From Ruminococcus flavefaciens (GTDB lineage: Bacteria > Bacillota > Clostridia > Oscillospirales > Ruminococcaceae), in contig JAMPIL010000013.1 of NCBI GenBank assembly GCA_023662725.1, positions 1 to 45,028 on the forward strand: a DNA stretch of 45,028 nucleotides, written 5' to 3'. Position numbers and translations under genes: made by a program. Position 1 is the stretch's first letter. Each line of letters opens with the position of its first letter. Below the pieces are notes generated by a model. It was given only the letters and a program-made list of their open reading frames with translations, did not search any database and had not been told where the DNA came from. Of this stretch, positions 1 through 45,028 are shown one piece after another.

Positions 1-67
1 AATCATTTCACCCGGCTAAATAATTTCTGTCCAAAAAAGTGTTGACAATTCACATATTAATTATTGA

Positions 68-187
68 AAGATTCGCTCCGGTAATGAAAACGGAAAAAGA
101 CTACCAGACATAGAAAAGTTAATTAAATTAGCTGACCTATACAACGTATCATTAGATATACTTGTAGGACGATATAAAAGAGCATAA
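68..187 (+). pseudogene. C-terminal remnant of an XRE-family HTH regulator
   Basis: The frame ending at the TAA at 185-187 reads SGNENGKRLPDIEKLIKLAD followed by LYNVSLDILVGRYKRA. This is the last recognition segment and tail of Cro/C1-type (XRE) regulators, which usually read KWENGKSxPDIEKLIKLADLYNVSLDxLVG. A TGA at 65-67 and a TAA at 17-19 close the frame upstream, and I see no N-terminal helix-turn-helix in the other frames of the first 67 bases. It is therefore a 5'-truncated or frameshifted remnant, unless sequence to the left of the window supplies the rest by a frameshift. No start codon or SD site is visible for it. The next gene follows closely, so the two were probably once co-transcribed. 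Confidence 0.6.
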
Positions 188-199
188 AGGAGAATTCAA

Positions 200-412
200 A
201 TGATTGACATTGAAAAAATAGTAATAACAATAATGGCGATAGTAGTTTTATTAACAATAATAGTCTTAATAGGAGAAAAAAGCACAGAACTAAAAGACAA
301 AATGTATAAAGCAATGACGATACTAATTTACATCATAATAGCAATAATCCTGATACTGATAGCAATAAAGATACTGTTCTGGGCAGGAATTTTAACAGCA
401 AGTAAAGCATGA
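200..412 (+). CDS. Small two-helix membrane protein, function unknown
   Basis: This 70-residue protein has a strong SD site (AAAGGAG at 186-192) seven bases before ATG 200. It holds two hydrophobic stretches, about residues 7-25 and 40-66, rich in Ile, Leu and Val, separated by a short charged loop (GEKSTELKDKMYK). That fits a hairpin membrane protein with both ends on the same side. I recognise no family. It lies 12 bases after the XRE remnant, an arrangement common for a regulator plus small membrane protein in Firmicutes mobile or defence islands, but nothing here shows a function. The SD site and hydrophobic pattern argue that it is a real gene. Confidence 0.6.
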   Translation: MIDIEKIVITIMAIVVLLTIIVLIGEKSTELKDKMYKAMTILIYIIIAIILILIAIKILFWAGILTASKA

Positions 413-896
413 AAATGTAACGAAGTTGTAACAAATCTCCAGAACAATGGTAACGGGGGGGAAGCGGTTCCCTTTCCCCGTTATGAAATTTGCGATTCTA
501 AATAAAATTCCTGTTCGCCTGTAGGTGAGCCCCCTTCTAAAACACCCCCTACCCCTCTGAAAGAGGGGTAGGGGGTGTTTTAAGGCATTTCGTTTCGCTT
601 CTGCGATTGCTCTTCTGGACGTTAAGGGGAGTTTTTCGGACGGCTCTGCCCTTGCTGTTCCGATTGTCTGGTGAATGGGTAATCAGAAGAAGCACATAGA
701 ACAGCAAGGACAGAACCTTATTGTAGTAATTTGTAAAAGTACGAAAAGCAAGTAGTCGTTTCACTCTATGAGAGAGTTTTAAACAATGAGACGGCAAGCA
801 AGTTTTGAATTTTTAAACAAAAAAGCTCCGGATAACTCCGAAGCTTTAATTTACTGTCTAATTTATATTTTATTTGGTACAACTTTGTATGTATTT
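413..896. other. Gene-less, hairpin-rich intergenic stretch
   Basis: No convincing gene is seen here. The stretch contains a nested hairpin at 451-483 (TAACGGGG/CCCCGTTA arms with an inner GGGAA/TTCCC stem), a perfect 20-bp inverted repeat at 539-581, and an 11-bp inverted repeat pairing 650-660 with 699-709. The 82-residue minus-strand reading at 549-797 is built from these repeats and has no family resemblance, so I do not call it. The density of palindromes suggests a non-coding repeat element or a series of terminators after the small membrane protein gene. Confidence 0.5.
539..581. repeat. Perfect 20-bp inverted repeat with 3-nt loop
   Basis: The left arm AAAACACCCCCTACCCCTCT (539-558) is exactly complementary to 562-581, with loop GAA. 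The A-run and T-run at the two ends would let it act as a bidirectional terminator. The C-rich core of such length is also typical of dispersed palindromic repeats in gut Clostridia, so it could be one copy of a repeat family. Confidence 0.75.
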
Positions 897-2693
897 TCAA
901 CAGTTATCGACCATTTCACCTTTTGAAATTCTTTCGGCAAGATCATTAAGATAAACCCAGCGTTCCATTTTATATGAGAGCTGTTGTTCTGATATGTCTT
1001 TAATTTTTGATAGCTCCTGAAGTTTTATATAATCGGAAACATTTGCTGCGATTTCTTTTTCCGTATCAGCAATTATTTGTTCAAGTTTTGCAATATCATC
1101 ATCTATGGTTTCGTATTCTCTTTGTTCCTTGAACGAAAATTTAAGTTTTGTTTTTCCTTTATATATATGTTCTTTTTTCTCCGATTTTGTCTTTGACTTT
1201 GGATTAGATACATTCTGTATTGATTTTTCAACGTAATCTGTATAATTTCCATTATATCTGGTGCAGCATCCATCTTTTAATTCAAATATCTCTGTTGTCA
1301 TTTTATCAAGAAAATATCGATCATGTGATACCGCTATAACTGCTCCATTAAAATTCTCAAGATAATCCTCAAGAATAGTTAAAGTTGTTATATCCAGATC
1401 ATTAGTAGGCTCATCAAGAAAAAGAATATTTGGAGCTGTCATGAGTATTTTAAGAAGATACAGTCTTTTTCGTTCACCGCCTGAAAGCTTCTCAATACGG
1501 TTCCATTGAAGTTCTGGTGTAAAAAGAAATCTTTCAAGCATCTGTGACGCTGTAACTGTTCCATCAGGAGTCTGAATCCTGTCAGCAGTTTCTCTTATAT
1601 ACTCAATTACACGCATTTTGAGATCCATTGTTTCACATTCTTGTGAATAATAGCCTATATTTACCGTATCGCCCTTAATTATTTTTCCTGAATCGGGAAG
1701 TATTTCACCTATAAGCATTTTTAGAAACGTACTTTTTCCAGCTCCGTTTTGTCCAACAATTCCTATCCTTGCATCTCTTGAAATAATGTATGAGAAGTCT
1801 TTTATGATATTTTTTCCGTCGATTGATTTACTGATATTTTCAATTTCAATTGTTTTTCTGCCCAGCCGTGTTGATACGGATTGCATTTGAATTGTTTCAT
1901 TTTCAAAAGGAATATCACGATTCTTCAATATCTCAAAACGTTCTATTCTATCCTTGGCTTTTGTTCCCCTTGCTCTTGCTCCTCTGCTTATCCATTCAAG
2001 TTCATGCTGATAAAGCGACTTATTTTTCCTTTCTGCTGCCTGAGCATCAGCTTCACGCTGCGCTTTCTGTGTAAGATACACACTATAATTTCCGTTACAT
2101 GAAAAAAGTTTTCCCTTATCTATTTCAACTATTTTCTTACATATTTTATTAAGAAAATATCTGTCGTGGGTTACCATAACGATAGCTCCATGATATTTTA
2201 AAAGTAAATTTTCAAGAACCTGAGCTGTTTCATTATCAATATGGTTTGTAGGCTCATCGAGAAGGAGAACATCACTTGGCTGAACTAATGCCGCAGCAAT
2301 TCCTGCACGACGTTTTTCACCGCCTGAAAGCGTACTGATATCACGATCGTAAGCTGATAAACCAAACTTATCAAGAATAGATTTAGCTTCAAATTCTTTA
2401 GTTTCCTTTAGATCCTCAGGAAGATGTGAAAGAACCTGTTCAAGCACGCTTCCATGATTATCAAACTCCGGTATTTGCGGAAGATATGATATTCTTATTC
2501 CATTCGTTCTTATTATATCGCCTTTATCAGCCTCCCCTGTTCCGGCAAGGATTTTAAGAAGGGTTGATTTACCCGTTCCATTTATGCCTACAATTCCTAC
2601 TTTATCGCCTTCATTAAGAAAGAATGATACATTATCCAGAATTTTTCTTTCCATATAAGTTTTGGATATATTCTTAGCTGTTAATAAAATCAA
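897..2693 (-). CDS. ABC-F family ATPase (Uup-like), ribosome-associated
   Basis: The protein has 598 residues and two ABC cassettes with no membrane domain. Cassette 1 carries Walker A GINGTGKST (about 36-44), signature LSGGEKRR and Walker B VLLLDEPTNHID. Cassette 2 carries GQNGAGKST, LSGGERKR and ILFLDEPTNDLD. The linker has the SRGARARGTKAKDRIERFE motif typical of Uup-type ABC-F proteins, and a C-terminal charged helical tail (about 520-598) fits their coiled-coil domain. ABC-F proteins bind the ribosomal E site and resolve stalled translation or give antibiotic protection; which applies here cannot be read from sequence. The start is TTG at 2693, chosen because AAGGAG lies eight bases upstream. 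A promoter at 2745-2773 drives it alone. Confidence 0.93.
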   Translation of the reverse strand: MILLTAKNISKTYMERKILDNVSFFLNEGDKVGIVGINGTGKSTLLKILAGTGEADKGDIIRTNGIRISYLPQIPEFDNHGSVLEQVLSHLPEDLKETKEFEAKSILDKFGLSAYDRDISTLSGGEKRRAGIAAALVQPSDVLLLDEPTNHIDNETAQVLENLLLKYHGAIVMVTHDRYFLNKICKKIVEIDKGKLFSCNGNYSVYLTQKAQREADAQAAERKNKSLYQHELEWISRGARARGTKAKDRIERFEILKNRDIPFENETIQMQSVSTRLGRKTIEIENISKSIDGKNIIKDFSYIISRDARIGIVGQNGAGKSTFLKMLIGEILPDSGKIIKGDTVNIGYYSQECETMDLKMRVIEYIRETADRIQTPDGTVTASQMLERFLFTPELQWNRIEKLSGGERKRLYLLKILMTAPNILFLDEPTNDLDITTLTILEDYLENFNGAVIAVSHDRYFLDKMTTEIFELKDGCCTRYNGNYTDYVEKSIQNVSNPKSKTKSEKKEHIYKGKTKLKFSFKEQREYETIDDDIAKLEQIIADTEKEIAANVSDYIKLQELSKIKDISEQQLSYKMERWVYLNDLAERISKGEMVDNC

Positions 2694-2744
2694 ATCTCTA
2701 TCTCCTTAAAATCTTCATGAGGAAGTAATTTTTCTTCAATTTTT

Positions 2745-2773
2745 ATTTTACACTATTTTTACGAAATTGTAAA
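2745..2773 (-). promoter_or_regulatory. Sigma-A-type promoter of the ABC-F gene
   Basis: On the minus strand, TTTACA (2768-2773) and TAAAAT (2745-2750) are separated by 17 bases, about 50 bases before the TTG start. Confidence 0.6.
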
Positions 2774-2786
2774 TACTTTTTTATAC

Positions 2787-2817
2787 AATTGATATCAATT
2801 TACTATTGTATTATAAT
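2787..2817 (+). promoter_or_regulatory. Promoter of the small ORF at 2874 with overlapping palindrome
   Basis: TTGATA (2789-2794) and TATAAT (2812-2817) are 17 bases apart on the plus strand. The perfect 14-bp palindrome AATTGATATCAATT (2787-2800) covers the -35 box and could be an operator for either divergent gene. Confidence 0.55.
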
Positions 2818-2873
2818 AGACACAGCAGAATAATCAAATTTGAAAGAGGTTCAAATAAGACGAAGGAGATTCT

Positions 2874-3047
2874 ATTGGTTTTATTTCTGAAATATATGAA
2901 GAATTTATTGTTTTAAAGCGTATTGATAAATACGGAGAAGATTTCGGAAAAAGATATATTGAAAAAAATGATATTTATAGGATTTTTATTGAAGGCGAAT
3001 ACGAAGAATCCGCCCGGATTTTGTATGATGATAAACATAAAAAATAA
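2874..3047 (+). CDS. Small acidic hypothetical protein, probably 5'-truncated or with non-AUG start
   Basis: The frame reads IGFISEIYEEFIVLKRIDKY and continues through GEDFGKRYIEKNDIYRIFIE to a TAA at 3045-3047. The even charge pattern looks like a real protein. A promoter (2789-2817), an SD site (AAGGAG at 2863-2868) and a following hairpin (3051-3093) frame it. No ATG, GTG or TTG lies in this frame near the SD; ATT at 2874 sits five bases after it, so either a rare ATT start is used or the gene has lost its 5' end through a frameshift. The frame stays open back to a TAA at 2856-2858. I recognise no family. Confidence 0.4.
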   Translation: MGFISEIYEEFIVLKRIDKYGEDFGKRYIEKNDIYRIFIEGEYEESARILYDDKHKK

Positions 3048-3050
3048 AGT

Positions 3051-3093
3051 ATACGCAGATGAGCTAAAACAATATGTTTACTCATCTGCGTAT
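3051..3093. terminator. Bidirectional terminator hairpin
   Basis: ATACGCAGATGAG (3051-3063) pairs exactly with 3081-3093 around a 17-base loop. It lies between the small plus-strand ORF and the end of the GH30 gene. Confidence 0.75.
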
Positions 3094-3114
3094 TTCGCTT
3101 AGTTTATAAATTTT

Positions 3115-5973
3115 TTAATTCTTGAAAATCCAGCGAACGTAATTATATATATGCGCACGTATTGAATTTCCTCCATGATATCCTCCGGTTACATATTGCC
3201 AGATATGAGGAACTCCGTTGTTTGTAAGATCATCATTATATCCTGATGGTGTTGAATATACTACAGTATCGTTGCTTCCTGCGGTAAGAAGAAGGAGATA
3301 TGGTTCAATATCATCGTATTTGAAATCAGCAGTGCTTACAACATCGTGTACTCCCGGCGCCGGACAAATTGCACCTACATATCCGAAGAGATCAGGACGC
3401 TTCATGCCAATTATAAGAGCTTCACGTCCTCCCATTGAAAATCCGGTTATAGCAGTATTATCACGTCCGGTTTTTACAGGGTAATGTGATTCAATATAGG
3501 GCATAAGATCCTTAGTAAGATCATTAATAAAATTATCATATGCTGCATTATTAGCATCATCCATTGCAGTACAGGCAGATTGCGTTGCACTCGAATAAAT
3601 ATCCGGGAACACAACTATCATTTCTTCTGCTTCTCCTGAAGCAATAGCATTTCCGATTATCTGACGTGTTCTCATACTTTCATCAGATTCATCTATAAGA
3701 GTATCTTCATTCTGCCAATATCCATGCATAGCGTAAAGAACAGGATATTTTTTATCCTCACTGTAATTCGCAGGAAGAAGAATGTTAAAATTTTTCTGCC
3801 GGTTACAGGTAGTTGACCAATAGCTTTGTTTGCTTACTGTTCCATATTGTACTCCAGGTTTTTCGTTTCTTTCTTCAGCCGGTTCTGTTTCCTTTAAAAG
3901 AGGAGCGACCTTTTCTGTATATTCTTTCATAGTCATTTTGTTAGCCGGAGCTTTCTCAAATTTGTTTATTACTCCAAGGATATACTCCTGAAGCATTACA
4001 AGATCCGCAACCGTTGTTTTGCCATCCTGGTTTACATCTGCGGCAAGAGCTGCAACATTGCTTTTAAAATTTCCAAGAATACCTCTTCTTGCTGCTGCGA
4101 GGTCAAATGAATCTATCGTGCCGTCGCAGTTTACATCTCCAAGAATAAACGTTATCTCCTCTGCGCCTTTTATCACCGTACCGGGAAGCGCTCCGATAGC
4201 TTCGTCAACATAAAAATTATTAGCGTTATTTTCTGTTTCAATATAAAGTTTCATATCAGATGCGTCTGCCGGAATAGTATAGTTGGTATTGGCGAGCTGA
4301 ACCCATTCTCCTTTAACAGCTTTAGCCTGCGCAATAGATGAATAATGAGTTTCGCCGTCAGAACCTGTATATTCAAGCTTCATGAAGAAATTATTTACAG
4401 CGTCTCCGTCAAAATACATAACATCTGCACTGAAACTGAACTCATTACCCGGAACAAATACCTTGGGATTAAGCTTTTTCATTCCACCATTCCATGCTGC
4501 TGTTCTTTCCTGAACAAGAAGCGATTCATTTCCCTCATACGCCGTGCGTCCGCTAAGAATAACACTTGCTGAACCTCTGCTTTCCCAATCAAAAACATCT
4601 CCTTCAAACGTATCGTGGAAGAAATAACCGTTTTCATCTGGTTCGATACCGGGAGTTACTCCGTTTCCTTCAAGAGATACCACAAAAGTGGAAACGCTTT
4701 CTGCAGGAAGCTGTGCATAAAAGCTTCCGCCGGTATATTCAAGATTCTTTGTAAGAGCAATATTTTCATTTGCCGATGTTCTGTATCGATCAACATTTAC
4801 TATGTTTTCACCGCTTCCGATAGAAAAGAGCTGAGCGTATCCCTCTGTGCTCTTATTAACGGCAACGATCGTTACCTGATTGTCGTCATTTTTATATGCA
4901 GAAACAAAAACATCTTTTGCCGGCTGTTCTGTAGCTTCAATGCGGATGTCGCCCGGACGTACAAACTTTGAATACTGAGCCATGTTGTAACCTCTTTTGG
5001 TTATTGCACCGTTTTCATCCATAAGACCGTAGCTTCTTCTGATGTACCACCATGTATAAACGCTCATATTTCCAACAACGAGAGCATTGTGGATGTTTTC
5101 AGATACTTGCAGAGCCTCTGGCCAACGATTAGCTGAATCTGCGTCACTGTTGGGAACGTAAACCTCTGTCATCCAGATTTCTTTACCGCAATTTTCAAGT
5201 TCGGGATAATCCATCCAATCTCTTGTCGTACCATACATATGAGTGCCGAATACGTCACAGTTAGCGAATGCCTTGCTGTTCGCCATGATTTTTTGATAAA
5301 ATTTCTTTCCGCCGTCGTTCACCCATGAAGCGTTTAAAGGAGCATATTGAAAGGATTCAGGTGACATGAGTCTTGTGCTGGTTATCTTATCGCCATAGTT
5401 TGCAATAAAATCAACCGTTTCATCTGTTGACCAATATGTCCATTCAGAAGCATAGTCAGGCTCATTTTGAACAGATATAGAGTATAGATCAACGCCGTTG
5501 TTTTTCATATATGTACCAAAATCATTAAGATGCTGAGCATAAGCTCCGTAATTCGACTTAGGAATATGAAGCTTACCGTTGCTTCCACCAGATTCGGCAA
5601 GATTTGAAGGTGGTTCCCACGGTGATGCAAAAACAGTGACACCATTTTCAGATGCATATTTAGCGGTAGGAACAGCCTTGTTCCATTGATTCTTATCAGG
5701 GTTTACGAAAACACGAAGAATGGTAAGCCCCATTTCGTCAGCGCCATTTCCGAAAGCCGTTTGTCTTTGCGATTCCGTCATATCCTGACCTGTCCATTCC
5801 GGATGATTAATACCGCCAAAGCCTCTGATAGTCTGATATTCTGTTGTCGTATCAATAACAACTGTTTCAGCTGCGACGGTAATTTCTGTCGGTGCAATAC
5901 AGAATCCGGTAAAAATTATAGCTGACGCTGTTATAGCAGAGATAAATTTTTCACCTATTGATTTAAGTTTCAT
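3115..5973 (-). CDS. Cellulosomal glucuronoxylanase-esterase: GH30-CBM22-dockerin-CE1
   Basis: This 952-residue secreted protein combines backbone and side-chain cleavage of xylan. A signal peptide (about 1-35, ending near VAAE) precedes a GH30 domain (about 36-440, closest to subfamily 8) with acid/base Glu in SVQNEPD (about 170) and nucleophile Glu in WMTEVY (about 269). A CBM22-like module (about 445-600) follows, then a dockerin (about 607-672) with two calcium loops, DVNCDGTIDSFDL and DVNQDGKTTVADL. The C-terminal CE1 esterase domain (about 715-952) has the nucleophile elbow GFSMGG (Ser about 845) and a late His in GGYHGGNS or RAHIY; such domains are feruloyl or acetyl xylan esterases. 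The start has AAGGAG seven bases upstream. It has its own promoter, sharing an operator-like element with the GH10 gene. Confidence 0.93.
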   Translation of the reverse strand: MKLKSIGEKFISAITASAIIFTGFCIAPTEITVAAETVVIDTTTEYQTIRGFGGINHPEWTGQDMTESQRQTAFGNGADEMGLTILRVFVNPDKNQWNKAVPTAKYASENGVTVFASPWEPPSNLAESGGSNGKLHIPKSNYGAYAQHLNDFGTYMKNNGVDLYSISVQNEPDYASEWTYWSTDETVDFIANYGDKITSTRLMSPESFQYAPLNASWVNDGGKKFYQKIMANSKAFANCDVFGTHMYGTTRDWMDYPELENCGKEIWMTEVYVPNSDADSANRWPEALQVSENIHNALVVGNMSVYTWWYIRRSYGLMDENGAITKRGYNMAQYSKFVRPGDIRIEATEQPAKDVFVSAYKNDDNQVTIVAVNKSTEGYAQLFSIGSGENIVNVDRYRTSANENIALTKNLEYTGGSFYAQLPAESVSTFVVSLEGNGVTPGIEPDENGYFFHDTFEGDVFDWESRGSASVILSGRTAYEGNESLLVQERTAAWNGGMKKLNPKVFVPGNEFSFSADVMYFDGDAVNNFFMKLEYTGSDGETHYSSIAQAKAVKGEWVQLANTNYTIPADASDMKLYIETENNANNFYVDEAIGALPGTVIKGAEEITFILGDVNCDGTIDSFDLAAARRGILGNFKSNVAALAADVNQDGKTTVADLVMLQEYILGVINKFEKAPANKMTMKEYTEKVAPLLKETEPAEERNEKPGVQYGTVSKQSYWSTTCNRQKNFNILLPANYSEDKKYPVLYAMHGYWQNEDTLIDESDESMRTRQIIGNAIASGEAEEMIVVFPDIYSSATQSACTAMDDANNAAYDNFINDLTKDLMPYIESHYPVKTGRDNTAITGFSMGGREALIIGMKRPDLFGYVGAICPAPGVHDVVSTADFKYDDIEPYLLLLTAGSNDTVVYSTPSGYNDDLTNNGVPHIWQYVTGGYHGGNSIRAHIYNYVRWIFKN

Positions 5974-6008
5974 AAAATCACTCCTTTTTTAATTTCAAAG
6001 CTATAATT

Positions 6009-6075
6009 ATTATATCAAGTTCATAAATTATTTACAACCCAGAATATGCAGATTTGGTGGATATAATGAAGAATA
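6009..6075 (-). promoter_or_regulatory. Promoter and putative xylan-regulon operator of the GH30 gene
   Basis: On the minus strand TTGTAA (complement of 6032-6037) and TATAAT (complement of 6009-6014) are 17 bases apart. Just upstream, the plus-strand block ACAACCCA (6034-6041) and TGCAGATT (6047-6054) repeats what is found at the GH10 promoter with the same spacing. A weaker TGAAG half-site begins 20 bases on, at 6067. Confidence 0.65.
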
Positions 6076-6086
6076 TACAAAGTAAA

Positions 6087-6119
6087 AAAACAGCTGTACA
6101 CCCAAAATACAGCTGTTTT
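6087..6119 (-). terminator. Terminator after the GH10-GH43 gene
   Basis: AAAACAGCTGTA (6087-6098) pairs exactly with TACAGCTGTTTT (6108-6119). It separates the upstream xylanase gene from the GH30 promoter, so the two are independently transcribed. Confidence 0.75.
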
Positions 6120-6253
6120 CTCTGATTTGTCCTTCCCTTACATATAAAGTTCGGAATTTATATAGTAAAGAAATATTAATGTGCAGAAAATATTCCTCAA
6201 CTATAATTATTTATGACCGCATACCATAATGTAATCGATATGCGATTATAAGC

Positions 6254-9200
6254 TCATGAAAAATACCAATAATCAAGCTCAATATCTGAACTGAAAACAA
6301 GGTAAATATCTTGTTTTCCGCTTACTGACGAAACCGAAGGAACTGTTATTTCAATCATAGAACTTCCGGCTTCGAGCTCTGAATATCCAATAACATCGCC
6401 AACTGGTGAACCTGTACAGAATTTGATAACTCCGCCTTTTGATGCTGCAGCTCTTATGGTTATGTTATTGATTCCCTTATTGAGCTCTGCTCCGCTTACC
6501 TTTATCCAACTTCCCTTTGTTCCCTTAACTGTGGTGTTTCCAAGACCGCTTACGGAGATATCCTTGGACTGATTAGACATAGTTTCAGCTTCAATTTTCT
6601 TGTAGGGATCAAGTGGTTTAAGCTGTACAATACCTGTCATTGTTCCGGTTACAGAATTAATCTTCGTACCATTCATAGTTATTTTATCAACTTGCGGACT
6701 TCTGTAATTTCCATCAATTCCCATAGCTTTTTCAACAGGACGTGAGTGATAGAAAAGATAAAGCTGATTATTTAGACTTACAATTGAGTGGTGATTATTT
6801 CCCGTCATGCCAGGGAAGAAATTTCCCTGATTCTTGAATAATTCACCGCCATATGTATAAGGTCCGAGAGGGTTATCCGCAACCATATACTGAATACCTG
6901 CGCTTGAAAGACCATACTGATTTCCGCCTGTATTCCAGTTGGAACAATATGTATAATAATATTTGTTACCGATCTTATTGATTCCAGAATCCTCGAAAAC
7001 ATAAGGCGCATTTATAGTTACCGGTGTTCCGTCAAGACTTATCATATCAGTGCCAAGCTTAACAATTCGTGTTGTAGACGGCATAGCCTGCTGTCCGTCT
7101 GGCACACCTCCTCCGAAACAGAGATAACCTGTTCCATCATCGTCAACAAATACAGCCGGATCAAAAAGCCATGGAATATTACCGCAGTTCGGAACAGCTC
7201 TTGTTACAAGTTCATGACCAAGAGGATCGCTCCAAGGACCTGTAGGCGAATCAGCAGTTAAAACGCATACGCCGTTGCCTCCGTTACAGAAGTAAAGGAA
7301 AAATTTTTCTTTTCCGTTGATAGTCTTATGAGCCGCACATGGCGCCCATGAAAGTGAAGCCCATTTTGCTATACCGTTAGCTCCTGCAACTTCAATTGCA
7401 CCGTGATCGGTCCAGTTTACCATATCATCTGATGAAATACAATTGATTTTATTTACCTGACCGTATGTATTTTCAGTTATCTGACTATTGCTGTCGTATT
7501 CAACTACGTCATTTGTCATGTAAACATAAACCCTGCCATTATATTCCATTACTCCGGGATCTGCTCCGAAGCGCTGAGTGTACAGAGGATTATTTTCGCC
7601 GTCTTTTTTATAGCTTGCAGCAACATTCATGTTCTTGAAAATTGCTTCCATAGCCGCTGTATCAATTACTTTTTCAGAAACGGGAAATTCCTTTATCATA
7701 CCAAGAATATACTGCTGAAGAAGTACAATATCGTTTACTTCAACTTTTCCGCTCTGGTCAACATCAGCCGCCTTTTTGGTAAGTGAATCGTCAATCTGAC
7801 CAAGCAGACATCTGCGTGCAATAACCATATCGAAAGCAGTAATTTCGCCGTCAAAATCTGTATCACCGAGAATAAGTTTTCTTACCGACGGCTGTCCTGC
7901 TCCAAGTATGCCTGTTCCTCCTACTGCACCGATAGCTTCATCAATATAGAAATTATTTGTTGAATCAGCAGTTTCAACATAGATCTGCATATCAGAAGCG
8001 TCAGCAGGAATAAGATAATTTTTATTTGCAAGCTGTAACCATTCGCCCTTGGGAGCAGTTCCCTCGGCAATAGTATCATAGTGAGTTTCACCGTCTGAGT
8101 CGATATACTGTAATTTCAGATAGAATGTATCCGTATCGTCACCGTCAAAATACATCACATTTACACTAAAGCTGAATTCTTCCCCCGGAACAAATGCTCT
8201 CGGATTAAGAGCTTTGGATGCGCCGTTCCATGAAGCATCCCTGTTCTGAACAAGAAGTGCTTCACTTCCAACATAAGAAGTTCTGCCGCTTGTCATTATT
8301 TCAGCAGCTCCACGACCGTTCCAACTGCAAGTATCTCCTTCAAATCCGTCGTTAAAGAACCAACCGTATTCATTAGGTTCTATTGGCTTAACCTCTCCTC
8401 CCTGATAATTACTGCCGTCGCCCCACTCGGACTGAGGTATCATGGAGGTGAGAGTATTATATGCAATCTTAGGCTGATTATTTGAATCATAAATAAGTGC
8501 GTCGCTCCCTGCCTTCAGCCATGAATTAGCGTCATTTGGTCCCCAAATTGCAACAAGAGTTACACGTCCGTCTGATTTCGGATTCTTATTACATTCCATA
8601 GCGTGCTGGAAAATAGCTTTATATTTATCTGCCTGCTCCTGAAGCGAATATTTTCCACTTTCAAGAGATATATCCAGTTCTGTTACCTGAACATCGCATC
8701 CGATAGACAGATATTTGTCCATTGCAGCAAGATAGGAGTCTGTTCCGGCAAATCCGGTTGCATTAGCGGGAACGTGGGACTGCATTCCAACTCCGTCAAG
8801 AAGTCCTTTTTCATAAAGAGACTTACACATATTGTAGATAGTGTCTCTTTTGTGATCCCAATACTCATTATAGTCGTTGTAATAAAGATCGCATCCTTCG
8901 GGAGCGTATTTTCTTGCATAAGTAAAAGCTTTTTCTACGAAACTGTTATTTCCATAAACCTGAACCCAACCGGACTTACCACCCTCGGTATTATTATCGC
9001 CCGGCTCTCTTGCTCCGCCGAAATTAGCGGTTCTGTTTGAATCATCGCTTATGCATTCGTTTGCAACATCATAAGCATAAAGATTCAGATCAGGATACTG
9101 CTGTTTTATAGCGGCAAACATATTTTTTATATAGCTTTCCATTCTCTGATCCATTACAGATGACGAAACCCAGTTTCCGTCCGCTTTAAAATTTTCTTTA

Positions 9201-10057
9201 AAAAACCAAACAGGAGTCTGGCTGTGCCAAACGAAAGTATGACCTCTCATTGCTATATTATTTTTTATACAGAAGTCCATAATGGCTGACGCATTATTAA
9301 GAGAAACTCCGATGTTTGTACCGCTGCACTGCGACTGAACAAGCGTAGCGTCTGGTTTCATTTCATTTTCACATTCGATACTGTTGAAGTCTTTTATCAT
9401 ATTTGCAGTTATTGCAGAGTTTCTTACAGTTCCACTATTGAGGATATTTCCAACTCTGAAATAATCTGCAAATTCATCTTTAAGACCTTTCTGCGAGCTT
9501 GCTGCATAAGCGGCGTTTCTGCTCTTTTCTGATGTAATTTTAACGGTATCAAAGGTGAAATCATTTGTACTGTCGGTAGTTATGGTCAGCATGAATTCAT
9601 AGCTGTTTTCAGGAGCTGTATATTCTGCTGAAAGTTCTGTCCACTTCCCTGCCCTTGATTTTTTTGAAACCAGTTTCTTTTCAGTTTTCTCTCCGGTATT
9701 TTCGTCAATGCAAAGAAGCGTCATATTGAATGTTTCATCTGTTTCACTGTAAACCTGAACGCTGTAATTATACTTAATTCCACCGCTAAGGTAGAATCCC
9801 TTTGATGAAGAAGCTCCGTCATCTTTGGATAAACGACCTGTAACTTTCATTCCTCTTGACGATTTGCAGCCTGCTCCGTTTTCGGCTATAAGCTGAACCG
9901 TATCGGAATTGCCGTGCCATCCATCATAGTTTGCCTCAAAACTATCGTAAACCACTTCAATTGCCGATACCGGCATAACCAGCTGCGGCATAACGGCAAA
10001 TGTACCTGTCATACAGGCTGCTGCGGTCATAACAGCATAAATTTTTTTCATTTTCAA
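6254..10057 (-). CDS. Cellulosomal bifunctional xylanase: CBM22-GH10-CBM22-dockerin-GH43-CBM6
   Basis: This very long secreted enzyme (1267 residues from the chosen start) has, in order: a signal peptide (to about 35), CBM22 (37-190), a GH10 endoxylanase (200-545) with acid/base Glu in DVANE (about 336) and nucleophile in VTELD (about 462), a second CBM22 (565-720), a dockerin (725-795; DTDFDGEITAFDM and DVDQSGKVEVNDI), a GH43 domain (about 825-1120; base Asp in GADPGVM, DPAVF and FEDSG motifs), and a CBM6-like C-terminus (1150-end). GH10 cuts the xylan backbone; the GH43 family contains arabinofuranosidases and xylosidases, and the exact activity is not shown. The start is TTG 10057, nine bases after GGGAG; ATG 10051 is the alternative. 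A reading from TTG 10066 abuts the SD and is unlikely. Confidence 0.93.
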   Translation of the reverse strand: MKMKKIYAVMTAAACMTGTFAVMPQLVMPVSAIEVVYDSFEANYDGWHGNSDTVQLIAENGAGCKSSRGMKVTGRLSKDDGASSSKGFYLSGGIKYNYSVQVYSETDETFNMTLLCIDENTGEKTEKKLVSKKSRAGKWTELSAEYTAPENSYEFMLTITTDSTNDFTFDTVKITSEKSRNAAYAASSQKGLKDEFADYFRVGNILNSGTVRNSAITANMIKDFNSIECENEMKPDATLVQSQCSGTNIGVSLNNASAIMDFCIKNNIAMRGHTFVWHSQTPVWFFKENFKADGNWVSSSVMDQRMESYIKNMFAAIKQQYPDLNLYAYDVANECISDDSNRTANFGGAREPGDNNTEGGKSGWVQVYGNNSFVEKAFTYARKYAPEGCDLYYNDYNEYWDHKRDTIYNMCKSLYEKGLLDGVGMQSHVPANATGFAGTDSYLAAMDKYLSIGCDVQVTELDISLESGKYSLQEQADKYKAIFQHAMECNKNPKSDGRVTLVAIWGPNDANSWLKAGSDALIYDSNNQPKIAYNTLTSMIPQSEWGDGSNYQGGEVKPIEPNEYGWFFNDGFEGDTCSWNGRGAAEIMTSGRTSYVGSEALLVQNRDASWNGASKALNPRAFVPGEEFSFSVNVMYFDGDDTDTFYLKLQYIDSDGETHYDTIAEGTAPKGEWLQLANKNYLIPADASDMQIYVETADSTNNFYIDEAIGAVGGTGILGAGQPSVRKLILGDTDFDGEITAFDMVIARRCLLGQIDDSLTKKAADVDQSGKVEVNDIVLLQQYILGMIKEFPVSEKVIDTAAMEAIFKNMNVAASYKKDGENNPLYTQRFGADPGVMEYNGRVYVYMTNDVVEYDSNSQITENTYGQVNKINCISSDDMVNWTDHGAIEVAGANGIAKWASLSWAPCAAHKTINGKEKFFLYFCNGGNGVCVLTADSPTGPWSDPLGHELVTRAVPNCGNIPWLFDPAVFVDDDGTGYLCFGGGVPDGQQAMPSTTRIVKLGTDMISLDGTPVTINAPYVFEDSGINKIGNKYYYTYCSNWNTGGNQYGLSSAGIQYMVADNPLGPYTYGGELFKNQGNFFPGMTGNNHHSIVSLNNQLYLFYHSRPVEKAMGIDGNYRSPQVDKITMNGTKINSVTGTMTGIVQLKPLDPYKKIEAETMSNQSKDISVSGLGNTTVKGTKGSWIKVSGAELNKGINNITIRAAASKGGVIKFCTGSPVGDVIGYSELEAGSSMIEITVPSVSSVSGKQDIYLVFSSDIELDYWYFS

Positions 10058-10106
10058 AAGAATCAACTCCCTGCAATAATTATTTGTATCATTATTCTTT
10101 GATTAT

Positions 10107-10204
10107 ATTATACATCATTCACATTTTATTCACAACCCACATTTTGCAGATTAAGTGTAAAAAATGCAGGTTTTATTGACTTTTTTATTAAATAATGATA
10201 TAAT
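10107..10204. promoter_or_regulatory. Divergent promoters and shared operator between the GH10 gene and its regulator
   Basis: The GH10 promoter (minus) is TTGTGA (10130-10135) and TATAAT (10107-10112), spacer 17. The regulator promoter (plus) is TTGACT (10176-10181) and TATAAT (10199-10204), spacer 17. Between the two -35 boxes lie direct repeats TGCAGATT (10145-10152) and TGCAGGTT (10165-10172), exactly 20 bp apart. This two-turn spacing is typical of AraC-family half-sites. ACAACCCA lies at 10132-10139. Confidence 0.7.
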
Positions 10205-10240
10205 TTATAATATAAATTATTTTTTAAGAGGAGTCCGAAA

Positions 10241-12448
10241 ATGCTAAACGGCAAATTATTTATAGGCATTATTACTGCAAGAGTTTCGGAATCAGAACAG
10301 CGTAAGCTTCTTGCCGGTATTTTGTCACAAGCTGAAAAATATAATATTCATGCCGCTGTATTCTCAAATATCTATAATTTTAACGAATATTATGCCGATG
10401 TTGAAGTCGAAAATAAAATATATGATTTAATAGAATCCGAACGTCTTGATGGTATCATTCTTGCTGCTGAGTCTATAATGAACCATGAACTGCAAACGTT
10501 TATATACAATAAGATTTGCAGCAGAAATATCCCCGTAGTAGTTACGGACGCCATTATAGATGAGTTTATTTGCGTTAATAATAATGTACGTTCAGACTTT
10601 CAGGATATAGCACGTCATCTTATTGACATCCATGAATTTAAAGATATCGATATTCTTACCGGATGTGAAAATCTCGAAACTTCTCACGAAAGAGTTGCCG
10701 GAGTTCGTGATGTTTTTGAAGAAAGAAACATACCTTTCAGTGAGAAAAATATTATTTACGGTGATTTCTGGAAAGATTCCGGCGAAAGGCTTGCTATGGA
10801 ATATATCAGCGGAAAAAGAAATCTTCCGCAGGCTATAATTTGTGCAAGCGACTATATGGCATACGGTCTTATTGATACCTTTTTTGAAAATGATATTGCA
10901 GTTCCGGATGATGTAACGGTTATAAGCTACGAATATGTTGGAGAACGTTTTAACCATTCTCCGATATTGACAACCTATCATCGCAACAGAGAAGCAGTTG
11001 GTGCAAAAGCTGTAAGTATTCTTTACAGTATGATAACAGGTTCGCCAGAAGAAGAAATATCTCTTAATGGCTGCATGATATATGGAAATACATGCTCTTG
11101 TAAGATCGACAGAGAGCATCTCAAAATAGAACTTAACAATGTGAGAAACGTCCAGTATTACACTAATCTGAATTTATGCGGAAATTTTGAACAGCAATTA
11201 ACTTCTTGCAGATCAATAAAAGATTATATAAAGGTTCTTCAGGATTTTTCTTACCTTATAAGAAACATAGCCGGAATTTATTTGTGTCTTTATGAAAACT
11301 GGTGCAGTTTGAATGAGAAAACCAATATTTATGTTAATACTAATGCTGAAATTATGACTTTCTACAGAATAATCAGTCCTGAATATTCCGATTCAAATCC
11401 ACACTTTTTTAAGCGTCATATGCTTTTTCCGGAGGAACTTTATGGAGCAGGCAATGATCTTTTCATTTATTTTATTCCTATATTTTCCGCTGGAATTGAG
11501 ATAGGTTACTTTATTTTTCAATATACAACTCCGGATACTTTCGATTCTATCTATATAGACTGGATACATGCCGCTGTGAATGCTCTTAATATGCTTAAAG
11601 TAAAAAATGATATCAATGTACTTTTAACATATAATAATCTCTCAGAATTTCATGATACCGCCACAGGTCTTTATAATCGCAGCGGACTTTTCCGTGAATT
11701 GAACAACGCCTTGAGCAACTCATCAAGTAACGACAAGATCTGTTTAGTTATGATAAAAACAAGTCTTTTTTTTGATGATAGCCGTATAGATGAAAAAAAG
11801 ACATCAGTAAAAATTGATATTGAAATTGCAGAATGTCTGAAAAAACTTACTGTTGATGCTGGTTCTTTCAGCGCTAAACTTTCGGATAAAACTTTCGTTT
11901 TAGCATCTATTGGCAATCTTTCGGATGATTTCTCTGATTTAACAGCAGATAGGATAACGATTCTAATATCTCACTCTCCTGCGTATAGCAAAGAACGTAA
12001 AATTGATACTATAGTATCTGCCGGAATAGTTGCTCTGGTCGAAAACTGTTCTCCGGAAGAGCTTTTATTATTGCTTTCTGCTGAAATAAATAAAAAGTCT
12101 GTTTTTATTTCCGATAAAAAAAATATTATAGGTTACAATAAATATATTTCAGTAAGAACAGCTATGTATAAAAATCCGGAAAAAGTATGGAATGCTCAGA
12201 ATATCTGCAAAGAATTCAGCCTTAGCTACGGTCATTTTCGTGCTGCATATAAAAATATTTTTGAAGTAAGCTTTCACAAAGATTTAATTCTCGCTAAAAT
12301 TGCTATGGCAAAATATTTGCTTATGACAACCTCTCTGAGCCTTTCTTCAATTGCTATGAAATGCGGATATGAAGACGACAAATATTTTCTGCGGCAGTTT
12401 CGTCAGATCACCGGAATAAGTCCAAATACATACAGAAAAATGATTTGA
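10241..12448 (+). CDS. XylR-like regulator: sugar-binding sensor, degenerate GGDEF, AraC HTH
   Basis: This 735-residue protein has no signal peptide and should be cytoplasmic. Residues 1-270 match the LacI-type periplasmic-binding fold (LFIGIIT start, LDGIILAAES, PQAIICASDYMAYGL, PDDVTVISYEY). A middle region (about 285-460) of unknown fold follows. Residues about 470-620 begin with TATGLYNRSGLFREL, the opening motif of GGDEF domains, but the signature position reads AKLSDKTFVLA, so cyclase activity is probably lost. The C-terminus (about 635-735) is a typical AraC double HTH (FSLSYGHFRAAYK, SLSSIAMKCGYEDDKYFLRQF). E. coli XylR has the same sensor-plus-AraC logic. The SD is AGAGGAG, seven bases from ATG. 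Being divergent from a xylanase, it probably senses xylan-derived sugars. Confidence 0.85.
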   Translation: MLNGKLFIGIITARVSESEQRKLLAGILSQAEKYNIHAAVFSNIYNFNEYYADVEVENKIYDLIESERLDGIILAAESIMNHELQTFIYNKICSRNIPVVVTDAIIDEFICVNNNVRSDFQDIARHLIDIHEFKDIDILTGCENLETSHERVAGVRDVFEERNIPFSEKNIIYGDFWKDSGERLAMEYISGKRNLPQAIICASDYMAYGLIDTFFENDIAVPDDVTVISYEYVGERFNHSPILTTYHRNREAVGAKAVSILYSMITGSPEEEISLNGCMIYGNTCSCKIDREHLKIELNNVRNVQYYTNLNLCGNFEQQLTSCRSIKDYIKVLQDFSYLIRNIAGIYLCLYENWCSLNEKTNIYVNTNAEIMTFYRIISPEYSDSNPHFFKRHMLFPEELYGAGNDLFIYFIPIFSAGIEIGYFIFQYTTPDTFDSIYIDWIHAAVNALNMLKVKNDINVLLTYNNLSEFHDTATGLYNRSGLFRELNNALSNSSSNDKICLVMIKTSLFFDDSRIDEKKTSVKIDIEIAECLKKLTVDAGSFSAKLSDKTFVLASIGNLSDDFSDLTADRITILISHSPAYSKERKIDTIVSAGIVALVENCSPEELLLLLSAEINKKSVFISDKKNIIGYNKYISVRTAMYKNPEKVWNAQNICKEFSLSYGHFRAAYKNIFEVSFHKDLILAKIAMAKYLLMTTSLSLSSIAMKCGYEDDKYFLRQFRQITGISPNTYRKMI

Positions 12449-12468
12449 ATTTTATATTCATTATATAA

Positions 12469-12523
12469 GCCAAGCCTTTCAAAAAAGTTGAGTGAGGACT
12501 TGGCTTTTTTTGAAAGGCTTGGC
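12469..12523. terminator. Terminator region with two mutually exclusive hairpins
   Basis: GCCAAGCCTTTCAAAAAA (12469-12486) pairs perfectly with 12506-12523. The same left GCCAAG can instead pair with CTTGGC at 12499-12504, followed by seven T residues. It follows the XylR-like gene and faces the end of the minus-strand DUF1893-like gene. Confidence 0.65.
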
Positions 12524-12543
12524 AGATTTATTTCGTATTTATT

Positions 12544-12966
12544 TCATGACTTTTGCATTTTATTTAGTCTGCTTCGAATTGCAGTAAGAGCTTTATCCGG
12601 TAAAGTTATTCCTGATACTGCTGTTTCGATTGGACAAAATCCTGTATTTTCACGATTACGTATCGCTTCAGTCAAGATATCATAAGTAATTGGAATCTGA
12701 TACCGATTCAAAGTTTCAAGCGCACTTTTGCTGATAACATTAGCGTGAAGTTCTTTTACCTCAAGCAGTATGTACAGAAATGCTGCTCCGTTTCCAACTA
12801 CCTTATCCGCAGCAGAATATTCTTTCAGATTTTTCCCCTCATCAAGCCATTCAATCAGCGGAGAAACACCACGTTTCTTACTTATAAGAGTTTCTTCATT
12901 GCTGCAGCACACACAAGTGGATTCGGAACTTTTAAGCAGTTCTTTTGCTCTTTCAAGATTATTCAT
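12544..12966 (-). CDS. DUF1893-like protein
   Basis: The 140-residue protein begins MNNLERAKELLKSSESTCVC and contains SKKRGVSPLIEWLDEGKNL and a VVGNGAAFLYILLEVKELHA segment. This arrangement (TCV-C near the N-terminus, KRGVxPLLxWLDxG, then a glycine-containing helix) matches my memory of the DUF1893 family, whose structure resembles deaminase-like folds and whose function is unknown. Two cysteines (CVCCSNEE) and one in NTGFCPIETAV could bind a metal; this is inference. ATG 12966 follows GGGGGAG by six bases. The gene lies 72 bases after the MerR-type gene in the same direction, so the two may form an operon under the MerR promoter. Confidence 0.65.
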   Translation of the reverse strand: MNNLERAKELLKSSESTCVCCSNEETLISKKRGVSPLIEWLDEGKNLKEYSAADKVVGNGAAFLYILLEVKELHANVISKSALETLNRYQIPITYDILTEAIRNRENTGFCPIETAVSGITLPDKALTAIRSRLNKMQKS

Positions 12967-13038
12967 AACTATCTCCCCCTCATTTTATTTCTTTGCAGAT
13001 TTATGCTTTACTCATACAGTATTTAAAATAATTTTAAA

Positions 13039-13422
13039 CTATATTTCATCTGTCCATATAAGTTTTCCGGTTTTCACAGCGATTTCATAACGTGAAATTT
13101 TATAATTAAGACGTTCCAGTGTAGTATCAATTTTATTTTTCTGCTCCAAGAGCAATTCTTTTTGATCTGTTAGGAGCTGAAGTCTTGCGGCGAGCGTTGA
13201 ATCACCTTCTTGAACCAGTCTGACGTACTCTATCATTGCCTCTACCGGAAGTCCGGCACTACGCATACATTTTGCAAGCTCGACCCAATTTATATCTTCC
13301 TCCTGATAGTCACGAATACCGCCCGCTGTACGAGTTACAGGCGGTATCATGCCTACACGCTCATAATATCGAAGAGTATCCTGTGAAATATCATACTTTT
13401 CACTTACTTCTTTGATTGTCAA
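13039..13422 (-). CDS. MerR family transcriptional regulator
   Basis: The protein has an N-terminal winged HTH (TIKEVSEKYDISQDTLRYYE, then RVGMIPPVTRTAGGIRDYQE), a conserved LAKCMRSAGLPVEAMIEYVR segment and a C-terminal dimerising coiled coil (about 80-120, rich in Gln, Lys and Leu). It has no cysteine cluster of the metal-sensing type, and it resembles stress- or aldehyde-responsive members of the family. The start is TTG 13422, giving 127 residues, because GGAGG lies eight bases upstream; a GTG at 13437 is in frame but overlaps the SD. Its promoter has the 19-bp spacer with a palindrome that MerR proteins twist, so autoregulation is likely. Confidence 0.9.
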   Translation of the reverse strand: MTIKEVSEKYDISQDTLRYYERVGMIPPVTRTAGGIRDYQEEDINWVELAKCMRSAGLPVEAMIEYVRLVQEGDSTLAARLQLLTDQKELLLEQKNKIDTTLERLNYKISRYEIAVKTGKLIWTDEI

Positions 13423-13455
13423 TGTATCTACCTCCACTCATATATTTATGTAATT

Positions 13456-13486
13456 ATTATAATACTTAGAGTTGGCTCTAAGTCAA
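13456..13486 (-). promoter_or_regulatory. MerR-type promoter with 19-bp spacer and operator palindrome
   Basis: On the minus strand TTGACT (13481-13486) and TATAAT (13456-13461) are 19 bases apart. The spacer holds the palindrome ACTTAGAG-TTGG-CTCTAAGT at 13464-13483. An over-long spacer with a centred palindrome is the hallmark of MerR-controlled promoters. Confidence 0.8.
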
Positions 13487-13579
13487 GAGTATTTTATATT
13501 TTCTACTTTGTGCATAAAACAACGTTGCGTTTTGTGTGAAAGTCGCTGAAATTTATTCAAATAATTTTCCAGGGATTTA

Positions 13580-13614
13580 AAAAGGAGTACAACTTGAAAA
13601 GCTGTACTCCTTTT
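13580..13614 (-). terminator. Terminator of the hsp20 gene
   Basis: AAAAGGAGTACA (13580-13591) pairs exactly with TGTACTCCTTTT (13603-13614), directly after the hsp20 stop codon on the minus strand. Confidence 0.75.
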
Positions 13615-13616
13615 GA

Positions 13617-14036
13617 TTATTTTATTTCAATTCTTTTAGTCTGCGGCTGTTCCTTTTCCTTTTTTGGCAATGACAATTTTAGTATTCCGTTCGTATATTC
13701 AGCCCCAATGGAGTTTTCATCAATATTTGAAATATCAAAGCTTCTGCAATATGAGCTGTAATTTCTTTCTTTTCTGATATATTCTCCATTGTTGTTTTTT
13801 TCATTATTTTCAGCTTTATGCTCTGCGCACAAAGTAAGCGTATTTCCGCTGATATCTATTTTTATATCATCTTTATCCAATCCGGGCATCTCACATTCAA
13901 GCAGATATTTATCTCCCTCATCCCTGATGTCGGTGCGGCAATGACTTACAGTTCCAAAACCTTTGAAAAAATCCTTTTCAAAATCTCTGAACGGATTCCA
14001 TATATCGTTTCTTTCAAACGGCATTAATCCAAACAT
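13617..14036 (-). CDS. Hsp20 / alpha-crystallin small heat-shock protein
   Basis: This 139-residue protein has the usual layout of bacterial small heat-shock proteins: a short N-terminal arm (FGLMPFERNDIWNPFRDFEK), an alpha-crystallin domain (about 35-130; CEMPGLDKDDIKIDISGNTL and EYTNGILKLSLPKKE) and a C-terminal tail with the I-x-I motif IEI. Such proteins form oligomers that hold unfolding proteins for refolding by DnaK. The start has GAGGAG about seven bases upstream. It is a single-gene unit with its own terminator. I looked for a CIRCE or CtsR-type operator upstream and saw none that convinced me. Confidence 0.93.
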   Translation of the reverse strand: MFGLMPFERNDIWNPFRDFEKDFFKGFGTVSHCRTDIRDEGDKYLLECEMPGLDKDDIKIDISGNTLTLCAEHKAENNEKNNNGEYIRKERNYSSYCRSFDISNIDENSIGAEYTNGILKLSLPKKEKEQPQTKRIEIK

Positions 14037-14192
14037 AAAAATCCTCCTCAGGCGTACTTAAAAAACTAAATTTATTTGAAATGTGAAAAATTGATACGCC
14101 ATAATATAAGTCTTTCCGGAAATCATAAATAAATCCCTCGTGAACACACTATAAAAGATTTCCTGTTATATATTATGCAGTAAACTTAAAAA

Positions 14193-14218
14193 ACGGAGCA
14201 CATATTACTGCACTCCGT
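14193..14218 (-). terminator. Terminator hairpin after the ferritin-like gene
   Basis: ACGGAG (14193-14198) pairs with CTCCGT (14213-14218); on the minus strand the stem is followed by T-rich sequence. Confidence 0.5.
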
Positions 14219-14223
14219 AAAAA

Positions 14224-14658
14224 TTAAAGAAACTGCCGTATATCAAAAGCAAGTTTTTCCTCAATACTTATAAGCTTTTTTGATATATTTTTTGATTTTT
14301 CATCAGCTGCCTTATACTGATTCATATAACGTGACAGCGATTTTATTCCCATATTACATCCGTCCGTAATGAAAGCTGCTACTGCGTTATCCGATGATTC
14401 AACTGCAAGCTTGACGTTTGTCTTAATCCACTCCATGCCCTTTGCCATAACCGGAGGCTCTTTTCCGTCATCATGGTAGCGATCAAGGAGATTCTGCATA
14501 TCATGTTTAATTTTGATATGTTCTTTTGCACTGTTATCAAGAATCCCTTTCAGTTCGGAGTTTTTTACATATTTCATAGAATCGTCGAGCGACGATATTC
14601 CCATCTTGATTCCTGCATCACATTCCCTTAAAAGCTTAATTGTATCCTGTTCTATCAT
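14224..14658 (-). CDS. Ferritin-like four-helix small protein (DUF2383-like)
   Basis: The protein is almost wholly helical: TIKLLRECDAGIKMGISSLD, KGILDNSAKEHIKIKHDMQN and KTNVKLAVESSDNAVAAFIT, with EHIKIKH and the conserved ITDGCNMGIKSLSRYMNQY. It resembles a ferritin-like family (DUF2383 or a relative) common in Clostridia, often annotated as ferritin-like domain protein; no function is established. Glu and His positions in helix 2 (KEHIKIKHD) could bind a metal. The start is ATG 14658, eight bases after AAAGGA; a TTG two codons earlier is too close to the SD. It is monocistronic. Confidence 0.6.
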   Translation of the reverse strand: MIEQDTIKLLRECDAGIKMGISSLDDSMKYVKNSELKGILDNSAKEHIKIKHDMQNLLDRYHDDGKEPPVMAKGMEWIKTNVKLAVESSDNAVAAFITDGCNMGIKSLSRYMNQYKAADEKSKNISKKLISIEEKLAFDIRQFL

Positions 14659-14797
14659 AATCAATATCCTTTCAGTTATGAAGTGTTAGTTTTGTACAAT
14701 AGTACTGTTGTATGCACTTTTATATTTCTTATTATGTTCGTTTTATAATAAAAAATACCGGAATGTTACATAAATTTGAACCGGCGGCTCGGCTTTG

Positions 14798-14851
14798 TTC
14801 ACGAAATATTTACAATTTTTCCCGCACATCTGCCGTCCATTTTGCGTTAAA
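14798..14851 (+). promoter_or_regulatory. ECF-sigma-type promoter of the serpin gene
   Basis: CCGCACAT (14822-14829) and CGTTAAA (14845-14851) are 15 bases apart, with upstream matches TTCAC (14798-14802) and ATTTACA. The identical pattern at identical spacing precedes the sigma-factor gene at 17351-17404. A CGT-containing -10 is typical of ECF promoters. Confidence 0.65.
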
Positions 14852-14878
14852 CTTTATGAACACACAAAACCGCTTTCA

Positions 14879-14968
14879 GAATCTGCCTTTAAAAGATATC
14901 CTGTTCTCCATTTGCATAAAATGAAATCTGGCTGTGAATTTTCTCCTTCTGCTTTTGAAGGCAGATTC
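14879..14968 (+). promoter_or_regulatory. Long-range inverted repeat in the serpin mRNA leader
   Basis: GAATCTGCCTTTAAAAG (14879-14895) pairs with CTTTTGAAGGCAGATTC (14952-14968), with 16 Watson-Crick pairs and one G-U pair over 17 positions. The 56-base loop is pyrimidine-rich and includes CCTGTTCTCC, which could pair with the AGGAGG at 14981-14986. The leader from the proposed promoter to the ATG is about 135 bases. Confidence 0.5.
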
Positions 14969-14993
14969 TCATAAATTTTCAGGAGGTATTTAT

Positions 14994-17216
14994 ATGAATT
15001 ATAAAAAAATAATATCAGCAGTGATGTGCTTATGCCTGACTGCTCCGATGACTGCAAATTTCCTGCCGCCAAAAACAAATGCCGTAGTTGTCGATGAGGA
15101 CGTTAAAACGTCTATTTATGATATTTATATGTATAAAAATTACGGCGAATATGTTGAAATTACTGCAACTTCGACTAAAGCCGAAAATGAAATAATAGTC
15201 CCGGATGAAATTGAGGGAGTTCCGGTCAAAGTAATAGGCGAACACGCTTTTGCAGGCGTATCAAACGTTACATCTATAACTCTCCCGGACAGTGTTACGG
15301 AAATCGGCAAACAGGCATTTTCTATGTGCAGTAAGCTCGCTTCCGTAAATATTCCATCAGGAGTTAAAGAGATCAGCGATGAAGCATTTTTAAACTGTGC
15401 ATCCCTTACTAAAATAATTTTACCGGAAAATCTTACAAGTATTGGAATTCGTGCATTTTTCGGATGTTCTAAGCTTGAAGCGATCGCTATTCCCGACAGC
15501 GTTACATATTTGGGCAAGCAGGCATTTGATTCCTGTACTTCGCTTTCTTCCGCAAATATACCGAAAGGCATCACTGTTCTTGAAGATATGGTATTTAACG
15601 GCTGTGCCATAACGCAGCTTATTGTTCCTAAAAATATTGATTTTATCGGGAAACAGGCTCTTCCGAAAACCTTGATATATCTTATCATAGTAAATCCCGA
15701 TTGTCAGATAGATGAAGAATATCATATGTGGAATATAACAACGGACGACTGTCTTATTATTGCACCTCCGTACAGCAGTATACGAGAATTTGCATCGAAA
15801 TATGGTTTTGCATCTATTAATCTTCCCGGTTCGCTGTGTGACCCTGTGCTTATGGGAGATGTTAACAACAACGGCGAAATAGATATCGCTGATCTCGCTA
15901 TGCTTGAGAAGTATCTGCTCGGTAAAGGGGAACTGGATGAATGGAAGCTTGCCGATCTTTGCGAAGATGGTGTAATTGATTCGTTCGATCTTGCTCTTAT
16001 GAGAAAAACTCTGATAAATACCGTTGGGTATGAAAGACCTCAGCCTGATGATACCACTGTAAATCTCAGTGAAAGATTTGAAGCTCAGTCTACTGAAGGC
16101 GCAAAAGCAGACGAAGAATTCATCATGGCTCAAACTAAATTTGCACTTGATCTTATGCAGAAAAGCGTCTCAGAGGATACAAATACGCTCATTTCGCCGT
16201 ATTCCGTGATGCAGGCTCTTTCGATGACGGCTAACGGCGCAGACGGTGAAACTCTTGCGGAAATGGAAAAAGCTCTCGGAGGAATATCCATAGATAAGCT
16301 TAACGAATATCTCTACACTCAGCGCACATCCCAGCCGAACGATGAAAACTGCAAGCTTTCCACAGCCAATTCTATCTGGTTCAGAGACGATTCCGAAAGG
16401 ATAAACGTTCTTCCCGAATTTTTGCAGAAAAATAAAACTTATTATGATGCCGATTCATTTAAAGCTCCTTTTGATGAATCAACAGTTAATGATATAAATA
16501 ATTGGGTAAATGAAAAAACCTATGAAATGATACCCAAAATAATCAACGATATTGATCCGGATGTTGTTTCATTTATTATAAATGCAGTCGCTTTTGACGC
16601 AAAATGGATGAAGCAGTATGAGGAAAATCAAATAAGCAGCGGAAATTTTACTGCTTATGACGGAACTGTTCAAGAAGCCGAAATGCTGAATTCTATAGAA
16701 TCTCTTTACCTTGAAGATGATAACGCTGTTGGTATTTATAAATACTATGCAGGAAAAAAATATGCGTTTGCTGCTCTTCTTCCTGATGAGGGAATTTCAG
16801 TGAGCGATTACATTGCCGGACTTACTCCGGAATCGCTTAATAAAATTCTTTCTTCTCCGAAATATGTAAATATCGAATGCTCCCTTCCTAAGTTCAGCTA
16901 TGATTATGAAAATGAATTATCAGATGATTTGCAGTTGATGGGTATGAAGCAGGCGTTCAAGAGCGGTAGCGCAGATTTTTCAAGAATGTCGGAAATATCG
17001 CCTTACATAAGTAAAATTCTTCACAAAACACACATAGAGCTTACAGAAAGCGGCACGAAAGCCGCAGCCGTTACGGCCGTTGAATTGAGCAATGATTGCA
17101 TACTTATACCAGATAAAAGTGTTGCTTTTGACCGTCCGTTCGTTTACTGTATTGTTGATACCGAAACATCGATTCCTGTATTTATCGGAACTCTTACGAC
17201 TATTCCGGAAGAATAA
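14994..17216 (+). CDS. Cellulosomal serpin: LRR-dockerin-serpin
   Basis: The secreted 740-residue protein has a signal peptide (about 1-27), BspA-type leucine-rich repeats (about 60-270; VTSITLPDSVTEIGKQAFS and related 23-residue units), a dockerin (about 283-345; DVNNNGEIDIADL, then DLCEDGVIDSFDL), and a serpin domain (about 360-740). The serpin has the breach sequence SPYSVMQALSMTANGADG and an inhibitory-type hinge ESGTKAAAVT (residues 685-694), so it probably inhibits proteases by loop insertion. Counting from the hinge, P1-P1' is Asp701-Cys702; counting back from VAFDRPF gives Leu704-Ile705. It would protect the cellulosome from proteolysis; dockerin-serpins are known in Clostridium thermocellum. 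The start is ATG 14994, seven bases after AGGAGG. Confidence 0.93.
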   Translation: MNYKKIISAVMCLCLTAPMTANFLPPKTNAVVVDEDVKTSIYDIYMYKNYGEYVEITATSTKAENEIIVPDEIEGVPVKVIGEHAFAGVSNVTSITLPDSVTEIGKQAFSMCSKLASVNIPSGVKEISDEAFLNCASLTKIILPENLTSIGIRAFFGCSKLEAIAIPDSVTYLGKQAFDSCTSLSSANIPKGITVLEDMVFNGCAITQLIVPKNIDFIGKQALPKTLIYLIIVNPDCQIDEEYHMWNITTDDCLIIAPPYSSIREFASKYGFASINLPGSLCDPVLMGDVNNNGEIDIADLAMLEKYLLGKGELDEWKLADLCEDGVIDSFDLALMRKTLINTVGYERPQPDDTTVNLSERFEAQSTEGAKADEEFIMAQTKFALDLMQKSVSEDTNTLISPYSVMQALSMTANGADGETLAEMEKALGGISIDKLNEYLYTQRTSQPNDENCKLSTANSIWFRDDSERINVLPEFLQKNKTYYDADSFKAPFDESTVNDINNWVNEKTYEMIPKIINDIDPDVVSFIINAVAFDAKWMKQYEENQISSGNFTAYDGTVQEAEMLNSIESLYLEDDNAVGIYKYYAGKKYAFAALLPDEGISVSDYIAGLTPESLNKILSSPKYVNIECSLPKFSYDYENELSDDLQLMGMKQAFKSGSADFSRMSEISPYISKILHKTHIELTESGTKAAAVTAVELSNDCILIPDKSVAFDRPFVYCIVDTETSIPVFIGTLTTIPEE

Positions 17217-17290
17217 TTCTGCTGTAATTGCACTTAACCAGCAGTTTTATAAAATTGGGTTTCCTATATTGGGACAAATCAGAAAAGACC

Positions 17291-17310
17291 GTATCGTTTG
17301 ATACGGCTTT
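17291..17310 (+). terminator. Terminator after the serpin gene
   Basis: CCGTATC and GATACGG form a seven-pair stem around GTTT, followed by CTTTTTC. It separates the serpin gene from the sigma-factor transcription unit. Confidence 0.65.
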
Positions 17311-17313
17311 TTC

Positions 17314-17404
17314 TTTACAATTTGATTTAAATATGATATAATTAAGAATATTCACAGAAAATTTACATTTTCATCCGCACATGGACTTCAGTTATTCCGT
17401 TAAA
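17314..17404 (+). promoter_or_regulatory. Tandem promoters of the ECF sigma operon
   Basis: A housekeeping-type promoter, TTTACA (17314-17319) and TATAAT (17337-17342) with a 17-base spacer, lies upstream. An ECF-type promoter follows: CCGCACAT (17375-17382) and CGTTAAA (17398-17404), spacer 15, with TTCAC at 17351. The second matches the serpin promoter in sequence and spacing, which points to autoregulation. Confidence 0.65.
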
Positions 17405-17426
17405 AATGTTGAAGGGAGGTTTTTGT

Positions 17427-17888
17427 GTGTCATTTGATATAAGCGATCAATACGATAAAATATATCGTTTTTGTTATCTGCGTGTGAAAAAACGTGAAAT
17501 TGCGGAGGATATTACACAAGAAACCTTCCTGCGTTATCTTGAACATCCGCAATATCATAATATAAATAAAACTTTACAGCTTTTATATACGATAGCAGGA
17601 AATCTTTGCGCTGATGAATTCAGAAAACGACCTTGCTCTGAAATTTCTGAAGATATAGTTTCTGATGAAAATTTAGAAGAAAATGTTCTTACCAATTTAT
17701 CTCTTCATCAGGCTCTTAACAGACTTCCGGATGAGGAAAGGGAGATAATTCTGCTGAGATATGTAAATGACGTTCCCATAAACGTTATAGGCGGTCTTTA
17801 TAATATTTCACGATTTGCAGTAAACAGAAAAATAAAAAAGATTCTCGCAGCTTTACATAATGAACTCGGAAAGGAGGAGCTGCAATGA
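17427..17888 (+). CDS. ECF-type sigma factor (sigma-70 family)
   Basis: The protein has 153 residues from GTG 17427, which lies seven bases after GGGAGG; the in-frame ATG at 17406 is upstream of the SD and would overlap the promoter. Region 2 is YRFCYLRVKKREIAEDITQE followed by TFLRYL, and region 4 is LNRLPDEEREIILLRYVNDV plus an HTH (IGGLYNISRFAVNRKIKKIL). There is no region 3, as in ECF (group 4) sigma factors. The stop codon overlaps the ATG of the next gene (ATGA), which encodes a probable membrane anti-sigma factor. The shared promoter pattern makes the dockerin-serpin a likely target. Confidence 0.88.
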   Translation: MSFDISDQYDKIYRFCYLRVKKREIAEDITQETFLRYLEHPQYHNINKTLQLLYTIAGNLCADEFRKRPCSEISEDIVSDENLEENVLTNLSLHQALNRLPDEEREIILLRYVNDVPINVIGGLYNISRFAVNRKIKKILAALHNELGKEELQ

Positions 17889-18952
17889 AAAAGTCCGAAA
17901 TACAAGCATTGAAGGAAGCTTTCAATATTCCTGAGGCTGAAAATAAAAATAATTTTATTAAGCTTTATGAGAAAAATTATAAACAAAACAAACGCCATTT
18001 TTACCCGATAATGATATTCAGATACGCTTCTGCCGCAGCGATGGCTGCTGTTGTTATATGTTTATGTGGACTTGCCGGAAAAAATAATGATTTTAACGGC
18101 AAATTCAATAATGTTTCTATCGTAAAAGAAACTGATTCTGATAGTCATTCAAATACTTCATTCAATACAACCGATATCATCACTAATGCTTTGACAACAG
18201 AAAATGTTTCCGAAAGCTCAGTTACTGAACCGGTTACGGTTTCTTCGGAAATAAATACCACTACTGCTTTTATATCTCAGAATATTGAGATCGGAGACGA
18301 ACCAATTGATGTACCTGTCTGCGAAATGCCTGAAAAGACATCGGAGAGCGCAACAGATGCGATCACTACAGTTTCATATGAAAATCCAACTACTGCTTCT
18401 GCCTCCATATCGACCGCAACAACAGTTGTTACAGAATTGCCGACTGTAACTACTTCCACAGAGCAGGATATTAATAAATATCCGGTTACAGACGGACCTG
18501 ATAATATCAATGATCTTACCGTTATACCCTCTGTAAAGTACGATAAACCGAATGATTCAGTTTACCATATACAAAGTAATTTTCTACCAGACTTTGAAGG
18601 AGAAGATGATATTGACGGCGTTATTATCGCTTCTGTTGATGAGGTTATTTACACGGAAATCAACGGAGAACCCTATACTCAGGAGAATATTACTGTCATT
18701 GCATCATTGCAGGACGGCTTAAAACTTAATGACGGAGACAAAATTTCAGTTTTTATCAAGGGAGGCTATATGCCGGCTGATAAATTTGCCGAAAATCATA
18801 GTTGGATAAATATTCCTCCTGAATACCAGTATGTTTATTATTCCAAAGACCAAATTCAGGAACAACAGGTCGGTAAAAATTATATATTTTTCTTAAAGAA
18901 AAGCAATCTCATTCCGGAAGAGTCAATTTTTGACATCATAGCAGTAAAATAA
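17885..18952 (+). CDS. Probable anti-sigma factor with extracytoplasmic sensor domain
   Basis: The 355-residue protein has a short charged cytoplasmic N-terminus (1-42), one membrane helix (about 44-65; RYASAAAMAAVVICLCGLAG), a long Ser/Thr-rich linker (about 80-225; many TT, TS and ST pairs) and a folded C-terminal domain outside the cell (about 230-355, beginning DDIDGVIIASVDEVIYTE, with GLKLNDGDKISVFIKGGY and YIFFLKKSN). Position and overlap with the sigma gene (ATGA) indicate an anti-sigma role; I see no canonical zinc-binding HxxxCxxC motif. The C-terminal domain does not match any carbohydrate-binding module I know; it has the strand-and-turn pattern of small secreted beta domains. What it senses is unknown. 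Confidence 0.7.
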   Translation: MKKSEIQALKEAFNIPEAENKNNFIKLYEKNYKQNKRHFYPIMIFRYASAAAMAAVVICLCGLAGKNNDFNGKFNNVSIVKETDSDSHSNTSFNTTDIITNALTTENVSESSVTEPVTVSSEINTTTAFISQNIEIGDEPIDVPVCEMPEKTSESATDAITTVSYENPTTASASISTATTVVTELPTVTTSTEQDINKYPVTDGPDNINDLTVIPSVKYDKPNDSVYHIQSNFLPDFEGEDDIDGVIIASVDEVIYTEINGEPYTQENITVIASLQDGLKLNDGDKISVFIKGGYMPADKFAENHSWINIPPEYQYVYYSKDQIQEQQVGKNYIFFLKKSNLIPEESIFDIIAVK

Positions 18953-18982
18953 AACCATTTTTGATAACTTTCTTCTTTTTTC

Positions 18983-19011
18983 TTGACAAATTTCAAAGGC
19001 TGATATATAAT
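18983..19011 (+). promoter_or_regulatory. Sigma-A promoter of plsY
   Basis: TTGACA (18983-18988) and TATAAT (19006-19011) are 17 bases apart, giving a leader of about 100 bases before ATG 19118. Confidence 0.8.
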
Positions 19012-19117
19012 ATTTATTGATAATACGTTCTTATTATAATTTTCTGACATAAAATTTTATATAAGAACATATGCAAACCTATATCAATGGGTTTTGAATT
19101 TTAAGGAGGGGTGTTAT

Positions 19118-19750
19118 ATGGAGGTTGTTCTGTGTTCTTTAATAGGCTACCTGATAGGTAACATCAACGCAGCCTACATCTTATCAAAACTGAAAGGATT
19201 CGATATCAGAGACAGAGGTTCAGGCAATGCTGGAGCTTCTAATGCTATTATCACTATGGGTAAAAAGGCAGGACTGATTTCGGCAATATTCGATATTTCT
19301 AAAGCGGCTATAGCTGCTTCTGTGGCAATTTATCTTTTCCCGAAAATAAAATTTGCAAAAATTCTCGGCGGTTCCGCTTGCATTTTCGGACATATTTTTC
19401 CCGCTTTTATGAAATTCCATGGCGGAAAAGGTCTTGCTTGTCTTGCCGGTATGATAATTTCATTTAATCCGCATCTTTTCCTGCTTCTGCTGATCCTGGA
19501 AATATTTCTCGGATTTGGAATTGATTACATATGTATTGTACCTATTTCCGGATCGATATTATTCACATGTATTTATGCATTTTTAACAGGAGATGTATAT
19601 GGAACTCTTATTCTCGCTGTTGTTTCGCTTGTGATTCTCTACAAGCATATAGAAAATCTCCGAAGAATTCAGATGGGTACTGAAGCGCATATAAGTTTTC
19701 TTTGGAAAAGAGATCAGGAAATTGAACGGATTAAGCATAATACTAATTAA
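19118..19750 (+). CDS. plsY: Glycerol-3-phosphate acyltransferase PlsY
   Basis: PlsY transfers the acyl group from acyl-phosphate to sn-1 of glycerol-3-phosphate, the first committed step of membrane phospholipid synthesis in most Gram-positive bacteria. The 210-residue protein is an integral membrane protein with several helices. It has the family motifs IGNINAAYILSKLKGFDIRD, GSGNAGASNA (phosphate binding) and FHGGKG, and ends with YKHIENLRRIQMGTE, also conserved. The start is ATG 19118 after AAGGAGGGG; an in-frame ATG at 19094 would lie before the SD site. It is a single-gene unit between its promoter and two terminator hairpins. Confidence 0.95.
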   Translation: MEVVLCSLIGYLIGNINAAYILSKLKGFDIRDRGSGNAGASNAIITMGKKAGLISAIFDISKAAIAASVAIYLFPKIKFAKILGGSACIFGHIFPAFMKFHGGKGLACLAGMIISFNPHLFLLLLILEIFLGFGIDYICIVPISGSILFTCIYAFLTGDVYGTLILAVVSLVILYKHIENLRRIQMGTEAHISFLWKRDQEIERIKHNTN

Positions 19751-19776
19751 GGAAAAATGCTAAAATGCTTCTATAA

Positions 19777-19833
19777 TCAGACCTTTTTTAACAGGTCTGA
19801 TTATTCGCTCCCTTTTATTCGGGAGCTTTTTTA
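19777..19833 (+). terminator. Two tandem terminator hairpins after plsY
   Basis: The first stem is AATCAGACCT with AGGTCTGATT (about 19776-19803). The second is GCTCCC with GGGAGC followed by six T residues (about 19807-19832). Confidence 0.8.
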
Positions 19834-19865
19834 TCGGCTTAAAAAAGTTTGAAAGGAGTTTTGTT

Positions 19866-21230
19866 ATGCAGAATCAATCGTCATACGATATGACAGAAGG
19901 TCCTCTTTTAAAAAAGATACTTCTTTATACGTTCCCCATTATACTTACCGGAATTCTTCAGCTTCTGTTCAATGCCGCCGATCTTGTTGTTGTGGGAAGA
20001 TACGGCTCTGATAATTCCGTTGCTGCTGTTGGAGCAACGGGAGCAATAATCAATCTTATTACCAATCTGTTTATCGGACTTTCAGTAGGCGCAGGCGTAT
20101 CGGTTGCTCATGGACTTGGAGCAGGAAAAGCAGATGATGTTCATAAAACAGTCCACACAGCTATACCAACCGCCCTTATCAGCGGAATTATTCTTACTAT
20201 TGTCGGGGTCTGTGGAGCAGAAACATTTCTATCGCTTATGGGAACGCCTTCGGATGTTATCGGACTTTCTACAACTTATATGAAGATATACTTCATAGGA
20301 ATAACATCAAGTATGGTTTATAATTTCGGTTCTGCGATTTTAAGAGCAGCTGGCGACACAAAAAGTCCGCTGGTTTATCTTACCGCAGCCGGAATAGTTA
20401 ATGTTATACTTAATCTTATATTTGTAATTCTTTTAAAAATGGATGTCGCCGGAGTTGCTACGGCAACCACTGTTTCACAGACGCTTTCCGCTGTATTGAT
20501 AATCCGTGCATTAATGAAAAGAAACGATCCCTGCAAACTTATTCTTAAAGAAATGCGTTTTTACCGCCGCCAGATTCTAAGAATAATTCAGATAGGATTT
20601 CCTGCCGGAATACAAGGTTCGCTTTTCTCAATTTCAAACGTTATTATTCAATCTTCCATAAATTCATTCGGCTCTGTTGTAATGTCAGGAAACGCTGCCG
20701 CCGGAAATATCGAAGGTTTTGTTTATGTTTCGATGAACTCTTTCAGCCAGACTTCAATTAATTTTACCGCACGAAATTATGGTGCCGGTAAAATTGACCG
20801 GATAAGAAAAATTATGTTACTCTGTCTTACGTCTGTTTTTGTTACAGGACTGTCTCTTGGATGTATTGCCAGACTATTCGGTCATCCCCTGCTTTCGATT
20901 TACATTCCCGGAAAACCGGAGGATATAAGCTATGGTCTTATAAGAATGACTTTCATATGCATCCCCTATTTTCTCTGCGGACTTATGGACGTTACGACCG
21001 GTCTGCTCAGAGGAATCGGCTACTCGATTCTTCCTATGATAATCACTATCGCCGGAGTATGCATAATGCGAATCATCTGGATATACACAATTTTTCAGAT
21101 TCCAAAATACCATACTCTTCAAAGTCTTTATCTTTCTTACACGATTTCATGGAGCATAACATTTTTGACCGAACTGATACTGTTCATTATTCTTCTGAGA
21201 AAAATAAAAAGAAAATCGCTCGCAAAATAG
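19866..21230 (+). CDS. MATE family efflux transporter
   Basis: The 454-residue protein has about twelve membrane helices in two similar halves, as in the multidrug and toxic compound extrusion family (NorM/DinF-like). The opening MTEGPLLKKILLYTFPIIL, the pairs of motifs VVVGRYGSDNSVAAVGATG and GNAAAGNIEGFVYVSMNSFS, and LRAAGDTKSPLVY are typical of Firmicutes MATE proteins. These pumps export cationic drugs or metabolites with sodium or proton import. The substrate cannot be told. ATG 19866 follows AAAGGAG at a distance of seven bases. A terminator follows, so the gene is monocistronic. Confidence 0.93.
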   Translation: MQNQSSYDMTEGPLLKKILLYTFPIILTGILQLLFNAADLVVVGRYGSDNSVAAVGATGAIINLITNLFIGLSVGAGVSVAHGLGAGKADDVHKTVHTAIPTALISGIILTIVGVCGAETFLSLMGTPSDVIGLSTTYMKIYFIGITSSMVYNFGSAILRAAGDTKSPLVYLTAAGIVNVILNLIFVILLKMDVAGVATATTVSQTLSAVLIIRALMKRNDPCKLILKEMRFYRRQILRIIQIGFPAGIQGSLFSISNVIIQSSINSFGSVVMSGNAAAGNIEGFVYVSMNSFSQTSINFTARNYGAGKIDRIRKIMLLCLTSVFVTGLSLGCIARLFGHPLLSIYIPGKPEDISYGLIRMTFICIPYFLCGLMDVTTGLLRGIGYSILPMIITIAGVCIMRIIWIYTIFQIPKYHTLQSLYLSYTISWSITFLTELILFIILLRKIKRKSLAK

Positions 21231-21241
21231 AATTATATTTC

Positions 21242-21272
21242 AAACTGCCGTATTCGTGCGGCAGTTTTTTTG
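21242..21272 (+). terminator. Terminator of the MATE gene
   Basis: AAACTGCCG and CGGCAGTTT form a nine-pair stem followed by a run of T residues. Confidence 0.85.
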
Positions 21273-21289
21273 TGGCGTTTTTGCTTTAA

Positions 21290-21321
21290 TAAGAATATAT
21301 TATATCATTAATATATTCTTA
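21290..21321 (+). promoter_or_regulatory. 13-bp inverted repeat directly before an SD site
   Basis: TAAGAATATATTA (21290-21302) is exactly complementary to 21309-21321 with loop TATCAT. The GGAGG of the next gene begins two bases later. It may be an operator or a structure that controls ribosome access. Confidence 0.55.
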
Positions 21322-21335
21322 CGGAGGTAATACAT

Positions 21336-21689
21336 ATGGATATAGCTGTGTTGATTTCAATAGCAGTAATGGTTGTTATTGCCGGAATTGAGATTTTCTG
21401 TCTTTTCTGCTGTTCAAAAGCAAGAGCGAAAACCGCTCCGGTTATTGCCGTTATACCGATCATGGCGGACGACTGCGAACTTGCTCAGAAACTGGAATAC
21501 ATGACCGTTCTTCTCTCGAAAGGTTCATCTGAGTTGGATAAGCTGATTCTTCTTGACATAGGTTCATCTTTGGAGCAAATTCGTCTTTGCAGCGAGTTTT
21601 GTCAAAGCTATTCATGGGCGGAAACTCTTTCATTAAGCGAACTTCAAAAAAAATTGCCGGAAATGTTTGCAATTCAGAGAAAAACATAG
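21336..21689 (+). CDS. Small membrane-anchored protein, unknown function
   Basis: The 117-residue protein has an N-terminal membrane helix (about 4-28; VLISIAVMVVIAGIEIFCLF then CCSKARAK) and a soluble part with VIAVIPIMADDCELAQKLEY, LILLDIGSSLEQIRLCSEFC and a helical end (ETLSLSELQKKLPEMF). I recognise no named family; similar short proteins lie before recD2 or mreB genes in Ruminococcus, by memory only. The ATG has GGAGG nine bases upstream. The gene starts the run that continues with recD2 50 bases later, so it probably shares its transcript. Confidence 0.65.
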   Translation: MDIAVLISIAVMVVIAGIEIFCLFCCSKARAKTAPVIAVIPIMADDCELAQKLEYMTVLLSKGSSELDKLILLDIGSSLEQIRLCSEFCQSYSWAETLSLSELQKKLPEMFAIQRKT

Positions 21690-21739
21690 TATAATATAAA
21701 GTGTATGTTTTTATTCAGGAAGTTGGAGGTGTGATTTTT

Positions 21740-24094
21740 ATGGAGGAAAAGCCGCTTCATATCGAAGGAACGGTTGAAACCGTTCTATTCAAAAACGAGT
21801 TGAACGGATATGCTGTTGTTGACCTTGATGCAGGAGGTGAAATGATCACTGCTGTAGGCGATCTCGGAGATGTTGAAGAGGGAGAAGGTCTTATTCTTGA
21901 GGGACAGTATGTAAGCCATAAAAAATTCGGAACTCAGTTTCGTGCGGAATACTGCGAAAGAAAACTTCCTGATACTGTTGTTAATATAGAAAAATATCTC
22001 GCTTCCGGCGCTGTGAAGGGAATAGGTCCTGGACTGGCAAAAAAAATCGTTAATGTTTTCGGGGATAAAACGCTTGATATTATGGAAAATGATCCTCACA
22101 GACTCAGTGAAATCAAAGGCATTTCCGCTTCTAAATGTGAAGAAATTGCCGCCGAAGCGAGAAAACTCTTCTCTTTAAGATGCATTATGACATTTCTTTC
22201 GCAATATGATATCAAATCTCAGTATGCTATGAATACATACAGAAAATTCGGCGGCGACGCTATAGAGCTTCTTAAACTGAATCCGTATCTTCTTTGCGGC
22301 GACGCTATTGAACTTGAATTTGAAAAAGCTGATAATATTGCTCTTGATCTTCATATAGAAAAAAACTCTGAAAAACGTATTATTGCAGGTATTCAGCATA
22401 TTCTCAAAGCAAACGCTTCAATAGGTCATACCTGTCTTCCGCTTGCGGTTTTAAGTGAAAAAGCTCAGAAAGCTCTTGGCGTATCAGAAAGTGATTTTTA
22501 CAGCGCTTATAATATTGCTCTCGACGATAACGAGCTTTTTGAATACTGGAAAATTCAGCGTGAATACGTTTATCTGCCTGATTATTTCTATGCCGAACAA
22601 TTTATTACCGATAGAATCAACATTTTAAAGGACTTTTCCTCGCCGGAAGATTTTAACTGTGATACTCTTATAAATATTGAAGAGGAAGAGCATAATATAA
22701 AGTACGAAGCTCTCCAGCGAAAGGCTATTACTTCCGCTGTTTCACGGGGACTTATGATCCTTACGGGAGGACCGGGTACCGGAAAAACTACAACCTTGAA
22801 TGCAATTATCTCAATTTTTGAAAAACAAGGGAGCAGGGTTCTTCTTGCCGCTCCCACCGGAAGAGCAGCAAAGCGTATGTCTGATCTTACGGGATATGAA
22901 GCTAAAACCATTCATCGTCTGCTTGAAGTAGTTTACGATGCGGGAGGCAGGCTCGTTTTCGCTCATAACGAAAACAATCCTCTCGACTGCGACGTTCTTG
23001 TTATCGACGAAATGTCCATGGTCGATGTAGTTCTTTTTGAAAAATTACTTAGAGCTGTACGACTTGGCTGTAAACTTATAATGGTCGGTGACATCGATCA
23101 GCTCCCTTCAGTTGGAGCGGGAAATCTTTTGAGCGATCTCATCGAATGCGGAAAAGTCCCGGTTATTGAGCTTAAAGAGATCTTCCGTCAGGCAAGGAAA
23201 AGCTGTATCGTAACAAATGCTCATAAGATAGTATCGGGCGAGTATCCGGATCTTTCACGAAAAGACAGTGATTTCTTCTTCTTTAAAAGAAACGACTACG
23301 ATAAAGCGGCAGAGCTTCTTGCCAGTCTTACGCAAACAAGACTTCCAAGAGCTTATAATCTCAATCCTGTGGATGACATACAGATTCTGTGTCCGTCACG
23401 CAAGGGAACTCTTGGAACGGTCGAGCTGAACAGACTTCTTCAGGAAAAGCTGAATCCTCATGCTCCCGGCAAATCCGAATATAAAGGCTATCTTTATATT
23501 TTCCGTGAGGGCGACAAAATTATGCAGACTAAAAATAACTACGATATAGTCTGGAAAAGAGGAGACGAACAGGGTACGGGAGTTTTTAACGGCGATATAG
23601 GTCGTATAGTCAGCATTAAAGTTCCGGACAGGCTTGCTGTTCTCGATTTTGACGGCAGAAAAGCAGTGTTTACTTTCGATCAGCTTTCTCAGATAGAGCT
23701 TGCTTATGCGATAACAGTTCATAAAAGTCAGGGCTGTGAATTTGAAGTTGTTATTATGCCTCTGATGGATGGTTTCAATAAGCTGTCATATCGAAGTCTT
23801 CTGTATACGGCCGTTACAAGAGCTAAAAAGCTGCTAATTATTATCGGTCAGGAAGAGGAAGTTTATAAAATGGTCGATAATAATCGCAGCGCTAAGAGAT
23901 ATACTTGTCTTAAAAATATGTTGGGAGGTTCTCTTGATGAACAACAAGCAGAGCTTATTCTTAAACCGCAGTATGAGAAAATGAAGAAAAATGATTTAGA
24001 TAAAATAGGCATAGGTCTTGCCGAAACTCTTAATGATGAAGATATAAAAAAACTTAATGAAAAGTTGAACAGAAAGGATGATCAAAATGGCTAA
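21740..24094 (+). CDS. recD2: RecD2-type ATP-dependent DNA helicase
   Basis: RecD2 is a 5'-3' SF1B helicase found in bacteria with or without RecBC and linked to DNA repair and replication stress. This 784-residue protein has the N-terminal domain (HIEGTVETVLFKNELNGYAV) and helix-hairpin-helix repeats (GAVKGIGPGLAKKIVNVFG) that mark RecD2. Its helicase motifs are I GGPGTGKTT (about 342-350), Ia/Q AAPTGRAAKRMS, II VIDEMSMVD, III MVGDIDQLPSVGAG, IV ELKEIFRQA, and V/VI YAITVHKSQGCEFEVVI and YTAVTRAKK. The start is ATG 21740, nine bases after GGAGG; an in-frame ATG at 21701 lies before the SD. Its end overlaps the mreB start by eight bases, so the two are translationally coupled. Confidence 0.95.
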   Translation: MEEKPLHIEGTVETVLFKNELNGYAVVDLDAGGEMITAVGDLGDVEEGEGLILEGQYVSHKKFGTQFRAEYCERKLPDTVVNIEKYLASGAVKGIGPGLAKKIVNVFGDKTLDIMENDPHRLSEIKGISASKCEEIAAEARKLFSLRCIMTFLSQYDIKSQYAMNTYRKFGGDAIELLKLNPYLLCGDAIELEFEKADNIALDLHIEKNSEKRIIAGIQHILKANASIGHTCLPLAVLSEKAQKALGVSESDFYSAYNIALDDNELFEYWKIQREYVYLPDYFYAEQFITDRINILKDFSSPEDFNCDTLINIEEEEHNIKYEALQRKAITSAVSRGLMILTGGPGTGKTTTLNAIISIFEKQGSRVLLAAPTGRAAKRMSDLTGYEAKTIHRLLEVVYDAGGRLVFAHNENNPLDCDVLVIDEMSMVDVVLFEKLLRAVRLGCKLIMVGDIDQLPSVGAGNLLSDLIECGKVPVIELKEIFRQARKSCIVTNAHKIVSGEYPDLSRKDSDFFFFKRNDYDKAAELLASLTQTRLPRAYNLNPVDDIQILCPSRKGTLGTVELNRLLQEKLNPHAPGKSEYKGYLYIFREGDKIMQTKNNYDIVWKRGDEQGTGVFNGDIGRIVSIKVPDRLAVLDFDGRKAVFTFDQLSQIELAYAITVHKSQGCEFEVVIMPLMDGFNKLSYRSLLYTAVTRAKKLLIIIGQEEEVYKMVDNNRSAKRYTCLKNMLGGSLDEQQAELILKPQYEKMKKNDLDKIGIGLAETLNDEDIKKLNEKLNRKDDQNG

Positions 24095-25106
24095 TACCGA
24101 TATAGGTATAGATTTAGGAACTTCTAACATCGTTATGACAATGGGAAATAAAGGTGTGGTGTTAAGTGAACCGTCTGTTATTGCTTACAATACACGAACT
24201 GAACGTGTGATCGCTGTAGGAAAAGAAGCTTACGAAATGATCGGACGAAATCCTGATTACATAGCTGTTGCACGTCCGATAAACGAGGGAGTTATTTCTG
24301 ATGACGATCTTACGCACAGCATGATCCGTGAGTTTATCCTCAAAGTTGCAGGACACCAGCTTATCAAGCCGAGAATAATAATATGTATCCCCTCTTTTAT
24401 CACCGATATTGAAAGCAGAGCTGTAGTTGACGCTGCTAAAAGCGCCGGTTCAAGGCAGGTTTATCTTATTCAGAATCCTATCGCTGCAATGATCGGAGCA
24501 GGCGTTAATATTACTAAAGCCAAGGGACATCTGATTGTCGATATTGGAGGAGGCACGACTGATGTTGCTATCGTTTCAATGAACGGCGTAGTTACTTCGT
24601 ATACTATCAAAACTGCCGGAAATGCGATTGATCGTTCTATCGTTAAATATATGCAGAATAAATACAAGCTTCTTATTGGTGAAAGAACTGCTGAAAAGGT
24701 TAAGAAAGAACTTTGCAATCTTTATGATCCAAGCGATGAAATGACATATATCGTTAAAGGTAGAAGTCTGCTGAAAGGACTTCCGGCACAGGTACTTCTC
24801 AGCGAGACAGAACTTTTTGAGGCGATCGAGGACGATACTTTCGCTATAATGGAGGCTATAAGAAAAGTTCTGGAGGACGCTCCGCCTGAACTGGTCGGAG
24901 ATATTTACGATAACGGACTTCTTATGACCGGAGGCGGCGCGCTTCTCGGAGGTCTGCCGCAGCTTATCAAACGTACTCTCGGCATAAACTGTCATATCGC
25001 TAAGGACTCCATAAACTGCGTTGCCAAGGGTACGGGAATGGCTTTCGGAAAGATGACCACTCTGCTTGATGGATTTGAAACGGCTACTGTTTACAAATAT
25101 AGGTGA
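24087..25106 (+). CDS. mreB: MreB/Mbl-family actin-like cell-shape protein
   Basis: The 339-residue protein is a bacterial actin that forms membrane-bound filaments guiding lateral cell-wall synthesis. Phosphate-1 motif is GIDLGTSNIVM, phosphate-2 is LIVDIGGGTTDVAIVS, adenosine motif is LLMTGGGALLGGLPQLI, and connect motif KTAGNAIDRSI is seen. It is of typical length. The usual mreC and mreD genes do not follow, which suggests a second, Mbl-like paralogue; this is inference. The start is ATG 24087, eight bases after AAAGGA, rather than the ATG at 24078 that is nearly on the SD. Confidence 0.92.
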   Translation: MANTDIGIDLGTSNIVMTMGNKGVVLSEPSVIAYNTRTERVIAVGKEAYEMIGRNPDYIAVARPINEGVISDDDLTHSMIREFILKVAGHQLIKPRIIICIPSFITDIESRAVVDAAKSAGSRQVYLIQNPIAAMIGAGVNITKAKGHLIVDIGGGTTDVAIVSMNGVVTSYTIKTAGNAIDRSIVKYMQNKYKLLIGERTAEKVKKELCNLYDPSDEMTYIVKGRSLLKGLPAQVLLSETELFEAIEDDTFAIMEAIRKVLEDAPPELVGDIYDNGLLMTGGGALLGGLPQLIKRTLGINCHIAKDSINCVAKGTGMAFGKMTTLLDGFETATVYKYR

Positions 25107-25110
25107 CACC

Positions 25111-26085
25111 ATGCTGAAAATATCAAGAGAAGATATTGAAGCTGCAAAAAAATCGGACAACCGTATAGCTTCGTATATACAAAAATCTGTAGGAATAAGT
25201 TTTGCAATATTGCTCGCTATTTCAACTGCAAGTTTTTCACTTTCTAAAAATCGTTTAATCATATCTGTTCTAATCGTTGCCTTTAACTGCGTCATTCTGT
25301 TTTATACACAGTATATTGCCTGTTATTTTATCTATAAAAAGCGTTACGGCAAGAAAACGAAAAGTATTATAAAATACGTCAAGAAATATAAAAAGCTGAA
25401 CGATTTGCAGTTAGTTGAAATATGCTCCGACAGGTTTCTTGCGCATTTAAATACCTATATTAGTGAAGAAACAGATGCTTTTAATCTGTTTTCACTTAAA
25501 GTAACACGTTTCTATACTTATCTTAACAGATTGGAAAATGAAGCTGCATATAAAGAGCTTCAAGATATTGAAAAAAATTTTGATGAAAAGTTTCATTGTA
25601 AGTCAGATATTGTTTTTGTAAAATTAAATTACGCTATGCAGACCGATGATGACTTATTTAGACGGCTCGTTAATGAAAATCTTGAGCTTCTTGAAAAAGA
25701 AAAGGACGGATATCATTCGGCTTTGGCATATTCGCTTCTTACTGTTCACGAAAAAAGAATAGGTGGTAATTTCACCGAAGCTGTTGAACAGATAAAATTA
25801 AATGAAGAATATCTTTTCAAGGAAGTTGAGGCTTTCATTTATAAATGCGATATGCAAAAGAAAAACAAAACTTTTTTCATGTATGCAGCTACTTTACTAA
25901 ATAAAGCCGAACTTTTGATGAATATAGATAAAAAAGAAGAAAGTGCGGAAACGCTTAAAAAATCTTATGAATATATTCAAAAATTATCATGCGGTATACC
26001 GGAAATTTATACTCAGAACCGTCTGAAACTTATGAGCAGAATTGATTCGGAGAATGAATATGTTTTACCTCAGACACTTGACTAA
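25111..26085 (+). CDS. Membrane protein with helical TPR-like cytoplasmic domain, unknown function
   Basis: The 324-residue protein has two close membrane helices (about 26-45 and 49-70; SFAILLAISTASFS and SVLIVAFNCVILFYTQYIAC) followed by a highly basic stretch (YKKRYGKKTKSIIKYVKKYK) and a long helical domain (about 110-310) with TPR-like helix pairs (RLENEAAYKELQDIEKNFDE; LLNKAELLMNIDKKEESAET). It starts four bases after mreB with a weak SD (AGGTGA), which indicates translational coupling and a possible link to cell-shape control. I recognise no named family. The positive stretch after helix 2 predicts a cytoplasmic C-terminal domain. Confidence 0.7.
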   Translation: MLKISREDIEAAKKSDNRIASYIQKSVGISFAILLAISTASFSLSKNRLIISVLIVAFNCVILFYTQYIACYFIYKKRYGKKTKSIIKYVKKYKKLNDLQLVEICSDRFLAHLNTYISEETDAFNLFSLKVTRFYTYLNRLENEAAYKELQDIEKNFDEKFHCKSDIVFVKLNYAMQTDDDLFRRLVNENLELLEKEKDGYHSALAYSLLTVHEKRIGGNFTEAVEQIKLNEEYLFKEVEAFIYKCDMQKKNKTFFMYAATLLNKAELLMNIDKKEESAETLKKSYEYIQKLSCGIPEIYTQNRLKLMSRIDSENEYVLPQTLD

Positions 26086-26106
26086 TACTGAAAAAAGGGG
26101 TATAAT
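26078..26106 (+). promoter_or_regulatory. Sigma-A promoter of the Mrp-like gene
   Basis: TTGACT (26078-26083) and TATAAT (26101-26106) are 17 bases apart. The -35 box overlaps the last codons of the upstream gene, whose stop codon ends at 26085. Confidence 0.75.
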
Positions 26107-26139
26107 AAAATAACAACAACGTTTAAGGAGTGTTTTAAA

Positions 26140-26979
26140 ATGAGCGAATGTACACACGATTGCTCTTCTTGCGGTAGCGACTGTGCAAGCCGTCAGGAAC
26201 CTCAGAGCATGATCGAAAAACCAAATCAGATGAGTAAAATTAATAAAGTTATCGGCATTGTAAGCGGTAAAGGCGGAGTAGGAAAAACTATGGTTTCTTC
26301 ACTTCTTGCCGTTTCTATGCAGAGAAGAGGAAAAAATGTCGGCATTATGGACGCTGATATTACCGGACCTTCCGTTCCTAAGGCTTTCGGACTTCATGAA
26401 AAGGCTGATGCCTGCGAATTTGGCATTATTCCTTCAAAAAGTAAAATGGGAATTGACGTTATGTCCATAAATTTGCTCCTCGAAAACGAGAGCGATCCTG
26501 TAGTCTGGAGAGGTCCTGTTATTGCAGGAGTTGTAAAGCAATTCTGGACAGATGTTATCTGGAAGGATATTGATTATCTCTTCGTTGATATGCCTCCGGG
26601 AACCGGTGATGTTCCGCTTACAGTATTCCAGTCCGTTCCTGTTGACGGAATCGTTATCGTTACTTCTCCGCAGGAGCTTGTTTCCATGATCGTGGAAAAG
26701 GCAGTTAAAATGGCTAAGCTTATGAATATTCCGATTCTTGGAATCGTTGAGAATATGAGCTACTATGAATGTCCGGACTGCGGAAAGCGTCACAGCATTT
26801 ATGGTGAAAGTCATATTGAAGAGATCGCCGCTGAATACGGTATTCCGGTTCTCGCAAGACTTCCTATCAATACAGAGCTTGCTAAGCACTGCGATCAGGG
26901 CACTATCGAACTTTATGAGGGCGACTGGCTTGACCATGCTGTTGATTATATTGCAGAAAACTGCAATTCTGATAAATAA
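26140..26979 (+). CDS. Mrp/NBP35 family iron-sulfur carrier P-loop ATPase
   Basis: This 279-residue protein belongs to the ApbC/NBP35 group, which assembles and transfers 4Fe-4S clusters to target enzymes in the cytoplasm. The N-terminal four-cysteine motif (CTHDCSSCGSDC, residues 4-15) is of NBP35 type. The deviant Walker A is GIVSGKGGVGKT (about 38-49), the switch region DADITGPSVPKAFGL is conserved, Walker B-like sequence is YLFVDMPPGTGDVPL, and the C-terminal CPDCGKRH pair can hold a bridging cluster. ATG 26140 lies nine bases after AAGGAG. It has its own promoter and terminator. Confidence 0.93.
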   Translation: MSECTHDCSSCGSDCASRQEPQSMIEKPNQMSKINKVIGIVSGKGGVGKTMVSSLLAVSMQRRGKNVGIMDADITGPSVPKAFGLHEKADACEFGIIPSKSKMGIDVMSINLLLENESDPVVWRGPVIAGVVKQFWTDVIWKDIDYLFVDMPPGTGDVPLTVFQSVPVDGIVIVTSPQELVSMIVEKAVKMAKLMNIPILGIVENMSYYECPDCGKRHSIYGESHIEEIAAEYGIPVLARLPINTELAKHCDQGTIELYEGDWLDHAVDYIAENCNSDK

Positions 26980-26992
26980 TTGATAATATAAC

Positions 26993-27022
26993 AAGGCTGT
27001 TTCATTTAATTGCAACAGCCTT
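26993..27022 (+). terminator. Terminator of the Mrp-like gene
   Basis: AAGGCTGTT (26993-27001) pairs exactly with AACAGCCTT (27014-27022), followed by a T-rich stretch. Confidence 0.8.
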
Positions 27023-27043
27023 GATTTTATTCTTAGGGTAACA

Positions 27044-27133
27044 TCATTTACTTTTCATGTAAATGATTAAGGGGACTCTGTCACCTTTAGTATCACTTGT
27101 CGGTTCGGTTGGTGCTTCTGTTTCGCAGATGTG
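27044..27133 (-). pseudogene. Possible C-terminal remnant of a secreted Thr/Pro-linker protein
   Basis: Between two stops the minus strand reads CETEAPTEPTSDTKGDRVPL and then IIYMKSK. The TEAPTEPT segment is typical of linkers in ruminococcal secreted proteins. No start or SD is present, and the frame is closed just upstream, so it is at best a decayed remnant. Confidence 0.3.
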
Positions 27134-27434
27134 TCAACTGGATACCCGCCCCCTGCCAAAGGGACGTACAGTCCTTTTGAAAACCCGGTATTAATCTTAT
27201 CAGATATCCATAAAGGTTATCTGATAAGATTAGGGCAGTATGCCCGGACGGAAATAACTTCGTTTTACAAGGAATCAAAGAAACAATGTCCGCTGAATCA
27301 ACATAAAAACGTAAATGCTTTTGCTATGATAATTTTAAACAAGAATCAAATTAATTTTATTTCAAGTAAAGCGGCTGATTCAGATAATTCGATTTCTATG
27401 TCGCCGATTTAAGGAAGATTATCAGGCAGAGCGA
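27134..27434. other. Gene-less stretch with a long inverted repeat
   Basis: I see no credible gene. The main structure is the 15-bp inverted repeat at 27192-27232. The plus-strand reading at 27131-27412 lacks an SD and family resemblance. The stretch lies between a coding remnant and the GH3 pseudogene and is probably decaying DNA. Confidence 0.5.
27192..27232. repeat. 15-bp perfect inverted repeat, unexplained
   Basis: TAATCTTATCAGATA (27192-27206) is exactly complementary to 27218-27232. With one internal mismatch the stem extends inward by CC/GG pairs, leaving a five-base loop. No T-run follows, so it is not a usual terminator. Confidence 0.6.
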
Positions 27435-28249
27435 CTATATATTATATTCCGAAAAAGCATCATAGCTTTCGGAAGCAATTATCTTTGTTTCAAGCTTTAT
27501 TCCGGCGATTTTAAGCTGCAATACATTGTCTCCGAGAACAGATGATGCATAAAACAAAAGTTTGTTTTTTCCCTTGAAGAAAACATCTTTGTAAACCGTA
27601 TGCCAACTCCAGCCATGAGTTTTTATATAATGGCGGCGTAGTTTTCTTGAATATAAAATTCGTATCCCAGAGCTGACATCACAGCTTTGAGCTTCAATAA
27701 TATCCTCTCTTAGGGCTGGTTTTCCGCCTGGTATCTGAAGCCCTGACGTTAATTTTATATTCTCTGACGAAGTGCCTGCCATAAAAATATACAAACCTAC
27801 CTCAAGAATCATTTTATTGCTGTGTAGATCATAAATCTAAAGAATATGCTCCGGAATCTCCATAACGATAGTTTGAAATTCTCCGGCTTTAATGTGTACT
27901 CTTTCAAATCCGCAGAGTTTCTTTATTGGACGCTTTACTGATGAATCTCTTACAGTAAAATAAAGCTGAACCACTTCGTCTCCTTCAATATCAGAAGTGT
28001 TTTTAACTATGACCGATGCCGTTATTCTTTAGAAGCACTACTTGTTCCAGCGATACACGAAGATTTATTCGGCGTGCTTCTTCATTATCTACTATATCTT
28101 TTGAAATTTCATCATACGGACAATCATTTGAAAACTGTCCAAGCCGTTCAACACCATGCTGATGAGTTGAGAGAAGCATAATTTTTTCATCAATAGAAAG
28201 TTGAGATGTCATTTCCTCTGCCATTTTCTGAAATTTTTTCTTTATTCAT
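27435..28249 (-). pseudogene. GH3 beta-glucosidase/xylosidase pseudogene
   Basis: An intact SD (AAAAGGAG) and ATG 28249 open MNKEKIS, after which the frame shifts into MAEEMTSQLSIDEKIMLLST, a typical GH3 N-terminus ending GVERLG. The catalytic domain is missing. The frame resumes with EEARRINLRVSLEQVVLLKN, the mid-protein GH3 motif. It then ends at GIGHS and shifts again into VIVKNTSDIEGDEVVQLYFT and KRPIKKLCGFERVHIKAGEF, the C-terminal FnIII-like GH3 domain. A TAG at 27837-27839 interrupts that domain, which continues in frame through LEVGLYIFMAGTSSENIKLT to 27435. At least two frameshifts, one stop and large deletions are present. Its promoter (28301-28329) looks intact. Intact GH3 relatives release terminal sugars from oligosaccharides. 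Confidence 0.88.
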
Positions 28250-28300
28250 TTAATCACTCCTTTTCAAAATCAGATGCCTATACTGGAACTGATTTTTTCT

Positions 28301-28329
28301 ATTATAATTTTATAAATCAAATTTGTCAA
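28301..28329 (-). promoter_or_regulatory. Promoter of the GH3 pseudogene
   Basis: On the minus strand TTGACA (28324-28329) and TATAAT (28301-28306) are 17 bases apart, a full consensus promoter. Confidence 0.8.
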
Positions 28330-28335
28330 TAAAAA

Positions 28336-28369
28336 AAGAACTGACGAACTTTTCGGTACGTCAGCTCTT
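28336..28369 (-). terminator. Terminator of the Pro/Thr-rich membrane protein gene
   Basis: AAGAACTGACG (28336-28346) pairs with CGTCAGCTCTT (28359-28369) with one mismatch; on the minus strand it is followed by a T-run. Confidence 0.65.
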
Positions 28370-28386
28370 AGCGGTTTTAATTAAAT

Positions 28387-29010
28387 TTACCACGTTCCGG
28401 TATCGCCGCCTCCTGAAGAACTATCCCCACCGTCTCCTGTAGCCGGTTCTGGCGGAACAGGGGGATCTGTCGGAATATCAGGGGGGACATCAGTTATCGG
28501 CTCACTCGGAGGCTCAGTAGGATTATCTACTACTGGATTCGGATCGCTTGTCGGCTCAGGATAATTTGGTTCCTCCGGGTAATTTGGCTCCTCCGGATAT
28601 TCAGGATCCCAGGCAGTTGTGACCGTCGTTTCGTTTCCTTCATAAGAATAATCTCCAGTCATAATGTGTCCGCCGGAATAAAATCCCGAACCGGTTGTAA
28701 CATTTATTACAAAATCCTTACGGATAGTTGTTCGTGCGAGGGATGTTGTAGCAGATTTAGATTCGCCCTTTGAAACAAGAAGTGAATCATCTGATACAGT
28801 TGTTGTAACAACAGTCTGTGTATCAGAACTGTTATTTTTTGAAACGCTTTCACGTCCGAAGCTTGCTATTACCTTCTCAGAAGGCGTAATCGGAAACATA
28901 ATAAAAAAGCACAGTATAAGCAACGTCATCATCACGAAGCAAAAACATGATACAAGCGTAATTTTTGTGGATTTTTTCAGATTGCCAAAAAATTCCTTGA
29001 CCTTGTCCAT
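28387..29010 (-). CDS. Membrane-anchored Thr/Pro-rich surface protein, unknown function
   Basis: The 207-residue protein has a short basic cytoplasmic start (MDKVKEFFGNLKKSTK), one membrane helix (about 17-42; ITLVSCFCFVMMTLLILCFF), a Ser/Thr-rich stretch, a small segment around INVTTGSGFYSGGHIMTGDY, a Pro-rich repeat area (YPEEPNYPEEPNYPEPTS; EPPSEPITDVPPDIPTDPP) and a Gly/Ser end (GDGGDSSSGGGDTGTW). It is probably exposed outside the membrane. No enzyme domain is visible. The start is ATG 29010, chosen for the AGGAG nine to ten bases upstream; an earlier in-frame start at 29046 lacks an SD. It follows sigG in the same direction with a gap of about 100 bases. Confidence 0.65.
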   Translation of the reverse strand: MDKVKEFFGNLKKSTKITLVSCFCFVMMTLLILCFFIMFPITPSEKVIASFGRESVSKNNSSDTQTVVTTTVSDDSLLVSKGESKSATTSLARTTIRKDFVINVTTGSGFYSGGHIMTGDYSYEGNETTVTTAWDPEYPEEPNYPEEPNYPEPTSDPNPVVDNPTEPPSEPITDVPPDIPTDPPVPPEPATGDGGDSSSGGGDTGTW

Positions 29011-29113
29011 TTTATAACACTCTCCTGAAAATATATTTATAATCATTAGTTATTATACAGTATATTTTCAGAAAAGTCAAGTGTAATCAACATTTTTTAA
29101 AATATAAAACAAT

Positions 29114-29887
29114 TCAAACGCTGTCTTTTATTCGATTTATTGCACCTTTTTCAAGACGTGAGACCTGCGCCTGAGAAATTCCGATCTCGTTCGCTACTTC
29201 AACCTGAGTTTTTCCTTTAAGAAATCTTAGATAAAGAATATTTCTTTCACGGTCGCCAAGATTTTTTATTGCATCACGAATAGATATTTCATCCATTTTG
29301 CTTTCAACGTCGTTACGGTCGCCGATCTGATCCATAATATAAACGGTATCCTCAGAATCGGAATAAACCGGTTCGTAAAGCGAAACAGGATCGCTTATAC
29401 TTTCAAGAGCGATAACGACAGACGAGCGTTTCTCACCTATTTCCTTGGCAATTTCCTCCATATTAGGCTCACGCTGAAACTCGCAGGTCAGCTTTTCTTT
29501 CGCCTGTATTGCCTTATATGCCAGATCACGCAAAGAACGGCTTACCTTTACATGACTATAATCACGAAGATGTCGTCGAAGCTCTCCGCTTATCATAGGG
29601 ACACAGTATGTTGAAAAACGAACTTCCTTGGTTAAATCAAAATTATTTATTGCTTTAATAAGTCCGACAACACCTATTTGAAAAAGGTCGTCAACATCCT
29701 CTCCCCTGCCTGTAAAACGCTGTATTACGCTTAAAACAAGTCGAAGGTTTCCTTTTATAAGTTTATCTCTCGCCACCTTGCTTCCTGTTGCTTTTATTTC
29801 TTTAAGAAGAGCAATTTTCTCACTTTCTTTTAAAACGATCAGCTCGGAAGTATTTATTCCTGAAATTACAACCTTGTTATATGCCAT
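29114..29887 (-). CDS. sigG: RNA polymerase sporulation sigma factor SigG
   Basis: SigG controls late forespore genes in endospore formers. The 257-residue protein has the SigG N-terminus MAYNKVVISGINTSELIVLK. Region 2 is LIKGNLRLVLSVIQRFTGRG with EDVDDLFQIGVVGLIKAINN and VRFSTYCVPMI. Region 3 is VSRSLRDLAYKAIQ with EPNMEEIAKEIG, and region 4 is LGDRERNILYLRFLKGKTQV and EIGISQAQVSRLEKGAI. SigF is its closest relative, but the N-terminal motif NKVxISGxNT favours SigG. The SD is GAGGAG before ATG 29887. The spoIIGA-sigE genes that often precede it are absent here, and I did not find a clear SigF/SigG-type promoter upstream. Confidence 0.9.
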   Translation of the reverse strand: MAYNKVVISGINTSELIVLKESEKIALLKEIKATGSKVARDKLIKGNLRLVLSVIQRFTGRGEDVDDLFQIGVVGLIKAINNFDLTKEVRFSTYCVPMISGELRRHLRDYSHVKVSRSLRDLAYKAIQAKEKLTCEFQREPNMEEIAKEIGEKRSSVVIALESISDPVSLYEPVYSDSEDTVYIMDQIGDRNDVESKMDEISIRDAIKNLGDRERNILYLRFLKGKTQVEVANEIGISQAQVSRLEKGAINRIKDSV

Positions 29888-29980
29888 AATAATATCTCCT
29901 CAAAACGAGTATTAATGATATTATTATGGGCAATTATTTCCGGCATAATCACTGGAAAATTATGGTGGCGGAGCTCAGGA

Positions 29981-30826
29981 TCACTTCATATTTTCTTTTA
30001 CGTAATCAATAAGCTTGCCGAGACAAAGCTCAAAAGCGCTTCCGTACCACATTTCATCAAAATTAGGAAGAGTTTCTTCAATACAGTCTACAGTATAGTT
30101 GACGGAAATATCAAGCGCTTGCTGAAGCTTCATTCCAAGAGAAACTGCCCCGGTAAAGACGCTTGCAAAGATATCTCCCGTGCCATGAACACTGCGGTCG
30201 ATATGGTTGCGGAATGAATAATAAAACTTATCATTTGCCGAATCATAGGCGGCTGCACCCTCTTTGCCGTCATTAAAGTTTACTCCCGTCAGAACAGGAA
30301 CACGGCATCCGAGTCCGGCAAGTCTTTTAAGGACATTTTCTGCGTGAATACGATCGTACTTTTCAGAATATGGTATTCCAAGAAGAAGCGAGGCTTCGGT
30401 CATATTTGGAATAATAAAATCAGCTTTTCCGCAAAGCACAGCCATTTCCTTGACAAAATCATCATTGAATCCGGCATAGAATTTTCCGCTGTCTCCCATA
30501 ACAGGATCAACGATTATGAAATTATCCATTCTGCCGAAATCATCAAAGAAATCGGAAACGATTTTAATTTGCTCCTTTGAGCCGAGATACCCTGTATACA
30601 GAGCGTCAAATTTCAGCTCAAGTTTTTTCCAGTGTTCGGCAATAGCCGAAATATCGCCGGTCAGATCACGGAACGTATACCCCTGAAATCCGCCTGTATG
30701 GGTTGAAAGAACCGCAGTTGGTATAACAGCAGTCTCAATTCCCATTGCTGAAATAATAGGAAGGGCAACGGTCAGTGAACATTTACCAAAACACGATATA
30801 TCTTGAATTGTTATAACTTTTTTCAT
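29981..30826 (-). CDS. Pyridoxal/pyridoxamine kinase (ribokinase-like)
   Basis: The enzyme phosphorylates B6 vitamers (pyridoxal, pyridoxamine) to give the cofactor PLP or its precursors. The protein begins MKKVITIQDISCFGKCSLTV, the family N-terminus, followed by PTAVLSTHTGGFQGYTFRDL, ALYTGYLGSKEQI, VDPVMGDSGKFYAGF, IIPNMTEASLLLGIPY and the catalytic HGTGDIFASVFTGAV. I start it at ATG 30826 (281 residues) because the family begins there; the SD is weak (GCGAGTG), and in-frame starts at 30850 and 30868 cannot be excluded. It runs opposite to aroC and stands alone. Confidence 0.88.
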   Translation of the reverse strand: MKKVITIQDISCFGKCSLTVALPIISAMGIETAVIPTAVLSTHTGGFQGYTFRDLTGDISAIAEHWKKLELKFDALYTGYLGSKEQIKIVSDFFDDFGRMDNFIIVDPVMGDSGKFYAGFNDDFVKEMAVLCGKADFIIPNMTEASLLLGIPYSEKYDRIHAENVLKRLAGLGCRVPVLTGVNFNDGKEGAAAYDSANDKFYYSFRNHIDRSVHGTGDIFASVFTGAVSLGMKLQQALDISVNYTVDCIEETLPNFDEMWYGSAFELCLGKLIDYVKENMK

Positions 30827-30982
30827 TTTTATTACACTCGCTTTCGTCATTTCTGAATTAGTTTTCATATTACATTATACATTAATAAGTGATTTTCGTC
30901 AATGTCCAGTTTCAATAATTATTTCCATATCAGATATAATCCGCTTTAGCGATTTTAAATTTTAAAGCATTAAATTATACTA

Positions 30983-31011
30983 TTGACATTATTTGTTTTC
31001 TGTGATATACT
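30983..31011 (+). promoter_or_regulatory. Sigma-A promoter of the aroC-DAHP synthase operon
   Basis: TTGACA (30983-30988) and TATACT (31006-31011) are 17 bases apart, about 40 bases before the TTG start of aroC. Confidence 0.8.
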
Positions 31012-31051
31012 TTAAAAGTGTTATTATGAACTTTTAAAGGAGATGTGAAAT

Positions 31052-32152
31052 TTGAAAAACACCTTTGGTTCAAGCGTCAGCGTAACCATTTTCGGCGAAA
31101 GTCATGGTTCAATGATAGGAGCTATTCTCGATGGTCTTGCTCCCGGAGTTGAGGTCGATGAAGCATTTATTGCTAAACAGATGTCTCTCCGCAAGGCAGT
31201 CGGTTCTATTTCCACAGCGAGACGTGAAGCGGATTCGGTAAAGATCGTCAGCGGCGTTTTTAATGGTAAAACTACCGGAACACCGATTACAATGATCATT
31301 GAAAATCAGGATACAAGAAGCCGTGATTACGGCGAACTCGCTTATAAAGCACGTCCCGGACATGCCGATTTTACGGCATTTATGAAGTACCACGGATTTC
31401 AGGATTTCAGAGGCGGCGGTCATTTTTCCGGAAGAATAACTGCCGGACTTGTTGCTGCCGGAGCTATTGCTATCAATGCTCTTAAAGCTAAAAATATTTT
31501 TATCGGGACACATATACTTTCTTGCGCCGGAATTACCGATGGCGGATTTTCTTCCGATATCAAGGCTGATATTGAAAAACTGAACAACTCGGATTTCGCT
31601 GTTCTTGATGATTCTGTCAAGGATAAAATGATATCTGCCGTTGAATCGGCAAGAAGAGAAGGAAACAGCGTCGGCGGACGGCTTGAAACGCTTGTTTACG
31701 GATTTCCGGCAGGAGTTGGCGAACCGTGGTTTGATACTCTTGAAAGCGTTCTTTCGCATATTATTTTCAGCATTCCGGCTGTTAAGGGAGTAGAATTCGG
31801 CGATGGATTCGCTCTTTCTGATATGAAAGGCAGCGAGGCTAACGATTCTTTCAGAAGCAGCGACGGAAAGGTTTACACCGAAACAAATCGCTGTGGAGGC
31901 ATTCTCGGCGGAATTTCCAATGGTATGCCAATCATTATACGAACTGCTGTTAAGCCTACACCCTCGATTTATACTGAACAGAAAACTGTCGATCTGAATA
32001 CTCTTGAGAACACTACCCTTCAGATAAAGGGACGTCATGATCCGGCAATTATCCACAGAGCCAGAGTAGTTCTCGACAGTGCTGTCGCTCTTGCATTATG
32101 CGATCAGCTTGCGCTAAGATTCGGAACAGATTGGTTTACAGAAAAAAATTAA
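31052..32152 (+). CDS. aroC: Chorismate synthase
   Basis: Chorismate synthase turns 5-enolpyruvylshikimate-3-phosphate into chorismate, the last shikimate-pathway step, using reduced FMN. The 366-residue protein has the family motifs FGESHGSMIGAILDGLAPG, RREADSVKIVSGVFNGKTTG, RPGHADFTAFMKYHGFQDFR, GGGHFSGRITAG and NGMPIIIRTAVKPTPSI, with RGRHDP-like KGRHDPAIIHRA near the end. The start is TTG 31052 after AAAGGAG; no ATG precedes the conserved N-terminus. The DAHP synthase gene follows after 18 bases, so the last and first enzymes of the pathway are made from one transcript. Confidence 0.96.
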   Translation: MKNTFGSSVSVTIFGESHGSMIGAILDGLAPGVEVDEAFIAKQMSLRKAVGSISTARREADSVKIVSGVFNGKTTGTPITMIIENQDTRSRDYGELAYKARPGHADFTAFMKYHGFQDFRGGGHFSGRITAGLVAAGAIAINALKAKNIFIGTHILSCAGITDGGFSSDIKADIEKLNNSDFAVLDDSVKDKMISAVESARREGNSVGGRLETLVYGFPAGVGEPWFDTLESVLSHIIFSIPAVKGVEFGDGFALSDMKGSEANDSFRSSDGKVYTETNRCGGILGGISNGMPIIIRTAVKPTPSIYTEQKTVDLNTLENTTLQIKGRHDPAIIHRARVVLDSAVALALCDQLALRFGTDWFTEKN

Positions 32153-32170
32153 TGAAAAGGAAGTAATTTT

Positions 32171-33199
32171 ATGGCTATGAATATTGTAAGAGAGCTGCCG
32201 CATCCTGATGATATAAAGGCTGCTCATCCCCTGACACAGGAACTCATCGACATCAAGGCTAAACGTGATGAGGAAATCAAGAAAGTTTTCACAGGCGAAT
32301 CCGATAAATTCCTTCTTATTATCGGTCCATGTTCGGCTGATAATGAGGACAGCGTTCTCGACTATATCACTCGTCTGAGAAAGCTTCAGGATAAGGTTGA
32401 AGATAAAATACTCATCATTCCAAGAATTTATACCGGAAAGCCAAGAACTACCGGAGATGGATACAAGGGTATGCTCCACCAGCCTAACCCAACTGCAATG
32501 CCGGATCTTAAAAGCGGCATCATTGCTGTAAGAACTCTTCATATGAAGGCTCTTGAGGAAACAGGTTTCAGCGCTGCGGACGAAATGCTTTATCCGGAGA
32601 ATTTCAGTTACCTTGACGATCTTCTCGCTTATATCGCTATCGGCGCCCGTTCCGTTGAAAATCAGCAGCATCGTCTTGTTTCAAGCGGAGTTTCTATTCC
32701 TGTTGGTATGAAAAATCCTACAGGCGGCGATATTTCAGTTATGATGAACTCTATCACTGCCGCTCAGCACAGCCATGCTTTCATTTACAGAGGATGCGAA
32801 GTCAGAAGCGAGGGAAATCCGTATGCTCACGCTATTCTTCGTGGATATGTTAACGATAAGGGACAGTCTTTCCCGAATTATCACTACGAAGACCTTGCTC
32901 GCCTTGCTGAAACTTATGCTCAGAAAAATCTTAAAAATCCTGCCTTGATTGTTGATGCAAACCATTCTAATTCCGGCAAGCAGTATTTTGAGCAGATTCG
33001 TATTTCTAAGGAAATTCTTCATAGTATGCGTCACAGCAGTGATATAAAAAATCTTGTCAAAGGGCTCATGATCGAAAGCTATATCGAGGACGGAGCGCAG
33101 AAGATCGGTGAAAATATCTACGGCAAATCCATTACGGATCCATGTCTCGGCTGGGAAAAATCCGAGAGACTTATTCTTGATATTGCAGATCAGCTTTGA
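32171..33199 (+). CDS. aroF: 3-deoxy-7-phosphoheptulonate (DAHP) synthase, class I AroF/G type
   Basis: DAHP synthase joins phosphoenolpyruvate and erythrose-4-phosphate, the entry step to aromatic amino acids. The 342-residue protein is of the E. coli AroF/G/H type: LLIIGPCSADNEDSVLDYIT, RIYTGKPRTTGDGYKGMLHQ, IAIGARSVENQQHRLVSSGV, PVGMKNPTGGDISVMMNSI, FIYRGCEVRSEGNPYAHAIL and VDANHSNSGKQY are all present. Metal-binding Cys (GPCSA), His, Glu and Asp positions look intact. The allosteric specificity (Phe, Tyr or Trp) cannot be read off, so the gene symbol is only a family label. The SD is AAGGAAG, and a terminator follows. Confidence 0.94.
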   Translation: MAMNIVRELPHPDDIKAAHPLTQELIDIKAKRDEEIKKVFTGESDKFLLIIGPCSADNEDSVLDYITRLRKLQDKVEDKILIIPRIYTGKPRTTGDGYKGMLHQPNPTAMPDLKSGIIAVRTLHMKALEETGFSAADEMLYPENFSYLDDLLAYIAIGARSVENQQHRLVSSGVSIPVGMKNPTGGDISVMMNSITAAQHSHAFIYRGCEVRSEGNPYAHAILRGYVNDKGQSFPNYHYEDLARLAETYAQKNLKNPALIVDANHSNSGKQYFEQIRISKEILHSMRHSSDIKNLVKGLMIESYIEDGAQKIGENIYGKSITDPCLGWEKSERLILDIADQL

Positions 33200-33214
33200 T
33201 TTTTTCATAAAAAT

Positions 33215-33238
33215 AAGGACGGAGTAAAATCCGTCCTT
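33215..33238. terminator. Bidirectional terminator between the DAHP synthase gene and smpB
   Basis: AAGGACGGA (33215-33223) pairs exactly with TCCGTCCTT (33230-33238); it serves two convergent genes. Confidence 0.8.
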
Positions 33239-33242
33239 TATT

Positions 33243-33707
33243 TTATCTGTTGCGAGTTTTTAAGCTGCGGTCTATCTCACGCTTTGCATCACGTTTTGCT
33301 GCATCATCACGCTTATCATAGAGTTTTTTACCTTTGCAGAGACCAAGCTGCATTTTCACCTTTGAATCTTTAAAATAAAGACTTAGCGGAATCAGCGACA
33401 ATCCATCCTGTTTCAGCGTTCCGTAAAGTTTATTTATCTCACGGCGATGCATAAGCAGCCGGCGGACTCTTAATGGATCACGATTAAAAATATTTCCTTT
33501 TTCATATGGGGAAATGTGCATTCCTTTGACAAAAAGCTCGCCTTTATCAATAGAGCACCATGAATCTTTCAGGTTTACTCCGCCCTGACGAATAGATTTA
33601 ACTTCAGTTCCGACAAGTTCTATTCCAGCTTCAAAAGATTCGAGAACAAAATAATCGTGCCGTGCTTTACGGTTATCTGCAATGGATTTAGTTCCTTTCG
33701 ACCGCAT
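33243..33707 (-). CDS. smpB: SsrA-binding protein SmpB
   Basis: SmpB binds tmRNA and brings it to stalled ribosomes for trans-translation. The 154-residue protein shows the family sequence throughout: [80 protein letters not shown] and the basic tail [20 protein letters not shown]. The start is ATG 33707, eight bases after AGGAG; the longer in-frame reading from 33755 would run through the promoter. A promoter (33739-33767) overlaps the end of the neighbouring AraC gene. Its RNA partner ssrA is also in this window, at 43410-43781. Confidence 0.96.
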
Positions 33708-33738
33708 AAATTCAACTCCTGTCTCAATTTTATAATAT

Positions 33739-33767
33739 AGTATACACCAAATCATTTAAAAAGTCAA
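33739..33767 (-). promoter_or_regulatory. Sigma-A promoter of smpB
   Basis: On the minus strand TTGACT (33762-33767) and TATACT (33739-33744) are 17 bases apart. Confidence 0.75.
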
Positions 33768-33775
33768 TAGATTAA

Positions 33776-34648
33776 TCACTGTTTTTTTCTGATCATTGAT
33801 TGATAAACAGATGGAGACATTCCGGTATGTTTTCTGAAAATACGGCTGAAATAATTCTGGTCATAATATCCGCATTCCCACGCAATTTCTCCGATTGAAA
33901 TATCTGGCGATTCAAGAAGCTTTTTCGCTTTTTTTATCCTTAGTTTTGTAATGTAGTTATTCGGTGTTTCAGAGAATGCCGATTTAAAAACACGCAGAAA
34001 TTGTCTTTGAGAATAGCCGGAAATTTCCGATAACTGTTCTGTTGTTATTTGCGAGGAAAAGTTATTTTCAATGTATGCTGCAACATCGGCAAGCTTGAAA
34101 AAATCATTTTTGTCCTTTGCTCTTTCAGTCTTATAAAATCTCGAACAAGTTATGCAAAGACCGCAGAAACCTGAAAAGACAGCGTCTTTCCAGCCTTCCG
34201 GCTTTTTCGTGTATTCGTCATAAAGTAAATTGATAAGATTTTTAACTGATGAAAATTCCTCATGATTCAGATTGAGTTGACTGCAAAAACCGTAACTTTC
34301 GTAATATTGAGGTTCGATTACAAACAATGCCTGAAATCCGGCAAGACTTTTAATGTCATAAACGCTGCTGAAAACTTTTTCCGGCTTGAACATTATATTG
34401 CACAAAACCATTTTGTCCGGCTCGATAAATCCATGTGAAACCGATTGGTTTATGACAAAAATATCTCCCTCAGAGATTTTATAGCGTTCTCCATTCACAA
34501 TATGGTCGGAAGAGCCGCTCAGCACTATTACAAGTTCAGAAAAATCCTCGTGAGAATGTTCATAGAGATCGGTGTCGTGAAAGCCGTACTGTATATGTAT
34601 AGGAAAATCATCAGTTTCTGAAAAAAGTCTGAACGGAAATGATATCAT
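33776..34648 (-). CDS. AraC family regulator with cupin sensor domain
   Basis: The 290-residue protein has an N-terminal cupin-type sugar-binding domain (about 15-150; FHDTDLYEHSHEDFSELVIV, ISEGDIFVINQSVSHGF) and a C-terminal AraC double HTH (about 185-288; EQLSEISGYSQRQFLRVFKS, ISIGEIAWECGYYDQNYFSR, RKHTGMSPSVYQ). Such proteins usually activate nearby sugar-utilisation genes on binding a mono- or oligosaccharide. The SD is AAGGAG before ATG 34648. It is divergent from a GH5-dockerin endoglucanase, with direct repeats in the shared intergenic region that overlap its own -35 box; control of that gene and of itself is likely. Confidence 0.9.
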   Translation of the reverse strand: MISFPFRLFSETDDFPIHIQYGFHDTDLYEHSHEDFSELVIVLSGSSDHIVNGERYKISEGDIFVINQSVSHGFIEPDKMVLCNIMFKPEKVFSSVYDIKSLAGFQALFVIEPQYYESYGFCSQLNLNHEEFSSVKNLINLLYDEYTKKPEGWKDAVFSGFCGLCITCSRFYKTERAKDKNDFFKLADVAAYIENNFSSQITTEQLSEISGYSQRQFLRVFKSAFSETPNNYITKLRIKKAKKLLESPDISIGEIAWECGYYDQNYFSRIFRKHTGMSPSVYQSMIRKKQ

Positions 34649-34677
34649 GATAAATCTCCTTCTATGTTTTCATTTAT

Positions 34678-34778
34678 ATTGTAGCATATTTCATATCAGA
34701 ATTCAATAGCTTTTGTCAGAATTGTGCTAAACTGATGTCGTTTTTCTTCTAACACAATATGCAAAAAGATGATATAAT
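34678..34778. promoter_or_regulatory. Divergent promoters and 20-bp-spaced direct repeats between the AraC and GH5 genes
   Basis: The regulator promoter (minus) is TTGAAT (34701-34706) and TACAAT (34678-34683), spacer 17. The GH5 promoter (plus) has TATAAT at 34773-34778 and only a poor -35 (CTAACA at 34749-34754), which fits an activated promoter. TCAGAATTCAATAGC (34696) and TCAGAATTGTGCTA (34716) are direct repeats whose starts are 20 bp apart; the first covers the regulator -35. Confidence 0.65.
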
Positions 34779-34814
34779 ATAAGTAATATTACAAAAATCA
34801 ACAGGAGGGATAAA

Positions 34815-36155
34815 ATGAAGAAAATTAAAATCACAAGCCTGATCACATCTGCGGTTATGATGTTTTCAGCTTTAAGCACGTCTTCTTTTACAGTAAACGC
34901 TGACAATAGCAGTATTATGAGAGATATTTCAACTATGGAACTTGTCCGTGATATGGGAATCGGCATAAATCTTGGAAACACTATGGAATCATGCGGCGAT
35001 TGGATTGCTCAGTGGGGAGACGGTACGGTTTCTTCCTATGAAACAGCATGGGGAAGTCCTGTGATCACTCAGGACATGATTAATGGTTATGCCGATGAAG
35101 GTTTCGGAGTTTTAAGAATTCCTGTTGCATGGTCGAATATGATGGGCGATAATTACACTATAAACAGCCAGTATATGTCGAGAATTCAGGAACTTGTCAA
35201 TTGGACTCTTGATGCCGATATGTACGCAATTATCAATATTCACTACGATAACGGCTGGGTCAATTCTTTCCCCGATAATAAAGACGAATCTATGAAGCGT
35301 TATACAAGGATGTGGGAGCAGATTTGCGATGGCTTTGAAAATTATGGCGATCACCTTATTTTTGAATCTCAGAATGAAGAACTTGGCTGGGAAAGCCTTT
35401 GGAATCCCTGGGGAGACACAAATGGCAAGGTAGAATCCTACGATCTTGTTAATGAGATAAATCAGAAGTTTGTTGATGTTGTAAGAAGTTCCGGAGGAAA
35501 CAACAGTGAGCGACATCTTCTTATTTCCGGTTATAATACGTCCATTGAACGAACCTGCGATCCGCTTTTTAAAATGCCGAACGATCCTATGAACCGCTGC
35601 GCAGTTTCTGTACACTACTACACTCCTGCTTCATTTGCTATTCTTGAAGAGGACGCTGACTGGGCAAAAATGAGTTCAACGTGGGGAACAGATGCTGATT
35701 TTGCGGAATTATATCAGCAGATGGACATGATGAAAACGACGTTTATTGATAATGGAATTCCTGTAATTATCGGAGAATATGGCTGTCCCATAAAAAACAA
35801 GGAACTTGATTCTGTACGTCTTTTCCTCAGTTCAGTCTGCAAAGAGGCTTACGAAAGACAGCTTTGTCCGATAATGTGGGATATCACGGGTAACCAGTAT
35901 AATCGTGATACCTGTGAACTTAACGATAAAACGCTTAAGGAACTTCTTATGTCTATTCCAGCAAAAAATGAGTCGGTCAAATATGATATCAACAATGATG
36001 GAAAATTCAATATAGCTGATCTTGTAAGTCTTAATGTCTGGATAATCAGATCCGGAGATCTTAAAAATCCTTCGGCTGCCGATCTGGACGGTGACGGTGA
36101 AATCAATTCATTCGATCTTGTTCTGCTTAGACAAGCATTTGCAAAGCAGCTTTAA
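34815..36155 (+). CDS. Cellulosomal GH5 endoglucanase with dockerin
   Basis: The 446-residue secreted enzyme has a signal peptide (1-29), a GH5 domain (about 38-375, most like subfamily 4) and a C-terminal dockerin (about 388-446). GH5 features are GIGINLGNTMESCG, FGVLRIPVAWSNM, AIINIHYDNGW, the acid/base Glu188 in FESQNEELGW and the nucleophile Glu321 in VIIGEYG. The acid/base is followed by Glu instead of the usual Pro of NEP, a variant I recall from ruminococcal cellulases. The family cuts internal beta-1,4 bonds of cellulose, mixed glucan or xyloglucan. Dockerin loops are DINNDGKFNIADL and DLDGDGEINSFDL. The SD is CAGGAGGG before ATG 34815. It is divergent from an AraC regulator. Confidence 0.94.
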   Translation: MKKIKITSLITSAVMMFSALSTSSFTVNADNSSIMRDISTMELVRDMGIGINLGNTMESCGDWIAQWGDGTVSSYETAWGSPVITQDMINGYADEGFGVLRIPVAWSNMMGDNYTINSQYMSRIQELVNWTLDADMYAIINIHYDNGWVNSFPDNKDESMKRYTRMWEQICDGFENYGDHLIFESQNEELGWESLWNPWGDTNGKVESYDLVNEINQKFVDVVRSSGGNNSERHLLISGYNTSIERTCDPLFKMPNDPMNRCAVSVHYYTPASFAILEEDADWAKMSSTWGTDADFAELYQQMDMMKTTFIDNGIPVIIGEYGCPIKNKELDSVRLFLSSVCKEAYERQLCPIMWDITGNQYNRDTCELNDKTLKELLMSIPAKNESVKYDINNDGKFNIADLVSLNVWIIRSGDLKNPSAADLDGDGEINSFDLVLLRQAFAKQL

Positions 36156-36168
36156 TGAATAGAAAAAA

Positions 36169-36185
36169 CTCCGCTATATGCGGAG
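36169..36185. terminator. Bidirectional terminator between the GH5 gene and the TIR-SPFH operon
   Basis: CTCCGC (36169-36174) pairs with GCGGAG (36180-36185), flanked by an A-run on the left and a T-run on the right. Confidence 0.85.
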
Positions 36186-36193
36186 CTTTTTTA

Positions 36194-36889
36194 TTATTTG
36201 AAATTTTTACAGACATTGTTTCTATCATTAAGAACGTTTTCAACTTTCTGACAGAGAATAGCTGCATCCGATGAATTACCGTTCATTACTGCCGTTTCAA
36301 GCTGTGAAAAACATCCCATAAGATTCTGCTCGAGTGTATAAAGCTTTGGATTGCTGACAGGATCACTATAGCGGAACGATTCAGCCAGTTTCTCAAGTCG
36401 TGAACGAAGTTCTGTATCGCTTGTTTTATTGATAAGATTCTCAGATTTTGTGCGGAGCTGCTTTATGGTCATCGTATCAGCAGACTGAACCGATTCGATC
36501 TGAACGATCTTATTTCTCGCCATATCAACAGATATACTGCTTATAAGCGCAGCAGCAAGTATAATTACACATAGAATAAAAGCTATCCAAACAGGAAAGT
36601 CATCAATAAATCCAAGTCCGAACAGAGCAAGGCTTAGAATTGTCTGAATACCGAGGTAAATGTATCCTACTCTGAAAACCGGGAATCCAAGAACACGGCT
36701 TTTCAGGTCTGAAGCATTATCGTATGCAGTTTTGAAAATCGGCACTTGCAAGACTATCGCAATAAGCTCAGCGGCATAGGCTATCCAGAAAATTCCTTCT
36801 TTCGGAAACGGTACTGCAAATGCTATAACGGAGAAAACTATCGCTATTATTCCAAGAATTATCCAAATTCGTGAATTATTTTTTTTCAT
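36194..36889 (-). CDS. Four-helix membrane protein, third gene of the TIR-SPFH operon
   Basis: The 231-residue protein has four hydrophobic stretches (about 8-28, 31-50, 72-95 and 99-120; IWIILGIIAIVFSVIAFAV, IFWIAYAAELIAIVLQVPIF, YIYLGIQTILSLALFGLGF, VWIAFILCVIILAAALISSI) and a helical cytoplasmic tail (about 125-231; MARNKIVQIESVQSADTMTI, ENLINKTSDTELRSRLEKLA). I recognise no family with a known role. It begins two bases after the stop of the SPFH gene, so the two must be co-transcribed and probably coupled. Membrane location fits a partner or anchor for the SPFH protein. No catalytic motif is visible. Confidence 0.75.
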   Translation of the reverse strand: MKKNNSRIWIILGIIAIVFSVIAFAVPFPKEGIFWIAYAAELIAIVLQVPIFKTAYDNASDLKSRVLGFPVFRVGYIYLGIQTILSLALFGLGFIDDFPVWIAFILCVIILAAALISSISVDMARNKIVQIESVQSADTMTIKQLRTKSENLINKTSDTELRSRLEKLAESFRYSDPVSNPKLYTLEQNLMGCFSQLETAVMNGNSSDAAILCQKVENVLNDRNNVCKNFK

Positions 36890-36891
36890 AC

Positions 36892-38706
36892 TTATTCTCC
36901 CCTCTTCTTTCCGCAGTTATTGCAGAAATTTCCTGTTATCCCCTTGTTTCCGCATTCGCAGTCCCATGTTTCAGGTGATTTTGGTTTCTTTGCTCCGCAA
37001 TTGCTACAAAAATTTCCGATTATACCTTTGTTTCCGCATTCGCAGTCCCATGTTTCAGGCGGTTTCGGTCGCCTTGCCCCACAATTGTTACAGAAGTTTC
37101 CAGTTACACCTTTATTTCCGCATTCGCAGTTCCACGTTTCAGCAGGCATAGGCTTTTTACTGCCGCAGATGTTACAGAAATTCCCCGTAACTCCATTATT
37201 ACCGCATGAGCAGTTCCATGTATCGGTGATTGCATTGCTCATACTTCCACCAATCGCTGAGGCTGTTTCGGTAAACGGAGTCATTGCTTCTTTGGTCAGA
37301 TTCATAACTCCTCCCATTGCACCAAGCGAGATTCCGAGTCCGGCTATATCCCCAAGACTTCCGCCGACTGTTCCTCCCATATTTTCGACTGCTCCAAGAC
37401 CTACCTGACGAGCAGTTTCTTGCTGGTATGTATAACCTTTCATGCGCATTTCTGCCGCTTCAGCTTCGGCTCTGAGCTTCAATGCTTCAGCATCTCCTTG
37501 TGCGCCGATGATTTTCATTCTTGCAGCAGTCTGAGCTTCGACTGTCTGACGTTCTGCGCTTACTTCAGCTTCGGCTTTGCGAATCTGCTCCTCACGGATT
37601 TTCAGGTACATATCGGCATGCTGCTGTTTAAGACGACTGAAATTAGGATCGTCATCAGGAGTCATGATCGTTGTAACGTAAAATTCCGGCATTAAAAGTC
37701 CGTAATCAACAAGCATTTCGTTGATGCAGTCACGGAGATTTTCGGAAATCATGTCGAGCTTTTCGTCAACTTCAAGGATATTTATCTGACATTCCTTGAT
37801 GATTCTGGCAAGATTGCTCTTTACTTTAGTCATTATCATCGCTCTGAATTTAGCGATAGTTGGCTTCATTCCGTAATTTCCGTCGATCACGTCTTCGTGA
37901 GTGAACTCTGCCGCCGTTCCGACAAGCTTGATGAGAAGCTTTCTTGAATCGCATACTTTCAGGCTGAATTGTCCTGAAGCGCCTATTTCAATGGGCAATC
38001 CGGTTGCAGGATCGAAAAATCTTACCTTTGAATCCGTTCCCCATTTAATTCCCATCTGGACAGTTTTGTTAATGAAGTAAACCTCGGAATGGAAAATGGT
38101 ATCGGCATTTGTCGGCAGCTTGTAGAGCTTTTCCAGAAGAGGAAGATTCTGAGTAGCGAGAGTGTATCTTCCTGCTCCGAAAAGATCGAGAGCCTGACCG
38201 TCACGGAAGAAAATTGCTTCCTGCGATTCGTGAACTATGAGCTGCGAACCGAGGTTGAAGTCCTCTATCGGATGCTTCCAGACAAGAGTCTGATTATCGC
38301 CTTCGTACTTGATAAGACTTGCCAGTCCCTGATTTTTTAGTTTTTCCTTTTCAGCCTGCGACTGAACGTCGATTACGGTATCGCAAAGCGGACAGGTATA
38401 CTCGGCGGCATTTTTGTCCGCAGAGAGATTACACGAACAGCTCGGACAGGTAAACTCAACCTTGTTGAAAATGCTCTCTCCGCTGTTGATTTTCTCTTTG
38501 CAGACTGGACATATAGCCTTTTCTCCCTTGGACTGGTCAAAAATGACGTTGTTTCCGCAGTGCGGACACATTCTCGATGTCATCTTATCGGTTCTTACGT
38601 TTATTGTATAGCCGCAGGTGCAGTCGATTTTCTTCCTTGCAAAGAAGCTGTTCGATGCCTGCGTGTATTTCCCGCATGACGGGCATTCTATTACGAATTT
38701 GGACAT
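36892..38706 (-). CDS. SPFH-domain protein with N- and C-terminal zinc ribbons
   Basis: The 604-residue protein starts with zinc-ribbon pairs (about 8-130; CPSCGKY, CTCGY, CPHCGNN, CPVCKEK, CPSCSCN, CPLCDTV). An SPFH/band-7 domain of the bacterial 'virion core protein' type follows (about 140-360; LIKYEGDNQTLVWKHPIEDF, EAIFFRDGQALDLFGAGRYT), then a coiled coil (about 375-430; RKAEAEVSAERQTVEAQTAA), a Gly-rich stretch (GAVENMGGTVGGSLGDIAGL) and four tandem 28-residue zinc ribbons of pattern W-x-C-x-C-G-N-x-G-x-x-G-N-F-C-x-x-C-G. SPFH proteins form membrane-bound rings or microdomains. It lies 18 bases after the TIR gene and two bases before the membrane protein gene, in one operon. Eight-cysteine-rich ends suggest protein or nucleic acid binding. 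Confidence 0.88.
   Translation of the reverse strand: MSKFVIECPSCGKYTQASNSFFARKKIDCTCGYTINVRTDKMTSRMCPHCGNNVIFDQSKGEKAICPVCKEKINSGESIFNKVEFTCPSCSCNLSADKNAAEYTCPLCDTVIDVQSQAEKEKLKNQGLASLIKYEGDNQTLVWKHPIEDFNLGSQLIVHESQEAIFFRDGQALDLFGAGRYTLATQNLPLLEKLYKLPTNADTIFHSEVYFINKTVQMGIKWGTDSKVRFFDPATGLPIEIGASGQFSLKVCDSRKLLIKLVGTAAEFTHEDVIDGNYGMKPTIAKFRAMIMTKVKSNLARIIKECQINILEVDEKLDMISENLRDCINEMLVDYGLLMPEFYVTTIMTPDDDPNFSRLKQQHADMYLKIREEQIRKAEAEVSAERQTVEAQTAARMKIIGAQGDAEALKLRAEAEAAEMRMKGYTYQQETARQVGLGAVENMGGTVGGSLGDIAGLGISLGAMGGVMNLTKEAMTPFTETASAIGGSMSNAITDTWNCSCGNNGVTGNFCNICGSKKPMPAETWNCECGNKGVTGNFCNNCGARRPKPPETWDCECGNKGIIGNFCSNCGAKKPKSPETWDCECGNKGITGNFCNNCGKKRGE
36897..37230 (-). repeat. Four tandem 84-bp coding repeats (zinc ribbons)
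   Basis: The 3' part of the SPFH gene holds four units, each encoding CxCGNxGxxGNFCxxCG. The shared plus-strand core CCGCATTCGCAGT recurs at about 84-base intervals (near 36951, 37035 and 37119), with a diverged fourth copy near 37202. Confidence 0.8.
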
Positions 38707-38724
38707 TTCTTTTACTCCTCTTCA

Positions 38725-40764
38725 TTACAGATTGACATAGAATTTTCCGACCCAGCCAAGCTTTTTGAGTTCTTTTTTGAGGCTTTCATCGATGTACCAA
38801 TATTTTGGATATGGATATTTGCGCTCAATCTCCATCTTTCTGCCGAAACCAACCTGGTTATTCCATGTTGCGCCGTAGCTTATCAGCATTTTTACTACTT
38901 CAATTTGATTCGCTCCCCTCAGTCCATTACCCATATCTGTTATTGCATACGATATCATGGATTTTCTAACAAAATTCCCCTTATCATCATAAGAAGATTC
39001 AACACGGTCGGCTTTAGCACCATTTTCAAGCAGAAGCTGTACAATATGCACATTTCTTGCGTTCCATATGGCATCTCCAAGAGCGCTGAATGCGACATCC
39101 AGATCTCTGTCTTTACTTTTCCGGCATCCGTTAGGATCTGCACCGTTTGCAAGGAGTAGCCTGACGATTTCTGCTTTATTATCGCAGATTGCCCTTGAAA
39201 GTATCGGTACCTTTACAGGCGGATAATCGTATTCGTTGTAGTAATCTTCCGTTATTGTGTTAGGATCAGCTTTGTATTTTAGCAGAAGCTCAACCATTTC
39301 AGCATTCTCGGTGCAGCATATTGCATCATCAAGGGCACACCGCTTTTCTGTGACACCTTTATTTTTCTTTACTCTTTCAGAATTCGGATCTGCACCAACT
39401 TCAAGGATATTCCGCAGGATGACTGCGTTATTAAGCTCAAGGATAACATAATTTACTATCGGACAGCTCTCCGTATCTGCATACTGGCTATCAGTAAGTT
39501 TGTAATTCTTTGTTAGCATTTCCGGATGTATCGAGAGAAGATATTTCAGTCGCGAGGTGAACGAGGATTCTGCGAATATATGGAAGCATTTTTCGTAGTT
39601 ATCGGTGATATATCGTTTCTCAAAGCTGCTCGGCTCAGGCGAAAGCTGCATCAGTGTCTTGATGTATGAGCCGTTTTGCTCTACGCTTAATATCAGACCA
39701 AAATAGGCTTCGAGGCATTCGGAGTCCAACTGGAGAGCCTCTCTGAAAAGTGACTGTGCATTGGAGATATTATTATTCTCGTAGTCGAGGAATGCAAGCT
39801 TTATTATATTCTGCACCTTGTTCTGTTCCGAGAGTGTTGATGACTGTGTATGAGCAAATTCATTGTGTGCCTTGTTCATGATCTTTGCAAGTCCACGAAG
39901 AAGATCCTGCATATAGCCGACCTTTGAAACATCCTGCGATTGAAGCGCAACAAATTCATCGGGGAGGTCATAGGGAGTCATATCACGGTAACAAGGAATC
40001 AGAGTTTTCTTCTGTCCTTGTTCAATCAGAGAAAGATATCTGCTCCACTCGTTTTTGACCCAAACCGCATTGAAATGCTCCGGCTTTGTTCCCAGAACAA
40101 GCATGATCTTTGAGCTGTTCAGAGCCGCAAATATGTATGGCTCGTAAGCAGAACCGAGCTTATCTTCAAGCGTGATTCTGGAGAAAAAGACCTTATATCC
40201 CTGTTTGGTCAGCTCATTATAAATATCCTGAGCGATTACGCTGTCGGTAGTACGGTTTCCTGCATTGTCGCTTTCCTTGTAGCATATAAAAATATCGAAA
40301 GGCTCTTCCTTGGAGGAAATTTCGAGAATCTGCTTCTGTACATTATCAACATACATTGCCTCCGAATTATAGACCGCACGGGCTATCCCGTCGCAGTTTT
40401 TCACTGCGGACAAGTAATCCTCATCCTCTAAAATCGACTTGAACTGCGTCCTGTGACAGGTCGGAATACGCTTGTTTGTTTTCGGATCGACAACATACTC
40501 TATGCCATAACGGCAAAGGCACATTCCCCAATGAGCTTCGGCTTCATTCGGAGCTTCTGCGAGAATGTTTTCATAAACAACCGCAGCTTTGTCAAATTCC
40601 TTGTTCATACGATAATGGTTTGCACGGTCGAAAAGCTGATTTCGCTTTTCGTTATCTAATTTCGGTAAGGTCTGAGCTGTTCCGCAGTATTCGCACTCAC
40701 AGACAGTCATACCCTCGTTCACATTTAATGTGCCGCCGCACATTTTACACTTAAATATCGCCAT
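38725..40764 (-). CDS. TIR-domain protein with zinc ribbon and ankyrin repeats
   Basis: The 679-residue protein starts with a zinc ribbon (CKMCGGTLNVNEGMTVCECE, then YCGTA; four Cys) and a TPR-like helical segment (about 40-80). A TIR domain follows (about 154-300): FDIFICYKESD, the SRITLEDKLGSAYEPYIFAA segment, SSKIMLVLGTKPEHFNAVWV and KNEWSRYLSLI. Glu208 in AYEPYIF aligns with the catalytic Glu of NAD-cleaving TIR domains. Residues about 330-420 are again helical, and about 430-650 are ankyrin repeats (NAVILRNILEVGADPNSERV, NAEMVELLLKYKADPNTITE, KAEIVRLLLANGADPNGCR, NVHIVQLLLENGAKADRV). Bacterial TIR proteins are known effectors in anti-phage systems; the role here is not shown. It is the first gene of the operon, with its promoter at 40795-40823. 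Confidence 0.85.
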   Translation of the reverse strand: MAIFKCKMCGGTLNVNEGMTVCECEYCGTAQTLPKLDNEKRNQLFDRANHYRMNKEFDKAAVVYENILAEAPNEAEAHWGMCLCRYGIEYVVDPKTNKRIPTCHRTQFKSILEDEDYLSAVKNCDGIARAVYNSEAMYVDNVQKQILEISSKEEPFDIFICYKESDNAGNRTTDSVIAQDIYNELTKQGYKVFFSRITLEDKLGSAYEPYIFAALNSSKIMLVLGTKPEHFNAVWVKNEWSRYLSLIEQGQKKTLIPCYRDMTPYDLPDEFVALQSQDVSKVGYMQDLLRGLAKIMNKAHNEFAHTQSSTLSEQNKVQNIIKLAFLDYENNNISNAQSLFREALQLDSECLEAYFGLILSVEQNGSYIKTLMQLSPEPSSFEKRYITDNYEKCFHIFAESSFTSRLKYLLSIHPEMLTKNYKLTDSQYADTESCPIVNYVILELNNAVILRNILEVGADPNSERVKKNKGVTEKRCALDDAICCTENAEMVELLLKYKADPNTITEDYYNEYDYPPVKVPILSRAICDNKAEIVRLLLANGADPNGCRKSKDRDLDVAFSALGDAIWNARNVHIVQLLLENGAKADRVESSYDDKGNFVRKSMISYAITDMGNGLRGANQIEVVKMLISYGATWNNQVGFGRKMEIERKYPYPKYWYIDESLKKELKKLGWVGKFYVNL

Positions 40765-40794
40765 TTTTAATCCCCTTACAAAGTTATTTACACT

Positions 40795-40870
40795 ATTATA
40801 TCATAATTCACCAAAAAAATCAATCCTTTGAGCAAAAAAATGTTGACAAAACCAGATTAAAGTGTATAAT
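40795..40870. promoter_or_regulatory. Divergent promoters of the TIR operon and the LRR-transglutaminase gene
   Basis: On the minus strand TTGATT (40818-40823) and TATAAT (40795-40800) have a 17-base spacer and serve the TIR operon. On the plus strand TTGACA (40843-40848) and TATAAT (40865-40870) have a 16-base spacer. The two -35 boxes are 19 bases apart. Confidence 0.75.
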
Positions 40871-40922
40871 TATAAGTAGTAGATAACTAATATTATTTGG
40901 TCAAAATCAAGGAGGGTTTTTA

Positions 40923-43241
40923 TTGAATACTTTAAAAAAAATAATCGCATATTCTCTTTCCCTGATGCTTAGTATTTCAGGTTCTTCATTTTTTGCAGTT
41001 AATAGTAAAATTGTCCGGAATACAGTATTTGCGGAGGATAAACAATCTGACGACTGGGAATATAAGATATATGATAAAATAGACGACATCAGCTCTTCTC
41101 CGTGCGTAGAAATAACAAAATACTGCGGTAATGAATCTATCGTAGATATTCCGGTAAAAATCCAAGGATATCCTGTTGTTGGAATTGCCGGAAAACCATT
41201 TAGCGAAAATATCGTAACTTATGATATAAATATTCCTTCGTCAATAAAACGTTTTGAAGAAGGATTTCTTGATAATTCGAATGTTGTTTTTCTAACTTTT
41301 GAAAATCTTAAATTCAGTATAGAAAATGAAAATAAATTGACATTGATCAGTTATGAAGCCGATGAAGAAGAATCAAATGCTGATATTGAAGTTCCCTCCT
41401 CTTTAGCGGGATATACTGTAACAGCTTTGTGGGATTCCGTTTTTTCTGACAATAAAACTATCAAATCCGTTAAACTGCCTGATACTATAAATTATTTTGG
41501 CAGAAATATTTTCACAAATTCTGCCATTGAAAAAATCAATATCCCAAAATCGCTCCAAATGATCCCTTCCAACACATTTAAAGGCTGTTCCTCATTAAAT
41601 GATGTTGAGTTAAATGATAATGTAATTATTGCTAAAAATGCTTTTAAGGATGCTCCTGTCATACTGCCGGAAAGCGCTTTATCTTATGAAGCAGGATTTT
41701 GTCCAAATTCATTCGACCGTGTCACTGTCAATAAAAATAATTTTAAATATACAATTTCTTATGAGAGTGATAATGGCAGTTACAGCGTTACAGTTGATAA
41801 ATATGTTCCAGCTCTTTCTGATTCAAATAAAAAAATTGACGTTGAAATTCCTGGACAAGTATTCGAACTTCCTGTTACAAAAACAGGAGATTATTTCTGG
41901 GATGACTGCAACAGTTCTGGAATTATTCTCAATTCAATAATTTTCCCCTCTGAAATTCAAGAAATCAGACAATTCACATTGGATAATCCCTCGGAACTAA
42001 AGTTCGTAACGATCAACGCCAAAAATATTACAATAGAATCGAATATGTTTGAGAATACCGGAATCGAGGAAATAACTTTACACGGTTCATGTAATATAGA
42101 AGAAAAATCATTTTCAGAATGTGAGAATCTAAAAAAAATCACAATAACCGGCGTTGCAGAAAATATTAAAATTGCCAATCAGGCTTTTTTGAACTGTACC
42201 GCTCTTGAGGAGATAAGTTTTCCCAATAATTCTGATGTCGAGATCAAGACTTTTGCTTTCAGAAACTGCATTTCACTTAAAGACGTTGAAATTAACGGAA
42301 ACGCTGTTATTATGGCAAATGCATTCAGAAACTGTGACAATCTTGAAACGATCAGCATCAGCGGAAATGCACAGCTATCTACAAATGCCTTCCTTGATAA
42401 TAAGGCATTAACGAATATTTTTGTTGATACAAATAACACTTTGGATGGAAGCGCTTTCAACGGCTGTTTAAATCTTATGAAAATCAATTCCGTTACTGCT
42501 TTCGACAACCAAAATAATAATCTTGTTCCTGAACTTGAAAGTTTCATTTTAAACAATTTTAACGGAGCAGAAAATGTCGGATTTATTAATCTTTATATTC
42601 AGTCACAGGCAAATAGAATCGTTTCAGAATATACAAATGATAATATGAGCGATATTCAGAAGGCAAAGGTTCTTCATGATTGGATATGCAATAAGGTTTA
42701 TTACGATAATGAAGATCCCGATAATCCTAAAACGCAAAACGATGGATCGGTTTTTATGAATAAATCAACAATCTGTGAAGGATACGCTAAAGGATATAAT
42801 CTGCTTCTAAAAGCTGCCGGAATAAAATCTTTTTATGTGCACAGCAACAACCATGCCTGGAACATAATAAAACTTGGCAATCAATACTTTCATGTCGATA
42901 CAACATGGGATGACGGAGATAAAATTTCTTATAAATGGTTTCTAAAATCCGATTCGGAAATACGTTCTGAAACTTCTTCACACAGCCAATGGTCAGCTGC
43001 CACACTCTCTCCGCTTCATGATTCGGACAATAATATGTTTTTGCCAGAATGTAAATATTCTATGGGTGATATAAATACTGATGGAAAAACAAATGTTGCC
43101 GATCTGGTTGTTCTAAACAGATATATTCTCGGAAACGTTCAATTAGATTCAGATAATTACATTCTCTCCGATCTGAATTTCGATGGCACTACAAATTCTT
43201 TTGATATGGTTTGTATGAGAAAGCTTATTTTAAATAACTGA
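40923..43241 (+). CDS. Cellulosomal LRR-transglutaminase-like protein with dockerin
   Basis: The 772-residue secreted protein has a signal peptide (about 1-38), BspA-type leucine-rich repeats (about 60-530; IPSSIKRFEEGFLDNS, ECENLKKITITGVAENIKIA, FRNCDNLETISISGNAQL), a transglutaminase-like domain (about 540-690) and a dockerin (about 700-770; DINTDGKTNVADL, DLNFDGTTNSFDM). The catalytic triad is visible: Cys618 (STICEGYAKG), His644 (NNHAWNII) and Asp659 (HVDTTWDD). Such domains are cysteine proteases or peptide cross-linkers. It could act on plant or bacterial surface proteins while held in the cellulosome; this is inference. The start is TTG 40923 after AAGGAGGG, as no ATG precedes the signal peptide. 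Confidence 0.9.
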   Translation: MNTLKKIIAYSLSLMLSISGSSFFAVNSKIVRNTVFAEDKQSDDWEYKIYDKIDDISSSPCVEITKYCGNESIVDIPVKIQGYPVVGIAGKPFSENIVTYDINIPSSIKRFEEGFLDNSNVVFLTFENLKFSIENENKLTLISYEADEEESNADIEVPSSLAGYTVTALWDSVFSDNKTIKSVKLPDTINYFGRNIFTNSAIEKINIPKSLQMIPSNTFKGCSSLNDVELNDNVIIAKNAFKDAPVILPESALSYEAGFCPNSFDRVTVNKNNFKYTISYESDNGSYSVTVDKYVPALSDSNKKIDVEIPGQVFELPVTKTGDYFWDDCNSSGIILNSIIFPSEIQEIRQFTLDNPSELKFVTINAKNITIESNMFENTGIEEITLHGSCNIEEKSFSECENLKKITITGVAENIKIANQAFLNCTALEEISFPNNSDVEIKTFAFRNCISLKDVEINGNAVIMANAFRNCDNLETISISGNAQLSTNAFLDNKALTNIFVDTNNTLDGSAFNGCLNLMKINSVTAFDNQNNNLVPELESFILNNFNGAENVGFINLYIQSQANRIVSEYTNDNMSDIQKAKVLHDWICNKVYYDNEDPDNPKTQNDGSVFMNKSTICEGYAKGYNLLLKAAGIKSFYVHSNNHAWNIIKLGNQYFHVDTTWDDGDKISYKWFLKSDSEIRSETSSHSQWSAATLSPLHDSDNNMFLPECKYSMGDINTDGKTNVADLVVLNRYILGNVQLDSDNYILSDLNFDGTTNSFDMVCMRKLILNN

Positions 43242-43253
43242 TATTTATTCCCG

Positions 43254-43297
43254 GAACTTGTCTGCATAAACGGAAAATGCTTCATGCAGGCAAGTTC
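43254..43297 (+). terminator. Terminator after the LRR-transglutaminase gene
   Basis: GAACTTGTCTGCAT (43254-43267) pairs with ATGCAGGCAAGTTC (43284-43297) with one G-U pair, followed by T-rich sequence. Confidence 0.65.
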
Positions 43298-43342
43298 TGA
43301 TTTGTTTCGTCAATTTGTAATACTTTTTTCATTTTTTCTCTG

Positions 43343-43371
43343 TTGACATTTTTATTCTTTTAGTGTATAAT
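43343..43371 (+). promoter_or_regulatory. Promoter of ssrA
   Basis: TTGACA (43343-43348) and TATAAT (43366-43371), with a 17-base spacer, form a consensus promoter whose start point would be a short way before the mature tmRNA 5' end. Confidence 0.8.
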
Positions 43372-43409
43372 AAATTTGTTAAACTTCATTATTTCCAGTT
43401 CTATCTATT

Positions 43410-43781
43410 GGGGGCGTAAAGGTTTCGACGAGGATGCTGAAGTGTGATAAGCGAGCGGAGCTGCGGTGTAATCTCCTTAAACTGCACCACGTTTTAAATA
43501 TAAACGCTAGAAATAATATTACGGTTACTAGAAATAGTGAACTGGTAGCAGCTTAAGTCTGCTTCCGTCCTCCGACAGATTACCGCGGCTGTCGTTTGGG
43601 CGTCGATTAGCGGTGAACGATTCTCCGGTGTGTCCGTACCGCTGAATTGTATTCGGACTACCTCCTCTTTCTGCCCGTTTATCGGCGGTTTGCGTTGGGA
43701 ATTTCTATAGGTAAAATACGCTCGTAGAAAGTTGCATGAATGTGTTTTCGGACAGGGGTTCAATTCCCCTCGCCTCCACCA
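43410..43781 (+). ncRNA. ssrA: Transfer-messenger RNA (tmRNA)
   Basis: tmRNA frees stalled ribosomes and tags the unfinished protein. The 5' end GGGGGCGTAAAGGTTTCGAC is diagnostic, and the 3' end has a T-arm (GGGGTTCAATTCCCC) followed by CGCCTCCACCA with an encoded CCA. GGGGGCG (43410-43416) and CGCCTCC (43771-43777) form the acceptor stem with one G-U pair. The best tag frame resumes at GCT 43506, 96 bases from the 5' end, and encodes ARNNITVTRNSELVAA before TAA 43554-43556. The C-terminal VAA fits tags seen by ClpXP. Sixteen codons is longer than the usual ten or so. It has its own promoter and terminator. Confidence 0.95.
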
Positions 43782-43836
43782 AATCAAACATTATACGCAA
43801 AAGGCTACATTATGATAATGCTGCCACTGAAAACAG

Positions 43837-43870
43837 AAATCGCTGTCCTTTAATACAAGGACAGCGATTT
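43837..43870 (+). terminator. Terminator of ssrA
   Basis: AAATCGCTGTCCTT (43837-43850) is exactly complementary to 43857-43870, a 14-pair stem followed by T residues. Confidence 0.9.
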
Positions 43871-43964
43871 TTACTTAGGAAAAAAATAAAAAAGTATTTC
43901 TTACTTTGTGGTTGGAGAAGATTTTTGTTGTAAAACGATATTTTTCCGGTTTGTTTGAAATTAA

Positions 43965-43995
43965 ACGGTAGTAGATCTACAAAGCTTACTACCGT
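43965..43995 (-). terminator. Terminator of the cohesin-dockerin gene
   Basis: ACGGTAGTA (43965-43973) pairs with TACTACCGT (43987-43995), a short way after the stop codon on the minus strand. Confidence 0.65.
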
Positions 43996-44016
43996 CATTT
44001 TTATGAAAGAAGTATT

Positions 44017-44895
44017 TTATAAGAAAAATGTTCTTGTGATCTTCTTTCCGACCAATCCGCCGACAGGATTTCCAGCACCATGGTTTGCATAATAATCTAA
44101 AATTGCCTGCGTATCCTCCTCTTGTTCAATAAAGCCATTTAAGTTTGCATCTGCAACGTCAGCGCATATTAAATTTGGAAGTTTAGAGCGTAAAATCTCA
44201 TCATTATGCAACAGTGTATTTATATCTTTTATAGATGTACTACCTATCAGATACTGACTGCGAGCAGCTAAAAAAGATGTATTTGATGCATCATCTATAC
44301 TAATAATTCCGTCTCCGTTTATATCTCCAAGTATGAAATTGGCACGAACCTGACCTCTTACTATTTTATCCGGAGATGATGTATTTGCGTTAACGGAATA
44401 GGAAATATTCTCTGCTTCAGATTTGTAAGAGAGCAGAGTCATCTGAAATCCTGTTCCGGTTGTGTAAGACAAACTTTCATTTGGTCTGAAATAAAAAACG
44501 TTAGAAAACTCATCTGTGAATTCTCCAAATGTGTTGCTATTTGCAGCGGCATATACAAAAGTATTTGTGTCTTTGTTATAAGCACCCTGACTTACATTAA
44601 AATGTTCTGTTTCATAATCTATTAATTCATAGCGATCATCAAAAACCAATTTTGTACTATAGCTGGTCATTCCCGGATTATTTGTCACCTCAAAAGTAAC
44701 AGCTACATCTCCTGCGTAGATTTGTGTGTCTCCAATTTTAAATGCGTGATCCACTATCTTAGCTGTCAAATCGTATTGAAAATCAGAACCAGGCACCGGT
44801 CCTACAGAAGCAGCTTCAGTATTAATCTTGGGGATTAAAGCGGTACAAACACTTAATGTTGTCATACAAGCAATGGTTTTTAAAAATCTCATCAT
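44017..44895 (-). CDS. Probable adaptor scaffoldin: cohesin-like domain plus atypical dockerin
   Basis: The 292-residue secreted protein has a signal peptide (about 1-29, ending near TEAAS), a cohesin-like beta domain (about 40-180; AGDVAVTFEVTNNPGMTSYS, then TKLVFDDRYELIDYE, and NVFYFRPNESLSYTTGTGFQ) and a C-terminal dockerin-like region (about 185-275). Cohesins typically read GDTVxVPVxVxNNPGVAGFxxxLxYD, which fits. The first calcium loop DINGDGIISIDDA is canonical. The second, DVADANLNGFIEQEED, comes about 60 residues later, a far longer gap than in usual dockerins, with an insertion around IKDINTLLHNDEILRSKLPN. This matches the layout of small cohesin-dockerin adaptors such as ScaC of R. 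flavefaciens. The SD is AAAGGAA before ATG 44895. It has a strong promoter. Confidence 0.7.
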   Translation of the reverse strand: MMRFLKTIACMTTLSVCTALIPKINTEAASVGPVPGSDFQYDLTAKIVDHAFKIGDTQIYAGDVAVTFEVTNNPGMTSYSTKLVFDDRYELIDYETEHFNVSQGAYNKDTNTFVYAAANSNTFGEFTDEFSNVFYFRPNESLSYTTGTGFQMTLLSYKSEAENISYSVNANTSSPDKIVRGQVRANFILGDINGDGIISIDDASNTSFLAARSQYLIGSTSIKDINTLLHNDEILRSKLPNLICADVADANLNGFIEQEEDTQAILDYYANHGAGNPVGGLVGKKITRTFFL

Positions 44896-44941
44896 TTTTC
44901 AATTCCTTTCTTTGATTTAATGTAAATATAATTGTTATTGT

Positions 44942-44970
44942 ATTATACACTATAAATGATTATTTGTCAA
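44942..44970 (-). promoter_or_regulatory. Promoter of the cohesin-dockerin gene
   Basis: On the minus strand TTGACA (44965-44970) and TATAAT (44942-44947) are 17 bases apart, a full consensus promoter. Confidence 0.85.
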
Positions 44971-45028
44971 TACCATTCGACACCAAACGACAAAAATCAA
45001 CAAAAACAAGCTATGAAACAGAAGCCTC

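What the first reader, a model, noticed from the sequence alone, without database searches (positions are those of the whole stretch)
36194..40764. TIR-ankyrin / zinc-ribbon SPFH / four-helix membrane protein operon
Seen: three minus-strand genes with gaps of 18 and 2 bases behind one promoter; a TIR domain with Glu208 at the catalytic position; an SPFH protein with zinc ribbons at both ends; a small membrane protein. Both large proteins carry zinc ribbons, which suggests they recognise a common ligand or each other. Known: TIR domains cleave NAD in several anti-phage systems and SPFH proteins form membrane assemblies. Inference: an NAD-cleaving or signalling module tethered to a membrane scaffold. 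I know of no described system with this composition.
Basis: partly seen in the sequence, partly recalled or inferred. Interest (0 to 1): 0.75.

Follow-up and report, generated by a model that had tools for sequence, protein, structure and literature searches.

The report
TIR receptor operon with membrane scaffold
The three genes belong to a recurring, apparently undescribed gene set of gut bacteria in which a probable NAD-cutting TIR protein with an exchangeable, sometimes hypervariable, sensing end travels with a membrane scaffold, much as an immune receptor would be built, although no function has been tested.

Summary
The operon is real: TIR (38725-40764), SPFH (36892-38706) and four-helix membrane protein (36194-36889), minus strand, gaps 18 and 2. 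One detail is wrong: the catalytic-type glutamate is E239 in a WxxxE motif, not E208. Linkage is strong: in 291 class genomes the TIR module occurs in 18, the membrane protein in 22, both in 14 (1.4 expected), same contig in 13; of 80 fetched TIR loci, 50 hold all three genes and 56 at least one partner. The TIR N-module (zinc ribbon, TPR, TIR) is constant; its C-terminus is exchanged: DUF6273 in 44 of 88, RCC1 8, BspA-type LRR 3, often behind one helix predicted N-in/C-out. DUF6273 ends carry an adenine-mutagenesis signature like DGR targets, but no template was found and no reverse transcriptase beside them. The window's own protein ends in ankyrin repeats, without membrane helix. Best reading: a membrane-scaffolded TIR NADase receptor of a diversifying conflict (probably anti-phage) system; the composition did not appear in PADLOC, NCBIfam or the papers listed by ten searches.

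The parts
38725..40764 (-). TIR gene, 679 aa: zinc ribbon, TPR, TIR, TPR, ankyrin
40684..40749 (-). N-terminal zinc ribbon of the TIR protein (C6, C9, C24, C27)
   Evidence: cysteines invariant in 58 of 58 aligned modules
39865..40305 (-). TIR fold, residues 154-300
40048..40062 (-). W235-V-K-N-E239, the WxxxE motif with the predicted catalytic glutamate
   Evidence: motif recalled
40141..40143 (-).
39010..39309 (-). ankyrin repeats, residues about 486-585, the C-terminal sensor-like part of this copy
   Evidence: Pfam Ank_2
36892..38706 (-). SPFH gene, 604 aa
   Evidence: Band_7_1 E 3.8e-39
38386..38685 (-). N-terminal zinc ribbons of the SPFH protein
   Evidence: CxxC/CxC at residues 8, 29, 47, 66, 87, 105
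37654..38265 (-). SPFH (Band_7_1) domain, residues 148-351
36913..37212 (-). four C-terminal zinc ribbon repeats of 28 residues
   Evidence: CxC/CxxC at residues 499-595; 84-bp direct repeats
36194..36889 (-). membrane protein gene, 231 aa: four membrane helices, then a helical bundle predicted in the cytosol
   Evidence: AlphaFold2 mean pLDDT 91.5
40795..40823 (-). promoter-like site TTGATT-17-TATAAT before the TIR gene
   Evidence: consensus match only
36163..36191 (-). terminator-like hairpin after the membrane gene
   Evidence: consensus match only

Best explanation
A three-part, membrane-scaffolded TIR signalling/NADase system of a diversifying conflict (probably anti-phage) type. Steps: (1) the SPFH protein and the four-helix protein form a membrane assembly (inferred from SPFH biology and YdjI); (2) the TIR protein docks to it through its constant zinc ribbon-TPR N-module (inferred); (3) its exchangeable C-terminus senses a cue: ankyrin repeats in the cytosol in the window's copy, DUF6273/RCC1/LRR domains, often predicted outside the membrane, in relatives (architecture shown, sensing inferred); (4) binding clusters the TIR domains, which cleave NAD through the WxxxE glutamate E239, stopping the cell or making a signal for accessory effectors such as the SIR2, HEPN or second TIR genes found in some operons (fold and residue shown, activity inferred).
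Confidence: 0.55

Rival explanations
1. Envelope-stress or membrane-surveillance module: the SPFH and membrane proteins do what YdjI-YdjG/H do, and the TIR protein is a recruited signalling or repair partner in place of PspA, not a defence effector.
For: SPFH plus membrane gene also occur without a TIR match in G142, G136, G083, and SPFH beside another small protein that reads as membrane-bound in G048 and G059; YdjI needs two membrane proteins and recruits PspA.
Against: Exchanged and hypervariable C-termini, tandem TIR arrays and SIR2/HEPN/TIR cargo are not expected of a housekeeping stress module; no gene that reads as PspA in the window operon.
Confidence: 0.2
2. Surface sensing or kin/competitor recognition: the receptors read neighbours, host or fibre ligands outside the cell and regulate behaviour through a TIR-made signal.
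For: Predicted outside domains include BspA-type LRR and InlB-like repeats; one-helix N-in/C-out prediction in 46 receptors with at least 80 residues after the helix.
Against: 18 of 88 have no predicted helix, 10 of these with DUF6273 and 4 with RCC1; the window's copy has no helix and ends in ankyrin; cargo genes are toxin-like.
Confidence: 0.15
3. TIR domain as scaffold only, without NAD cleavage, as in animal TLR adaptors.
Confidence: 0.1

Closest known systems
YdjG-YdjH-YdjI with PspA, B. subtilis (PMC8581546, abstract and discussion read)
   Same: SPFH protein working with membrane proteins to bring a soluble partner to the membrane
   Different: partner there is PspA (ESCRT-III fold); here a TIR protein with exchangeable ends; YdjI itself was not compared by sequence here
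Thoeris and other TIR NADase anti-phage systems (AbTir, SPARTA, SpbK; recalled, PDB titles and a search listing)
   Same: TIR fold with WxxxE; several TIR genes per locus as in some Thoeris loci (recalled)
   Different: no ThsA, Ago or NLR partner; SPFH and four-helix membrane protein instead
[quoted passage not shown]
   Same: C-lectin-type variable sensor domains tied to TIR and other effectors, some predicted outside the cytoplasm
   Different: those are linked to STAND or MoxR NTPases and are DGR loci with reverse transcriptase and template-variable repeats; here neither was found beside the genes, and hosts are mostly gut Clostridia
DUF6273 DGR target proteins of Faecalibacterium prophages (PMC11792537) and tentaclins (PMC10743442), passages read
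   Same: same Pfam domain; in the prophage paper the variable regions map to the C-terminus of DUF6273, in the tentaclin paper the domain resembles C-type lectins
   Different: there phage proteins; here the end of bacterial TIR proteins
Animal Toll-like receptors
   Same: TIR inside, one membrane helix, LRR-type or other domain outside (46 of 88 relatives have one helix and at least 80 residues after it)
   Different: reverse domain order, SPFH partner, no evidence of common descent of the architecture; the window's copy has no membrane helix

Membership tests
NAD-cleaving TIR domain | TIR fold | tested here: met
NAD-cleaving TIR domain | WxxxE glutamate | tested here: met
   W235/E239 invariant in 58 of 58, aligned to the AbTir motif through L131
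NAD-cleaving TIR domain | NADase activity | not testable with these tools
   needs an enzyme assay
Thoeris | ThsA-type effector beside the TIR gene | tested here: not met
   the window operon's partners have no ThsA match in PADLOC at E 0.1
YdjI-PspA type SPFH system | SPFH (Band_7_1) protein plus membrane partner | tested here: met
YdjI-PspA type SPFH system | PspA partner in the operon | tested here: not met
   none of the three operon proteins matches PspA in Pfam; a terminator-like hairpin follows the last gene
DGR target (DUF6273 relatives, not the window protein) | variable codons free at positions 1-2 and restricted to C/T at position 3 | tested here: met
   four-fold codons end in C/T in 131 of 150 at 20 variable columns against 121 of 273 at 29 variable columns upstream
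DGR target (DUF6273 relatives, not the window protein) | template repeat in the genome | tested here: inconclusive
   none in held loci, among the 30 of 45 BLAST rows of 12 genomes that were held, or by pattern in 16 genomes or records; drafts; a like detector found a true pair in a G440 prophage-like region
DGR target (DUF6273 relatives, not the window protein) | reverse transcriptase nearby | tested here: inconclusive
   RVT_1 in 4 of 10 genomes searched, none within 100 kb of the TIR loci on the same contig; crude motif scan of the held loci found none
NTPase-centred DGR conflict systems (STAND/MoxR) | STAND or MoxR NTPase in the sensor or operon | tested here: not met
   none in the three window proteins
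Toll-like receptor architecture | membrane helix between TIR and recognition domain | tested here: not met
   window protein has none; 51 of 88 relatives have exactly one

The most novel reading that the evidence does not exclude
Gut Clostridia carry a repertoire of Toll-like-receptor-shaped immune receptors: a constant cytosolic zinc ribbon-TPR-TIR NADase module, one membrane helix, and an exchangeable outer domain, the commonest being a C-lectin-type DUF6273 that is hypermutated at its ligand face in the manner of diversity-generating retroelements, all served by an SPFH and four-helix membrane scaffold; the window's operon is an ankyrin-ended member of this family.
Probability: 0.35. Interest if true: 0.93.

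Novelty: new variant of a known kind. Interest (0 to 1): 0.8.

Why it matters
If right, single-celled gut bacteria have receptors that combine an animal-like layout (TIR inside, recognition outside) with a pre-diversified binding face, so that anticipatory recognition in bacterial immunity would not be confined to multicellular lineages.

Tried and rejected

Choices that affect counts: the 80 loci are the best-scoring, hence nearer, relatives. The 88 C-termini are 108 TIR proteins minus open-ended, short, X-bearing or partial ones (92 left) and near-duplicates. L089 is counted as TIR alone although its contig ends inside what reads as the SPFH gene's zinc-ribbon start. In one search I left out three variable columns (2, 13, 16); with all 20 columns of entropy 2.2 or more the value is 131 of 150. 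The '23 loci' printed counts re-fetched copies; recounted, the 25 ends come from 18 loci, 24 of them in a frame with the TIR motif. Of 33 ends found, 8 of other lengths were set aside. My notes say about 95% and 50% for L107 against L113 by eye; measured it is 90% before and 70% in the segment. C-terminal labels on the tree are crude (motif, HMM, hydropathy), and 33 of 92 inner branches are open. SPFH was not searched at class level. Defence-gene density was not measured against a matched background.

Full report
What is there. The window holds three minus-strand genes: TIR protein (679 aa), SPFH protein (604 aa), membrane protein (231 aa), spaced by 18 and 2 bases. A promoter-like site lies just before the first and a 12-pair terminator-like hairpin just after the last (consensus matches, not more numerous than in shuffles). 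The neighbours on either side are plus-strand genes that read as dockerin-bearing secreted proteins (no family scan). Pfam finds TIR_2, TPR and ankyrin repeats in the first, Band_7_1 in the second and nothing above cut-off in the third. The third is modelled (pLDDT 91.5) as helices only: four membrane helices, the last running on into a helical bundle; it has no convincing fold match.

Linkage. In 148 genomes of the family the membrane protein is in 10, the TIR in 13, both in 7 (0.9 expected, P 7e-7). In 291 genomes of the class: 22, 18, both 14 (1.4 expected, P 3e-15), and in 13 of the 14 the two lie on one contig within 3 kb; three of these (G157, G251, G433) match only the helix half of the membrane protein, and two genomes (G000, G112) supplied rows of the models. 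Genomes are related, so the P values are overstated, but linkage within kilobases is not explained by kinship alone. Beyond the class the module is rare: of 199 genomes of the phylum only the own genome matched at E 1e-40. Of these 80, 50 hold all three genes, three TIR and membrane gene, three TIR and SPFH, 24 the TIR alone, five of these with over 8 kb on both sides. Two of the TIR-alone loci (L113, L137) belong to MAGs with a full operon elsewhere (L107, L120; titles), and L089 ends inside what reads as an SPFH gene. All 217 triad ORFs lie on one strand; the SPFH-membrane gap is at most 100 bases in 44 of 48 pairs. By NCBI ranks 70 of 79 loci are Clostridia; single MAGs labelled Treponema, Alistipes and planctomycete may be misbinned.

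Constant head, exchanged tail. The N-modules of 13 other loci are 45-66% identical to the window's, whereas the C-termini differ: of 88 scanned, DUF6273 in 44, RCC1 repeats in 8, BspA-type LRR in 3, InlB-like repeats in 2. On a tree of 97 N-modules with crude tail labels the parsimony minimum is 29 changes (6 would be the least possible, 47.6 the mean for shuffled labels), so tails are inherited for a while and then exchanged. Supported sister pairs differ: L143 (RCC1) and L131 (DUF6273), L145 (LRR) and L138 (DUF6273), L095 (DUF6273) and L096 (helices), with path lengths of 0.04-0.23 changes per column. One SPFH-membrane pair can lie beside up to four TIR genes (L158). A family of loose DUF6273-like pieces occurs near TIR genes in 6 of 80 loci, some perhaps tails of broken genes, and in L078 a DUF6273-like end (by motif) is joined to the membrane protein instead. 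The window's ankyrin tail recurs in L073 (44% over residues 1-601), of a genome whose first contig has the length of the Massilioclostridium coli record of L124; no ankyrin family is among the 25 of 30 families listed for the 88 tails.

Topology. 51 of 88 have exactly one predicted membrane helix, after the TIR; in all 51 more K/R precede than follow it (mean 7.0 and 1.8 in 15 residues), and in 46 at least 80 residues follow; 19 have two to four helices. With a NAD-using TIR inside, the tail behind a single helix is predicted outside. But 18 of 88 have no helix, among them 10 DUF6273 and 4 RCC1 tails, so the same domains seem to be used inside too. The window protein has none.

Hypervariation. 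25 distinct DUF6273 ends of equal length (of 33 found) come from 18 loci, 24 of them in a frame with the TIR motif. Between WWLRSPG and RPALW near-invariant codons alternate with codons free at positions 1 and 2 and mostly C/T at position 3. Among four-fold degenerate codons the third base is C/T in 131 of 150 at the 20 variable columns, against 121 of 273 at 29 equally variable columns in the 120 codons upstream (P 4e-19); bases at positions 1-2 run A 329, G 259, T 188, C 74 over 17 columns. The third base still switches between C and T across genomes (44% of pairwise comparisons), so one common template does not serve them all. L107 and L113 of one MAG are 92% identical in the N-module, 90% in the 300 bases before the segment, 70% within it (57 of 81) and 97% after it. 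This is the signature of adenine-templated mutagenesis, and DUF6273 is a known target of diversity-generating retroelements in Faecalibacterium prophages, with the variable regions at its C-terminus (PMC11792537, passages); it resembles C-type lectins (PMC10743442, passages). Against current activity in these genomes: no template in held loci, among the held BLAST matches of 12 genomes (30 of 45 rows), by pattern in 16 genomes or records, where the one match is a variable repeat itself, or in four viral loci with DUF6273; reverse transcriptases in 4 of 10 genomes, on other contigs or, in L124's genome, about 150 kb away, with no template like these near three of them. A like detector finds a genuine template-variable pair beside a reverse transcriptase in G440, so the approach works. 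Draft genomes, action in trans or capture of phage-diversified cassettes remain possible.

Cargo. Genes inside or directly beside the operons on the same strand include, above Pfam cut-off, SIR2_2 proteins (L096, L138, L153), RiboL-PSP HEPN (L101), DUF2971 (L102, L120, L159), DUF4365 (L121) and a second TIR (L131), in 9 of 80 loci; below cut-off SIR2_2 in L098 and L159, HEPN types in L123, L153, L168. By common knowledge several of these are effector domains of conflict systems. A PADLOC scan does not separate such genes from distal flank genes, partly because distal genes include strong matches such as JetB and MzaA.

Mechanism. I take the set to be a membrane-scaffolded TIR receptor system. 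Shown: gene set, linkage, fold, conserved WxxxE, tail exchange, topology prediction, mutational signature. Inferred: docking of zinc ribbon-TPR heads on the SPFH assembly, sensing by tails, NAD cleavage on clustering, and defence as purpose. The nearest precedent for the scaffold is YdjI, which needs YdjG and YdjH at the membrane and recruits PspA there (PMC8581546, abstract and discussion). The own genome also has a TIR pair on another contig without SPFH or membrane gene beside it, and only one membrane-protein match in all, so the window's scaffold may serve that pair too.

Novelty. No NCBIfam or PADLOC family names any of the three proteins above a cut-off or with a strong score, and ten paper searches listed no TIR-SPFH system. 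Diversified TIR-linked sensors are known in multicellular bacteria (PMC10907252, passages), so I call this a new variant of a known kind.

Noticed in passing
G440 contig 2, locus L179 (template near 4310-4420, variable repeat near 3148-3258): A diversity-generating retroelement in a region that reads as prophage: template and variable repeat with 16 of 18 mismatches at template A in 100 bases, next to a 449-aa reverse transcriptase.
   Followed up: partly
window 43410-43781: tmRNA gene on the plus strand.
   Followed up: no
window 40923-43241: Divergent neighbour: reads as a secreted LRR (BspA-like) protein with transglutaminase-like part and dockerin, behind a perfect TTGACA-16-TATAAT match; no family scan.
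   Followed up: no
window 14934-17216: Protein that reads as LRR plus dockerin plus serpin; from sequence reading only.
   Followed up: no
L078:726-2774: Zinc ribbon fused directly to a TIR-like domain in which the WxxxE segment is missing in the alignment, beside another TIR gene: possibly a degenerate partner.
   Followed up: partly
L074, L079, L080, L087, L088: SPFH plus small membrane-like gene without the TIR; L079 also has a zinc ribbon-TPR and another membrane-like gene, a layout that recalls ydjGHI.
   Followed up: partly
L071 / L118 (one contig): Copy of the operon with several reading-frame breaks in TIR, SPFH and membrane genes.
   Followed up: no
L114, L133, L087: Small genes that read as ribbon-helix-helix proteins before some TIR or SPFH genes, possible regulators.
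   Followed up: no
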